From NCBI GenBank assembly GCA_944381495.1, contig CALWLJ010000023.1:1-52433 (forward strand): a DNA stretch of 52,433 nt. The letters run 5' to 3'. Position 1 is the first letter of the stretch. Each line of letters opens with the position of its first letter. Both the position numbers and the translations under genes were made by a program. This DNA is from an uncultured Mediterraneibacter sp. Lineage in GTDB: Bacteria; Bacillota; Clostridia; Lachnospirales; Lachnospiraceae. Positions 1 through 52,433 of this stretch are shown in pieces. A model generated the notes under the pieces. The model had not been told where the DNA came from. It worked only from the letters and a program-made list of their open reading frames with translations, and ran no database searches.

Positions 1-91
1 AGAAATTTCTCTTCAAAGAAATTTTCAAGGGTTGTTGTCTATTGTTCAGTTATCAAGGTTCCTGTCGTTCTTTCTTTGCGACAGCTTTGAT

Positions 92-120
92 ATTTTATCA
101 AATCTCTTTCGCTTTGTCAA
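92..120 (-). promoter_or_regulatory. Downstream copy of tandem rrn-type promoters
   Basis: Minus-strand -35 TTGACA (115-120), 17-base spacer, -10 TAAAAT (92-97). The downstream leader reads GAACCTTGATAACTGAACA on the minus strand, a stretch I associate with clostridial rRNA leaders. The rRNA gene itself would lie left of position 1 and is not visible, so the rrn assignment is an inference from promoter strength, tandem layout and leader. Confidence 0.65.
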
Positions 121-188
121 GAACTTTTTTATTTTTCTTTTCTGCCGTTCCGCGTTCCTCTCGGTCCGCTTCAAGCGACAGCTTATAT

Positions 189-217
189 AGGTTATCACAT
201 CTGCAAGGCGTTGTCAA
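189..217 (-). promoter_or_regulatory. Upstream copy of tandem rrn-type promoters
   Basis: Read on the minus strand, a consensus -35 TTGACA (212-217) is followed after 17 bases by TAACCT (189-194). The -35 is preceded by an A-rich stretch ending AAGTTC. A second copy lies about 97 bp downstream at 92-120 in the same AAGTTC-TTGACA context. Both copies are followed by the same short GCTGTCGC stretch, so the module looks duplicated. Firing is leftward, out of the window. Confidence 0.6.
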
Positions 218-320
218 GAACTTTTTTAACTATTTTTTTACATTCTTTTCAAACTCTTTACTCACAGAATGTGCTCTGTTTTATCTTCATTCTCACAGAT
301 GAGATTAAGATAAAACAAAC

Positions 321-409
321 GGAGAAGGAGGGATTTGAACCCTCGCGCCGCTACTAACGACCTACTCCCTTTCCAGGGGAGCCCCTTCGGCCAGCTTGGG
401 TACTTCTCC
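321..409 (-). tRNA. tRNA-Ser (anticodon GGA)
   Basis: An 89-base class II tRNA. The 7-bp acceptor stem GGAGAAG pairs with CTTCTCC. The anticodon loop CTGGAAA sits between CTCCC and GGGAG and gives GGA (reads UCC and UCU). There is a long variable arm as in serine tRNAs, and the T-loop GGTTCAAATC is present. CCA is not encoded. Confidence 0.95.
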
Positions 410-425
410 AAAATGTCCGCTATCT

Positions 426-454
426 AATATACACGAAACAGGGCGCAATGTCCA
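426..454 (-). promoter_or_regulatory. Promoter of tRNA-Ser(GGA)
   Basis: Minus-strand TGGACA (449-454), 17-base spacer, TATATT (426-431), 16 bases upstream of the mature tRNA start. Confidence 0.6.
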
Positions 455-558
455 GTCCTTTTTTCACATTTTTCGAACTCTTTTTACGTGTTTCGCGATA
501 TTAAAATATGCAATACCGATTAATAAAACTGGCAGTCCTAATGACAACCAGTTTCAGC

Positions 559-643
559 GGAGAGGGTGGGATTCGAACCCACGCGCCCTTTCGGACAAAC
601 GGTTTTCAAGACCGCCTCGTTATGACCACTTCGATACCTCTCC
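559..643 (-). tRNA. tRNA-Ser (anticodon TGA)
   Basis: An 85-base class II tRNA. The acceptor GGAGAGG pairs with CCTCTCC. The anticodon loop CTTGAAA gives TGA, reading UCA and wobble codons. It has a long variable arm and a GGTTCGAATC T-loop. It lies upstream of the GGA isoacceptor on the same strand, 149 bp apart. Confidence 0.95.
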
Positions 644-696
644 ATTTCTTATCAAAAGATAAGTCAATATATTCTGCCGCCTCAGCGACGTTCTTC

Positions 697-726
697 ATTC
701 TACCACACGAAGGAAATATCTGTCAA
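697..726 (-). promoter_or_regulatory. Promoter of tRNA-Ser(TGA)
   Basis: Minus-strand TTGACA (721-726), 18-base spacer, TAGAAT (697-702). It sits just inside the gap after ispD, so the tRNAs have independent transcription. Confidence 0.65.
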
Positions 727-735
727 TACATTTTT

Positions 736-1431
736 TTACTTTTTTAGAAACACTTCTGCAATTTTCAAGTCTTCCGGTGTTGTGATCTTGATATTTGCAT
801 ATGATCCAAAGAACATTTTCACTGGATGTTCCAGCATCTGCTCTACTACCATCGCATCATCTGTCACACTAATCTTCTCTTTCTTCATCAGCATAGAGTA
901 CGCCCGTCTGATCAGTCCGGCGTCAAACACCTGAGGTGTCTGCACTGTCCAGAGCCTGCTTCTGTCAGGTGTATCTGTCACCGTCCCGTTTTCATCCACC
1001 ACTTTGATGGTATCTTTTGCGGGCATTCCTGCTGCGCAGGCTTTTTCCTCCGTCACGCACTTATATGCCCTGCTAATAATCTCGTCATCAACAAAAGGAC
1101 GAGCACCGTCATGGATGTAGATATAGCCATAGTCCGGCAACCGCTCTATGCCATTCCAGACGGATTCATACCGCTCGTTGCCGCCGGGAACAATTTTTTT
1201 CACTTTTGTAAGATTATATTTGTCCACAATCTCGTTTCTGCAGTATTCTTCTTCGCCTTTTCCGGTCACAAGAACAATCTCATCAATCATTCCCGAATCC
1301 TGGAACGCTTTTAACGAATAATAAAGCACCGGTTTTCCACCCATGAGCAAGTATTGCTTATGTACTTTTGTTCCCATCCGCTTTCCGCTTCCGCCGGCAA
1401 GCACAACTGCGGTACAGACTTCCTTTTCCAT
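736..1431 (-). CDS. ispD: 2-C-methyl-D-erythritol 4-phosphate cytidylyltransferase
   Basis: 231 residues, normal length for IspD. It transfers CMP from CTP to MEP in the cytoplasmic non-mevalonate isoprenoid pathway. The N-terminal nucleotide-binding loop reads AVVLAGGSGKRMG with KQYL following (about residues 8-27). The conserved IHDGARPFV motif is near residue 105, and TVQTPQ-type substrate-binding sequence is near 160. The start is supported by AAAGGAG upstream of ATG. It is the last protein gene of the leftward run, about 105 bp after tsaD; the gap contains a GAGGCAG/CTGCCTC hairpin. Confidence 0.95.
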   Translation of the reverse strand: MEKEVCTAVVLAGGSGKRMGTKVHKQYLLMGGKPVLYYSLKAFQDSGMIDEIVLVTGKGEEEYCRNEIVDKYNLTKVKKIVPGGNERYESVWNGIERLPDYGYIYIHDGARPFVDDEIISRAYKCVTEEKACAAGMPAKDTIKVVDENGTVTDTPDRSRLWTVQTPQVFDAGLIRRAYSMLMKKEKISVTDDAMVVEQMLEHPVKMFFGSYANIKITTPEDLKIAEVFLKK

Positions 1432-1486
1432 GCCGTTCTCCTTTATCCCATACTAATTCTGTAATTGGAGCATTTCTTTATGCTCA

Positions 1487-1509
1487 GAGGCAGTTGTTCA
1501 TCCTGCCTC
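1487..1509 (-). other. Hairpin in the tsaD-ispD gap
   Basis: GAGGCAG (1487-1493) pairs with CTGCCTC (1503-1509). No U-tract follows on the minus strand, so it is not a classical terminator. It may be an mRNA processing or stability element ahead of ispD. Confidence 0.35.
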
Positions 1510-1535
1510 CCTCTTCCGGCCTCGTCTTTCGCTGA

Positions 1536-2564
1536 TCAGCGTTCTCCCAGCTTCAGATTCGGCACGGCATTGAGATCCCACCCATGTCTCGTTCCTGCGA
1601 TAAATTCGTAATACGCCGCAGCTCCAATCATAGCCGCATTATCTGTACAGTATATGGGCGAAGGATGGTAGAATCGTATCTGACGCTCTGCGCATGCCTC
1701 TTTCATAGCTGCTCTGAGCGCCGTATTGGACGCCACGCCGCCTGCAATGGCGAACTTGTACATTCCCATATCTTCTGCTGCCTTCATTGAATTTTCTACC
1801 AGTACTTCCACAACAGCTTTCTGGAAAGACGCGGCAATATCTGCTGGATCAAAGCTCTCCCCCTTCATCTTACAGCCATTGATATAGTTGAGCACCGCGG
1901 ACTTCAACCCGCTGAAGCTGAAATCATACTCTGCACCTTCTATATGAGCTTTTGGGAACTTTACAGCATTCGGATTGCCTTCTCTGGCAATGCGATCGAT
2001 CTTCGGTCCTCCGGGATATCCCAGACCGATTGCCCTTGCCACCTTATCATAGGCTTCTCCTGCCGCATCATCTCTGGTCCTTCCCAGGATCTCATATTTC
2101 CCATAGTCCCTGACACAAACCAGGTGGGTATGGCCGCCGGATGCTACCAGACAGATAAAAGGTGGTTCCAGATCCGGATGTTCAATATAGTTTGCAGATA
2201 TATGTCCTTCTATATGATGCACTCCTACCAAAGGAAGATTTCGGGCATAGGCAATAGCCTTTGCCTCAGCAACTCCCACAAGAAGAGCGCCTACCAGTCC
2301 CGGGCCGTAAGTCACACCTACCGCATCAATATCATCCAACGTTACCTTTGCTTCTTGCAGAGCGCCTTCTATAACCTGATTAATCTTCTCTATATGCTTG
2401 CGGGATGCAATCTCCGGCACTACCCCGCCGTAAAGTTTATGGAGATCGATCTGAGAATAAATAATATTCGACAGCACTTCTCGGCCGTTGTGAACAACAG
2501 CAGCAGCGGTTTCATCACAAGATGTCTCGATGGCCAAAACATTGATATCTCTGATTTCTTTCAT
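1536..2564 (-). CDS. tsaD: tRNA N6-threonylcarbamoyladenosine synthase catalytic subunit TsaD
   Basis: 342 residues, standard for TsaD. It transfers the threonylcarbamoyl group to A37 of ANN-decoding tRNAs, together with TsaB and TsaE encoded in the same run. Visible motifs: [14 protein letters not shown] at the N-terminus (ASKHA phosphate-binding fold), the metal-binding HxxxH within HHIEGHI near residue 115, a central GGHTHL, and C-terminal [11 protein letters not shown]. It lies 12 bp downstream of rnz, so it is probably co-transcribed. GAGAGG serves as the ribosome site. Confidence 0.96.
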
Positions 2565-2576
2565 AATATATGCCTC

Positions 2577-3485
2577 TCAATCTTCAAACATCAGTTCAAC
2601 AGACATGGAATCCTTTCCTGCCTTTGCATGTGGAAAAATCTTCTTCACTTCGTCCATATAAGGTTCCGGCCGGGTAAGGGACGGACTGTAGTGAGTCAGC
2701 CACATTTCTTTTACATGGGCGTCTCGCGCCAGCGCCGCCGCTTCATAAAAGGTCATGTGCTTATATTCCACAGCCTTCGACGCCTTTTCTTTTTCCCCAT
2801 ACATTCCTTCACAGATAAACAGATCCGAATCCTTTGCGTTTCTGCGGATTGATTCTGTGGGTCTGGTATCCGTTGTATAAGTAAGCTTGATTCCCTTTCT
2901 GGGCGGGCCCAGGACCATATCCGGCGTCAGCAGGCCTGTTTCTGACGCGATCGTCTCTCCTCCCTGCAGCCGGCTCCAGTATTTCTGCGGAATCCCCTGA
3001 CTTTTTGCTCTTTCCACATCGAATTTTCCTGCCCGGTCTATCTCCAGGGTATATCCGTAGCAGAGAACATTATGGTTGACCCGGAATGCTTTCAGCCGAT
3101 ATCCGTTCATTTCAAATGTCTGCTCTGCCCCCTCGATCTCTCTGTAAATAATGGGGAACGGCAGCTCCGGGGCAATTACGCGGAGAGCGCCCACCACTCG
3201 CTCCAGCCCTTTTGGCCCGATCAGGGTAAGGGGCTCCCGCCGGTCCGCGTTTCCCATGGTAAGAAGAAGCCCCGGCAGGCCGCTGATATGATCTCCGTGA
3301 TAATGAGTAAAACAGATCACATCAATAGGCTTAAAACTCCAGCCTTTCTCTTTCACAGCCACCTGCGTGCCTTCGCCACAGTCGATAAGCAGGCTGCTGC
3401 CGTTAAACCGCGTCATAAGCGCAGTGAGATAACGATAGGGGAGAGGCATCATGCCTCCGCACCCAAGCAAACATACATCTAACAT
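2577..3485 (-). CDS. rnz: Ribonuclease Z (tRNA 3' endonuclease)
   Basis: 302 residues, the short-form RNase Z length. It removes 3' trailers from tRNA precursors that lack an encoded CCA; both tRNAs in this window lack it. The metallo-beta-lactamase motif THYHGDHISGLPGLL is near residue 60. The HxAxD/His box region gives MTFYEAAALARDAHVKEMWLTHYSPS near residues 243-268. A TDTRPT loop carries another metal-ligand aspartate. Only 28 bp separate it from the upstream 77-residue gene. Confidence 0.94.
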   Translation of the reverse strand: MLDVCLLGCGGMMPLPYRYLTALMTRFNGSSLLIDCGEGTQVAVKEKGWSFKPIDVICFTHYHGDHISGLPGLLLTMGNADRREPLTLIGPKGLERVVGALRVIAPELPFPIIYREIEGAEQTFEMNGYRLKAFRVNHNVLCYGYTLEIDRAGKFDVERAKSQGIPQKYWSRLQGGETIASETGLLTPDMVLGPPRKGIKLTYTTDTRPTESIRRNAKDSDLFICEGMYGEKEKASKAVEYKHMTFYEAAALARDAHVKEMWLTHYSPSLTRPEPYMDEVKKIFPHAKAGKDSMSVELMFED

Positions 3486-3512
3486 ACTGTCCCTCTGTCT
3501 AATCTTCTATCA

Positions 3513-3746
3513 TTATATCTCTATATCAGCAGGAATTTTAAAGGACTTCAGCAGTTCATCATAGCAGGATTCACACAGATCAAAACTGTGCCGCTCTCCG
3601 TCTTTTTCAGAGAAATACCCCCATGTCCAGTCTACGCTGAAGACACCTTCTTCCGCCCGCCCGTTAATGACCGGAATCTCCCTGCCGCATTTATTGCAGA
3701 TTATTTTTTTTACTTCTTTTGTTTCTTTTAACTGATACTGGCGCAT
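3513..3746 (-). CDS. Small zinc-ribbon-like protein of unknown function
   Basis: 77 residues, strong ribosome site (GGAGGAG). Two CxxC pairs (CNKC near residue 17 and CESC near residue 59) suggest one treble-clef or zinc-ribbon metal site, with an aromatic segment DWTWGYF between them. It sits between rnz and tsaB-rimI, in frame with the operon, so a role in tRNA or translation is possible but not shown. I do not recognise a named family. Confidence 0.7.
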   Translation of the reverse strand: MRQYQLKETKEVKKIICNKCGREIPVINGRAEEGVFSVDWTWGYFSEKDGERHSFDLCESCYDELLKSFKIPADIEI

Positions 3747-3813
3747 ACAATCTCCTCCTGTGCAGCAAATGTTTTCTGTAGTAAGTTACATTCTTGTTAC
3801 GCCTATATTATAA

Positions 3814-5046
3814 TTACTCTCCGGATGGATTCCTACTGGGAACTGCTTCCGCCTCTGTGGGCTGTTTTCCAGTTTCCCTGCTCATAAGGATACCATCCTC
3901 CTGCGGGTTGTCATAGAACCGCTGTCTGATTCCGTCCACCCGGAACCCCTCTGATTTGTAAAAAGCTCGGGCAGCCTCATTTCCTTCGCGTACATCGAGA
4001 AGAATCTTTGCAATATTCTTGTCCGCACATTTCTGTTCTAGAGCATTCATAAGCTTTCGGGCCACGCCCTGCCTCTGCAGCTCTTTTGTTACCGCGATTC
4101 GCGCGATCTCCGCTTCATCTGCCGCCGTATACGCCAGTACATAGCCCACTGTTTTGCCGGCTTTTTCAGCTGTCAGACAAATCGTTCCCGGCTGATTCAC
4201 TGTCTCGAGGACAGATTTCTCACTCCAGGCATCCGGAAAAAGCTGATGCTCCATCTCCGCGATAGCAGCACAGTCCTCCGGCACAGTGGCTCTTATGACT
4301 GTCTCTGCCTTTCTCTCCCTTTCCGCCCGCTCTCTCTCAGCCTGAGAGACGCGCAGATATTCCGGCTTATGCTCAGCCGCCGTCTCGAATCGTCCGGTTT
4401 TGTAATAATGGATCCCCAGCGCGCCGACTACGGCAGCTCTCTGCCGGTTCATATATGAAGGTGCAAAGGAATAGGGCACCTTAAGTCCTTCTGCCAGCGC
4501 ATCCCGGTAAACCGGAACTCCATCTCCCAGGAAGACAACTCTCCGCCCATAGTTGTTCAGGCGGCGGATCAGATCCTCCAGCGGTATGGCCATCTGCATC
4601 CGGATCACCTGAAACACAGGTGCCGCAAGATTCTGTCCTTCCCGTGTCCCCGCTTTAAGAGAAAAAGTATAGATGCCAGTATAAACCTGATTTCTTCTGG
4701 CGTCCATAATCGGGCAGATCAGATCCCCGCAGCCATATACACTGTAGGCAAGCGCATCTACCGTCGGCACGTGAATCAGTGGTTTATCCAACGCCAGCCC
4801 CAGTCCTTTCGCTGTTGCGGAGCCAATCCGCAGCCCGGTAAATGATCCGGGACCTCCTGCCACAGCTATGGCGTCGATCTCCTTCAGATCCAGTTCCACC
4901 ATCCTGACCATCTCATCAATCATTGGCAGAAGAGTCTGAGAATGCGTTTTCTTATAGTCAATCGTATATTCCGCAATGGTCCGGTCTTCTTCTACGATCG
5001 CCGTGGTTGCGGTCAGACCGGAACTGTCTATTGCCAGTACTTTCAT
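3814..5046 (-). CDS. TsaB-RimI fusion: t6A complex subunit plus ribosomal protein alanine acetyltransferase
   Basis: 410 residues from the ATG at 5046, which begins MKVLAIDSSG, the usual TsaB start. The reading frame is open for 40 more residues upstream, but that part is unlike TsaB. Residues about 1-240 are TsaB: an ASKHA-like scaffold with AVAGGPGSFTGLRIG that binds TsaD. Residues about 255-400 are a GNAT domain, with RIAVTKELQRQGVARKLM providing the acetyl-CoA loop and FYKSEGF near the end, as in RimI, which acetylates the N-terminus of ribosomal protein S18. This fusion is known in Clostridia. It follows tsaE by 145 bp. Confidence 0.92.
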   Translation of the reverse strand: MKVLAIDSSGLTATTAIVEEDRTIAEYTIDYKKTHSQTLLPMIDEMVRMVELDLKEIDAIAVAGGPGSFTGLRIGSATAKGLGLALDKPLIHVPTVDALAYSVYGCGDLICPIMDARRNQVYTGIYTFSLKAGTREGQNLAAPVFQVIRMQMAIPLEDLIRRLNNYGRRVVFLGDGVPVYRDALAEGLKVPYSFAPSYMNRQRAAVVGALGIHYYKTGRFETAAEHKPEYLRVSQAERERAERERKAETVIRATVPEDCAAIAEMEHQLFPDAWSEKSVLETVNQPGTICLTAEKAGKTVGYVLAYTAADEAEIARIAVTKELQRQGVARKLMNALEQKCADKNIAKILLDVREGNEAARAFYKSEGFRVDGIRQRFYDNPQEDGILMSRETGKQPTEAEAVPSRNPSGE

Positions 5047-5191
5047 GATCGTCCTGTTTCCTTTCCATCCCCTGGCAAATGTCTGCCCGTGAGAGTACGG
5101 CAGCCGCTTACCAGGCTTATCGCATATCGCACAAAAGCGCTGCCGGAAAAAGAGGCGGCAAAACACCTCTGTTCACGACAGCACTGCTGTA

Positions 5192-5620
5192 TCATTCCAT
5201 TTCTGTTATGGTGATCTTTCTGTAGTCGAATCCCTGCTCCAGATCTTTCTCGATCAGGATCTCTGTCCGCTTGTCCGGAAGGATTTCCCGGATCAGATCC
5301 GCCCACTCGATCAGAGAGACACCGTCTCCCATAATATAGTCTTCAAATCCCACTTCATCCATCTCTTCCACATCGCCGATCCGGTAGACGTCAAAGTGAT
5401 AGAACGGCAGTCTGCCCCCTTCGTACACCTGGACGATGGTAAATGTAGGACTGTTCACCGGTTCATCTATCCCCAGGCCCTTTGCCAGCCCCTGGGTAAA
5501 AACCGTTTTTCCCACTCCCAGGTCGCCGGTCAGAGTATATACCTGCCCCGGGCGAGATTTTTCTCCCAGCTGTTCACCCAGGCGGAACGTTTCTTCCGGG
5601 CTTCTCGTCTCTATAACCAT
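5192..5620 (-). CDS. tsaE: t6A biosynthesis ATPase TsaE
   Basis: 142 residues. The P-loop GDLGVGKTVFTQG is at about residues 32-44, followed by SPTFTIVQVYEG and YHFDVYRI, typical of TsaE. It hydrolyses ATP to turn over the TsaBD complex in t6A37 formation. It lies 12 bp after the AICAR transformylase gene. tsaE, tsaB and tsaD are in one run; tsaC/tsaC2, which makes threonylcarbamoyl-AMP, is not in the window. Confidence 0.95.
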   Translation of the reverse strand: MVIETRSPEETFRLGEQLGEKSRPGQVYTLTGDLGVGKTVFTQGLAKGLGIDEPVNSPTFTIVQVYEGGRLPFYHFDVYRIGDVEEMDEVGFEDYIMGDGVSLIEWADLIREILPDKRTEILIEKDLEQGFDYRKITITEME

Positions 5621-5632
5621 ACAGCTGGCCTC

Positions 5633-6811
5633 CTAGTGATGGAACAGACGGATACCGGTAAATGCCATCGCCATACCATATTTATTGCATGTAGCGATCA
5701 CGTTGTCGTCACGAACAGATCCGCCCGGCTGTGCTACATACTTCACGCCGCTCTTATGCGCTCTCTCAATATTGTCGCCAAACGGGAAGAATGCATCAGA
5801 CCCCAGCGAGACGTCCGTCAGCTTATCCAGCCATGCTCTTTTCTCCTCGCGGGTAAACACTTCCGGTTTCACCTTAAATGTGTTCTCCCACACACCGTCT
5901 GCCAGCACATCCATATACTCTTCGCCGATGTAAAGATCAATGGCGTTGTCTCTGTCAGCGCGGCGGATATCATCCTTAAACTGCAGTCCCATTACCTTCG
6001 GGCTCTGGCGCAGCCACCAGTTGTCTGCTTTCTGCCCTGCCAGCCGTGTACAGTGGATGCGAGACTGCTGTCCGGCACCGATACCGATAGCCTGTCCGTC
6101 TTTGACATAGCACACGGAATTGGACTGTGTATATTTCAGCGTGATCATGGAGATTGCCAGATCAATCTTCGCTGCTTCCGGAATTTCCTTGTTCTCCGTA
6201 ACTACATTGGAGAAGAAATCCTTGTCAATATTCAGCTCATTTCTTCCCTGTTCGAATGTAATGCCGAACACTTCCTTGTGTTCCAGCGCCGCCGGCACAT
6301 AATCCGGATCGATCTGGATAATGTTGTAATTGCCCTTTTTCTTCTGTCTCAGAAGTTCCAGTGCCTCAGGCTCATATCCCGCGGCGATCACACCATCTGA
6401 CACTTCTCTTTTGATCAGACGCGCCGTATCTACATCGCAGACATCGGACAGCGCGATAAAATCACCAAAGGATGACATCCGGTCAGCGCCTCTCGCTCTG
6501 GCATATGCACTTGCGAGGGGGGAGAGTTCTCCAAGATCATCCACCCAATAGATCTTCGCCAGAGTATCAGACAGCGGAAGACCTACTGCTGCTCCTGCCG
6601 GTGATACATGCTTAAATGAAGTCGCAGCCGGAAGCCCTGTAGCTTTCTTCAGCTCAGACACCAGCTGCCAGCCGTTAAAAGCATCCAGAAAGTTAATATA
6701 TCCCGGACGACCACAGAGTACAGTGATCGGGAGATCACTGCCGTCGCTCATATAGATCCTGGAAGGCTTCTGATTCGGGTTGCATCCATATTTCAGTTCT
6801 AATTCTTTCAT
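5633..6811 (-). CDS. Stand-alone AICAR formyltransferase
   Basis: 392 residues. This is the transformylase half of classical PurH without the IMP cyclohydrolase half. It converts AICAR to FAICAR with 10-formyl-THF. The catalytic Lys-His pair is visible in TSFKHVSPAGAA near residue 66. SVCYVKDGQAIGIGAGQQSR and SDAFFPFGDNIERA are the usual downstream motifs. The cyclohydrolase step is supplied by the neighbouring PurO-type gene 15 bp upstream, so the two form a two-gene replacement for bifunctional PurH. Confidence 0.92.
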   Translation of the reverse strand: MKELELKYGCNPNQKPSRIYMSDGSDLPITVLCGRPGYINFLDAFNGWQLVSELKKATGLPAATSFKHVSPAGAAVGLPLSDTLAKIYWVDDLGELSPLASAYARARGADRMSSFGDFIALSDVCDVDTARLIKREVSDGVIAAGYEPEALELLRQKKKGNYNIIQIDPDYVPAALEHKEVFGITFEQGRNELNIDKDFFSNVVTENKEIPEAAKIDLAISMITLKYTQSNSVCYVKDGQAIGIGAGQQSRIHCTRLAGQKADNWWLRQSPKVMGLQFKDDIRRADRDNAIDLYIGEEYMDVLADGVWENTFKVKPEVFTREEKRAWLDKLTDVSLGSDAFFPFGDNIERAHKSGVKYVAQPGGSVRDDNVIATCNKYGMAMAFTGIRLFHH

Positions 6812-6826
6812 CTCTTCATCCGCTCC

Positions 6827-7540
6827 TTACTGGTTTTTATTTACAATCCTTGTCTCATAGTTACCTGTCTCGATATCAATATAGCGGACAAAAAGAGATA
6901 CCTTGTTGTCCTCGTTCAGACTGTTCCACAGAAGATCTGTAAATGCGTCCATATCATCCATAACGCCGATCAGCTTCGGCTCGCCCTCAAAGCTGGGGAG
7001 CGGGTCTCCGTCACACATATAAGTGTGAATAAAATGTCCCTCTCCTGCCGCCGGATTCTCATAGGCGAACGTATATCTGCAGCATCCCTCCGGGCTGCCG
7101 TTATTGCTCTTGAGGATCGACATCGCGTAATTGTAGGATCCGTTCTCGATGTGCATGATTCCTGATATACGGGGTGTATAATTCGGGCCGTCCGGTTCGA
7201 ACTCCCGTGTTCTCAGGGACTGCTCAAAAGTAAGCTGTCTGTCCATTCCATCGTAAATGGTATCTGTCTGATCTCCATTGGTCACGATCGTCTTGTTCCC
7301 AAGGACACGAACCGGAGCGTAGATGATCAGGCTGGGGTCTGTCAATTTGGAGGGGTCAAACGCCTGCGTACGGATCCCCTCTCCGTCCTCTACAAAAATC
7401 CTGTTTCTGCTGTTCTCGCTGCGTCCCATGATAAAGTACGCCGCCACAGCCTTTGTTCCATCCGGAGTCTTTCCGAGAATGATTCCTCTTCCCGGATAAG
7501 AATTTTCCTTCAGTTCCTGCTCGATCGATAACATCTTCAT
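6827..7540 (-). CDS. purO: IMP cyclohydrolase, PurO (archaeal) type
   Basis: 237 residues from ATG at 7540, supported by AAAGGAG at 7551-7557; the longer frame to 7561 would bury that ribosome site. It closes FAICAR to IMP, the last step of de novo purine synthesis. It resembles the PurO family (YPGRGIILG near the N-terminus, PNYTPRISG, CRYTFAYENPAAGEG) rather than the MGS-like cyclohydrolase domain of PurH. It sits directly upstream of the stand-alone AICAR transformylase, which supports the assignment. Confidence 0.88.
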   Translation of the reverse strand: MKMLSIEQELKENSYPGRGIILGKTPDGTKAVAAYFIMGRSENSRNRIFVEDGEGIRTQAFDPSKLTDPSLIIYAPVRVLGNKTIVTNGDQTDTIYDGMDRQLTFEQSLRTREFEPDGPNYTPRISGIMHIENGSYNYAMSILKSNNGSPEGCCRYTFAYENPAAGEGHFIHTYMCDGDPLPSFEGEPKLIGVMDDMDAFTDLLWNSLNEDNKVSLFVRYIDIETGNYETRIVNKNQ

Positions 7541-7576
7541 CGCTCTGGTTCTCCTTTCCATTGGTTGTGTCTTATA

Positions 7577-8977
7577 TTATTTTTCTTTCTTGTCTTTTTC
7601 TTTTCTGTCTTTCTCTTTCCGGCTGTCTTTCTCCTTGCGGTCGGCTTCCTCATCCTCTTCCTCCGGGGGAAGCACCTTCAGCCTTACACGGCTGATCCGG
7701 TTATCCTTCACTTCTTCCACAGCGAACTCCAGGTTCTGACACTGGATCACATCGCGGTCTTCCTTCGCCGGAATATGTCCCAGCTGCTCGATCAGATATC
7801 CGGACAATGTGTCGTAGTTCTCTGTCTCAAGTTTCAGTCCAAGTTCATCGTTCAGATCTTCAATCAGCACGCTGCCGTCGAGAAGATATTCATCCTCGCT
7901 GACCGCTTCAATCTCTGGTACGACTTCCTCGTATTCGTCATTGATCTCACCCATAATTTCCTCTACCAGGTCCTCAATAGTGACAATACCGGAAAAACCG
8001 CCATACTCATCCACGAGAAGAGCCATATGATGTCTGCTCGCCTGCATGCTGCGGAACAGCTCATCTGCCTCTTTCGTCTCCGGGACAAAGAACGGCTTGT
8101 GAAGCATCTCTCTTATATTTATCTGCTCAAGCCCTGATTTTCTAAGCTCGATCATCACATCTTTTACATGAAGCACACCGATGATGTTATCAATATTCTC
8201 CTCATAAACCGGAATCCTGCTGTGTCTGGACTCAAGGATCTCATCGATCAGTTCGTCAAACGGATCCTCAATATTGATAGACACCACGTCTCGCCTGGGC
8301 ACCATAACCTCCCTGGCGGTCCTGTCGTCAAAGGCAAATACCGAGTCGATCATCTCCCGCTCTTCATCATCGAAGGTTCCGCTCTCGTTTCCCTGTTTCA
8401 GAAGAGCTTTTATCTCTTCCTCAGTAACCGCCTCTTCCTGGTCTTCCGTCTGCATATGCAGGATCTTGAGAACCAGCTTGGTGGATACAGAGAGCAGTTT
8501 TGTAAACGGTGACAGAATAATGGAAATATAGTGCACCGGCATAACTGTCAGCATACAGAAAGCCTCCGCCTTCTGAAGCGCGATCCTTTTGGGTACCAGC
8601 TCACCAAACACCAGATTAAAAAACATCAGTAACAGTGTGACTCCGTTGTGCGCGATCTGTGAACTGTACGGAATGTTAAATCCACGCATCCATTCTGCCA
8701 GAACAGGGGAGATTCCCGCCGCCGCAGAAGCAGATGAGTAGAAGCCTGCAAATGTGATCGCCACCTGAATGGTCGACAGGAACTTCGTAGAATCATCAAA
8801 AAGTCCTTCGATCACCTTTGCCTTCTTGTTTCCTTCTTCTGCCAGGGCCCGTATCCGGTTCTTATTGACCGATACGACCGCCATCTCGGCTCCCGCGAAG
8901 TAAGCGTTCAGCAATGTGAAAAATAACAACAGTAACAGTTCAAATAGAATCGAGTTTCCCGCAGGGTCTGCGTCCAT
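7577..8977 (-). CDS. CorC/HlyC-family membrane protein (DUF21, CBS pair, CorC_HlyC)
   Basis: 466 residues. The N-terminal DUF21 transmembrane region (about residues 8-180) contains NAYFAGAEMAVVSVNKNRIRAL. Two CBS domains follow (about 215-335; VMVPRRDVV and VDEYGGFSGIVTIEDLVEEI). A C-terminal CorC_HlyC domain (about 350-435) comes next. Members act in Mg2+ or other cation efflux; the substrate here is not deducible. The tail ends in a striking Lys/Glu/Asp repeat (KEKDRKEKDKKEK), encoded by a simple-sequence tract at 7577-7640. The ribosome site AAGGAGGAG precedes the ATG. Confidence 0.9.
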   Translation of the reverse strand: MDADPAGNSILFELLLLLFFTLLNAYFAGAEMAVVSVNKNRIRALAEEGNKKAKVIEGLFDDSTKFLSTIQVAITFAGFYSSASAAAGISPVLAEWMRGFNIPYSSQIAHNGVTLLLMFFNLVFGELVPKRIALQKAEAFCMLTVMPVHYISIILSPFTKLLSVSTKLVLKILHMQTEDQEEAVTEEEIKALLKQGNESGTFDDEEREMIDSVFAFDDRTAREVMVPRRDVVSINIEDPFDELIDEILESRHSRIPVYEENIDNIIGVLHVKDVMIELRKSGLEQINIREMLHKPFFVPETKEADELFRSMQASRHHMALLVDEYGGFSGIVTIEDLVEEIMGEINDEYEEVVPEIEAVSEDEYLLDGSVLIEDLNDELGLKLETENYDTLSGYLIEQLGHIPAKEDRDVIQCQNLEFAVEEVKDNRISRVRLKVLPPEEEDEEADRKEKDSRKEKDRKEKDKKEK

Positions 8978-9058
8978 AAAAAATACTCCTCCTTAAAATA
9001 TATAAATATAATATCAGGAGAAGTATATCATGCAGACTGTATTTTCGCAAGTTCCGTT

Positions 9059-9550
9059 TCAGCTGCTCTTTCCCGTATGCTCTGCGATGAACTTTGTCAT
9101 CTCCCCCACCGGAACTCCCAGAACATAGGAAAATTCACTGTAGAGAGCATGCTCAAGAAGCATCTGGTACTTTCTGTCCATGCTTGTGACACTGCCTCTG
9201 CTCTGCGTCCTCCGGTACAGCGTTTTCAGCACCTTTACCCAGTTTTCAGGACAGTAGTCAGAGATGCAGTTCTTGTACTCCTGCTCTCTTAATTTTTCAT
9301 TTTTCACACTCAGCACATCAATATCCGGCATCCTGCTGATCAGGTCCATAGCCTCTTCCCGGCTCACCGGCTTACGGATATTTGTCTCGTCATCTGTCGG
9401 AACATAGGCCCGGTCCCGGGCATCTTCCACGGATTGAAGCGTATAATACTTTTTCTTCTGATCTGCAAAAGAAAAATCCAACGTTCCGATCTCTTCCACC
9501 TTGTATAAACCTCTGCACTTATAAACAACCGCGTCTCCTCTGCTGAGCAT
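9059..9550 (-). CDS. CarD/CdnL-family RNA polymerase-binding regulator
   Basis: 163 residues, typical length. The N-terminal Tudor-like RNAP-interaction domain (residues 1-60) begins LSRGDAVVYKCRGLYKVEEIG. The C-terminal helical part (about 70-160) includes WVKVLKTLYRRT and SEFSYVLGVPVGEM. CarD proteins bind the polymerase beta subunit and stabilise open complexes, often on rRNA promoters. The gene stands alone, about 80 bp before the CorC gene, with a 255-bp upstream gap. Confidence 0.88.
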   Translation of the reverse strand: MLSRGDAVVYKCRGLYKVEEIGTLDFSFADQKKKYYTLQSVEDARDRAYVPTDDETNIRKPVSREEAMDLISRMPDIDVLSVKNEKLREQEYKNCISDYCPENWVKVLKTLYRRTQSRGSVTSMDRKYQMLLEHALYSEFSYVLGVPVGEMTKFIAEHTGKSS

Positions 9551-9601
9551 TCATATCCTCCTTCCATTTTTCTACTACTACTCAAAGTATAGCCAAAGAA
9601 A

Positions 9602-9631
9602 GGCCGGTACAACGTTTGTAACGGCCTTTTT
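9602..9631. terminator. Hairpin between the anti-sigma and CarD genes
   Basis: GGCCG-x-TACAA (9602-9612) pairs with TTGTA-x-CGGCC (9616-9626) around a 3-base loop. A T5 run follows on the plus strand, and TTTCTTT follows on the minus strand. It could end the leftward sigma/anti-sigma transcript. The rest of 9551-9806 is AT-rich with no gene. Confidence 0.5.
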
Positions 9632-9806
9632 CGCAGTCTTACCAGATATACTTTAACACAATTCCCGACAATAATGGTAATATTTTTGCAATTGTCAATT
9701 ATTTTCGTCAATTATTCCTAATTATGTGACATATTGTTTTGTGCATTATTCCAGTCGGATTTTTGTCACTCCCCAGTTTTATACAAAGTTGGAGTTTACG
9801 CCGGCT

Positions 9807-10967
9807 TTATGATATTGGCACGTATATGGCACAGGTGACCGAACCATCTTCGTTTAAGGTAAACGTCGCGATTTTCAGAGATTCCATGCCCTTTTCATAG
9901 TCAAAATAAGCCAGCCGGTCTGACATTCCAGTTTTGCCGTCCGGAAACATCCGTGCCCGCTCCATATATACTCCGCCCAATTCCTCGCCATCTATCATAT
10001 AATGATAGATAACTCCATCCTCATCTGCAGGTATAGTCCACACGGTGCTTTCCACTCTTTCGGCGTACTGATCAATATTCTCCGGCGTAATTTTCGCCAT
10101 AAAGGCATCCACTTCCGACTGCTCCTGCACACTATCCTGATCTGAATCTTCATCCGGCATCAGATCAGCGATATACTGCTCCGCCGCTTCCCGATCCGCC
10201 TGTTTGGAATCAAGCGGAAGTGTAAACAGGGCGTTGACTCCTTCATAAGATTCCGTCCGGGTTATCGCTCCAGATGCTTCATCGTAGGAATATGCGGCTT
10301 CATCAAAGAAATCTCCGGAGAGTACACACAGATAAACTGTCCGGTCCGCAAACATCTCAAGATTATCACACTCTGTCAGGCGGTATAAGATACCATCCTG
10401 AGTGAACTCAACATATGCTCCATCCATCGAACCGATATTAACAAACAGCGGATTGCACCCCTCTATCAGCGGAGATATGAAAAATCTCTCGCTGTCATAT
10501 TCCGGATCCGACAGTTGCTCCGGCATAGAGCTCCCGTCCGCCCTGCCGACCGCAGTGACCGCATAAGTACGGTCCGCCTGAACCTCACCATTTTTCTCTG
10601 TCAAATGGTCCGCAATCTCCTCCCCGGACACGATTCCAAGAAGGGTCACATCATAATCCCGGAAATGCTGCGTCTCATTGATCTTGACTGCATCTTCCGA
10701 TTCAAAAGCCGCCGCCAGTTTCTTATCTCCTGTATGCTCTGCTGCTTCCTGCGGCGTCAGAAATCTGTATGCAGCGTATACTCCTGCCGATCCCAGCACC
10801 AATGTCAATGCAATAGCAAACACGATTCCCGGAGCCCATTTTTTTCTTTTTTTCATCATCCCATCCGTCTCCTTTACCTGATTGATGATCTTCCGGTTAA
10901 GCCGGAGATCAGGTTCTTCATTGGGAGCCAGGGCCTGTTTTAAAATGTCATCATACTTCTCAGTCAT
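9807..10967 (-). CDS. Membrane-anchored anti-sigma-type protein
   Basis: 386 residues. A cytoplasmic N-terminus (about 1-40) is followed by one transmembrane helix near residues 44-66 (APGIVFAIALTLVLGSAGVYAAY) and a large extracytoplasmic domain with no family I recognise. Its start overlaps the upstream sigma-factor stop by 8 bp, the classical sigma/anti-sigma arrangement. Function as an anti-sigma or sensor is inferred from this coupling and topology. No zinc-binding HxxxCxxC motif is visible. Confidence 0.7.
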   Translation of the reverse strand: MTEKYDDILKQALAPNEEPDLRLNRKIINQVKETDGMMKKRKKWAPGIVFAIALTLVLGSAGVYAAYRFLTPQEAAEHTGDKKLAAAFESEDAVKINETQHFRDYDVTLLGIVSGEEIADHLTEKNGEVQADRTYAVTAVGRADGSSMPEQLSDPEYDSERFFISPLIEGCNPLFVNIGSMDGAYVEFTQDGILYRLTECDNLEMFADRTVYLCVLSGDFFDEAAYSYDEASGAITRTESYEGVNALFTLPLDSKQADREAAEQYIADLMPDEDSDQDSVQEQSEVDAFMAKITPENIDQYAERVESTVWTIPADEDGVIYHYMIDGEELGGVYMERARMFPDGKTGMSDRLAYFDYEKGMESLKIATFTLNEDGSVTCAIYVPIS

Positions 10968-11499
10968 TTAAAACACTCTCCAATTCTCTTTCCAGCCGCT
11001 TTCTTGCCTGGTGCAGTCTGCTTTTTACAGTTCCCTCGGGCAGACGCAGGATCTCTGATATCTCCATTATCTGCCGTTCTTCCATATAATATAACAGGAC
11101 CGGAACTCTCAGCCTGTCCGGCAGCCGTGAGACTGCCCTGCGGACAGCATTCAGCCGTTCCTCCTCCAGGATCCGTTCCTCCGGCAGGACGCTTACATCC
11201 TGCATCTCTTCCGCAGTGATTCTGTCTGCAGTCTGCTCGTTCAGTTCCTGCTCCTGCGCAATCCGCCTTCTCCATGCCCGTTTTCTCCGACGGTTTTTCC
11301 ACAGACGGACAGCCACAGACAGCAGGTAACTTCTGATATTTCCGGCTATATCGATCCGGTCGATCTTCTCCAGCGCCGTCAGGAATGTATCCTGATACAG
11401 GTCATCTGCCTCCTGACGGCTGCCGCACAGACTGACACAGAAGGAATAGATCTCTCTGCCATATTCTGTTATAAATTGCTCCATTTCAAGATTGGTCAT
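10960..11499 (-). CDS. ECF RNA polymerase sigma factor
   Basis: 179 residues. Region 2 (about 20-75) includes EADDLYQDTFLTALEKI and IRSYLLSVAVRLWKNRRRK. Region 4 (about 115-170) includes LPDRLRVPVLLYYMEERQIMEISEIL and PEGTVKSRLHQARKRLE, a clear helix-turn-helix. It directs RNA polymerase to stress-type promoters and is presumably held by the membrane partner encoded downstream. GGGAG lies 10 bases before the ATG. The acidic linker between regions 2 and 4 is long. Confidence 0.9.
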   Translation of the reverse strand: MTNLEMEQFITEYGREIYSFCVSLCGSRQEADDLYQDTFLTALEKIDRIDIAGNIRSYLLSVAVRLWKNRRRKRAWRRRIAQEQELNEQTADRITAEEMQDVSVLPEERILEEERLNAVRRAVSRLPDRLRVPVLLYYMEERQIMEISEILRLPEGTVKSRLHQARKRLERELESVLND

Positions 11500-11574
11500 T
11501 TCGCTTTTTCTCCCGTAAGACGTCTCTGGGATCTTGCCCCTTCACTGATATATTGTAATAATTCTGGCGGAGGT

Positions 11575-14241
11575 TCAGATTTTTATCTCGTCAATAACAT
11601 TTTCTTTCAGCATCCGCCTTGCCGGCACGAAAACCGCGGCCGATGCAATGACTATGTTCAGCGCCATGACCCCGGCCATTACCAGATCGGGCACTCCGGA
11701 TGACAGATGCAGGAACTGTACGATATGCATCATGTAATAATCCATCACTCTGCGCAGGAACATATTATACAACAGGAAAATGAAGAGATCGGCCAGCAGT
11801 CCGTACATGATCCCTGTCTTCAGGATCATCCTGTAGAAACCTGCGTCCGTGATCCCCATGGCCCGGATAATGCCGTACTCTCTGCGGCGGGCAAGGATGG
11901 AGTAGTTCATGCTGTTGACGATATGGAACAGACTGATCACCAGGATGATTCCTGCGATCCCCGAGAAGAAGAGCTGCTGCTGATTCAGATAATTTCTCTG
12001 AGTCCGGATGGCCGTCGTATAATCCGTCAGCACAGCCTTCGGAACATCCCGGATCACCTGGAGCAGCTGTGCGCTGACTAGATCCGGCTGCGCGTCGTCA
12101 GCGGGAGACGCATTTACAAAGCTGTATCCTGTAATACCGAAACTTTCTTCCATCTGCTCATTGGTCAGGATCACGCTCTGTGTATTGCTCCACGCATCCA
12201 CATTCATAAAGCTGTCTTCCTGGGCCAGCGGCCTGCTGACGATGGCAGCAATCTCGAACTCCTTCTCTACATACTGCTCACCACTTTCCTGAAATTTCAG
12301 CAGCTCATCTGTATAGCCGTCCATTTTCGGAACCTTCAGAGTGATCCTGTCTCCCGGCTTCTTTCCGTAGAAATAGTAATTTCCCTGGCCGTCCACATTG
12401 GCAACTGCAATGATCTGATCCTCCGCCTTCATCCGGGCCGGATCCACATCACCTTCCAGGATATAATCCTGAAGCTGCGCGATCATCCCGTCATCATAGC
12501 CGTAAACATCGTATTTGATCCCGTAGCTTCCATCCTCTTTCCGCACGCAGATTCCGCCGTATCTCTGGTTAAAGTAGGTATCGTTGTTCTTCTCATCGAA
12601 ATAATACTGCCAGTCCGGATCGTGCAGGAACTCCTCTTCCGTCAGCTGAACTTCTCCTAATGTATACCTCGTTCCGAACGTATCTGCCGCATCCGGCATT
12701 TTGCGGATCGCGTCCACCACAGACTCCGGCAGAGTATCGGCAAGTGATGCGGAACGCAGGGATATCCGGTATTCCGATCCCAGTCCGTCGTCTGATTTCA
12801 GAGACAGCTCTGCGTGGATCTTCAGATTCTCCACCATATAAGTCGTGCATAAGAAAATGCAGCCGCCAACAGACAGGGACAGCAGGATCCCCAGCACCTT
12901 TCTTTTGTTGGAGAACATGAACTTCCGGACCACAACGCCTGCCAGGTCTGCATGACGCTTTGCATAAATCTTCCTGCGCCTGGCAAATGAGGTGTCTCCG
13001 CTCATCACCTCTCTGAGAGAATGCCTGCGGAGAGAATAAACCGTAACATATCCGGCCGCGGCAAGCGCCGCCAACATAAATACGAATCCAACAGCCGCCG
13101 CATCCCAGGCCACAAAGAAGCCGCTTTCCGAAGACGCGGTCTGTGCCAGCGTCTGATCCGCCGCAGTCAGCTGAGCTCCTCCGGTAAGAGATGCTCCGTA
13201 ATCCTGAAATACTCCGGTCAAACTTCCGTAGCAAAGTCCGAGGATCCCGTTCCCGGCCAGACAGCCGAGAGGATATCCGATAAGGAACATGGTCCAAAGC
13301 TCAAGGACCAGAGTGGCTCCGATCCGTTTCTCACTGATACCCAGCGTCTGCATCATCCCATATTCCGCCGTCCTTTTTGACGCGGAAATATTGAACACAC
13401 TGTACACAACAAACAGGCTGAACAGGCAGAGGAGCAGGATCATCCCGTAATAAGAGAGATTGTATTCTGATTCCAGTTTTAAAACAATGTAGGTAAAGTT
13501 CCCCTGCTCATTCGTCAGACCAAATCTGACAATATCCGGAATGCTGTCCGCCGGCTCTCCTCCCAGATACTGCGTCACCTCATCATTTGCCTCCGCTCCG
13601 TCAAATGGCAGCCCGTATTTCCGCTGAAATGCCTCCAACTGTCTGTACAGTTTTCCATCTTCCGCGAATTGGAGATAAAGGAACCTCTGGCTCCCTCGCC
13701 CGATAAAGGAGTCGCTCACAAATACCTCCATCTCACTGGCGCTGGCAGCCCACTCGCTCTGGAGAATCCCTGTTACAATGTATTCTGTGCCGCCTATGTC
13801 AATGGCATCGCCAACATTTCCTGAAAAGCCCAGATTACTCAGAACATATGCATCCGCCGCAATCTCATTTTCCGCTTCCGGGTAAGTCCCTTCAATCAGC
13901 TGGCGGTGTGCCATTTTCCGGTAATCTTCATCTCCATAGACAAAGTAGATGACATAAGGCTCGGACACTGCGTCCCGGATTTCCATCTTTCCGCACTGTT
14001 CCAGCGTATACCCGTCTCCCGCTTCGCCGCTTTGCACGCTGCTGTACGTTTCTGCGTCCGCCTCCATCTGGTAATGCCAGTCTCCGTAGATTGCTTTGTC
14101 GTTTGCGATCTCGCTCTGCCGGCTGCTGTACATCAGGGAAGCGATTCCCGAGAGCAGGCCGGCCGTCAGAAAGATACTGATAAATATTGCAAAGGTCTGA
14201 CTTCTGTAGAATTTCATATATTTCCATGCCAGTTTCAGCAT
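11575..14241 (-). CDS. ABC transporter permease with two FtsX domains
   Basis: 888 residues. There is an N-terminal helix (about 15-38) and a large extracytoplasmic domain (about 40-265). A first FtsX/MacB core (about 268-410) contains the coupling sequence KRTAEYGMMQTLGISEKRIG. A central helix (about 447-470) and second external domain (to about 750) follow. A second FtsX core with ARRREYGIIRAMGITDAGFY lies at about 755-880. Proteins of this layout usually work in antimicrobial-peptide or cell-envelope export rather than nutrient uptake. It overlaps the ATPase gene by 7 bp. Confidence 0.88.
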   Translation of the reverse strand: MLKLAWKYMKFYRSQTFAIFISIFLTAGLLSGIASLMYSSRQSEIANDKAIYGDWHYQMEADAETYSSVQSGEAGDGYTLEQCGKMEIRDAVSEPYVIYFVYGDEDYRKMAHRQLIEGTYPEAENEIAADAYVLSNLGFSGNVGDAIDIGGTEYIVTGILQSEWAASASEMEVFVSDSFIGRGSQRFLYLQFAEDGKLYRQLEAFQRKYGLPFDGAEANDEVTQYLGGEPADSIPDIVRFGLTNEQGNFTYIVLKLESEYNLSYYGMILLLCLFSLFVVYSVFNISASKRTAEYGMMQTLGISEKRIGATLVLELWTMFLIGYPLGCLAGNGILGLCYGSLTGVFQDYGASLTGGAQLTAADQTLAQTASSESGFFVAWDAAAVGFVFMLAALAAAGYVTVYSLRRHSLREVMSGDTSFARRRKIYAKRHADLAGVVVRKFMFSNKRKVLGILLSLSVGGCIFLCTTYMVENLKIHAELSLKSDDGLGSEYRISLRSASLADTLPESVVDAIRKMPDAADTFGTRYTLGEVQLTEEEFLHDPDWQYYFDEKNNDTYFNQRYGGICVRKEDGSYGIKYDVYGYDDGMIAQLQDYILEGDVDPARMKAEDQIIAVANVDGQGNYYFYGKKPGDRITLKVPKMDGYTDELLKFQESGEQYVEKEFEIAAIVSRPLAQEDSFMNVDAWSNTQSVILTNEQMEESFGITGYSFVNASPADDAQPDLVSAQLLQVIRDVPKAVLTDYTTAIRTQRNYLNQQQLFFSGIAGIILVISLFHIVNSMNYSILARRREYGIIRAMGITDAGFYRMILKTGIMYGLLADLFIFLLYNMFLRRVMDYYMMHIVQFLHLSSGVPDLVMAGVMALNIVIASAAVFVPARRMLKENVIDEIKI

Positions 14242-14945
14242 ATCCCCTCACCGCCTTCCCCATGGAAACGGCGCCTTCCGGATACGATCTGGCCATCCTC
14301 GATGTGGATGATCCGGTCGCATGTCTGGGCGATTGCTTCATTATGCGTGACCATCAGGATGGTCTGGCTGTATTTCCGGCAGCTGGCCTTCAACAGCCCC
14401 ATCACCTCCACTGTAGTAGCCGAATCCAGATTTCCCGTCGGTTCATCGCACAGAAGCAGGGCAGGCTTGTTCACCAGCGCCCTGGCGATCGCTACTCTCT
14501 GCTGCTGCCCTCCAGACAGTTCATGGGGATACTTCTTCCTCTTATCCCAGATTCCCAGCTCTCTTAACAGCTCCTCGATATATCTCCGGTTCAGGTGCTT
14601 TCCCCGGTCAAACGTCACCGGAAGAGCCACATTATCATATACATTTAGTACCGGCATCAGACTGTAGTTCTGAAAAACGAATCCGATATTCCGCCTGCGG
14701 AAGATAGTCAGTTCCTTCCTTGACAGAGAAGAGATTTCCCTGCCCTTTACAGATATGCTGCCTCCTGTGGGAGAATCCAGTCCGCCGATGAGATTCAGAA
14801 GCGTAGATTTACCCGATCCCGAAGTTCCTACTATAGCGATAAATTCTCCTTCCCCAACCTGCAGGCTCACCCCTCGGAGAGCTCTGACCTGATTTTCCTT
14901 TTCTCCATATACTTTTTCCACCTGTCTCAGATCCAGTATGTTCAT
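14235..14945 (-). CDS. ABC transporter ATP-binding protein (MacB/LolD type)
   Basis: 236 residues. Walker A GTSGSGKSTLLN near residue 40, Q-loop in FVFQNYSLMP, signature LSGGQQQRVAIARAL near 142, Walker B LLLCDEPTGNLD, and the H-loop in ILMVTHNEAIA. It powers the adjacent two-FtsX permease. The start is supported by AAAGGAG 9 bases upstream. The 110-bp gap upstream holds a promoter and an operator-like palindrome, so the transporter pair can be transcribed independently of the genes before it. Confidence 0.93.
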   Translation of the reverse strand: MNILDLRQVEKVYGEKENQVRALRGVSLQVGEGEFIAIVGTSGSGKSTLLNLIGGLDSPTGGSISVKGREISSLSRKELTIFRRRNIGFVFQNYSLMPVLNVYDNVALPVTFDRGKHLNRRYIEELLRELGIWDKRKKYPHELSGGQQQRVAIARALVNKPALLLCDEPTGNLDSATTVEVMGLLKASCRKYSQTILMVTHNEAIAQTCDRIIHIEDGQIVSGRRRFHGEGGEGIC

Positions 14946-14955
14946 CTGTCACCGC

Positions 14956-15012
14956 TCCTTTACTGTAAATAGCGCCGGCACCTTTGGATCTTCTCCTCTG
15001 TACCGACGCTAT
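14956..15012 (-). other. Leader hairpin before the ABC ATPase
   Basis: On the minus strand ATAGCGTCGGTAC pairs with GTGCCGGCGCTAT over 13 bp with two G-U pairs. It lies just after a -10-like TATACT (15014-15019) and before the ribosome site. It may act as an mRNA leader structure; no U-tract follows. Confidence 0.35.
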
Positions 15013-15055
15013 CAGTATATCCGACCGTTCTTTCAGTTTCTTTACAAATGCAGGA

Positions 15056-16081
15056 TCAGTTCTTACAGTTTTGTAAGAACACGGAGAAGCAGCTTCCTTC
15101 TCCATATACAGAATCAACTGTCATGTATCCCTTTTCCTTCTCCAGGATCAGGTTCGACAGATACAGACCAATCCCGGACCCCTCCACATTCTCCGTGTCC
15201 TTTCCGCGATAAAACCGCTTGAATATTTCTGTGATCTCCTCCTGCCTGATCCCCATGCCGTTATCAGCGAAACGGATCTCTGTATACAGCTCATAAGGCC
15301 GGACAGATATTTCCACTCTTCCCCCTCTTTCTGTATACTTTACAGCATTTTCAAGGATATTGGCGAACACTTCCGCCGTCCACTTCCTGTTATGGAAAAG
15401 AGGCATGTCATCAAAAGGAACTACCGACAGCGTGATTTCCTTTTTCTCCAGCCTGTCATACACCGTGTCCACCGCATCCAGGATCGTCTGCCGGATGGGT
15501 GCATCCTGTACCGGGAAAGAATCAATATTCTGTTCCAGTTTCACCATCTTGGACAGTGACTCTATGATCCAGGTGAGCTTTTCCACCTGCCGGCTCATCT
15601 TCTTCAGAAATCCCCTGCGCTGCTCCGGATCCAGATCATCACTTCCAAGGATTTCCGAATAGATCGACAGATTGGCAAGGGGAGTTTTCAGCTGGTGGGA
15701 CATATTGGAGACCAGGCTTTTCACCTGCTCCTTCTCCTCTTCTGCTCTGTCCTTCTGCTGCCCCAGTACATTCTGTATCTGCAGAACTCTGCTCACCAGA
15801 GCGGAAAACCCTCCCTCTTCCACGTCTGACTGCAGGATCGGCTCCCCGTTCAGCACACAGTCCAGCAGACGGTCGATCTTCTGATAAGTTTTTCTTTTTT
15901 CCCGGATGCCGTATCCCACAGAAAGGATCAGCAGCACCAGATCATAACTGCCCTGTACGATCTCCCGCAGCCCATCCCTCTTCGTCCCCGCGCCTGCCGC
16001 TTCATCTCCGTCTGCAGTGAATGAAAAAAGCAGGCCCTCTCTCAAATCTGTATCATCCTCAATAATCAGTATCTTGCTCAT
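15056..16081 (-). CDS. Chimeric two-component protein: truncated response-regulator start fused to sensor-less histidine kinase
   Basis: 341 residues, intact frame. Residues 1 to about 51 are the start of an OmpR-type receiver (KILIIEDDTDLREG through YDLVLL). The frame changes identity exactly where the phospho-accepting aspartate should follow. From about residue 52 (ILSVGYGIREKRK) it is the end of a kinase membrane helix. Next come a dimerisation/phosphoacceptor helix (SNMSHQLKTPLANL, His near 137) and the ATPase domain with N-box ILENAVKYTERGG, DNGMGI and GSGIGLYL. The rest of the receiver, the whole DNA-binding domain and the kinase sensor are gone. The start overlaps the methyltransferase stop as ATGA. 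It is probably a deletion product, soluble or poorly anchored. Confidence 0.85.
   Translation of the reverse strand: MSKILIIEDDTDLREGLLFSFTADGDEAAGAGTKRDGLREIVQGSYDLVLLILSVGYGIREKRKTYQKIDRLLDCVLNGEPILQSDVEEGGFSALVSRVLQIQNVLGQQKDRAEEEKEQVKSLVSNMSHQLKTPLANLSIYSEILGSDDLDPEQRRGFLKKMSRQVEKLTWIIESLSKMVKLEQNIDSFPVQDAPIRQTILDAVDTVYDRLEKKEITLSVVPFDDMPLFHNRKWTAEVFANILENAVKYTERGGRVEISVRPYELYTEIRFADNGMGIRQEEITEIFKRFYRGKDTENVEGSGIGLYLSNLILEKEKGYMTVDSVYGEGSCFSVFLQNCKN
15059..15080. promoter_or_regulatory. Operator-like palindrome upstream of the ABC transporter
   Basis: A perfect inverted repeat with 9-bp arms (GTTCTTACA and TGTAAGAAC) around 4 bases. Its core TTACA-N4-TGTAA matches the consensus I know for response regulators of peptide-sensing BceRS-type systems. 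It overlaps the last codons of the upstream kinase gene. It lies about 40 bases upstream of a TATACT -10 box (15014-15019), a usual activator position. Confidence 0.5.
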
Positions 16082-16803
16082 TTTCTCGCCCTCACAAGAA
16101 GCATCATCGGCCGGCGCATCTCGTCCTTCATACCGGGGATATCCAACATGCTCTCGTCAGGCATCGCCTCTTCCACTGCTTCCAGAGCAAATCCAGCATT
16201 CAGCAGTCCCATCAGGATCTGAGTCAGGGTGTGATGATATTTTCTGACCCTTTTCCCGAGAAAAAGCGTAGAGCGTTCTCCGGGATAATAGTAATTATCA
16301 ACGGGCCAGTATTCCGGATTGCCGTCCTTGTCATAGATCCAGTCCTCGTTCACCCCGGCGGTAAAGGCCGGATGCTCAATATTAAGGAGAAAGATACCTC
16401 CCGGCTTCAGAGTCCGGCAGATCTTCTGATAAACGGTATCCAGATCTTCGATATAGTGGAGCGCCAGATTCGACACTACGCAGTCATATTCCTCCTCGGG
16501 ATACTCATATTCTTCCAGTCCGCAGATCCGATAGGTGATCCGCTCATCTCCATTGATCTCCCTCGCACGGGCGATCATCTTCTCACTCAGGTCAATGCCC
16601 AGGACTGATGCAGCTCCCTGCTCTGCCGCATATTTGCAGTGCCAGCCGTAACCGCAGCCCAGATCCAGCACTTTCATCCCCGACATATCCGGGAACAGAT
16701 TCCGGAACTGGTGCCACTCACCGGCTCCTGCCAGCCCGTCTCTGCTGCGGGACATCTGGGCATATGCGTCAAAAAATGTTTCATTATCGTAAATATTTTC
16801 CAT
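16078..16803 (-). CDS. Class I SAM-dependent methyltransferase
   Basis: 241 residues from ATG at 16803 (AAAGGAA upstream); an upstream in-frame extension of 51 residues looks non-coding. SAM-binding motif I is VLDLGCGYGWH near residue 47, an acidic VLGIDLSEKMI follows at motif II, and VVSNLALHYI matches motif IV-V. The substrate is unknown; the family includes small-molecule and ubiquinone-type methylases. It is coupled by a 4-base overlap to the kinase chimera and lies 47 bp after the DUF2812 gene. Confidence 0.85.
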   Translation of the reverse strand: MENIYDNETFFDAYAQMSRSRDGLAGAGEWHQFRNLFPDMSGMKVLDLGCGYGWHCKYAAEQGAASVLGIDLSEKMIARAREINGDERITYRICGLEEYEYPEEEYDCVVSNLALHYIEDLDTVYQKICRTLKPGGIFLLNIEHPAFTAGVNEDWIYDKDGNPEYWPVDNYYYPGERSTLFLGKRVRKYHHTLTQILMGLLNAGFALEAVEEAMPDESMLDIPGMKDEMRRPMMLLVRARK

Positions 16804-16850
16804 TATGGTTCCTTTCAGTAAAATATATTGTTCCGTTTTCTCCGATCTCT

Positions 16851-17408
16851 TCAGCTTTTCAGCCGGTTCTTCAGATTCCAGTAATGAACCCCGAACTTGG
16901 CACAGATATAAGTGTAAAGCGCAAGCAGGACCGAATACAGGATAAGAAGGATCCACCTGTCTCCCCGCTGTTCATCCATAAGTCCTATAAACTGCGGAAT
17001 GATAAGGCAGAACATGATAATAAGGATAGGGAACATCCTCGCCTGAAAAACACGCCTGAGCATCTCAAGCCTCGACTCGTCATCGCAGAATATCTTCTCG
17101 TCACCCTTCATCTCTGCCCTTGGCTTGCGGAAATAAGTATAGCCTACATACTCCATCAGATATTCCCATCCGCAGTCCTGAAACATCTGGATATACTCTT
17201 CTTTATGATTCAGGCCTTCTTCATTGTAGTCCAGCTGATACACCACATCTTCGGGCGTACACTTCTCAAAGAAATAGATCCCCGGCAGAGTCACATTTAC
17301 AAACTTCCATCCCCGCCTGTGCATCCTGCTCAGATACTCTCCTTCTTCTTCATAATCCGTGATCAGGAACACTTTGAATTCTTTCTTCATTTCACCAAAC
17401 CCGCTCAT
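16851..17408 (-). CDS. DUF2812-type membrane protein
   Basis: 185 residues. The N-terminal soluble part (about 1-110) has the DUF2812 pattern (LSRMHRRGWKF, YQLDYN, DCGWEYL, YTYFRK). Two C-terminal transmembrane helices follow (about 127-143 and 152-170). These proteins are commonly encoded next to PadR repressors and may modulate them or envelope functions, but no activity is established. Its ATG overlaps the PadR stop region by 4 bases and uses AAGGAGG inside the PadR 3' end. Confidence 0.8.
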   Translation of the reverse strand: MSGFGEMKKEFKVFLITDYEEEGEYLSRMHRRGWKFVNVTLPGIYFFEKCTPEDVVYQLDYNEEGLNHKEEYIQMFQDCGWEYLMEYVGYTYFRKPRAEMKGDEKIFCDDESRLEMLRRVFQARMFPILIIMFCLIIPQFIGLMDEQRGDRWILLILYSVLLALYTYICAKFGVHYWNLKNRLKS

Positions 17409-17722
17409 CCCAGCACCTCCTTTACATTCCTGTAGAGTCTCTCGATCCGTTTCGTCTCCAGGTCCAGCACTTCCTGTCCCAGCTCTGTAATATGATAGAT
17501 CTTTCTCTTTTCTTCTTCCCTTACAAAACAGATCAGACCGTCCTTCTCCATCTTGGAGAGACTTCCGTACATGGTCCCCGGGCTGAGGATGATATCCCCG
17601 TCCGTCAGCTGCTCCACCTTCTGAACGATCCCGTATCCGTGCATCTCTTCCCGGAGACAGAGCAGGATATAGAAACCAGTCTCAGTCATCGGTACATAAA
17701 CTTTTCTGATATGTGCATCCAT
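17405..17722 (-). CDS. PadR-family transcriptional repressor
   Basis: 105 residues from ATG at 17722, chosen because GAGGAGG lies just upstream and the longer frame would run into the operator. A winged helix occupies about residues 10-75 (FYILLCLREEMHGYGIVQKV, LSPGTMYGSLSKMEKDGLI), with a C-terminal dimerisation helix. It heads the leftward operon PadR, DUF2812, methyltransferase, kinase chimera, and probably represses its own promoter through the large palindrome at 17747-17796. Confidence 0.92.
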   Translation of the reverse strand: MDAHIRKVYVPMTETGFYILLCLREEMHGYGIVQKVEQLTDGDIILSPGTMYGSLSKMEKDGLICFVREEEKRKIYHITELGQEVLDLETKRIERLYRNVKEVLG

Positions 17723-17746
17723 GGCATCCTCCTCTATCGAAGCGCA

Positions 17747-17796
17747 ATACATCGCAGTGCTATATATCTTAATTTATATATAGCACTGCGATGTAT
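17747..17796. promoter_or_regulatory. PadR operator: perfect 21-bp inverted repeat
   Basis: Arms 17747-17767 and 17776-17796 are perfect reverse complements with an 8-base AT-rich spacer; each arm contains CATCGCAGTGC. It covers the padR -10 (TATATA, 17777-17782) and most of the spacer to the -35 (TTGACA, 17800-17805). Binding would therefore block the promoter. Autorepression by PadR is inferred from position. Confidence 0.75.
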
Positions 17797-17805
17797 ATCT
17801 GTCAA
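17777..17805 (-). promoter_or_regulatory. padR operon promoter
   Basis: Minus-strand TTGACA (17800-17805), 17-base spacer, TATATA (17777-17782), embedded in the palindrome. Confidence 0.7.
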
Positions 17806-17879
17806 GATGTTTTTCTTTTTCAAGTAACCATTCAACCAAAATGCGGGCCATAATCTCCGGCTTTATCGAGGCTTTATTC

Positions 17880-17940
17880 CCGCGAGCAACGAGCCAAGCG
17901 GAGCGTAGACCTAGTACTCCGATGCTTGCATCGTTGCTAG
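17880..17940. repeat. Structured intergenic element
   Basis: Outer arms AGCAACGA (17883-17890) and TCGTTGCT (17931-17938) enclose a second, competing hairpin CGATGC-TT-GCATCG. The segment carries CCAAGCGGAGCG, and a near match (CCAAACGGAGCG) occurs in the gap near 39268. There is no U-tract and no ORF. It may be a dispersed repeat or a readthrough-control element behind the ABC exporter genes. Confidence 0.4.
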
Positions 17941-17971
17941 TTTAATGCCCATATGCTTGCGCCGTCTTTTC

Positions 17972-19762
17972 CTAGGCACCCTCCAGGAACCGGTACTGAG
18001 ACATGTAAAGCTCATAATAAAGTCCCTTTTTCTCCAGGAGTTCCTCATGGTTCCCCATCTCCTGAATCCTGCCGCCCGATACATACAGAATCCTGTCACA
18101 GTTCTGTATGGTGGAGAGACGGTGGGCAATGATGAAGGATGTTCTTCCTTTCAGCAGCTCATTCAGTCCTCTCTGCAGAGCGATTTCCGTTTCTGTGTCG
18201 ATACTGGATGTGGCCTCGTCCAGGATCAGGATCTTCGGATCCGCAAGCAGCGCTCTGGCAAATGAGATCAGCTGCCTCTGCCCTGCCGAAAGCCTGCTGC
18301 CCCTCTCATTGACCTGAGTCTGATAGCCGTTTTCCATCTTCATGATAAAATCATGCGCGCAGACTGTTTTTGCCGCGCGTACCACATCTTCGTCTGTGGC
18401 TGTTTTATTTCCGTAACGGATGTTATCCATAATGGTACCCGAGAAGATAAAGCTATCCTGCATCATCACGCTCATCTGGCTTCTCAGAGAGTGGAGCGTC
18501 ACCTTCGATATATCAATGTCATCCACATATATGGTCCCGCTGTCTACATTGTAAAAACGGCTCAGCAGATTTACGATAGTGGATTTCCCCGCTCCGGTAG
18601 GCCCCACTATGGCAAAGGACTGTCCCGGTTCTGTGGTGAAGCTGACCTGGTTCAGGATCTTCTCCCCGTCTTCATAGCTGAAATCCACATGGTCAAAGGT
18701 TACCTTTCCTTTGATCACAGGCATTTCCACTGCATCAGGAGCATCTTTTACAGCCACCGGTTCATCGATCGTCTCAAAGATCCTCTCCAGATAGGATATA
18801 GCTGTCAAAAGAGAATTGTAGAAATTGGCCAGCGTAGTGATCGGCGCCCAGAACCTGCTGATATAACTGGTAAACGCCACCATAACTCCGATGGACGCCG
18901 TTCCGGTGCCGCTTCGTATCCAGCTGACGATCACAACATAGAGGAAGATCGTCGTGACCATGGAGATCATATCCACCGTCGGCCCCATCATAAAATTATA
19001 CCTTACCGCCTTCATCCAGGACTGACGGTAGCTGTCGCTGAGACTGTTGAATATCTCCCGGTTCTTCTCCTCTCTGACAAAGGACTGTGTCACACGCACG
19101 CCATTGATACTCTCGGAAATATAAGCGTTCAGGTTGGACTGCTTATTACTCTGGATCTGCCATGCCAGATGCTGTTTCTTCTTAATCAGAATTGTAAATG
19201 CCGCCAGTACAGGAAGCCCGCACATACACATCAGTGTCAGTCTCCAGTCAATTGCCAGCATAAAGACAATGATAAAGATCAGGCTACACAGATCTGTGAT
19301 GGTGTTGATCAATCCGTTAGAAAGAAGATCACTGATATTATTCACATAGTTGACCACTCTCACCTGGATCTTTCCGTGAGGCCGGCTGTCATAATAAGAA
19401 AAGGGCAGCTCCTGCAGATGTTCGAACAAATCTGTCCTCAGCTGATGGATCACTCCCTGCCCCACCTGGCTGGTCAGCCGGATCTTAATCCTCAGCGTGA
19501 TCACCGAGTACAGGATGATCAGCATACTCAGCCCGGAATACATAAAAATGCTCCTCATATCCTTTTCCGGTATGCTCCTGTCGATCACGTTCATAAAAAA
19601 CTGCGGGATCAACATCGTCAGCGCGCTTGCGGAAAGCATCAGCACCGCCGTCAGGATCAGCTTTCCTTTATAAGGTATCAGATATCTCCCGACCCGGGCC
19701 AGCTGCCGGGCATCAAAGCGCTCCTCCATGATCTCGTCTACATCGTATTTATTTCTTGCCAT
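17972..19762 (-). CDS. ABC exporter half-transporter, catalytically consensus subunit
   Basis: 596 residues. Six transmembrane helices occupy about residues 35-310 and the ATPase domain about 350-590. Walker A GPTGAGKSTIVN, Walker B LILDEATSSID with the catalytic glutamate, and H-loop FIIAHRLST are all present. The signature is LSAGQ rather than LSGGQ. It overlaps its partner by 14 bp. Paired with the next gene this gives a heterodimeric exporter with one normal and one degenerate ATP site. Likely cargo is a drug, peptide or lipid; it cannot be told from sequence. Confidence 0.92.
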   Translation of the reverse strand: MARNKYDVDEIMEERFDARQLARVGRYLIPYKGKLILTAVLMLSASALTMLIPQFFMNVIDRSIPEKDMRSIFMYSGLSMLIILYSVITLRIKIRLTSQVGQGVIHQLRTDLFEHLQELPFSYYDSRPHGKIQVRVVNYVNNISDLLSNGLINTITDLCSLIFIIVFMLAIDWRLTLMCMCGLPVLAAFTILIKKKQHLAWQIQSNKQSNLNAYISESINGVRVTQSFVREEKNREIFNSLSDSYRQSWMKAVRYNFMMGPTVDMISMVTTIFLYVVIVSWIRSGTGTASIGVMVAFTSYISRFWAPITTLANFYNSLLTAISYLERIFETIDEPVAVKDAPDAVEMPVIKGKVTFDHVDFSYEDGEKILNQVSFTTEPGQSFAIVGPTGAGKSTIVNLLSRFYNVDSGTIYVDDIDISKVTLHSLRSQMSVMMQDSFIFSGTIMDNIRYGNKTATDEDVVRAAKTVCAHDFIMKMENGYQTQVNERGSRLSAGQRQLISFARALLADPKILILDEATSSIDTETEIALQRGLNELLKGRTSFIIAHRLSTIQNCDRILYVSGGRIQEMGNHEELLEKKGLYYELYMSQYRFLEGA

Positions 19763-21605
19763 GTTCTGTCACCCCTTTTCCGTACTGATGAGCAAATACC
19801 TGTGCGTAGTACCCGCCGCTGTTTACCAGCTCCCGGTGCGTTCCTCTCTCTGTGATCCGGCCATGCTGCATCACATAAATCTGATCCGCATCCTTCACCG
19901 AGGAGATCCGGTACGCGATAATAAAGACTGTGTGGTCTTTTCCGATATTCTTCAGCTGTTTCTGTATGTAAGACTCTGTCTCCATATCTACCGCTGAGGT
20001 AGTGTCATCCAGGATCAGGATCTCCGGATCCTTTACCAGCGCCCTGGCAAGTGATATCCTCTGCTTCTGTCCTCCGGAGAGGCCCACGCCCCGCTCGCCT
20101 ACGATAGTGTCATATCCATCCGGCGTCTCCTTGATAAAGTGGTTGGCGTCTGCTGCCACAGCTGCCTTTTTCACAGTCTCAAAATCACAGTCCGGGCGGC
20201 CATATGCCAGATTTCCCTCAATGGTATCCGAAAAGAGAAACACATCCTGCATAGCCATACCGATCCGGTCCCGCAGCTTCTTCAGATCTGCCTTTCTCAC
20301 GTCCACGCCGTCCACCAGAACTTCTCCTTCCGTTGCATCATAAAATCTGCACAGCAGGTTCATCAGGATGGATTTACCCGAGCCGGTAGGCCCGATGATC
20401 CCAATCGTCTGCCCCCTGCGCGCGTGGAAACTCACATCCCGGATGAGCAGCTCGCCGTCCGGAGCCCGGTAGGACACGTGCCGGAATTCCACATCCCCTT
20501 TTAATTTGTTATTGCTGTTTCTATTTCCCAGGTCGACATTTTCTCCGGCCCCAGACTTTTCCGTTTTGTTTTCTGCCGCTTTATTGCCCGCCTCTCTGAT
20601 TTCTGGGTTTTCATTTCCAGCTGCTTCATTTTCTGCAACCTCGTTCTTGATGGAAGGCTCCACGGAAAATGTATCGTAGATTTTTTCCACGGAGGTCACA
20701 AAGCGCTGGATATCATTGATATACCATCCGGCCATGCGCAGAGGGCTGTTCAGCATCCAGAGATATCCGTTGACAGTCACCATATTTCCTACGGTTATCT
20801 CCCCTGCCACTGCCAGATATCCGCCGTAAAGCATCAGCACGACCATAAGAACATTGGAAAACAGCTCGAACACCGGTACATATTTTTCCCACACCCGGGC
20901 ACACGCAAGCTCCGCATCCCTGTAGGCGTCGTTTTCCTTCTCAAACTTTTCCATCTCATAGTCTTCCTTGGCAAATGCCTTCACCACCCGGTTGGCGCTG
21001 ATATTTTCCTGCACAAAAGCATTCAAAGAAGAGAACTGCCGCCGGATCCCCCGGAAGGCCGGCTTCACCGCTCTCATCTGAAGGACTGTAGTCAGCGCAG
21101 TAAACGGGAGAATACACAACATCCCCAGGGCAAGTTTAATATTTACCGTAAAGATCATAAGCAGCGCAAAAGAAAAATACAGGATATTTTCAAACACCGC
21201 ATAGATAGTAGCCGCCGTAAAATTACGGATTGCTTCCATATCTCCCGTCTGCCTGGACATCAGATCACCGGTACGGTTCCGGTCAAAAAAGTGAAAATCC
21301 TCAGACAGCAGCTTCTCATATATCTCATCTCTCATTTTATAAATGATTCCCTGAGAGCAGATCTCGAAATTATAGGGCACACAGAACTTCAATATACTTC
21401 TGGCAGCTGTAGCCCCGATCAGGATCATAATAAGAACAGGTAGTTCCTCATATTTTCCTCCCTGGATCACACCGTCTACGATCTCACCGGATATATTGGG
21501 ACTGACGATGGCCAGCGCCGCCATCGCTGTTACGAGGACCAGCCCGAAGATAATGCGCGGGCGGTATTGTTTCAGATACGTCAAAAACCATTTCATCGGA
21601 GTCAT
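19749..21605 (-). CDS. ABC exporter half-transporter, degenerate-site subunit
   Basis: 618 residues. The membrane domain spans about 15-310 and the ATPase about 375-610. Walker A GPTGSGKSILMN and signature LSGGQ are normal. The Walker B glutamate is Asp (LILDDTTSAVD) and the H-loop histidine is Tyr (FIIAYRISS). This is the subunit that forms the degenerate site together with the LSAGQ of its partner. An unusual linker of about 50 residues rich in Asn, Glu, Ala and Gly (NEAAGNE, GNKAAENK) joins the two domains. The gene is divergent from the AraC regulator. Confidence 0.92.
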   Translation of the reverse strand: MTPMKWFLTYLKQYRPRIIFGLVLVTAMAALAIVSPNISGEIVDGVIQGGKYEELPVLIMILIGATAARSILKFCVPYNFEICSQGIIYKMRDEIYEKLLSEDFHFFDRNRTGDLMSRQTGDMEAIRNFTAATIYAVFENILYFSFALLMIFTVNIKLALGMLCILPFTALTTVLQMRAVKPAFRGIRRQFSSLNAFVQENISANRVVKAFAKEDYEMEKFEKENDAYRDAELACARVWEKYVPVFELFSNVLMVVLMLYGGYLAVAGEITVGNMVTVNGYLWMLNSPLRMAGWYINDIQRFVTSVEKIYDTFSVEPSIKNEVAENEAAGNENPEIREAGNKAAENKTEKSGAGENVDLGNRNSNNKLKGDVEFRHVSYRAPDGELLIRDVSFHARRGQTIGIIGPTGSGKSILMNLLCRFYDATEGEVLVDGVDVRKADLKKLRDRIGMAMQDVFLFSDTIEGNLAYGRPDCDFETVKKAAVAADANHFIKETPDGYDTIVGERGVGLSGGQKQRISLARALVKDPEILILDDTTSAVDMETESYIQKQLKNIGKDHTVFIIAYRISSVKDADQIYVMQHGRITERGTHRELVNSGGYYAQVFAHQYGKGVTEHGKK

Positions 21606-21722
21606 TGTTCATACCCTCCCTTTCTTCTTTTCAGTAAATTTCTGTAAACAACATGATAAGGAATCCATCCCAAAATAAAATGTATTTTCTTGATATATTT
21701 TTGTATTATTCTGCATTATGTA

Positions 21723-21751
21723 TTTACAAATCAGGGGTTTCAAACTAGAAT
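21723..21751 (+). promoter_or_regulatory. araC-type gene promoter
   Basis: TTTACA (21723-21728), 17-base spacer, TAGAAT (21746-21751), about 30 bases before the AraC start codon. Confidence 0.6.
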
Positions 21752-21781
21752 ATTAAGAACGAAAAAAGTGAGGTGTTTTCC

Positions 21782-22639
21782 ATGTGCCAGCAGCAGTATG
21801 ACATCACCTATGAAGATCTGAACCCGGTTTTTCTGTACACCACTCATGGGATCCGCCGTTCGTCAGAGCAGCCCCACAGCCATGATTTTCCGGAGATTGC
21901 CGTGATCCTTGACGGCACAGGCGAGTTCTGCGTAGACGGCAGCACTTTTCCTGTCAAAAAGGGGGATCTTCTGCTCTTTAACCCGGGCGTGATCCATCAG
22001 AGCAGACATATATCCGATACGCATCAGGCGGCCGAATTCTACACCGCTTTTACCAACCTGCGCTTCCGGAATATGGACGAAAACCAAATCTGCTTCCCTG
22101 GCAAAACTTTCCTCCTGCACCCAAAAGAGAAAGTATTTCTCCAGATTTCCCGCCTGGCGGAAGCGATGATGTCAGAAGCCTGTCACACAGAGCCGGGACG
22201 TTACTTTATGCTGAAGTCTTATCTGACTCAGCTGATCCTGCTGCTCTACCGGGAGCAGGCCGGCTCCTCCAGCGCCGCCGGGACCGGGTATTACTTCGAA
22301 TCTAACAATAAGAAATATATCGTAGAACAGGTAGTAGACTACTTTGAGCGCCATTTCTCCGAGAAGATTTCTCTGGACCAGATTGCGCGCAACATGTACC
22401 TGAGCCCATTCTATATCTCCCGCCTGTTCAAAAACGAAGTAGGGGATACCCCCATTAATTACCTGATCACCTTGCGTATGAAAGAAGCCAAACAGCTGCT
22501 TCTTGCCCGACCGGACGCCAGCGTCCAGGATATCGCTAAAAGCGTGGGCTATGAGGACGCTTACCATTTCAGCAAGGTTTTCAAGAAGCACTTTGGCGTC
22601 TCTCCATCCAACTTCAGAAAAAGCCGGGAAAAAATATAA
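21782..22639 (+). CDS. AraC-family transcriptional regulator with N-terminal cupin
   Basis: 285 residues from ATG at 21782; the upstream GTG at 21773 overlaps the ribosome site AGGTG and is unlikely. A cupin sensor occupies about residues 15-130 (HSHDFPEIAVI, VKKGDLLLFNPGVIH). Two helix-turn-helix motifs lie at about 190-280 (SLDQIARNMYLSPFYISRLFKNEVG and SVQDIAKSVGYEDAYHFSKVFKKHFG). It is divergent from the ABC exporter pair, so it probably controls that transporter in response to a small ligand. It is one of the few plus-strand genes. Confidence 0.9.
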   Translation: MCQQQYDITYEDLNPVFLYTTHGIRRSSEQPHSHDFPEIAVILDGTGEFCVDGSTFPVKKGDLLLFNPGVIHQSRHISDTHQAAEFYTAFTNLRFRNMDENQICFPGKTFLLHPKEKVFLQISRLAEAMMSEACHTEPGRYFMLKSYLTQLILLLYREQAGSSSAAGTGYYFESNNKKYIVEQVVDYFERHFSEKISLDQIARNMYLSPFYISRLFKNEVGDTPINYLITLRMKEAKQLLLARPDASVQDIAKSVGYEDAYHFSKVFKKHFGVSPSNFRKSREKI

Positions 22640-22674
22640 CGCACAGACATCTGATTTTCTCTGTCTGTGCGTTA
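22637..22674. terminator. Bidirectional hairpin between convergent genes
   Basis: A perfect 13-bp stem (22637-22649 with 22662-22674) starts at the araC stop codon. It lies between araC (+) and the amidase gene (-). The U-tract is weak on both sides. Confidence 0.6.
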
Positions 22675-22694
22675 CATTTATTCATGCATTATAT

Positions 22695-23570
22695 TTACAT
22701 CTGAAGCGGCTGCGCGATATGTCCATACGCTTCAGGAAGCCGGTCCGCATATACCGGGTATCTTCCATACATTTCGATTTCCTTCTGCACTTCAGCTTCT
22801 GCAAAAACGATTCCTTCTTCCCATCCTGTACACGCTGCCTCTTCTCCAATAGGAGTAGGACGCGTAATGCGGCTGTGTCCACAATAATATACATCTCCCA
22901 CTTTTCCAATCTGATTTGACGAGAGGAAGAAGACTGTATTTTCAGCAGAACGGACTTTATCGTACATGTTATAAAGTCCAAGATACATATCGTTATCATC
23001 CTTTGCATCTGTATTGCTTCCTACAGGCCAAGCGGAGGGCATGGCTATTATCTCGGCACCCTGTGCATACAATTCTCGCGCCGATTCCGGAAAAGCCTTA
23101 TCATAACAGATCATCAGTCCGATTTTTCCTATCTCCGTATCAAATACAGAAAACTTGTGTCCCCGCCTGTAAATCGGTTTTTCAGGCGCTGTCTGGTGAA
23201 CTTTACGATATTTTCCAACATACCCTTCCGGTCCGACAAGTACAGCCGTGTTGTAAAGGATTTCTAATTTCTCAGATTCACGCTCTGTCATGCTCCAGAC
23301 AATGTACATATTCTTCTCTTTTGCCTTGCCTATCAGAAGTTGTGTACTTGCTCCTTCTGGTATCAGCTCGGCATTTTCCAGCTGATATATCCGGTCCTCT
23401 TCCGTAACTTCCGGGAAACTCCGGGGCGGAGCCTGGAGCGACTGTTCCGGGAAAACAATAAGCCGGGCGTTTTTCTCCGCCGCGATATCAATATACTTAA
23501 AATATTGCTGAAGATTGGCCTCCTTGGAATAAACAGGTGTGAAGCTTGTTGTTGCAAGTGTAATTTTCAT
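22695..23570 (-). CDS. Carbon-nitrogen hydrolase (nitrilase superfamily)
   Basis: 291 residues. The Glu-Lys-Cys triad is visible: Glu in LIVFPEQSL (about 41), Lys in GKYRKVHQ (about 118), Cys in GLMICYDKAFPE (about 153). The family hydrolyses amides, carbamoyl groups or nitriles in the cytoplasm; the specificity is unknown. There is no signal peptide. AAGGGG lies 8 bases before the start. It lies downstream of the adenylate-forming ligase on the same strand but is separated by about 300 bp and a terminator. Confidence 0.88.
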   Translation of the reverse strand: MKITLATTSFTPVYSKEANLQQYFKYIDIAAEKNARLIVFPEQSLQAPPRSFPEVTEEDRIYQLENAELIPEGASTQLLIGKAKEKNMYIVWSMTERESEKLEILYNTAVLVGPEGYVGKYRKVHQTAPEKPIYRRGHKFSVFDTEIGKIGLMICYDKAFPESARELYAQGAEIIAMPSAWPVGSNTDAKDDNDMYLGLYNMYDKVRSAENTVFFLSSNQIGKVGDVYYCGHSRITRPTPIGEEAACTGWEEGIVFAEAEVQKEIEMYGRYPVYADRLPEAYGHIAQPLQM

Positions 23571-23877
23571 GACATGATCCCCTTCTCATAATTTTTGCAG
23601 GGAATCTATTTCCCGACAGAACCGCATGACATAACAGAGTGCCACATTTTCCCCGCATTTTGTTATTTCTTAATGCCCATCTTAGCATCCGTAATTGCCA
23701 AAGGCAAAAGAATAAATACATAAGAACCTGATAAAAGTGGATTCCATCTGATAAAAAGATCCTGAAATATGATTCAAATATTTCATAGCATCGCGGGTTC
23801 AAAAAGAGCAAGACATTTTTCACGCCTTGCTCTTAAAATCTCATCATATATTAGTTTTATTATCAGAAAGCTGTTTC
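23571..23877. other. Gap between the amidase and ligase genes
   Basis: 307 bp, AT-rich. It holds the ligase terminator at 23800-23834 and presumably the amidase promoter. I see no convincing gene. Confidence 0.5.
23800..23834 (-). terminator. Terminator of the ligase gene
   Basis: A perfect 9-bp stem AAGAGCAAG/CTTGCTCTT (23805-23813 and 23826-23834), followed on the minus strand by a T5 run. Confidence 0.8.
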
Positions 23878-25614
23878 TTACGAAGCGGACTCTTCCTTCA
23901 ACTCTCTGATCAGGCCGATCCTGTTCGTCTTGAAGTGGAAGAACGGTCTCTTGTCAAGCTGAATGATATCTGCCGGACGCATATACTCATCCAGACACGC
24001 ATCAACTTTATCCCTGATACTGTCGATTGAATATCCTTCCTCTAACACAACATAGAGATATGGAACGTAATATCCCGGATGATCTTCATCATCGATCAGC
24101 ACAAAGAACTCATCGTCGATTCCTTCGATCCGTGCATTTGCTACTCTGTTTTCCATCGGGAGAACAGCCAGATCTCCGCCGCCGTAACGAGGTGCATATC
24201 CTCTGTTCAGAACATACATTACACCATCCTCGTCCATATATCCGAGATCTCCTGTATGAAGCCAGATATTTCCGTCCTCATGTTTCTGAAGAGCTTTTGC
24301 AGTAGCTTCCGGATTATCATATCCAAGCATATTTCCCGGTCCTGTCTTGCAGATCTCGCCCAGCTGATTATAAGTAAGCTCTTCCTGAGTACCCGGCTTA
24401 AATACACTTACCACACTGAGCGGCATGGGGATTCCAACGTTTCCATCTCTGATCGGCTTCGGAGCCATCGGAAGGGAAAATGTTGATCCCGCCTCGCTGC
24501 TGCCGTAACCTGTCGTAACACGGATGTTACAGTTGTGAGCATGAAGGAACTTTTCCATATTTTCCAGCTGAATATTATTGCATGCCTCACATCCCGGGCC
24601 TGCCGCAAGCAGGTGTGACATATCATAATCATCCGGGATGCGTCCGTTGCGCATTACATTCTCAATAAACATCGGAATGATCGGCCAGTTATTTGCTTTA
24701 TATCTCATTAATTCCAGATCAACGTCCTCCGGATAGCAGAAGGGATCCATGATCAGCAGCTTGTTCGAAGACAGCGGAAGAAGAACCATGGACACCACAA
24801 CAGCAACCAGTGCAGGAGGCAGACATGTAACCATCCAGTTCGGACGGAATTCCTCTGCTCCGCCATAGAAATTCATCTGGCAGATAATTCCCAGCATCGT
24901 TTCTGCTGAATGGATAACCTGCTTGGAAGGACCGGTGGATCCGCTTGTATATGCGCGGAACAGTGGGCGTTTGATATCAGCCGGCGCCTCTACCGTTCCA
25001 GTATACGTTTCGCCCTGTGAAATAAATTCATCCCATGTCACCACAGCGGAACCGGCAGCACATTTTGAAGGATAGCAGTCATTCAGACATGCCTGCACGT
25101 GCGCCGGCATCTCATCCCTGCTTCCACTATGTACTGGGGAGAGAAGTACAATTTTTTCCACCTCACTGTTATCCAGGAACTCATGCATTTCCTTATTAGA
25201 CATAAAGTCATGAGCAATAATTACTTTTGCCTTTGCTTTTCTGGCTGCTTCCACGTTTTCTTCTACGGTATTATCGCGGCAGAGAACAGACGCTCCAATC
25301 TTCTCTGCGCCAAGCAGAAGATAAAGAAATTCAGGTACCAGACGAAGGTACACCGGAATCTGATCTCCCTCACCGAATCCAATTGCCTTCAACGCTCTTG
25401 CGGTCTTATCCGCCTGCTCAAAAACAGTTTTCCAGCTGATATTTTCGCCATAATAATGTATTGCATCTACATCCATTCCCGGACAGCAGTTTCTGAGATA
25501 CTCATTGATCGTACAGTTTGGCTCTTTGATCATCTGCATCAGCATGTCCGGATAGTACTGCATCCAGGGACGGTCAACGCTGGGTTTTCCACTCAACACT
25601 CTCTTATCACTCAT
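23878..25614 (-). CDS. Adenylate-forming acyl-CoA synthetase-like enzyme
   Basis: 578 residues from ATG at 25614 (GAGGTGA upstream); the frame extends 16 more residues without a good site. The ANL family AMP-binding motif is AYTSGSTGPSKQ near residue 230. GYGSSEAGS is near 380 and the TGDLGYMDEDG motif is near 465. The C-terminal catalytic lysine motif (usually T-x-x-G-K-I) appears as KTNRIG, with Arg565 where Lys is expected. It should adenylate a carboxylic acid and perhaps form a CoA thioester. The substrate is unknown; it does not resemble BaiB at the N-terminus as I remember it. Confidence 0.85.
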   Translation of the reverse strand: MSDKRVLSGKPSVDRPWMQYYPDMLMQMIKEPNCTINEYLRNCCPGMDVDAIHYYGENISWKTVFEQADKTARALKAIGFGEGDQIPVYLRLVPEFLYLLLGAEKIGASVLCRDNTVEENVEAARKAKAKVIIAHDFMSNKEMHEFLDNSEVEKIVLLSPVHSGSRDEMPAHVQACLNDCYPSKCAAGSAVVTWDEFISQGETYTGTVEAPADIKRPLFRAYTSGSTGPSKQVIHSAETMLGIICQMNFYGGAEEFRPNWMVTCLPPALVAVVVSMVLLPLSSNKLLIMDPFCYPEDVDLELMRYKANNWPIIPMFIENVMRNGRIPDDYDMSHLLAAGPGCEACNNIQLENMEKFLHAHNCNIRVTTGYGSSEAGSTFSLPMAPKPIRDGNVGIPMPLSVVSVFKPGTQEELTYNQLGEICKTGPGNMLGYDNPEATAKALQKHEDGNIWLHTGDLGYMDEDGVMYVLNRGYAPRYGGGDLAVLPMENRVANARIEGIDDEFFVLIDDEDHPGYYVPYLYVVLEEGYSIDSIRDKVDACLDEYMRPADIIQLDKRPFFHFKTNRIGLIRELKEESAS

Positions 25615-25652
25615 AATCGTCACCTCATAATTTTTCATTTTCACAGTGCAAT

Positions 25653-25681
25653 ATCCTAACATGACTTTCTTCGTATGGCAA
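25653..25681 (-). promoter_or_regulatory. Ligase gene promoter
   Basis: Minus-strand TTGCCA (25676-25681), 17-base spacer, TAGGAT (25653-25658). The non-consensus -35 suits activator control. Confidence 0.5.
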
Positions 25682-25690
25682 AAGAAAAAT

Positions 25691-25738
25691 TTGAGTAAAA
25701 ATGATTCATTTTGAGTAAATATGGGAAAATATGAATCA
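25691..25738. promoter_or_regulatory. Candidate regulator sites upstream of the ligase promoter
   Basis: TTGAGTAAA occurs at 25691-25699 and again at 25711-25719, exactly 20 bp apart (two helical turns). TGATTCAT (25702-25709) and ATGAATCA (25731-25738) form an 8-bp inverted repeat around the second copy. All lie immediately upstream of the -35, as expected for an activator. Confidence 0.45.
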
Positions 25739-25751
25739 CGCTAATTTTGGC

Positions 25752-26262
25752 TTATGGCAAAATTCTAAAATCAATGCTGTCATATACCTTTGTCTCTAAC
25801 CGATCAAAAGGAATCGTCACCACGATACTATTCTCTCTCAGCTTTGCTGGATCCGATCCGAAAAGCCTAAGCCCGCCCCAAAATCCAGCATAAAATAAAT
25901 TTGCCATTTCATCCGTAATCTATCTCGGATGGATAATCCGTGTGCCCTGATCCAGATCATATTCCTCTAGTTTTTGCTCTCTGTTACAAACAATCTTATG
26001 TGTATATGAAATGCCGGAACAATCGAGAATATTTTTCAGAATTTGATTTTCCAGCTGCAGCTCATTAATCTTCCTCTACTATAGACTAATATTTTTAATA
26101 GAGCTTCCTCATTCAGGTGTTCCTCTCTTATCAGTTCTTCCGCTTCTTTTTTCTGTTCTTTTTGCGCAAATTGATAAAATGCATCCAAAGCACTTGCTTT
26201 ATCCTTTATTTCATCTAAAGACGTTTGATTAATAAAATCACAATCAAACTTTCCTTACTGCA
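25752..26262 (-). pseudogene. Degenerate gene remnant, possibly from a defence or mobile element
   Basis: Minus-strand coding is readable in pieces. FINQTSLDEIKDKAS through EELIREEHLNEE lies in one frame. A frame change near 26060-26090 leads to INELQLENQILKNILDCSGISY, then DQGTRIIHPR, an in-frame TAG near 25919, and ITDEMANLFYAGFWGG to a stop at 25752. The first piece is reminiscent of the helical C-terminus of type I restriction HsdR. The second resembles the coiled-coil and primase entry of TOTE-type conflict proteins. These resemblances are from memory and weak. At least one frameshift and one nonsense codon are clear. Confidence 0.6.
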
Positions 26263-26417
26263 ATACAAACTAAAAGTAAAGATAATCATCACTCTCAGGC
26301 CATATATGGCGCTTTCAGCAGTTAACGTACGCAGGACAAGCACCTCCACGCAGAGAACGCCTTTTTGACCTTCTACAGCCTTTTTAATGTTCTGCTGCCT
26401 TGTGGAGCTTCTATAAT

Positions 26418-27212
26418 CTACAGTAAATATTTGTAAACAAGTCTTTCTATCGTTCTGGTGTCCAGAACAATTTTCCCTGTCTCAAATGTAAGTATCAGCC
26501 GCTCGCCGGGATAAATGCCGTTTTCTTCATATGCCTGTATTTTTCTTACCGCATTCTGCGCATATACCGGGTCATCCATTCTTCCGTCATGCTCCCAGTA
26601 GATTTCCTGCTTTGTCTTTCTGGAAAGAAAAGTGAAATCCGGATGAACTGTACCAAAACGTTTTAAATACAAGGGGCATTCATATTTGTATAAAATACCG
26701 TTTCGGTAAAAAAAGTCTGCAAGGATTTTTTCTGATTTTGAACGCACTCGTTCACCTTTCTCTGTTAATATGACAGGCATATCTTCCCGAAATTCTTTTC
26801 TCTTGTAATCTTCAGCAGCCCACTTGTTTAATTGCTGTTCCCAGACAGGTTCAGCCGGCTCAATCAGCTTCTGTCTTTCAGGATGCTCAGCCCAAAAAAT
26901 TTTTTCAATTTCTTCCTCGTCATAATCTTTTGTAATCCTTCTGATCTGGGACAACCTTTTTTCAGCAAGCTTCATTATCTTTTCATCGTAAGATTTCTGG
27001 GCCAGTCTGTACGCCAGTTTCTCCTTCTCTCTCGGAAGATATTCCCCATTTTTTCTTCCTCCCGGCACACAGTAATAATACTGAACGCATTTGTTACTGC
27101 TGGACAAACGTAGTTTCCCCAGCGGAGCATCTTTCAATTGTTCCGAAGTCTTCTGAAGTATCTTCTCCAGTCTGTCCTGCTCCTGTAATAACATTTCTCT
27201 AAGACCTGCCAT
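26418..27212 (-). CDS. PD-(D/E)XK-like nuclease of unknown family
   Basis: 264 residues. The N-terminal half is helical and charged (LLQEQDRLEKILQKTSEQL; KLAYRLAQKSYDEKIMKLAEKRL). The C-terminal half contains the likely nuclease core: VRSKSEKILADFF near residue 155, HPDFTFL near 192, then EIYWEHDG near 205, matching Glu, Asp and Glu ligand positions. The start has AAAGGAA upstream. A 53-bp tandem repeat array lies 114 bp upstream on the same strand, and a decayed gene lies downstream. Nuclease activity is inferred from the motif pattern only. Confidence 0.6.
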   Translation of the reverse strand: MAGLREMLLQEQDRLEKILQKTSEQLKDAPLGKLRLSSSNKCVQYYYCVPGGRKNGEYLPREKEKLAYRLAQKSYDEKIMKLAEKRLSQIRRITKDYDEEEIEKIFWAEHPERQKLIEPAEPVWEQQLNKWAAEDYKRKEFREDMPVILTEKGERVRSKSEKILADFFYRNGILYKYECPLYLKRFGTVHPDFTFLSRKTKQEIYWEHDGRMDDPVYAQNAVRKIQAYEENGIYPGERLILTFETGKIVLDTRTIERLVYKYLL

Positions 27213-27325
27213 ATGAGTTTCCTTTCTATTTTTTTACATTTCCTGAATAAAACATGTCTGAAATAATAGACACTGTCCTGCTATAGAGTAACTTGTAATA
27301 ATAACTTCTGGAATTTATATTGATT

Positions 27326-27596
27326 TACGGTTGTGAATTGATTTATAGACTGTAAAACCGTAGTCTTTTATTGCCATATACGGTTAAAATCAGGCGGGCT
27401 AGTATCTGAGCCGTATCCCGTTCCTGATTCTTACGGTTGAATTTGGAGTTTCTGATATCCGAACCGTATCCTCACCACGATACTTGCGGTTGAATTCTAG
27501 TTTCTGATATTTGAACCGTCCTCCCACCACAATTCTTACGGTTAAAATTCGAGTTTCCGGTATCTAAACCACACTCTCACTACAATTCTTACGGTT
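27326..27596 (-). repeat. Tandem array of five 53-bp repeats
   Basis: Units start at 27326, 27379, 27432, 27485 and 27537, with a partial sixth at 27590; spacings are 53, 53, 53, 52 and 53. Each begins TACGGTT (one TGCGGTT). Most carry the complementary AACCGT about 23-25 bases later, so each unit can fold as a hairpin or present two half-sites. Units 2-4 are the most alike (ttctgatat and accacaattct segments). The array precedes the nuclease-like gene on its strand. A weak TGTCT/AGACA hairpin followed by a T-rich run lies between array and gene. Confidence 0.85.
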
Positions 27597-27686
27597 AGGA
27601 ATTGTTTTTCTTGTTATAGATTCGTTCCGGCAGTTCATCTGTTACCAAAACTGCCTGCATATATATGAAATGATTTCAGATTTGTT

Positions 27687-27718
27687 TGAAAAATCCCGGA
27701 AGCCAACACTTCCGGGAT
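27687..27718 (-). terminator. Terminator of rplM-rpsI
   Basis: A perfect 10-bp stem (27693-27702 with 27709-27718; ATCCCGGAAG/CTTCCGGGAT), 6-base loop, then a T5 run on the minus strand. It insulates the ribosomal-protein operon from the repeat array beyond it. Confidence 0.85.
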
Positions 27719-27753
27719 AGAATATCTTTCGTAATCCTGCGCGAACGCTTTGA

Positions 27754-28146
27754 TTAACGTTTGGAGAACTGCGGAGCTCTACGAGCTGCTTTGAGTCCGT
27801 ATTTCTTACGCTCTTTCATTCTCGGGTCACGAGTCAGGAATCCTGCGCTCTTGAGAACCGGTCTGTAATCAGCGTCAGCTTCAAGAAGAGCTCTTGCGAT
27901 ACCATGACGGATCGCGCCAGCCTGTCCTGTGTAACCGCCGCCGTGAACGTTTACGATAACATCGAATTTGTCTGTTGTCTCAGTCGCAACGAGCGGCTGG
28001 CGAACAACAACCTTCAGTGTCTCAAGTCCGAGATACTCGTCGATGTCTCTTTTATTGATAGTGATCTTACCTGTTCCAGGTACAAGATAAACTCTTGCTA
28101 CTGATTTTTTTCTTCTTCCTGTTCCGTAATATTTTGCGTTAGCCAC
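27754..28146 (-). CDS. rpsI: 30S ribosomal protein S9
   Basis: 130 residues, standard length. The N-terminus [18 protein letters not shown] and the C-terminal basic tail [17 protein letters not shown] are diagnostic; the tail reaches the ribosomal P site. It is co-transcribed with rplM, 26 bp downstream. Confidence 0.98.
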
Positions 28147-28172
28147 TGTTATATCCTCCTTTCAACCTCTAC

Positions 28173-28601
28173 CTAAAATGTCAGAACTTCCGGCTTCTGA
28201 GCCTGATGTGCATGCTCTGGGCCAGCGTATACATGAAGCTTCTTGATCATGTCTCTTCCCATAGGTCCTTTCGGGAGCATTCCCTTAACAGCCAGCTCGA
28301 TAACCTTCTCAGGTTTCTTTGCCATCATCTCGGCAAGTGTTGTCTCTCTCATTCCTCCAACATAATCGGAGTGATTGTAGTAAATCTTCTGCTGAAGTTT
28401 CTTACCTGTAACTTTTACTTTCTCAGCATTCACAACGATCACATAGTCTCCTGTGTCGATGTGCGGTGTATATTCCGGCTTGTTCTTTCCTCTGAGCACT
28501 CTAGCGACCTCAGATGCAAGACGGCCTAATGTGCAGTTCTCAGCGTCAACCACATACCATTTTCTTTCAATCTTGTCAGGGTTAGCCATATAAGTTTTCA
28601 T
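28173..28601 (-). CDS. rplM: 50S ribosomal protein L13
   Basis: 142 residues from ATG at 28601 (AGGAGG upstream); the frame stays open for 34 more residues inside the leader but that is not L13. Motifs [33 protein letters not shown] and [10 protein letters not shown] are present. It is followed by rpsI. In many Clostridia this pair follows truA; here truA is about 7 kb away. Confidence 0.98.
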
Positions 28602-28711
28602 GGGTGTTCCTCCTATAATAATCATCAGATAACATTTACAATATATATGTGAAATCAGCATACTCCGGGGCTTATGGCGCATACTGTTTCTCCCTTTTGT
28701 CACGCTGTAAT
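28602..28711 (-). promoter_or_regulatory. rplM 5' leader, possible L13 autoregulatory leader
   Basis: About 100 nt between the promoter and rplM. CAGTAT and ATGCTG can pair around a G/C-rich loop. Bacillus-type L13 leaders regulate this operon, but I cannot match a consensus by eye. Confidence 0.3.
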
Positions 28712-28740
28712 ATTATAGTACCAGAATTCTGCCCTGTCAA
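28712..28740 (-). promoter_or_regulatory. rplM-rpsI promoter
   Basis: Perfect consensus on the minus strand: TTGACA (28735-28740), 17 bases, TATAAT (28712-28717). Confidence 0.85.
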
Positions 28741-28759
28741 GAAGTTTCTGCCCGGGTTT

Positions 28760-29860
28760 TTATTTTCTTTTCCGTATAACGACTACTGCGATCACAGCTG
28801 CCGCAGCCGCCACCAACAGGACGATCCACGCCGTAACATTTGTGTCATCGCCGGTCTCAGGAACAGCAGCCGTCTTTCCATATCCAACAGCCCCGGAATC
28901 CGTTTTCACAGAGGTTCCTGATGTTCCTGCCGAAGCTGACAGCTTTACCTTATTCAGCTCCAGCCGGTCTACCTTTTCTGTTGGTTCCAGCCGGTCCGGA
29001 AGCTGCATCTGAGCCTCGTCCTTTTTCTGAGTAATGGCATAGAGTCCCAGCTCTTCTGTCTCAAATACTGCTGTTCCGTCTTCCAGCCGGATCGTCTGCT
29101 CTGTCCGGCTGCCGTCCATACCGATCTTGTAAACCGCCAGCCGGTCCGAGCCATATCCGGCAGGAACAGGGATCTTCACTGTTACTGCTCCTGCCGGTGT
29201 CACGCTCTGTCCGGTCATGTCCCACAGCCCCAGATTATAAATCCGAAACTGATCCTGCGTAGCAGAAAGGAGCATGCTCAGCATCTCATATTCTTCTCCG
29301 CTTTCAATAGGAGTTACCACAAAAAACGACGGCACAGATATAATACCAGCATCGGCTTCAATTGCAATGCCTGTTGCAGGATCTGAAGCAATATAAGGAT
29401 CCCCCGTATCGGACGGAATTTCCGGATCAGTCAGACCAGAATCCCCATTTCCGGATCCTTCCCCATTTTCCGGGCAGGAGGGCGTGTCAGTATCGGCTGT
29501 TCCGACCTCAGTCCCGTCCTGATCAATGTCTGTCTCAGATTCTGTCGTGCCGCTGTCTGTATCCATTTCTTCATCTGACGCTGTATCATCATTTTCTAAT
29601 ACTGTATGATTTTCCTGACAGCTTTTACCGCTTTCTTCTATTATAATCTCCGTTTCTGACTGATCCGTTACATTTCCAGTATCCTGCCTTGCGGTTTCCG
29701 CATCCGCTTCTTCACCCGCAGCGGAATCTCCCGCTTCCGTCTCCGCAGCATTATCAGACGCAGTCTGTCCGTCCGCATATACCGGGATTCCCGCCGCAAG
29801 GAGCACCCCCGCCAGAAGGAATACTGCCAGCTTTCTCATATCTATTACATGTTTTTTCAT
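28760..29860 (-). CDS. Sortase-anchored acidic surface protein
   Basis: 366 residues from ATG at 29860 (GGAGGG upstream). The signal peptide is about residues 1-29 (MRKLAVFLLAGVLLAAGIPVYA). A long Asp/Glu/Thr/Ser/Gly-rich unstructured region spans about 30-160. A compact domain follows (about 165-290; SFFVVTPIESGEEYEML, AVYKIGMDGSRTEQTIRLEDG). The C-terminal sorting signal is VPETG, then a hydrophobic helix and RKRK. It would be cell-wall linked in a monoderm. No enzymatic motif is visible; the acidic stalk suggests a spacer. It is not the operon partner of rplM, which has its own promoter. Confidence 0.85.
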   Translation of the reverse strand: MKKHVIDMRKLAVFLLAGVLLAAGIPVYADGQTASDNAAETEAGDSAAGEEADAETARQDTGNVTDQSETEIIIEESGKSCQENHTVLENDDTASDEEMDTDSGTTESETDIDQDGTEVGTADTDTPSCPENGEGSGNGDSGLTDPEIPSDTGDPYIASDPATGIAIEADAGIISVPSFFVVTPIESGEEYEMLSMLLSATQDQFRIYNLGLWDMTGQSVTPAGAVTVKIPVPAGYGSDRLAVYKIGMDGSRTEQTIRLEDGTAVFETEELGLYAITQKKDEAQMQLPDRLEPTEKVDRLELNKVKLSASAGTSGTSVKTDSGAVGYGKTAAVPETGDDTNVTAWIVLLVAAAAAVIAVVVIRKRK

Positions 29861-30066
29861 GAATATCCCTCCATTCATTCTGATCAGGTTCCTGATGGCT
29901 TTCGACTTCAGGCATCAGGAAATATAACATTTCATTAATATTTTAGCATGTTTTTAGTATATTCCCCAAAAAATTTACTGTCAATTATTACTATCTTTCA
30001 TTCTGTATATCATTAAGTTTTCATCATTTTTCATAAAAAATTGTTCTTTTTTGTCTCCATTTATGA

Positions 30067-30072
30067 TATACT
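30067..30072 (+). promoter_or_regulatory. Extended -10 promoter of the GH13 gene
   Basis: TGATATACT with the TG extension gives TATACT at 30067-30072. No good -35 is seen at the right spacing. The gap 29879-30150 has no gene. Confidence 0.45.
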
Positions 30073-30150
30073 GATAAAGATTTATGTCTGCCGTAAGGCG
30101 GACAAAGCCTGATACACAAACATGACTATTAATGAAAGAAGGTACTGACT

Positions 30151-31614
30151 ATGTGGGCTTACAACGAAACTTTTTATCAGATATATCCTATCGGATTCTG
30201 CGGCGCTCCGGTACACAACGACGGGGTGACTGCGCACCGCATCCTCAAGATCGGTGAATGGGCAGAATATTTGCAGGAGCTTGGGATCGGTTCTATCATC
30301 CTGAACCCGATCTTCGAGTCTGACAACCACGGCTATGACACGAGAGATTTCAAGAAGATTGACTGCCGCCTGGGAACGAATGACGATTTCAAGAAGGTCT
30401 GTCAGCAGCTCCACGACCATAACGTGAAGATCATGCTGGACGGCGTTTTCAATCACGTAGGCAGAGGATTCTGGGCCTTCAAGGATGTCCAGGAGAAGAA
30501 ATGGGACTCCCCGTACAAGGACTGGTTCAAGATCAACTTCGATGGAAACAGCTGCTACAACGACGGCTTCTGGTACCAGGGATGGGAAGGCCATTATGAA
30601 CTGGTGGAGCTGAATCTTCAGAATCCGGCTGTAGTGGATTATCTCCTGGAATGTGTAAAGATGTGGATCGATGAGTTCGAGATCGACGGGCTCCGGCTGG
30701 ATGTGGCTTACAGCCTGGATCACAACTTCATGCGCAGACTGCGTTCCTACTGTGATCAGATCAAACCGGGATTCGCGCTGATCGGCGAGGTTCTCTTCGG
30801 TGATTACAACCTGATCGTAAACGACGAGATGCTCCACAGCTGCACAAACTATGAGTGCTATAAAGGAATCTATTCCAGTTTCAACAGTATGAATCTTTTC
30901 GAGATCGCCCATTCCCTGAACCGTCAGTTCGGACCGGAACAGTGGTGCATCTACCGCGGAAAGCATCTCATGACATTTGTTGACAATCACGACGTGACCA
31001 GGATCGCCAGCATCCTGACGAACAAAAAACACCTGCCCCTGGCCTACGGCATTCTCTTCGGCATGCCGGGCATTCCCTGCATTTACTATGGAAGCGAATG
31101 GGGTGAGGAAGGTGTGAAGGCACCGGACAACGACTATGCTCTGAGGCCTTGCTTTGATGAACCGAAGCCAAATGAGCTGACAGAGTTCATCCGTCACCTG
31201 ATCGCGGTCCGCAGGACGAGCGATCCCCTCTGCAACGGTGTTTACCGAAATGTAGTGATCACCAATCATCAGCTTATATTTGAGCGCAAGAGCGACAGCG
31301 GCAGAGTTCTGGTAGCCGTCAACGCCTCTGACTCCGAATACACAGCGAACCATGGTGAACTTCAGGGAACTTATGTCAACATGCTGGAGGAAGAGCTGCC
31401 GGATGCAGACTTCTCTAAGGCCGCAGATAAAGCAGACGCCAACGCTTCAGAAAACGTTACTTCAAAAGCTGATGTTTCCGCAGCAGAGCCGGCATCCGAT
31501 GCTGCTCCCGCCGCTGATGCTGAAGAGCCGGTGAAGAAGTCTCCTGAACCGGTCACACTCTCCGGACAGCTTGTCATGCCGCCTTACAGCGTTCAGTATC
31601 TCAGGGCGCTTTAA
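30151..31614 (+). CDS. GH13 alpha-amylase-family glycoside hydrolase
   Basis: 487 residues, no signal peptide, so cytoplasmic. The GH13 regions are clear: I DGVFNHVG (about 97), II GLRLDVAYS with the nucleophile Asp (about 188), III LIGEVLF with the acid Glu (about 212), IV FVDNHDVTRI with the third Asp (about 276). It probably acts on short alpha-glucans (cyclomaltodextrinase/neopullulanase or alpha-glucosidase type). The C-terminal beta domain is interrupted by an Ala/Glu/Asp-rich stretch of about 45 residues (about 420-465), unusual for the family. It stands alone on the plus strand. Confidence 0.9.
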   Translation: MWAYNETFYQIYPIGFCGAPVHNDGVTAHRILKIGEWAEYLQELGIGSIILNPIFESDNHGYDTRDFKKIDCRLGTNDDFKKVCQQLHDHNVKIMLDGVFNHVGRGFWAFKDVQEKKWDSPYKDWFKINFDGNSCYNDGFWYQGWEGHYELVELNLQNPAVVDYLLECVKMWIDEFEIDGLRLDVAYSLDHNFMRRLRSYCDQIKPGFALIGEVLFGDYNLIVNDEMLHSCTNYECYKGIYSSFNSMNLFEIAHSLNRQFGPEQWCIYRGKHLMTFVDNHDVTRIASILTNKKHLPLAYGILFGMPGIPCIYYGSEWGEEGVKAPDNDYALRPCFDEPKPNELTEFIRHLIAVRRTSDPLCNGVYRNVVITNHQLIFERKSDSGRVLVAVNASDSEYTANHGELQGTYVNMLEEELPDADFSKAADKADANASENVTSKADVSAAEPASDAAPAADAEEPVKKSPEPVTLSGQLVMPPYSVQYLRAL

Positions 31615-31676
31615 ACATTGATACCGACCAGGCCGGAACAACAGTAAGATAGTAAGAAGTATAATATAATTTAATA

Positions 31677-31741
31677 AGAAGCCTCCGCGGTTTACCGTCA
31701 GATACCGTGAATGTATCAGACCGGAAACCGCGGAGGCTTCT
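31677..31741. terminator. Bidirectional terminator between GH13 gene and tyrS
   Basis: A perfect 17-bp stem (31677-31693 with 31725-31741) with G/C-rich core GCCTCCGCGG. T-rich sequence follows on the plus strand, and TTATTAAATT follows on the minus strand. It separates convergent genes. Confidence 0.8.
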
Positions 31742-31823
31742 TTCTGCTTAATTCTCTCTTTATGGATTATATATGGATAATATCTCCAGCTTTCTCTTCC
31801 GCCAGGGATCCGGATCCTTCCCT

Positions 31824-33047
31824 TTATTTTACTACTACACGGCGGAAGTTCTTCTTTCCTCTCTTGAGTACGATTCCATCTCCTGTAAATGTGTCCTTTC
31901 CGAAAGAAGCATCGATAGCAGCTACCTTCTCTCCGTCAACGGTAACGCCGCCCTGCTGTACTGCACGTCTCGCCTCAGATCTGGAAGGTACAAGACCGCT
32001 CTTCACAAGTACAGTAAGGATGTCGATCGTTCCATCCTGGAAATCCTCGTCTGTCAGCTCTGTAGTAGGCATCTCTGCCGCATTTCCCTTGCTGAACAGC
32101 GCCCGGGCGCTCTCCTGGGCTTTCTTCGCCTCTTCCTCGCCGTGAACAAGCTTGGTCAGCTCGTATGCCAGGATCTCTTTCGCTGTGTTCAGCTGCGCGC
32201 CTTCCCAGGAGTCCATCTTGTCGATCTCTTCCAGAGGCAGGAAGGTAAGCATGCGGATACATTTCAGCACGTCCGCGTCAGCCACATTTCTCCAGTACTG
32301 GTAGAATTCGAAAGGTGAAGTCTTGTTGGGATCAAGCCATACCGCGCCGGACTGTGTCTTGCCCATCTTCTTTCCTTCGGAGTTCAGAAGCAGAGTGATC
32401 GTCATGGCACCAGCGTCCTCGCCAAGCTTTCTGCGGATCAGCTCTGTTCCCGCCAGCATGTTGCTCCACTGATCGTCGCCGCCGAACTGCAGGTTGCAGC
32501 CGTATTTCTGGAACAGTGCGTAGAAATCATAAGCCTGCATGATCATGTAGTTGAACTCAAGGAAGCTTAATCCTCTCTCCATCCTCTGCTTGTAACACTC
32601 TGCCGTCAGCATTCTGTTTACAGAGAAATGCGGCCCCACTTCACGAAGCAGCTCGATATAGTTCAGATCAAGCAGCCAGTCCGCGTTGTTCACCATAAGG
32701 GCCTTGCCGTCTGAAAAGTCGATAAAACGGCTCATCTGCTCCTTGAAGCAGTCACAGTTATGCTGGATCTGCTCCGGCGTCATCATACTCCTCATATCCG
32801 TTCTTCCGGAAGGATCGCCGATGTAGCCTGTACCTCCTCCGATCAGAGCGATCGGCTTGTTTCCCGCCTCCTGGAGACGTTTCATCAGGCACAGCGCCAT
32901 GAAATGTCCCACATGAAGGCTGTCCGCCGTAGGATCGAATCCGATGTAAAATACCGCTTTCCCGTTGTTCACAAGATCACGGATCCGCTCCTCGTCCGTC
33001 ACCTGAGCGATCAGGCCTCTTGCCTGAAGTTCCTCATAAATTCCCAT
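31824..33047 (-). CDS. tyrS: Tyrosyl-tRNA synthetase
   Basis: 407 residues from ATG at 33047; an upstream in-frame extension is the T-box leader. The class I signature HVGH is in [11 protein letters not shown] near residue 45 and the KMSKS-type loop is KKMGKTQSG near residue 230. QAYDFYALF and GGDDQWSNM match the tyrosine/tRNA-binding region. A C-terminal S4-like domain follows ([20 protein letters not shown]). Expression is controlled by the upstream tyrosine T-box. Confidence 0.97.
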
Positions 33048-33165
33048 CGTTTTTTTCTCCTTTTCCTGCTTTTCTGTTTCTCTCCGCACCACAATGCAGG
33101 ATTCTCCGGCAATCGGTCTCTGCCCGAAAGACTTTATATTCTGTCGGAATGACTTCTCCGGATAA

Positions 33166-33470
33166 TAAAAAACGTCCTTGCTGCTCATCGCAGCAAGGAC
33201 GGATATCTGCCGTGGTACCACCTTACTTCACTGACCGGGATCCTCGCTGTCCCCTGTCAGCCTCTCCGGGACGATAACGTGCCCCACTCCGCCGCAGCCT
33301 ACGCGTCCATGTCCGTCAGCACTGTCTCCTCACAGTACCGTTCCGGTCAGGATTTCGGTGCGAAGCTCCGGGATGTATTCGCCAGACGGGATTCCTGCGC
33401 CTCTCAGCTGCCGGCTGCTCTCTGTTTTCCTCCGCTGTCTGCTACTTCTTCCCTTCCATGCCTTTCTTAC
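33166..33470 (-). promoter_or_regulatory. Tyrosine T-box leader of tyrS
   Basis: The minus-strand leader has the T-box core AAGGTGGTACCACGG (about 33210-33224). A terminator stem follows at 33174-33184/33190-33200 (GTCCTTGCTGC arms) with a T6 tract. In Stem I the specifier is TAC (Tyr) at 33375-33377, in the usual GAA-TAC-A context. Uncharged tRNA-Tyr should bind and favour antitermination. Confidence 0.95.
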
Positions 33471-33479
33471 ATATGAGAA

Positions 33480-33508
33480 ATATTAGCCTATCATTTCCGT
33501 TTTGTCAA
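33480..33508 (-). promoter_or_regulatory. tyrS promoter
   Basis: Minus-strand TTGACA (33503-33508), 17 bases, TAATAT (33480-33485), immediately upstream of the T-box leader and 11 bases after the nagA stop. Confidence 0.8.
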
Positions 33509-33518
33509 GCGTATTTTG

Positions 33519-34670
33519 TCACTGTTTCACGCCGTTTACATAGACTGCCTTCACATTCAGATTCTCATCCAGCAGGACAAAGTCTGCGTCTTTGCCCACG
33601 GAAATGCTTCCGCAGCGGTCGTAGACACCGATCTCTTTCGCCGGATTCATTGTCACACATGCAACCGCATCCTCCAGCGGAATTCCCATCTTCAGGACAG
33701 CCGTCTTCATACATCCCATCAGATCCGTCACAGACCCCGCTATCGTTCCGTCTGCAAGTGTAGCAAGAGAGCCCTTCACAAAAACGTCCTGACCGCCCAG
33801 AGTGTACTGGCCGTCTGTCAGGCCTGCCGCCCTCATGCTGTCGCTGATCAGGATGATCCTGTCGGCGCCAAACATGGCAAAGGTAGCCCGTACTACGGAA
33901 GGATGGATATGGATGCCGTCACAGATCAGTTCCGCATGGCACTTCTCATCATCCCTGGCCGCTCCGATGACGCCGGGAGCCCTGTGGCTGAAGGGCGGCA
34001 TGGCATTATACAGATGAGTTACATGGCTTGCGCCTTCTTCCAGCGCCTTTGCCGCTGTATCATAGTCGGCCACCGTATGGGCGATAGAGATCACCACTTC
34101 ATCCTTCACATCCCGGATAAACTCCATGGCGCCGTCATTTTCCGGAGCAATATCGACCAGTTTGATGAGCCCGCCGGACTCTTCCTGAAGTTTTCGGAAC
34201 AGCGCCGTGTCACACTTGCGGATATGATCTGCCGCCTGAGCGCCTTTTTTCTTCTCGCTGATAAAAGGCCCCTCCATATTGATACCGACCAGTTTGGCAC
34301 CTTTGCCGTCCCACTGGCCCGCCGCCTTTTTCTCATCAGTGGATCTTCGGTATTCCGCCGCATTCTTCATGATCTTGTGCAGATCTTCTTCTGCAAGTGT
34401 CATGGTAGCCGGACAGATAGAAGTGACTCCGACTGAAGCCTCATATTTTGCCATATTCTCCACTGCCTGGAGAGACGCATCGCAGAAATCATCCCCCACA
34501 CACCCATGAAAATGGATATCCACAAGACCCGGGATCATAAAACAGCCTCCGCCGTCTACGATCTCTCCGGCCCCCTGAGCCGGATCCACGAACCTGCCGT
34601 CTTCCACTGCTGCTCTTCCCTCTGTAAAAGTCTTGTCTTCGCCAAATATTTTTACATTTTCTATGATCAT
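33519..34670 (-). CDS. nagA: N-acetylglucosamine-6-phosphate deacetylase
   Basis: 383 residues from ATG at 34670 (AAGGAG upstream). Amidohydrolase metal site DIHFHGCVGDDF near residue 58, then SIAHTVADYDTA, THLYNAMPPFSHR, CDGIHIHP and the catalytic Asp in LISDSMRAAG. It releases acetate from GlcNAc-6-P. Its product feeds NagB, encoded just upstream in the same operon. A 118-bp gap with a strong hairpin separates the two genes. Confidence 0.96.
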   Translation of the reverse strand: MIIENVKIFGEDKTFTEGRAAVEDGRFVDPAQGAGEIVDGGGCFMIPGLVDIHFHGCVGDDFCDASLQAVENMAKYEASVGVTSICPATMTLAEEDLHKIMKNAAEYRRSTDEKKAAGQWDGKGAKLVGINMEGPFISEKKKGAQAADHIRKCDTALFRKLQEESGGLIKLVDIAPENDGAMEFIRDVKDEVVISIAHTVADYDTAAKALEEGASHVTHLYNAMPPFSHRAPGVIGAARDDEKCHAELICDGIHIHPSVVRATFAMFGADRIILISDSMRAAGLTDGQYTLGGQDVFVKGSLATLADGTIAGSVTDLMGCMKTAVLKMGIPLEDAVACVTMNPAKEIGVYDRCGSISVGKDADFVLLDENLNVKAVYVNGVKQ

Positions 34671-34690
34671 ATATTCTGACTCCTTTTCAC

Positions 34691-34736
34691 AAAACAGCCT
34701 CCGCCTGTGTCTATTCCCCATGCCACAGACGGAGGC
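34691..34736 (-). terminator. Intercistronic hairpin between nagB and nagA
   Basis: A 13-bp stem with one G-U pair on the RNA (34697-34709 with 34724-34736; GCCTCCG-type arms), followed on the minus strand by TGTTTTG. It may reduce nagA expression relative to nagB. Confidence 0.55.
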
Positions 34737-34788
34737 CGCCGTATTCCGGTTAAATCATCCGCTGTCTTTCCGGCGCTCCCCACACTGA

Positions 34789-35520
34789 TTATTTCGGCAT
34801 CTTCGACATTGCCGCCTTGTCAGCCACCAGGGTCACGTCATCATGCAGCTGCAGGATTGACGCGGGTACCTCCGGTGTGATCGGTCCGTAGAAAGCCTTG
34901 GCAAGGATCTCCGCCTTGTCCTCTCCGCTGGCGATCAGAAGGATCTTCTTTGCCTTCATGATCGTGCCGATACCCATAGTGTACGCCTGTCTCGGCACAT
35001 CATCCGCAGAAGCAAAGAAACGCTTGTTGGCCTCGATCGTGCTCTCAGTAAGATCTACACAGTGAGTTGTCCGTGCAAAGGCAGCATCCGGCTCATTGAA
35101 TCCGATATGTCCATTGTGGCCGATTCCCAGAAGCTGAATGTCAACCCCGCCCATAGAACGGATCAGTTCCTCATATCTTGCGCACTCCTTGTCAGAATCC
35201 GGCTCCATTCCATCCGGAACGTTTGTATTATCCAGATCGATGTTCACCCGGTCAAACAGATGGTGATGCATAAAATAATAATAGCTCTGATCGTTGTCTC
35301 TGGTCAGACCTCTGTACTCGTCAAGATTGACTGTTTTCACCTCTGAAAAATCCAGGTCTCCCTTCTTATACCACTCTACCAGCTGGTCATATGTACCGAT
35401 GGGCGACGATCCTGTTGCCAGTCCCAGTACGCAGTCCGGCTTTAAAATGATCTGCGCGGACAGAATATTCGCCGCCTGTCTGCTCATCTCCTGATAATTC
35501 TCTGTCACATAGATCCTCAT
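34789..35520 (-). CDS. nagB: Glucosamine-6-phosphate deaminase
   Basis: 243 residues. It converts GlcN-6-P to fructose-6-P and ammonia. LGLATGSSPIGTY near residue 34, the catalytic LDEYRGL near 68, GIGHNGHIGFNEP near 132 with Asp/His/Glu catalytic residues, and a TMGIGTIM loop are all present. It lacks the C-terminal allosteric extension of E. coli NagB, as in other Gram-positives. It leads the nagB-nagA operon and has an attenuator-like leader. Confidence 0.97.
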   Translation of the reverse strand: MRIYVTENYQEMSRQAANILSAQIILKPDCVLGLATGSSPIGTYDQLVEWYKKGDLDFSEVKTVNLDEYRGLTRDNDQSYYYFMHHHLFDRVNIDLDNTNVPDGMEPDSDKECARYEELIRSMGGVDIQLLGIGHNGHIGFNEPDAAFARTTHCVDLTESTIEANKRFFASADDVPRQAYTMGIGTIMKAKKILLIASGEDKAEILAKAFYGPITPEVPASILQLHDDVTLVADKAAMSKMPK

Positions 35521-35556
35521 GTGCCATTCCTCCTCTTTTCCATAAATTTCCCCAAG

Positions 35557-35592
35557 TCATTCATTCTGAAAAAGACCGGATCTTCCGAACAT
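35557..35592 (-). CDS. Candidate nagB leader peptide, 11 residues
   Basis: ATG at 35590-35592 encodes MFGRSGLFQNE then TGA. A near-perfect ribosome site AAAGGAG (35598-35604) lies 5 bases upstream. The codons run through the 3' arm of the leader terminator hairpin, so an initiating or translating ribosome should melt it. The expression and role are inferred from layout. Confidence 0.45.
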   Translation of the reverse strand: MFGRSGLFQNE

Positions 35593-35626
35593 AAAGTCTC
35601 CTTTACTTCTTGAAAATCCGGTCTTT
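35564..35626 (-). promoter_or_regulatory. Attenuator-like terminator in the nagB leader
   Basis: Perfect 11-bp arms AAAGACCGGAT (35571-35581) and ATCCGGTCTTT (35616-35626), with a T5 run on the minus strand. It lies downstream of the nagB promoter and upstream of nagB, with no second promoter evident in the 50 bases left. It would stop both nagB transcripts and readthrough from truA unless disrupted. Confidence 0.6.
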
Positions 35627-35666
35627 CCTTTCAGGAGTAACAACCCAGTTCTCATCGCTTAAAGTT

Positions 35667-35695
35667 ATACTAACAATGAAATCCGGCATTGTCAA
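35667..35695 (-). promoter_or_regulatory. nagB-nagA promoter
   Basis: Minus-strand TTGACA (35690-35695), 17 bases, TAGTAT (35667-35672), 33 bases after the truA stop. Confidence 0.75.
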
Positions 35696-35728
35696 GCATC
35701 CCCCAGGATGTTGAATATTATTTGCAAC

Positions 35729-36463
35729 TTAATATACAATTTTTGCAAGTACCAGTCCCTGAGGAGGCGCAGTCACGCCGGCCTGCTGCCGGTCCTTTGC
35801 CTCCAGCATGTCCCTCACCTGCTCCGGCGTATAAAATCCTCTTCCCACACTGACCAGCGTACCCGCTATGATGCGGACCATATTATAGAGAAATCCGTTC
35901 CCGCTGATCCGCAATGTGATAATGTCCTCCGCTCTCTCAATATCCAGCTCAAAAATCGTTCTTACCGTATCCTTCACATCGGTATGGATGCTGCAGAAGC
36001 TCTTGAAATCATGAGTTCCCTTCAGATACCCGGCGGCCTCTCTCATCCGCTCAAGATCGAGAGGAAAAGATACGAAATACGTCATCTTCCTGAGCAGGGG
36101 ATCCGGCATCTCCCGGTTCAGGATCCGGTACTCATATGTCTTCACGCAATCCCGGTATCTGGGGTGCCAGTCCGGCGGCACCTCATCCGAGCGGACGATC
36201 ACGATATCCTCCGGGAGGAAACGGTTCAGCGCGTAGGCCACTCTCTCCGGCGGGATCGTAGTCTCCGTATCAAACACCGCCACATTCCCTCTGGCATGTA
36301 CTCCCGCATCCGTTCGGCTGGCGCCGATGATCCGGATCTCCTCCCCGGTCAGCCGGGACAGCTCCCGATTCAGGACCTCCTCGATGGTTATTCCGTTCGG
36401 CTGGATCTGCCAGCCGCAGTAACTGGTTCCGTCATAGGCGACGGTCAGCCTGATCCGCTTCAT
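35729..36463 (-). CDS. truA: tRNA pseudouridine synthase A
   Basis: 244 residues. The catalytic Asp is in GASRTDAGVHARGNV near residue 54. It starts YDGTSYCGWQIQPNG and ends in the usual FLYNMVRIIAGTLVSVG region near 205. It modifies positions 38-40 of tRNA anticodon arms. It follows ecfT, as in many Clostridia, but is not followed by rplM here. Confidence 0.96.
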   Translation of the reverse strand: MKRIRLTVAYDGTSYCGWQIQPNGITIEEVLNRELSRLTGEEIRIIGASRTDAGVHARGNVAVFDTETTIPPERVAYALNRFLPEDIVIVRSDEVPPDWHPRYRDCVKTYEYRILNREMPDPLLRKMTYFVSFPLDLERMREAAGYLKGTHDFKSFCSIHTDVKDTVRTIFELDIERAEDIITLRISGNGFLYNMVRIIAGTLVSVGRGFYTPEQVRDMLEAKDRQQAGVTAPPQGLVLAKIVY

Positions 36464-36479
36464 AAGCCCCTCCTTATCG

Positions 36480-36520
36480 ATTGGGGACGTAGTAAAACTC
36501 GATTTTACTACGTCCCCAAT
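36480..36520. repeat. Perfect 18-bp palindromic element between ecfT and truA
   Basis: Arms 36480-36497 and 36503-36520 are perfect reverse complements around 5 bases; the outer part is GGGGACGTAGTAAAA. No U-tract follows in either direction. It looks like a REP/RAYT-type or small non-autonomous element rather than a terminator. It sits in the 100-bp gap between two genes that are normally tightly linked. Confidence 0.6.
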
Positions 36521-36566
36521 TGAGATTCAGTGTGTCCCTTTTCGAATATCGATCAACCGGCTCTCT

Positions 36567-37391
36567 TTAAAAAACCCACAGTTTAAAGGGAACAAATCTT
36601 CCGACCATAAATATCACAACAATATAGATCAAGGTGAAAATGTACGCCATTTTATCCCTGCCTTTATAGCGCAGCGGTTTCATCTTCGTCCGCCCTTCTC
36701 CGCCGTGGTAACAGCGTGCCTCCATGGCCATCGCCAGGTCGTTGGCACGGCGGAAAGCGGATATGAACAGCGGCACCAGGATGGGAATCATGGCCTTGGC
36801 TCTCTGAATAATATTTCCCGATTCAAAGTCTGCTCCCCTTGCCATCTGCGCCTTCATGATCTTATCCGTCTCCTCCAGCAGAATGGGGATAAAGCGCAGG
36901 GCAATAGACATGATCATGGCCACTTCATGAACAGGAACATTCAGCCTGTTCAACGGATGAAGCAGCTTCTCCAGACCGTCTGTCAGCCCGTTTGGCGTAG
37001 TGGTAAATGTCATGATTGAAGATCCTGCCACCAGATAGATCAGCCGGATTGCCATAAATACGGATGTCCGCAGTCCATTCTCAGTGATCGTGATGATCCC
37101 GAAATGCACCAGCGTCTCCCCTCCTCTTGTAAGGAGCAGATTCATCACAACAGTAAAAAGCAGAAGAATGACAATGGGCTTCAGCCCTTTTGCGATGTAC
37201 TTTACCGGCACTTTTGAAAAATGGATCACACAGCCGAGAAACAGTGTGGCGATCACATACCCCAGCAGACTGTTCTGGATAAAAAGCGATATCAGAAAAA
37301 GGAGGGTGCAGACGATCTTCACCCTGGGATCCAGTCTGTGTATGGGGCTCTCCGCCGGATAATATTGTCCTATCGTTATATCTCTAATCAT
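36567..37391 (-). CDS. ecfT: Energy-coupling factor transporter transmembrane protein EcfT
   Basis: 274 residues, 5-6 hydrophobic helices (about 28-60, 68-90, 112-135, 150-175, 245-265). The coupling-helix motifs ARG near QMARGADF and a second ARC in MAMEARCYHGGEGR are present. It links the two ATPases to vitamin-binding S components encoded elsewhere. It overlaps ecfA2 by 8 bp. Confidence 0.95.
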   Translation of the reverse strand: MIRDITIGQYYPAESPIHRLDPRVKIVCTLLFLISLFIQNSLLGYVIATLFLGCVIHFSKVPVKYIAKGLKPIVILLLFTVVMNLLLTRGGETLVHFGIITITENGLRTSVFMAIRLIYLVAGSSIMTFTTTPNGLTDGLEKLLHPLNRLNVPVHEVAMIMSIALRFIPILLEETDKIMKAQMARGADFESGNIIQRAKAMIPILVPLFISAFRRANDLAMAMEARCYHGGEGRTKMKPLRYKGRDKMAYIFTLIYIVVIFMVGRFVPFKLWVF

Positions 37392-38232
37392 GGAAACTCC
37401 TCATTATATCATCTGCGGCCTCCTCGATAGTAGTCGCGTCCGCAGCCACATCAAATCCCCGCTCCTTCAAGTCATGCATCACATAAGTCACCTGGGGCGC
37501 CGCCAGCCCTACCTTCTCCAGCTCCTTATAGTGCGCAAATACTTCCCTGGGCGTACCGTCCAGCATCTTCTCTCCCCGGTTCATGACAACGATCCGGTCC
37601 ACATAGTTGGCGATGTCTTCCATACTGTGTGACACAAGGATGACCGTCATCCCCGTCTCTTTATGGAGATGATCGATCTGGTCCAGGATCTCATCCCTGC
37701 CCTTCGGATCCAGCCCTGCTGTGGGCTCATCCAGCACCAGGACCTTCGGGTGCATGGCCAGGATCCCGGCAATAGCCACACGGCGCTTCTGGCCTCCGGA
37801 CAGTTCAAAAGGCGACTGTCTGTAATATTTCTCAGGGAATCCTACCAGCTCCAGCGCCTCTCTGGCATTCTTCTCACACTCTTCCTGAGACAGCCCCTGG
37901 TTTTTCGGGCCGAAACATACATCCGTCAGGACATCCACCTCAAAAAGCTGATACTCCGGATACTGAAAGACCAGCCCTACCTGTGTACGGAGCTTCTTCA
38001 TATCATAGCCTTCCTCATAAATGCTCTGCCCCTCATAGTAAATATTTCCCGAGGTTGCCTTCATAAGGCCGTTCAGATGCTGGATCAACGTAGACTTTCC
38101 GGACCCGGTATGGCCGATGATCCCCACAAACTGTCCCTGTTCGATCTCCAGGCTCACATCCTTCAGCGCATGCCTCTCATAAGCAGTTCCCGGGCTGTAT
38201 ACATAATTCACATGTTCTAACGCAATCGACAT
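37384..38232 (-). CDS. ecfA2: Energy-coupling factor ATPase EcfA2
   Basis: 282 residues. Walker A GHTGSGKSTLIQH near residue 40, Q-loop FQYPEYQLFE (typical of EcfA2), signature LSGGQKRRVAIAG, Walker B VLVLDEPTAGLDP, and H-loop VSHSMEDIA. Group II ECF modules use this with EcfA1 and EcfT to import vitamins and metals. It overlaps ecfA1 by 16 bp. Confidence 0.96.
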   Translation of the reverse strand: MSIALEHVNYVYSPGTAYERHALKDVSLEIEQGQFVGIIGHTGSGKSTLIQHLNGLMKATSGNIYYEGQSIYEEGYDMKKLRTQVGLVFQYPEYQLFEVDVLTDVCFGPKNQGLSQEECEKNAREALELVGFPEKYYRQSPFELSGGQKRRVAIAGILAMHPKVLVLDEPTAGLDPKGRDEILDQIDHLHKETGMTVILVSHSMEDIANYVDRIVVMNRGEKMLDGTPREVFAHYKELEKVGLAAPQVTYVMHDLKERGFDVAADATTIEEAADDIMRSFHD

Positions 38233-39068
38233 AATGCTTCCACCAGCTCTTCCCTTCTCAGAATTCCCCGGGGCAGGTCAAGCCCCCGTTTTCTCAGTTC
38301 TTCCGCCAGCATGGTAACCTGGGGCACATCCATGCGGTATACCTTCAGCTCATCCACCCGGCTGAATATCTCCCGCGGCGTCCCGTGCATGACGATATGT
38401 CCGTCATCCATAACAAACACCTGATCCGCGTCAATGACTTCCTCCATGTAATGGGTGATCAGGATCACGGTAACATTCTTCTCCTCCCGCAGCTTCTCCA
38501 CAGCCTGGATTACTTCCCTCCTGCCATTAGGATCCAGCATGGCGGTAGGTTCATCCAGCACGATACACTTGGGTTCCATGGCGATCACGCCTGCAATGGC
38601 AACCCGCTGCTTCTGTCCGCCGGAGAGCTTGTTCGGAGAAGCCTTTCTGTACTCCAGCATGCCTACCGAGCGGAGGCTGTCCTCCACACGCTTCCATATC
38701 TCATCTGTGGGCACGCCCAGATTCTCCGGACCGAATCCCACATCCTCCTCTACTACAGTTCCGATAATCTGGTTATCCGGATTCTGGAAAACCATGCCGG
38801 CAGTCTGGCGAACATTCCACAGCTCGGCCGGATCCTTCGTGTCCTTTCCGTCCACCCATATAGTTCCCCCGGTAGGCACCAGGATAGCGTTCATATGCTT
38901 TGCCAGGGTAGACTTGCCGGAACCGTTGTGTCCCAGCACGGCAACAAAAGACCCCGGCGCCACATCGATATCCACACCATCGATGGCCCGGTTGGTCCCG
39001 ATCACATTACCCTCTTCATCCCGTTTGTCATATTCATACACCAGTTTTTCAGAATGTATCATTTCCAT
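38217..39068 (-). CDS. ecfA1: Energy-coupling factor ATPase EcfA1
   Basis: 283 residues from ATG at 39068 (GGAGG 11 bases upstream); a longer frame to 39152 has no ribosome site, and ATG at 39062 is an alternative. Walker A GHNGSGKSTLAKH, Q-loop FQNPDNQIIG (typical EcfA1), signature LSGGQKQRVAIAG, Walker B CIVLDEPTAMLDP. First gene of the ecfA1-ecfA2-ecfT-truA run; its own promoter is upstream. Confidence 0.96.
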   Translation of the reverse strand: MEMIHSEKLVYEYDKRDEEGNVIGTNRAIDGVDIDVAPGSFVAVLGHNGSGKSTLAKHMNAILVPTGGTIWVDGKDTKDPAELWNVRQTAGMVFQNPDNQIIGTVVEEDVGFGPENLGVPTDEIWKRVEDSLRSVGMLEYRKASPNKLSGGQKQRVAIAGVIAMEPKCIVLDEPTAMLDPNGRREVIQAVEKLREEKNVTVILITHYMEEVIDADQVFVMDDGHIVMHGTPREIFSRVDELKVYRMDVPQVTMLAEELRKRGLDLPRGILRREELVEALCRLR

Positions 39069-39170
39069 CGGCAAACCCGCCTCCGTATATCTTCCACTTA
39101 TAAATGTAAATGCTGCATCTCCAGAAACAGCTGCAGGCCGGAAGTCCCGCAATTCTGCTCATTGCATTTT

Positions 39171-39199
39171 ATTTTACGGCATCAGCGTGTATTTTTCAA
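39171..39199 (-). promoter_or_regulatory. ecfA1 operon promoter
   Basis: Minus-strand TTGAAA (39194-39199), 17 bases, TAAAAT (39171-39176). Leader about 95 nt; no recognisable riboswitch. Confidence 0.6.
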
Positions 39200-39240
39200 T
39201 CCTTTTATTCTATGGGGCCGGATGCACCTTAAGAAATGGG

Positions 39241-39366
39241 TACTATTCATTCGTTCTCAGGGGGCCGCCCAAACGGAGCGGTGCTGGATACTGTGATACG
39301 GTTGAATAGTAAGCCTAAAGAGTTCCGCTTCGCGCGAGTGTGTATCCCGCGGAATGTTTTGCTTAA
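39241..39366. repeat. Structured non-coding segment upstream of ecfA1
   Basis: TACTATTCA (39241-39249) and TGAATAGTA (39303-39311) form a 9-bp inverted repeat about 53 bp apart. TTCCGC and GCGGAA further right can pair too. It contains CCAAACGGAGCG, similar to the 17880 element. No gene is visible in 39200-39390. Confidence 0.4.
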
Positions 39367-39387
39367 CGGGGAACAAAGTTTCCTGCT

Positions 39388-39418
39388 AAACAAAAAGGAG
39401 CTCATTTCTGAACTCCTT
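39388..39418 (-). terminator. Terminator of the 125-residue gene
   Basis: A 10-bp stem with one G-U pair on the RNA (39395-39404 with 39409-39418), GAAA loop, followed on the minus strand by a T5 run. Confidence 0.8.
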
Positions 39419-39428
39419 CGCTGCTGTC

Positions 39429-39806
39429 TTAGGCAGTCTCCTTCCCGTCTATTGTTATATCCAGGGGTACCTCGGCGCCGAAGTTGCCAAGATAATAGGA
39501 TGCGTATGCTTTATAATATCTGAGTGTCGTCTCGTCAAGCTCATCTGTGTATTCTGTGGTGGTTGACATCTCTGAGAGAAAATCACAATATCCTGCGCTG
39601 TCATATCTGACGAACAGGTTCTCATGAGCGATAAAATCATCCACATCTTCCTTGATTTCCCGCATCGTCACATCACTTGAGTACTCAGAGGGCAGACTGC
39701 TTTCAAACTGGCCCCTGGTGCTGTTCCTGTAAAGGAACGCCATGAAACACATGACCAGCAGTAAAAGAAATGTTCCCGCTATGATCTTGGATTTTCTCCC
39801 TGACAT
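39429..39806 (-). CDS. Small membrane-anchored or secreted protein, unknown function
   Basis: 125 residues. A basic start (MSGRKSK), a hydrophobic segment about residues 8-26 (IIAGTFLLLLVMCFMAFLY), then an acidic, Tyr-rich exterior domain (TLRYYKAYASYYLGNFG). No lipobox, sorting signal or known family is recognised. It has its own terminator and stands as a single-gene unit after YitT. Confidence 0.65.
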   Translation of the reverse strand: MSGRKSKIIAGTFLLLLVMCFMAFLYRNSTRGQFESSLPSEYSSDVTMREIKEDVDDFIAHENLFVRYDSAGYCDFLSEMSTTTEYTDELDETTLRYYKAYASYYLGNFGAEVPLDITIDGKETA

Positions 39807-39929
39807 AAGAATTTACCTCCGCCCGAATATGAAACACAATACGTCATTACCCGCAACACCGGTGCATTTTCAGAAAATACTTTTCTCACACCGATCATGT
39901 CCTTATAATATTATATTCTATCCCGATTT

Positions 39930-40805
39930 TCAATCTATTTTGCTTTTCTCCTCCTTGAATCCTTCCCCGAACACTTCGCTTGTCTCGGTAAACATGAGAA
40001 ATGCTCTTTCATCTACCTCATGCACGATATTCTTCAAACGGTATGCTTCGGACTTGGTGCAGGCGCAGAGCAGCACCTGCCGGTCCAGCTCTGTATAGCC
40101 GCCTGTGGCCTTCAGCAATGTCACTCCCCGCTGTGCCGCTTCGCCGATCCGGCCGGCCATTTTCTTTCCTTTGCCAGTAATAATAATGGCAAGAGTTCCG
40201 GCTCCGATCCCGTACAGGATCTTATCGATCACAATCGTAGATACTCCTGTAGACGCCACCCCATAGAGCACAGAATCCACATCCCCGAAGACGGGCCAAC
40301 CCAGGGCAATGATCACGATATCTATGACCATGGTGATTACCCCAAGGGAGAAATAAGGCCGTTTCTTCTTCACCACCATAGCGATAAAATCAATGCCGCC
40401 GGAGGATGATCCCCTCATATAGAACAGTGCCATTCCCGCCCCCAGAAATACTCCGGAATAGAGCGCCGCCATAATCCGCTGCCCCTGATAGGCAGGAAAC
40501 ATGGGGAATATGATGTCCAGAAATATGGTAGAAACCGCCATGCTCCTGGCTGTCCTCAACAGAAATTCTCTCCCCACGACCTTATAGCTGATCAGGGCAA
40601 GCGGCACATTCAAAGCCAGGTTTGTGATACCTACAGGCAGTCCGATCATGTAATTCAGGATCAGGGCAAGTCCGGAGATGCCGCCGGGTGCAAACCGGGC
40701 ATATTTGGCAAACGTATAGATGCCGGCAGCGTATAAAATACTGCCGGCAATATCGTAAAGTAAGTCTGTTATAAATGCTGTTATTCTATTTCTATTCCTG
40801 TGCAC
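39930..40805 (-). CDS. YitT-family membrane protein (DUF161/DUF2179)
   Basis: 291 residues from GTG at 40805 (ACGGAGGAACAGCT upstream). Five to six helices (about 14-185) include KYARFAPGGISGLALILNYMIGLPVG, FLGAGMALFYMRGSSSGGIDFI and AYQGQRIMAALYSGVFLG. A cytoplasmic DUF2179 domain follows (about 210-285; QRGVTLLKATGGYTELDRQVLLCACT). The molecular function of the family is not established. Confidence 0.9.
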   Translation of the reverse strand: MHRNRNRITAFITDLLYDIAGSILYAAGIYTFAKYARFAPGGISGLALILNYMIGLPVGITNLALNVPLALISYKVVGREFLLRTARSMAVSTIFLDIIFPMFPAYQGQRIMAALYSGVFLGAGMALFYMRGSSSGGIDFIAMVVKKKRPYFSLGVITMVIDIVIIALGWPVFGDVDSVLYGVASTGVSTIVIDKILYGIGAGTLAIIITGKGKKMAGRIGEAAQRGVTLLKATGGYTELDRQVLLCACTKSEAYRLKNIVHEVDERAFLMFTETSEVFGEGFKEEKSKID

Positions 40806-40874
40806 AGCTGTTCCTCCGTATAGGATCTGTTTCTTACAGCATGCGCACTTTTGAGTCGGAATATACCCGATTCC

Positions 40875-41519
40875 CTATGAGTTCGACCGTTTGAACCTCT
40901 TCTTCACCGTAATGCTTTTCTTGCTGTAAAACTTATACATATGACGAAAACAGATAAAACAAATATATCCGACTACAGTCCCAGCTGAATTCAATATTAC
41001 ATCATCTACATCTGTGCTCCGGCCAATAAAATACTGAATCATCTCAATTCCGACAGAAACAAACATACCTGCCAAAAATGTAATGTAAAATTTCTCACAT
41101 TTTCTCCACAAAGCCGGCAAAAGGAACCCAAACGGCATAAACATCACCAGATTGCCAAGAAGATTCAAGATTCCCACCTTTATAACATCCTCTGGATTAA
41201 TATTTATCCCTGAGCCTGTCATCATTTGTAATATACTGTGAAAAGGCTTCAGATTTAACTCAGACGGTCCATCTAAAATATAATATATATCCAGATAAGG
41301 TTTTCCCGTATTTGCGGCAATTCCATAATTAATTTCAGGGAAAACCGTCTGTGACAGCAACGCTATAACATAGGATATAAACAAGACCTTCCATATGTCT
41401 TTTATATGGAAATCAGCATTAAAGTATTTCCTTTTAATCAGGAAATATATAATAGCCACGCTTCCGCCAACAAAAGCATATTTTAGTGCTTTTCCAATAT
41501 ACATAAATACCAGACTCAT
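40875..41519 (-). CDS. VanZ-family membrane protein
   Basis: 214 residues. Four to five helices, with the VanZ pattern NLLGNLVMFMPFGFLLP near residue 118, GMFVSVGIEMIQYFIGRSTDVDDVILNSAGTVVGY near 145-180. VanZ-like proteins affect glycopeptide susceptibility in some hosts but most have no defined role. There are no van resistance genes nearby. The start overlaps a 14-codon ORF by 4 bases. Confidence 0.88.
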   Translation of the reverse strand: MSLVFMYIGKALKYAFVGGSVAIIYFLIKRKYFNADFHIKDIWKVLFISYVIALLSQTVFPEINYGIAANTGKPYLDIYYILDGPSELNLKPFHSILQMMTGSGININPEDVIKVGILNLLGNLVMFMPFGFLLPALWRKCEKFYITFLAGMFVSVGIEMIQYFIGRSTDVDDVILNSAGTVVGYICFICFRHMYKFYSKKSITVKKRFKRSNS

Positions 41520-41560
41520 ATCAGTTCTTCTTTAATGGCTGCACATAATAATTTTTTCAT
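41516..41560 (-). CDS. Candidate short ORF coupled to the VanZ gene
   Basis: ATG at 41558-41560, MKKLLCAAIKEELI, stop overlapping the VanZ start as ATGA. AAGGAG lies 12 bases upstream, better than the VanZ gene's own weak site. It could be a translational-coupling leader or the stub of a deleted gene. Confidence 0.35.
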   Translation of the reverse strand: MKKLLCAAIKEELI

Positions 41561-41979
41561 CAGAGTTTTAATCTCCTTTTTCAAATTTTAAAATATTTTG
41601 CAAATAATTGTTTTTATACTATGTAAGTTACATACATAATATATTTACAATCGAATGGTATCATATATAATAAAATTTGTAAAGCATTTTTTTGCTATTC
41701 TGTTATAATATTGATGTTGGTGCAAAAACCTCCAACTATGATGCCTACATATTGTTCCGTACTGCGCACTCCCACAATTTACCCAAATATACGCATATTG
41801 TAGGATATACATCCCACTTTTATACTCATATCGAGACAACTCCTAAGGCCTTTTGTCCACTTACTAGCAAGCTTATGTGGGTTCAGGCCTTTTGAGCCTG
41901 GCATTATAAAATTTATGCTTGATCAAATAAAATCCCATCTATTTTCTCAAGTACTATTTAAAAAAAGGGGGGGAGACAT
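41561..41979. other. AT-rich divergent intergenic region
   Basis: Holds the palindrome at 41620 and a small hairpin CAGGC/GCCTG near 41885-41900. AGGCCTTTTG occurs twice, about 36 bp apart. A 67-codon ORF at 41692 has no ribosome site and is not credited. No clear gene. Confidence 0.4.
41620..41634. promoter_or_regulatory. Palindrome TATGTAA-G-TTACATA
   Basis: Perfect 7-bp arms around one base in the AT-rich gap upstream of VanZ. PadR-type operators often contain ATGTA/TACAT halves, and a PadR gene lies divergently at 41980. No direct evidence of binding. Confidence 0.4.
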
Positions 41980-42336
41980 ATGAAATCAAAAGATGCTTTT
42001 AAAAAAGGATCTCTGGAAATGCTGATCCTAAAACTTCTTTCTGTTCAAGACTGCTATGGTTATCAACTTACTCAAATTATGAAGAAGGAATCAGATGGTC
42101 TGATTCAGATTCCATCCGGTTCTCTCTATCCAACTCTGTACAAACTGCTGGACAACGGATATATTACAGAATATACCGTAAAAAGTGGAAAAAGACAGGA
42201 ACGTATCTATTACCACCTGGAAGAGAGCGGCGCTGATTACCTTAAGGAACAGATCGACGCTTACCGGAGTATTTCTCATGCGATTTTAAAAATACTGGAT
42301 TATGAAGGAGACAAAAAAGAAGATGACGAAAAATGA
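41980..42336 (+). CDS. PadR-family transcriptional regulator (second)
   Basis: 118 residues with a strong site (GGGGGGAG). The winged helix is at about residues 9-85 (SLEMLILKLLSVQDCYGYQLTQIM, IPSGSLYPTLYKLLDNGYI). It heads a plus-strand operon with two small paralogous membrane proteins and a broken secreted-protein gene. It is of a different subtype from the 17405 PadR. Confidence 0.93.
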   Translation: MKSKDAFKKGSLEMLILKLLSVQDCYGYQLTQIMKKESDGLIQIPSGSLYPTLYKLLDNGYITEYTVKSGKRQERIYYHLEESGADYLKEQIDAYRSISHAILKILDYEGDKKEDDEK

Positions 42337-42715
42337 AAAGCGCTACTTAAGACATGTCAAATCTTTCATGCCTGTGAAGGGAAAGACTGAGCGCCGCTTT
42401 TTACATAGTCTGCGCAGTGATCTGGATGAATTCAGCACCGCTCATCCGGACAGCAGCTACGAGACCCTAACCCAGGAATTCGGCTCTCCACTGGATATGT
42501 TTTATTCTTATCTTTCCGAGCAAAATTCAGGTTTACTAATCAAACAGGTGAAACTGAGAAAGCTTCTAATACGTATTTTTATCGCCATTTCACTCATGAT
42601 CATTCTCAGTTTAGGGATATATACAGGTCATCTTATTCGAGAATATGACAATGCCATGGACAACACTGTCGGCGGATATACAAATACTATTGAGATAATT
42701 GAGACATCAGAATAG
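42323..42715 (+). CDS. Small membrane protein, DUF6120-like, copy 1
   Basis: 130 residues from ATG at 42323, which overlaps the PadR 3' end; AAGGAG at 42305-42310 supports it over ATG 42302. The soluble N-terminal part has the pattern KGKTERRFLHSLRSDLDEF, TQEFGSPLDMFYSYLSE. One helix follows near residues 83-102 (LIRIFIAISLMIILSLGIY). The family name is recalled from PadR-linked Lachnospiraceae genes and is tentative. It is paralogous to the next gene. Confidence 0.65.
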   Translation: MTKNEKRYLRHVKSFMPVKGKTERRFLHSLRSDLDEFSTAHPDSSYETLTQEFGSPLDMFYSYLSEQNSGLLIKQVKLRKLLIRIFIAISLMIILSLGIYTGHLIREYDNAMDNTVGGYTNTIEIIETSE

Positions 42716-42728
42716 GAGATTTCAAGCC

Positions 42729-43130
42729 ATGAGGAATAAAAAACTGTATTTACATTCCGTCGAACAGCTTTTAATCGGGAAAAGAAAAGACAGAAAAACA
42801 TTTCTTAATAACCTAAGACAAGATATCGATGAATATCTGTTGAGTACTCCAGACACCTCCTGTGCAGATCTGGAAAAAGAATTTGGAACGCCTGTCGAGT
42901 TATTATATGAATATGCCTCTGCACAGGATGAAAGAGAATTAACTAAGTCCATCAATATAAAACGGATTTCTGCTGGTTTTCTGACTTTTTTATTAGCTGC
43001 AGTAATTTTCGGAAGTATACTGAACACACTTTGGTGGAATAAAACGCTCCATGATATTCATGAAACAGAAAATTTGAATAATCAAATAGAAGCTACAATC
43101 ATTATAGACGAAACGGAGGAATCAAAATGA
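42729..43130 (+). CDS. Small membrane protein, DUF6120-like, copy 2
   Basis: 133 residues from ATG at 42729 (AGGAG 10 bases upstream). The N-terminal pattern parallels copy 1: GKRKDRKTFLNNLRQDIDEYLLSTPD, EKEFGTPVELLYEYASA. A helix follows near residues 80-97. Tandem duplication followed by divergence is the simplest reading. Both probably partner the PadR regulator at the membrane, by analogy with PadR-DUF1700-type pairs; this is inference. Confidence 0.65.
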   Translation: MRNKKLYLHSVEQLLIGKRKDRKTFLNNLRQDIDEYLLSTPDTSCADLEKEFGTPVELLYEYASAQDERELTKSINIKRISAGFLTFLLAAVIFGSILNTLWWNKTLHDIHETENLNNQIEATIIIDETEESK

Positions 43131-43526
43131 AAATGGAAATAGCAAAACACATATCTATCTGATGGAAGTTACTACCTCACTGAAATTCAAGAAGATTCTG
43201 TTCCATCAATCGGGGTTCTCTCGGCAAACAAAACCAAAATAGCTTCTACGACAACAAAATACTATTCTGCATCCGGTAATGCTCTATGGTATGTGAAAGT
43301 AACAGCCACATTCACCTATAATGGCAGTACAAGTTCATGCACTTCCGCCTCCGCGACAGCCGGATCCTATTCCTCCGCCTGGAAGATTTCCGACAAATCA
43401 GCGTCCAGATCCGGAAACAAGGGAAAGGCAACCGCCACTGCAATACAATATGTCAACTCAAAGCCTGCAAATAGCCTCACGAGAACAGTAACACTCACCT
43501 GTGATAAAAACGGCAATCTTTCATAA
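43127..43526 (+). pseudogene. Broken gene for a small secreted protein
   Basis: A good ribosome site (ACGGAGG) and ATG at 43127 open a frame that stops after 11 codons. In another frame, from 43143 on, coding is clean: QNTYLSDGSYYLTE, then a Ser/Thr/Lys-rich domain (WYVKVTATFTYNG, SDKSASRSGNKG) ending LTRTVTLTCDKNGNLS. The signal peptide and start of the mature domain appear deleted. A GTG at 43293 could start a fragment but has no ribosome site. Intact homologues probably encode about 150-residue exported proteins in PadR operons. Confidence 0.7.
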
Positions 43527-43629
43527 AAATTCCGCAGAAATTGCTGTCACTTTTTCTGCCGACAGATAATACTTTTCGTATATCGTTTTGACCTCAATCA
43601 TCAGGCATTTCTTCTTTTTACGTTTAGTT

Positions 43630-43668
43630 AAAAGGCTTCCAGGCCGTGCCCGTAAGCCTCTTTTTTTC
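43630..43668 (+). terminator. Terminator of the second PadR operon
   Basis: AGGCTT (43633-43638) pairs with AAGCCT (43654-43659), followed by C and a T7 run. Confidence 0.75.
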
Positions 43669-43734
43669 GCAAATTATCATTTTCTATCAGATGTCTCCTA
43701 CTTATTTCCCTGATCTGCTAGACAAGAACTTCCT

Positions 43735-44150
43735 TTAACTCTTCACCATACATTCTTTTCTGTAGAAGGCTACCCCATATTTCAGGATGTCACTATATCC
43801 CTCCTGGCGCAGAGGCTCCTCATACTTCCGGTCTTCAATCTGCCTTAACGCCTCGTTGCACTTCATTTCCAGTTCCTGATAATCATAAAAGCTGATCGTT
43901 TCCATCAGATTCTCAGAGAGGATCTTTGCCGCCCTCTCGCATTCTCCGTTCAGAAAGCTTTTATAAAGAGAGGACAGATCCTTTTTCTCCGTTCTTTTCT
44001 CAAACCACTGCAGTACAGAATTCTTAAATCATTCTTCAGACACTCAGAAAGGAACTGCAAAGCGGTAAGATACTCTTCCGGATTCGCTGTTCCGTCCGTA
44101 AAACGCCTCCTTTCCAAATATATTTTCCTGATATACCCGATCATACGCAT
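43735..44150 (-). pseudogene. Remnant of an AAA-ATPase-like/PDDEXK_9 protein
   Basis: The frame ending at 43735 reads VLQWFEKRTEKKDLSSLYKS, then EALRQIEDRKYEEPLRQEG and ILKYGVAFYRKECMVKS, the characteristic C-terminus of the AAA-ATPase-like/PDDEXK_9 family common in gut anaerobes. Near 44030 the frame changes to MRMIGYIRKIYLERRRFTDGTANPEEY, which may be a different gene start. Most of the expected ~520 residues are missing. Confidence 0.65.
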
Positions 44151-44216
44151 ATGTGAGAATCTGAGTTCATTGTACTACGTTTGAAAGAGAGGCGCAGCCT
44201 GCCTTCTTGTTCACTT

Positions 44217-44810
44217 TCACAGAGCGATCACTTTCTTTACCGGATACAATGTTGCGACAAGGTTCATATCCAGATCTTCCAGATGATCCCATGTTCTTTC
44301 TTTAAAATAGGCTTCATTCAGATCAAAGGGCAGATGAACCACCAATTCGGTATTATCTCTCAGCGCAATGGCATATACGCCATCCAACTGAGGATTCGCC
44401 ACACCAAGCAGATCAGTATTCAGACCGCATACAATGGCCGGCCCCTGCACATAAAATTCAATCAGATTTATCCCTGTTCCTTCATCTGCATCCATATTTT
44501 TCAGTGTAACTTCCACATCATAAACCTTATCCGGAACATAAGTGTATTCATCCTCCACATCATACTTTTTCAGAAAAGCCTTATAATCAAGGATTTCCGC
44601 CCGATCGACTCTGACGGAATATCCCTCCATTGTGTCATTGATCAGGATATCTTTTTCAAACGCTACTGTCTCTCCTGTCTGAAATTTCTGCACGGGAGCA
44701 TCCTGAAGCTGCCGGTTCACATACCGGATACGCTCTGTACAGACAAAGGCAAGGAAGATAGAGAGGGCTAATATAACTGTTATAACTCCTCCTTTTTTTG
44801 TCCCTTTCAT
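44217..44810 (-). CDS. Membrane-anchored protein, DUF5028-like
   Basis: 197 residues from ATG at 44810 (GGAGG 10 bases upstream, 2 bases after the ABC ATPase stop). An N-terminal helix (about residues 9-24) is followed by RIRYVNRQLQDAPVQKFQTGE and an exterior beta-rich domain (MEGYSVRVDRAEILDY). It resembles DUF5028 proteins that accompany lantibiotic-immunity-type ABC genes. It shows some similarity of layout to the 225-residue lipoprotein at the other end of the transporter genes. Confidence 0.65.
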   Translation of the reverse strand: MKGTKKGGVITVILALSIFLAFVCTERIRYVNRQLQDAPVQKFQTGETVAFEKDILINDTMEGYSVRVDRAEILDYKAFLKKYDVEDEYTYVPDKVYDVEVTLKNMDADEGTGINLIEFYVQGPAIVCGLNTDLLGVANPQLDGVYAIALRDNTELVVHLPFDLNEAYFKERTWDHLEDLDMNLVATLYPVKKVIAL

Positions 44811-44812
44811 AA

Positions 44813-45451
44813 TCACAGTTCCTCCCTGTTTTTGATCTTTCCATTTTCCATCGTAAGAATCACATCTGAATATTCACGCAGTTTTTCTTCCTCATGACAG
44901 GACAGAATAATCAAAGTTCCTTTTTCTTTTTCTTCTCTTATAATCTTATCAAACAGTGCCACGCCTTCCGCATCCAGTGCATTCAGTGGTTCGTCCAGAA
45001 TCAGGATCTGCGGTTTCTCCATAATTGCCGCCGCTATTCCAAGCCGCTGTTTCATACCAAGAGAATATTTCTTATATTTTCGTCTGTCTTCCGGATTGAG
45101 ACCAGTCTTCAGCAGTGCCTCCCTCACTTCTGTTTTACCGACCTTGTTATTTAAGGATGCCAGGAGCCACAGGTTGTCAAAGCCTGTATAGGTATCCAGA
45201 AATGCAGGATTCTCAATCAGCAGCCCCAAATTCTCAGGAAAGGACAGGTCTTTTCCCAGTTCCTTTCCCCTGATCTCGATCCTGCCTGCCGTAGGATAGA
45301 TCAGTCCGCTGATCAGCCTCATAAGCATTGTTTTTCCAGAACCATTTATTCCTTTCAGCCCGTATGTGATTCCCCCATGAAATGTCTGGGTAATCCCGTC
45401 TATCACTGTTTTCCCTTTTATACTCTTACTCACATTTTCCAGTTTAATCAT
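44813..45451 (-). CDS. ABC transporter ATP-binding protein (BcrA/lantibiotic-immunity type)
   Basis: 212 residues from ATG at 45451 (AGGAGG upstream), short as in BcrA-like ATPases. Walker A GINGSGKTMLMRL near residue 36, Q-loop region LLIENPAFLDTYTGFDNL typical of this type, signature YSLGMKQRLGIAAA, Walker B LILDEPLNALD, H-loop ILSCHEEE. It overlaps the permease gene by 8 bp. Confidence 0.9.
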   Translation of the reverse strand: MIKLENVSKSIKGKTVIDGITQTFHGGITYGLKGINGSGKTMLMRLISGLIYPTAGRIEIRGKELGKDLSFPENLGLLIENPAFLDTYTGFDNLWLLASLNNKVGKTEVREALLKTGLNPEDRRKYKKYSLGMKQRLGIAAAIMEKPQILILDEPLNALDAEGVALFDKIIREEKEKGTLIILSCHEEEKLREYSDVILTMENGKIKNREEL

Positions 45452-46307
45452 CTTCCGCCTCCTGCTGTAAACCGCGCTCATGTTTTTTCAGTATATCGTA
45501 TTTTCTGATCCGCCAGAAACCTGCCCCAATACTCAGAATAATCAAGGCTACGCAGGCTATGATCCCCTGCGTAAAGTCCATTCCATTTTCCTGATACATC
45601 ACACTTCTCTTTACCATGGCAAAATTTCCAATCAGCAATGGCGTCTGAAAGTAAGTTGATGCGAACAGAATCACCGCACTGGCAAGGAAACAATAAATCC
45701 GGTCAAAGAAAAGTCCCAGACAAAGTTGAAGCAGGTTTACTGCGACAGAAGTCATAACCGGCAGGATTACCAGAGATATCCATACGCTGCCGGCCTGCAC
45801 GGATTGAAGTTTCATGTCAAGCAGTTCTGCGCAGATTCGTTCGGAATATTGAATCGAAAGATCTATATGCAGGATCAGGCTCAGCACCAGTGAAACGAGA
45901 TACCAGACAGCAAAGTACAAAAATGTAGTCAAAAAGACCCAAAAGCACTTTGAGAGCCACCACAGTTTTCTGCTTTTCGTTCTTGTTATTACCTGTACCC
46001 CATAACCGGTCAGATTACTGTATGGATAATTTAATGTCAGAAAGGCAGAATAAAGAAAAATGAAAAGCCACACAACCGGAAATACAAAAGCATTTCCCAG
46101 TTCCGGTGAAAACGGTTCTTTTCCCTCAAAAAAATACAGAAGGATATTGATAATTGTAAGCTTTTCATTTTCAAGATTCCTGTTCTGGAGCGACATATAA
46201 AAACCGATGGTAAATACGGAGCACAGAATGGCGGCAGGTACATACAGGTACAGCCTGCTGCAGATTCCATTTTTTATATCATATCTTATCAGTCTATAAA
46301 GCCTCAT
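45444..46307 (-). CDS. ABC transporter permease, second subunit
   Basis: 287 residues from ATG at 46307 (GAGAG upstream); the longer frame overlaps too far into the previous gene. About six helices (e.g. LYLYVPAAILCSVFTIGFYM, VFPVVWLFIFLYSAFLTL, WVFLTTFLYFAVWYLVSLVLSLI). RNLENEKLTIINILLYFFEG forms an early exterior loop. It overlaps the first permease by 14 bp. Confidence 0.8.
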   Translation of the reverse strand: MRLYRLIRYDIKNGICSRLYLYVPAAILCSVFTIGFYMSLQNRNLENEKLTIINILLYFFEGKEPFSPELGNAFVFPVVWLFIFLYSAFLTLNYPYSNLTGYGVQVITRTKSRKLWWLSKCFWVFLTTFLYFAVWYLVSLVLSLILHIDLSIQYSERICAELLDMKLQSVQAGSVWISLVILPVMTSVAVNLLQLCLGLFFDRIYCFLASAVILFASTYFQTPLLIGNFAMVKRSVMYQENGMDFTQGIIACVALIILSIGAGFWRIRKYDILKKHERGLQQEAEDD

Positions 46308-47139
46308 ATTTTCTCTCTTTATACAATATAATCCCAAGTGTGAACACCGCAAAAGCCAGGCAAAACGCAAGATCGATCACTCCACTGCGTTCATTTACTA
46401 CTGGAAGCGCCTGTAAAAATCTGACCGGCGAGAGCTCCCATCCCGGAAGTACATTCGTATCGATATAATCCAGAAGAAGCATCAGGAAAAAGGGCATCAG
46501 GACAACGGACACCTGGCTCCGTGTAAAAAAAGCGAAAGCCATACTGATACAGGCGGTCAGCCCCGAAAAAATCCCGTCCAGCAGTACATACAGCATACTG
46601 TAAAGGAAGGGATTACTGTAATATAATTCAGCCCACATGCTCCTCTCCCCGATCACTCCATAAGGATAAATGTTTTCCATATGCAGGGCAGGTAAAACCA
46701 ATGACATCAGAAGAAAACTTAAAAGAAGCGGAATCATGACCGCCAGCGCGCCGGATACAAAAGCGGCAAAATACTTAGAGAAGAAATATACTTTGCGCGG
46801 TATCCTGCTTATGACATTTTTTGTATATCCGCTCTTGATTTCTCCGGCCATGGACCAGCCATATGGCATGACTGCAATAATCGGGAACAAAAAGAAAAAA
46901 GCACTTGTAGCAAATGAGGTCACATCAGCCCCCAGCCAATTACAGTATAATGATACTGCCGTGATCATGGGATTTCCCTGTACCTCTCCGGTTTGATAAG
47001 CGGTATAGAACTCATTGTAAATTTCAGCTTTTGTCACGGTATGATAGATTACAAGGGAAAAGCTCAGCAAGTATGTTATAAGCGACGCCTTGCTGAATAA
47101 TGCTTTTCTCATTTCATTTTTTATACATTTTGCCGCCAT
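46294..47139 (-). CDS. ABC transporter permease, first subunit
   Basis: 281 residues from ATG at 47139 (GGGAGGAG upstream). About six helices (LITYLLSFSLVIYHTV, SFATSAFFFLFPIIAVMPYGWSM, ALAVMIPLLLSFLLMSLVLP). It has the intracellular SGYTKNVISRIPRKVYF segment typical of BcrB/ABC2-type permeases. It forms a heteromeric channel with the next gene and the short ATPase; likely role is expelling an antimicrobial peptide or adjusting the envelope. Confidence 0.8.
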   Translation of the reverse strand: MAAKCIKNEMRKALFSKASLITYLLSFSLVIYHTVTKAEIYNEFYTAYQTGEVQGNPMITAVSLYCNWLGADVTSFATSAFFFLFPIIAVMPYGWSMAGEIKSGYTKNVISRIPRKVYFFSKYFAAFVSGALAVMIPLLLSFLLMSLVLPALHMENIYPYGVIGERSMWAELYYSNPFLYSMLYVLLDGIFSGLTACISMAFAFFTRSQVSVVLMPFFLMLLLDYIDTNVLPGWELSPVRFLQALPVVNERSGVIDLAFCLAFAVFTLGIILYKERKYEAL

Positions 47140-47152
47140 ATTCTCCTCCCTG

Positions 47153-47830
47153 CTACCAGATATTAAACTGGATATCCTGATCTGTTCCTCCAAAAGCCCC
47201 CTTCAGGCTCTCCACATCTTTTTCCAGTACGAAATAACCCAGACGGACGTCCATATTTTCTCCCTGTTCCAGCTTATAACGAAAAACATACGCCTCATTT
47301 CCGGGATCAACTTTCCCGGCTTCGCTGAAATATACCGGAGAATAAACAGAAACATCTTCATTTTCACCACCGTAGAGCAGAATACTGTTTATCAAAAATT
47401 CATCCTTTTTTTCCAATCCTACGGCATCAACATTCTGGATATTCAGACTCAGGACAACCAGACGATGGAATTCTACAATATCTCCATCCGGGGTTAAATA
47501 ATCTGAAAGTTCCTGATACTGCCGGGAATCCTCAGAAGAGGAATACATATTCGCCGGATCACTTATATCTGATTGACTGATGCCGGCTTCTTGAAGAGAC
47601 TGATACACCTGGCAGTCCGTAATGCGATAATTTAGCGTTCCCTCACAAAAAGGATCAGAAATAGCACTGCTTTTGTCAATCGCTTCTTCTGTATTTTTTA
47701 TCCTGATTTTTTCATCCTCCACTACATCACCATCAGCATCGTCATTTATGGATGGCAGATAACTGCAGGCAGATATGGACAGCACTGCCAAAAAACTTAT
47801 TATGATCGCTGCATTTTTTCTCTTCTTCAT
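47153..47830 (-). CDS. Lipoprotein of the sigma/ABC operon
   Basis: 225 residues from ATG at 47830. The lipoprotein signal is about residues 1-22, MKKRKNAAIIISFLAV then the lipobox SISAC with Cys22. The mature part is acidic, with YRITDCQVYQSLQEAG and a beta-rich C-terminus. It lies between the anti-sigma-like gene and the transporter, so it may sense or bind the substrate outside the membrane; not a classical solute-binding fold by eye. Confidence 0.8.
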   Translation of the reverse strand: MKKRKNAAIIISFLAVLSISACSYLPSINDDADGDVVEDEKIRIKNTEEAIDKSSAISDPFCEGTLNYRITDCQVYQSLQEAGISQSDISDPANMYSSSEDSRQYQELSDYLTPDGDIVEFHRLVVLSLNIQNVDAVGLEKKDEFLINSILLYGGENEDVSVYSPVYFSEAGKVDPGNEAYVFRYKLEQGENMDVRLGYFVLEKDVESLKGAFGGTDQDIQFNIW

Positions 47831-47922
47831 AAACTGTCTCCTGTCATTTTCTCTGCGCCGGTATACAGACTTCGATATGCCCTCCATATCCGGCGCCTGA
47901 ATTTATCCTGTTTTCAATCTGC

Positions 47923-49365
47923 TCACTCAGTTATCTTCACATATGGCTGCGAAAGTCTGCTTTCATCTTCCGCAAGTGCCTCAACATCAGTAAAGAAACT
48001 CAGATATGCGGAGTCGATCCCGTCCTCATCCGCCACATAGACTGATGTATATTCCAGAGTCTCTCCTGCTTCAAGATCAGTAAAAAATACATGTTTCTTC
48101 TCATCATCTACATTTGTCTGGATGCTCTGATAAAAAGGCAATCCTTCTATGGAAACAGCACGATACGCTTCTTCTACAGCTTCCTGTTCCTGCATAACTG
48201 TCAATGTGCCATCTCCGTTTTCCCGGAGCTGCTTTAGTTTCGGCGCGAGAAATACCTCTTTTTGATCCGGTCCGGTATTTGTAACTCTAAGTGTCACCGC
48301 TATAAATCTGGATCCGACAGTCTCAAGATCAGAGAGGTCATTCACCTGTCGGTCCGCCGGATACCGGACATGCGTCTTAAGCGTGCCATCCTCATTCAGC
48401 AGCGGAGCTACAACTGAGTCGTAATCCTGTATATAATTTTCCTTCGGATACTCAGAAATTGGAAGGGTGTCAAGGATCTGAATATCCGTCACGCAGTATT
48501 CGATATCCACATAGGACTCCACTTTCTCTGCCACGTCAGAATAGCTGTTCCTGTCACGGATCACATCACCAGCGGAATAAATATCCGATTCTTTCACATC
48601 AGGCCAGGAGTCTCCTTCCTGCGCCTCTTCAAAGATTTGTTTCTCCAGCGCGATCTCCTCATCCGTAGGATATGGGATAATCTCATCTGACACCCGGATT
48701 TCCAGACCTTCTGCAATCCGGATCATCTCGCTGTCGGAAAGAGGTTCCTCCGCCTCGGAGAGTATTTCCACAATATATCCGTATTCACTATTATAAAGGA
48801 CAAGCCTTTTATCTGATTCCGTGTCACCCGGCAGACAACTGCTGTCAGTAAAAAACAGGTCTCCCGTCATATCCTGATTCTGCACTGTTTTCACATAAGA
48901 ATCTTTATCAAATGACGGCAGTCTGACGTCACCCGTCTGAGAAGCCAGATACAGTTCAGCCGCATTATAGCTTATGAGCGTCAGGGATGCTCCTGTATCT
49001 GTATTCTGCCATTTCATATCGCCATCCTCATCCGTATATCCTTCGGGTATATAGGCTGCACGGACCGTGATCGGGTGTGCTTCCGATACCTCAGGATCGA
49101 TCGTGATATCATAGGACAAGGCTCCATTCTCTTCCTGTAATCGCACATTCATATAATGTACGATTGTAAACGCCGTAACAGAAATCCCTGCGGCAAGAAC
49201 AGCCACCGCAGCCGCTGCTCTCCACGTTCTCCGCTTTCTGCCAGTTTCTCCTGTAAGCCCCAGAGCACAGTACGTATCTTCAATTCTCTTCTCTACAGCC
49301 ATGGGAATCTCTGTCTTTCCCTTAAGAATCCGTTCCATTTCATGCTGGGTATATTCCTGTTTCAA
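47923..49365 (-). CDS. Membrane anti-sigma-type protein (DUF4179/DUF4367-like)
   Basis: 480 residues. A cytoplasmic part (about 1-45), one transmembrane helix (about 47-68, AAAAVAVLAAGISVTAFTIV), then a large acidic exterior domain (PEGYTDEDGDMKW, YGYIVEILSEAEEP) of roughly 400 residues. Directly downstream of an ECF sigma gene (32-bp gap), so it probably restrains that sigma factor and senses the envelope. Not similar to the 386-residue protein at 9807 beyond topology. Confidence 0.72.
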   Translation of the reverse strand: MKQEYTQHEMERILKGKTEIPMAVEKRIEDTYCALGLTGETGRKRRTWRAAAAVAVLAAGISVTAFTIVHYMNVRLQEENGALSYDITIDPEVSEAHPITVRAAYIPEGYTDEDGDMKWQNTDTGASLTLISYNAAELYLASQTGDVRLPSFDKDSYVKTVQNQDMTGDLFFTDSSCLPGDTESDKRLVLYNSEYGYIVEILSEAEEPLSDSEMIRIAEGLEIRVSDEIIPYPTDEEIALEKQIFEEAQEGDSWPDVKESDIYSAGDVIRDRNSYSDVAEKVESYVDIEYCVTDIQILDTLPISEYPKENYIQDYDSVVAPLLNEDGTLKTHVRYPADRQVNDLSDLETVGSRFIAVTLRVTNTGPDQKEVFLAPKLKQLRENGDGTLTVMQEQEAVEEAYRAVSIEGLPFYQSIQTNVDDEKKHVFFTDLEAGETLEYTSVYVADEDGIDSAYLSFFTDVEALAEDESRLSQPYVKITE

Positions 49366-49397
49366 AATCTATCCTCCTCTCGAAAATGAAAATTTTT

Positions 49398-49937
49398 CTA
49401 ACTGCCGTCCGCCTCTGTCCAGACCCTGCGAAATTTCTCCCTTCCTCTCGACAGACGGCTTTTCACGGTGCTTTCTTCCATATCCAGGAGCAAAGCGATC
49501 TCACTGATCTTGAATCCCTCCCCGTAATAAAGAAGAAGGACTGTACGGTATTTCTCGTCCAGGCTGTTCATAAGATCCTCAAACTCACAGTTCTTCAGAT
49601 CCATACAGGCTTCGCCCTGTTCCAGAAAGCTCTCTGTCGGGCACTCTCTTTTATTTTTTCTTACGATATCCTTACATTTATTGATCAGGATGCGAATCAG
49701 CCATGTACGGAAATATTCTTTCTGTTTCAGATCCGGAAGACTGCGATAGCATGACTCAATCGTATCCTGTATCGCATCCGCAATGTCCTCCTCATTGGAA
49801 AAGAAGCTTCTCGCGATCTTGTACATACTCTGCCGGCAGTTATCCATCAGTTCGATAAAAGCTCTGGCATCACCCTGCTGTGCCTTTCTGACCAGATACT
49901 TCAGCGAGACCCCCTCCTTCCTTTGCGTAATATTCAT
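49398..49937 (-). CDS. ECF RNA polymerase sigma factor (second)
   Basis: 179 residues. Region 2 (about 15-85) has SNEEDIADAIQDTIESCYRSL and YFRTWLIRILINKCKDI. Region 4 (about 115-170) has LDEKYRTVLLLYYGEGFKISEIALLL and EESTVKSRLSRGREKF. ATG at 49937 has GAGGAGG 12 bases upstream. A second strong site (GGAAGGAGG) lies just inside the gene before a CTG, so a shorter form starting near residue 11 is possible. Confidence 0.9.
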   Translation of the reverse strand: MNITQRKEGVSLKYLVRKAQQGDARAFIELMDNCRQSMYKIARSFFSNEEDIADAIQDTIESCYRSLPDLKQKEYFRTWLIRILINKCKDIVRKNKRECPTESFLEQGEACMDLKNCEFEDLMNSLDEKYRTVLLLYYGEGFKISEIALLLDMEESTVKSRLSRGREKFRRVWTEADGS

Positions 49938-49975
49938 CAGTATTCCATTCCTCCTCTTTATTGCTTCCTATACAT

Positions 49976-50003
49976 TAGACGGATGACAAGGAAAAAAGGA
50001 CGC
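49976..50003 (-). promoter_or_regulatory. ECF-type promoter of the second sigma operon
   Basis: Minus-strand GCGTCC (49998-50003) with a T-run after it, 16 bases, then CGTCTA (49976-49981). CGTCTA is a common ECF -10 element, which suggests autoregulation by the encoded sigma factor. Confidence 0.55.
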
Positions 50004-50107
50004 ATAAATTAAAATTTTTTTAGTTTGTTTTTCGTGAAATAGAAAAGCAGCGTTTACCTATGATAATCCAGGAAACGCCGCTATTCTTTGCTATATTGCT
50101 TATATGA

Positions 50108-50138
50108 CAAAAACCCCCGGAAACAAAGTTCCCGGGGG
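50108..50138 (-). terminator. Terminator of tuf
   Basis: G/C stem CCCCCGG/CCGGGGG (50114-50138, with an AA/TT extension and one bulge), followed on the minus strand by a T5 run. Confidence 0.85.
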
Positions 50139-50174
50139 ATATATTTGAGTTCAATATTCTGTTATCAGATATGA

Positions 50175-51368
50175 TTACTCGATGATCTTAGCTACTGTAC
50201 CAGATCCAACTGTACGTCCACCCTCACGGATAGCGAATCTCAGACCTTCCTCCATAGCTACCGGATGAATCAGCTCAACTGTCATCTCTACGTTATCACC
50301 AGGCATGCACATCTCTACGCCTTCCGGCAGCTCGCAAACACCTGTAACGTCTGTTGTTCTGAAGTAGAACTGCGGTCTGTAGTTGTTGAAGAACGGAGTA
50401 TGACGTCCACCTTCATCTTTTGTCAGAACGTAAACCTGGCATGTGAATTTTGTATGGCATGTTACTGTGCCCGGTTTGATCAGACACTGTCCTCTTTCGA
50501 TCTCTGTTCTCTGGATACCACGAAGCAGAGCACCGATGTTATCACCTGCACGAGCCTCGTCGAGCAGTTTACGGAACATCTCGATACCTGTTACAACTGT
50601 CTTCTTAACATCCTCATGGATACCGATGATCTCAACTTCATCAGAAATGTGAAGTGTACCACGCTCTACTCTACCTGTAGCAACAGTACCACGTCCTGTG
50701 ATAGAGAATACGTCCTCTACCGGCATCAGGAACGGTTTGTCTGTGTCACGCTCCGGAGTCGGGATCCACTCGTCAACAGCGTCCATAAGCTCCATGATCT
50801 TGTCTCCCCACGGTCCGTCCGGATCCTCGAGAGCCTTCAGAGCTGAACCCTGGATAACCGGTGTGTCATCTCCCGGGAACTCATACTCGTTGAGTACTTC
50901 ACGGATCTCCATCTCTACAAGCTCAAGCAGCTCTTCGTCGTCTACCATATCGCATTTGTTCATGAATACTACGATGTACGGTACGTTAACCTGACGGGAC
51001 AGAAGGATGTGCTCCTTTGTCTGAGCCATAACACCGTCAGTAGCAGCAACTACGAGGATAGCGCCGTCCATCTGAGCAGCACCTGTGATCATGTTCTTAA
51101 CGTAGTCAGCATGTCCCGGGCAGTCAACGTGTGCATAGTGACGTTTCTCTGTCTCATACTCAACGTGTGCTGTAGAGATTGTGATTCCACGCTCTCTCTC
51201 TTCCGGAGCCTTATCGATGTTGTCGAAAGCAACCTCTGCATTACCGGATACTCTGTGAGCAAGTACCTTTGTAATAGCAGCTGTCAGAGTTGTTTTACCA
51301 TGGTCAACGTGGCCGATGGTACCAATATTACAATGCGGTTTTGTTCTTTCAAATTTAGCTTTTGCCAT
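50175..51368 (-). CDS. tuf: Elongation factor Tu
   Basis: 397 residues, standard. G1 [13 protein letters not shown] near residue 19, G2 [13 protein letters not shown]3 [10 protein letters not shown]4 NKCDMVDD, then the two beta-barrel domains ending [12 protein letters not shown]. It delivers aminoacyl-tRNA to the ribosome. It follows fusA by 120 bp, the tail of the rpsL-rpsG-fusA-tuf order. Confidence 0.99.
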
Positions 51369-51432
51369 TTTGAATGTCCTCCTTAAAATTTCACCTGTTT
51401 TCAGGCATTTCTAAATGAAATTCGATTTTACC

Positions 51433-51465
51433 CGGCTAAGTTTGATTATATTTCAAACCTAGCCG
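51433..51465 (-). other. Hairpin in the fusA-tuf gap
   Basis: A 12-bp stem on the RNA with one G-U pair (51433-51444 with 51454-51465; CGGCTA/TAGCCG core). No U-tract follows on the minus strand. It may be an mRNA processing or stabilising structure. Confidence 0.45.
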
Positions 51466-51488
51466 TTTTTCAAGCCTTTTTCTAATAT

Positions 51489-52433
51489 TTAGGCATTTTT
51501 GTTGGATAATACTTTTTCCTGTACAGATTTCGGCACCTGCTCGTATTTCTCGAAGAACATTGAGTAGTTACCACGTCCCTGTGTTCTGGAACGAAGATCT
51601 GTAGAGTATCCGAACATCTCTGAAAGCGGAACAAATGCGCGTACGATCTTTCCGCCGCCGAGATCATCCATACCCTCAATACGTCCGCGACGTGAGTTCA
51701 GGTCACCGATGATATCGCCCATATACTCTTCCGGCATTGTTACCTCAACCTTCATGATAGGCTCAAGCAGTACCGGTGCTCCCTGTTTCATAGCATCCTT
51801 AAATGCAAGGGAACCTGCGATATGGAACGCCATCTCGGAAGAGTCGACCTCATGGTAGGATCCGTCGTAGCAGTTTGCGTGAACGCCTACTACCGGGAAT
51901 CCGCCGAGGATACCGGACTTCATAGCGTCCTGGATACCTTCGTCTACAGCCGGGATATACTCTTTCGGAATAGATCCGCCGACAACAGTAGACTCGAAGG
52001 AGTATGTCTCCTCTCCATTCGCATCCATTGGCTCAAATTTAACTTTACAGTGTCCGTACTGTCCACGTCCACCGGACTGCTTAGCATATTTGCTGTCGAT
52101 ATCTGCCGGCTTTGTGATCGTCTCTTTGTAAGCAACCTGAGGTGCACCTACATTCGCCTCTACCTTGAACTCACGCAGAAGTCTGTCTACGATGATCTCA
52201 AGATGGAGCTCACCCATTCCGGCGATGATCGTCTGGCCCGTCTCCGGATCAGTGTGCGCGCGGAATGTCGGGTCTTCCTCTGCCAGTTTTGCAAGGGACT
52301 CTCCAAGTTTGCCCTGGGAAGCCTTTGTCTTCGGCTCGATCGCGAGCTCGATAACCGGATCCGGGAATTCCATGGACTCAAGGATTACCGGATGCTGCTC
52401 GTCACAGATCGTATCTCCTGTTGTGGAGAACTT
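51489..52433 (-). CDS. fusA: Elongation factor G, 3' part (gene continues past the window)
   Basis: 314 C-terminal residues are visible; the frame is open to the window edge, beginning [20 protein letters not shown], so the internal Met at 52373 is not the start. Domain III-V motifs [34 protein letters not shown] and the C-terminal [13 protein letters not shown] are typical. It translocates the ribosome. The GTPase domain lies outside the window. Confidence 0.97.

Follow-up and report, generated by a model that had tools for sequence, protein, structure and literature searches.

In the Bce-like module, as usually delimited, the histidine kinase has exactly two helices with a loop of 12 residues or fewer, and the permease has ten helices, the seventh and eighth of which are separated by a loop longer than 170 residues (PMC3023708). 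Hybrid histidine kinases combine a kinase and a complete receiver in one chain. For natural fusions of the regulator-kinase kind, literature searches listed no paper to the point. The locus described here lies in a 52,433-nucleotide stretch of DNA from an uncultured Mediterraneibacter sp. (the window, by which we mean the whole stretch analysed). An ORF of 341 aa with an ATG start (positions 15056-16081, minus strand) is a fusion of a response regulator and a histidine kinase, and is followed by the genes for an ABC transporter (Table 1).

The comparison covered 21 loci, namely 18 distinct relatives, second copies (L101 for G049 and L102 for G003) and the locus L079 of the genome G070. As an earlier note on this DNA had predicted, relatives carry full regulator and kinase genes: the two are separate in all 18 distinct relative loci, the kinase of G050 being cut by a contig end. 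The relatives' kinases are of the HisKA type with one helix and their regulators are of the OmpR type; G056, although a relative, was left out of the regulator comparison. An ABC gene follows the kinase in 16 of the 18 loci and a permease gene is present in 15; contigs end before the full operon in L100, L103 (G050) and L082 (G043), and in L085 the kinase and the ABC gene are separated by other ORFs. Five relative loci (L030, L032, L083, L085 and L086) hold a gene of 310-322 codons between regulator and kinase, which by eye looks like a fructosamine-kinase-like phosphotransferase. In L096 (Eubacterium plexicaudatum) the ABC ATPase (6009-6717) is broken up, perhaps by a frameshift, into two frames that overlap and encode 102 and 182 aa.

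Pfam matches and the alignment of relatives bear out the earlier description of the ORF as an in-frame chimera of a response-regulator N-terminus and a histidine kinase, whose start overlaps the methyltransferase stop by 4 nt as ATGA and whose frame is kept across the join. In an alignment of 18 regulators the OmpR-type receiver part, which the note took to span ~51 residues, indeed breaks off after YDLVLL, one residue short of the phospho-acceptor Asp, and kinase sequence occupies the Asp position, so that a complete receiver is lacking. A scan limited to the first 69 residues aligned residues 4-51 with positions 1-48 of the 111 of PF00072, at E 0.0069; the 17 bits scored are under the model's cut-off of 30.2. 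According to the kinase alignment, the kinase is entered inside the relatives' single transmembrane helix. Its core is complete, as the note had it, with HisKA (PF00512) at residues 122-184 (44.5 bits) and HATPase_c (PF02518) at residues 235-337 (74.4 bits), both above the cut-offs. The motifs that we take to be the H-box (SHQLKTPL), the N-box and the G-boxes are intact and conserved across the alignment. The protein thereby has what defines a HisKA-type kinase, a DHp domain with the phospho-accepting His and a HATPase_c domain with N and G boxes; because the receiver is cut, it is not a hybrid histidine kinase. The expected absence of a DNA-binding domain agrees with the absence of any Trans_reg_C match at E 0.001 in the fusion, the G043 regulator having one. 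The suggestion that the product probably lacks a sensor stood as to the loss, but what was lost appears to be a single membrane anchor and not a larger sensor domain: no 19-residue segment of the fusion exceeds the hydropathy threshold, and 17 of the 18 relative kinases have exactly one strongly hydrophobic segment of this length, hydropathy alone being a weak measure that also leaves the relative L099 without such a segment.

Compared with the regulators of G043 and G069, the receiver part shows 72% and 66% identity; the kinase part (residue 48 on) shows 71% and 69% identity to the kinases of these loci. The kinase tree places the gene beside G043 (support 80/72), and the receiver tree, built on 51 columns, has no resolution. 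In the predicted structure residues 1-58 have pLDDT <50; only 2 of the 17 aligned sequences span these residues, and a control regulator alone, modelled without an alignment, was also poor (mean 41.7). We dropped the receiver stretch DGDEAAGAG as a candidate sign of decay, the G043 regulator having DGDRAAGAA at this place, which is ancestral variation.

Table 1. Features of the fused gene and its surroundings (window coordinates)
Feature	Position	Strand	Basis
FtsX-type permease, 888 aa, intact	11575..14241	-	about 8 hydrophobic helices, two large loops
ABC ATPase, intact	14235..14945	-	PF00005; 81-83% identical to orthologues of G001, G069, Faecalimonas umbilicata and Blautia luti
Probable regulator-box promoter of the ABC genes, TGTAAAG-N4-TGAAAGA, N9, TATACTG	15013..15046	-	conservation, pattern scans
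Histidine kinase, from inside the transmembrane helix to the end	15059..15928	-	Pfam; relatives' alignment; invariant positions
Inverted repeat TTCTTACA-AAAC-TGTAAGAA in the last kinase codons, upstream part of the probable operator	15060..15079	-	synonymous-site conservation, 8 kinases
Identical tract shared with G070, 506 nt, ending at the G070 kinase deletion	15696..16201	-	sequence comparison
CTGGTGCTGCTG at the junction, putative short homology	15929..15940	-	codon comparison with relatives; seen in no parent sequence
N-terminal part of an OmpR-type response-regulator receiver, residues 1-51	15929..16081	-	PF00072; alignment to 18 regulators
SAM-dependent methyltransferase, directly upstream, 4-nt overlap with the fused gene	16078..16956	-	Pfam

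Measured to the aligned codon in 7 of the 18 relatives, the deletion amounts to 553 nt (five relatives), 557 nt (L098) or 604 nt (G043), less than the ~0.7-1 kb given in the earlier note. The receiver LVLL codons and the VLL codons of the kinase helix are in register at the join. G043 is the most telling relative here: YDIVLLD in its regulator and FLLVLLCLSVGYGIYERRKTY in its kinase helix compare with YDLVLLILSVGYGIREKRKTY in the fusion, and G043 also has CTTCTG at the place of the join, in the same phase. The join would be explained if both ancestral genes had carried CTGGTGCTGCTG at this point. A deletion between short homologies had been proposed from the sequence; the relatives support the deletion, and homology as its cause is plausible but not proven, because the two genes share many six-base repeats: each of six loci has 347-406 pairs, of which 164-215 would preserve the reading frame.

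An identical junction is found in the sister species G070. A DNA search, which would miss strongly diverged cases, found the full junction in 2 of the 58 genomes of the genus; among 397 sampled genomes of the family, a sample without G070, it occurs in the own genome (G000) alone, and neither a megablast search of plasmids nor an exact-pattern scan of viral contigs gave a match. About 12.7 kb of the window (~5126-17806) aligns with G070 contig 91 at 96-99% identity by aligned piece, with some 100-base bins at only 81-91%, whereas outside this block the two genomes are 81-90% identical in the flanks and 91-93% on another contig. A block of high identity with less similar flanks suggests an exchange between the sister species, which was probably recent. 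The junction lies in the 506-nt identical tract, and identical runs of up to 993 nt occur elsewhere in the block. Homology-facilitated illegitimate recombination produces one homologous and one illegitimate end (PMC3240628), and a tract that ends at the G070 deletion with no shared base at the join would fit such an event; reads shared in one sample would look similar and may be responsible. Apart from this block, a stretch of ~60 nt in the window (~36476-36538) is a small, partly palindromic dispersed repeat: about 40 matches to it at 77-98% are listed for the G070 genome, and many of these fall at the same place on both strands.

The allele has decayed further in G070. A frameshifting deletion that begins at the phospho-accepting His codon has taken 343 nt from its kinase, and its permease (L079, G070:C91:5500-15500; 5792-7927) has two in-frame deletions, of 363 and 168 nt, whose ends share 4 and 5 bases; the ATPase gene is intact. 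The ABC ATPase differs between G000 and G070 by 10 synonymous changes and 1 non-synonymous change; the corresponding counts are 23 and 11 for the methyltransferase, 33 and 25 for the permease codons that both retain, and 7 and 2 for the 83 codons at the end of the kinase; the first 129 fusion codons contain no synonymous difference and a single non-synonymous one, in the codon cut by the G070 deletion. The 7:2 ratio points to constraint, though part of the time it covers may precede the fusion. Dating the fusion by this ratio was dropped, because the junction lies in the identical tract, which may have moved later than the rest of the block. The G000 kinase departs from the alignment at 1 of 92 invariant positions, compared with 0-7 in 17 relatives (the G050 kinase, at a contig end, was left out of this count and of the element comparison below, leaving 17 relatives in each), and the receiver part at none of 12. 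In 24 relative-rate comparisons the own branch had fewer changes in 18, equal numbers in 1 and more in 5, of which 2 gave a chi-square above 3.84. The kinase core in G000 thus shows no sign of damage in these comparisons.

Between the kinase and the ABC gene lies an element of the conserved form TGTAAAG-N4-TGnAAGA-N9-TATACT. Its direct repeats TGTAAAG and TGAAAGA start 11 nt apart, with a further TGTAAGA 21 nt upstream, and are kept in the nearest relatives. ArcA is a member of the OmpR family. Its sites are described as direct repeats spaced by 11 bp, accompanied by additional repeats at a distance of 11 or 22 bp (PMC3798270). The element is present without mismatches in the window, in G070 and in 5 of the 17 relatives, with 1-2 mismatches in 2 and with 3-5 in 7 (a laxity for which there is no chance control), and has no match in 3 (L099, L100 and G067); 100 shuffles of the window produced none. 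Across seven whole genomes the exact element occurs once in each of five and is absent from two, and of four places with 2 mismatches two precede a paralogous ABC match by 65-66 nt and the other two lack such a neighbour. A sigma-70 scan yielded 5 promoter-like sites against 4.6 expected. The upstream part of the probable operator overlaps the last kinase codons, where FLQNCK is encoded by a single codon at each position in all 8 kinases compared, a run of six that none of 20000 shuffles reached; only 11 of the 134 comparable columns are single-codon, and the choice of these 8 kinases was made once the element was known. A laxer repeat pattern occurs at four places in the own genome, namely the window site, two sites on contig 21 and one without an ABC neighbour, compared with one place for the backward control. 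The contig 21 sites begin 65 and 120 nt before the starts of ABC matches of 58% and 54% identity, and the second of them has the arrangement of the relatives, with the site between a regulator-kinase pair and the ABC gene. We suggest that the element is probably both the binding site of the lost regulator and the promoter of the transporter genes. What is new here would then be a predicted regulator site that has probably been kept intact although its regulator is gone.

The lost regulator was not found elsewhere in G000, where other regulators are at most 43% identical to its G001 orthologue, nor in G070, where they are 28-42% identical to the G043 orthologue. The best-scoring four of the other regulators in the own genome adjoin kinases of their own. 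Two regulator matches with identical scores lie on different contigs (C11:95040-95636 and C27:9223-9819), as do nearby kinase matches with identical scores (C11:96848 and C27:7325), and represent either a duplicated two-component system or an assembly duplicate.

The reading that we hold with reasonable confidence is that of a loss-of-regulator lesion, the fused protein being a remnant without an anchor or a cognate partner. This protein keeps a complete kinase core, yet having no usable receiver, anchor or cognate regulator it has most likely lost its signalling output; such loss appears the likeliest outcome, and a dead or nearly dead protein is favoured over an active fused kinase. Since the catalytic motifs are intact, a smaller but real probability attaches to a soluble kinase, either constitutively active or phosphatase-biased, that is under selection and acts on a paralogous OmpR-type regulator recognising the retained operator. 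The kinase motifs without excess departures, the kept frame, the preponderance of synonymous differences in the last 83 codons, the intact predicted operator and the two paralogous ABC genes with similar upstream sites in the same genome all agree with such activity; half a receiver without its Asp, the missing anchor and cognate regulator, the frameshift of the same allele in G070, and the low identity of the other regulators, the best four of which have their own kinases beside them, make it unlikely. Further down the scale we would put the more elaborate proposal that the deletion rewired the system, leaving a soluble, stimulus-blind kinase and an orphaned operator through which a paralogous regulator, one connected with the contig 21 ABC sites, would drive the transporter, the allele having spread between the sister species by recombination.

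Two other explanations dispute the deletion itself. If the junction were an assembly or mixed-strain artefact, the real genome would contain both full genes. G000 is a draft of 39 contigs (completeness 91.21), and the 506-nt tract could represent one strain's reads in both assemblies if the sample was shared. Against this, the same junction is present in the assembly of a second species, the two genomes being only 81-93% alike outside the 96-99% block, no trace of the lost regulator exists on other contigs, and the join holds a repeat of no more than 12 nt, shorter than usual assembly words. A collapse is for these reasons very improbable. That the 341-residue gene might be an old, established regulator-kinase architecture is hardly credible: although it is common to two species, it is broken in one of them, and the separate genes in all 18 distinct relative loci contradict its antiquity.

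Under the loss-of-regulator reading, an operon of regulator, kinase, ABC ATPase and permease would have suffered one deletion of ~0.55-0.60 kb, probably between short repeats in the sequences for receiver LVLL and for VLL of the kinase transmembrane helix, the causal role of the repeat being deduced from its position. Through the deletion the regulator would have lost its phospho-acceptor site, the remaining receiver sequence and its entire DNA-binding domain, and the kinase most of its membrane helix, with one open frame left. The transporter genes, with their probable box intact, might now lack induction, be transcribed by read-through from upstream genes or be controlled by a paralogous regulator. 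The allele lies within a block apparently exchanged between two sister species, in one of which kinase and permease decayed further. The case is a real but fairly ordinary one of gene loss. It provides a natural two-component pair deprived of its regulator, with transporter and probable operator intact and further decay in the sister, and thus a pair of genomes for asking what follows in an operon when the dedicated regulator disappears. The element partly hidden in the last kinase codons is, furthermore, a testable predicted binding site for Lachnospiraceae operons of the relatives' type.

Among known systems, the locus resembles BceRSAB (PMC3023708) in that a two-component pair stands beside an ABC ATPase and a large FtsX permease, and residues 196-334 of the fused kinase show a weak relationship to BceS (E 3.1e-8). 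By the definition in that paper the operon nevertheless does not appear to be a Bce-like module: judged from hydropathy only, 17 of the 18 relative kinases have one hydrophobic segment and L099 none, instead of two helices, and the window permease has two large loops and about 8 segments instead of a single such loop and ten segments (complete permeases of the relatives measure 871-933 aa). Hybrid histidine kinases likewise contain receiver and kinase sequence within one protein, but the receiver part of the fusion is N-terminal, stops short of the phospho-acceptor Asp and is the product of a deletion. The regulator-kinase-ABC-FtsX operons of the Lachnospiraceae Faecalimonas umbilicata (L095), Blautia luti (L097) and Eubacterium plexicaudatum (L096) have the same gene order, with permeases 65-68% and kinase cores 70-71% identical to those of the window, an ABC ATPase 83% identical in F. 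umbilicata and B. luti, and, as in the window, a probable promoter element between kinase and ABC gene. Unlike these operons, that of the window has regulator and kinase in one gene, without the output half of the regulator and without the kinase anchor.
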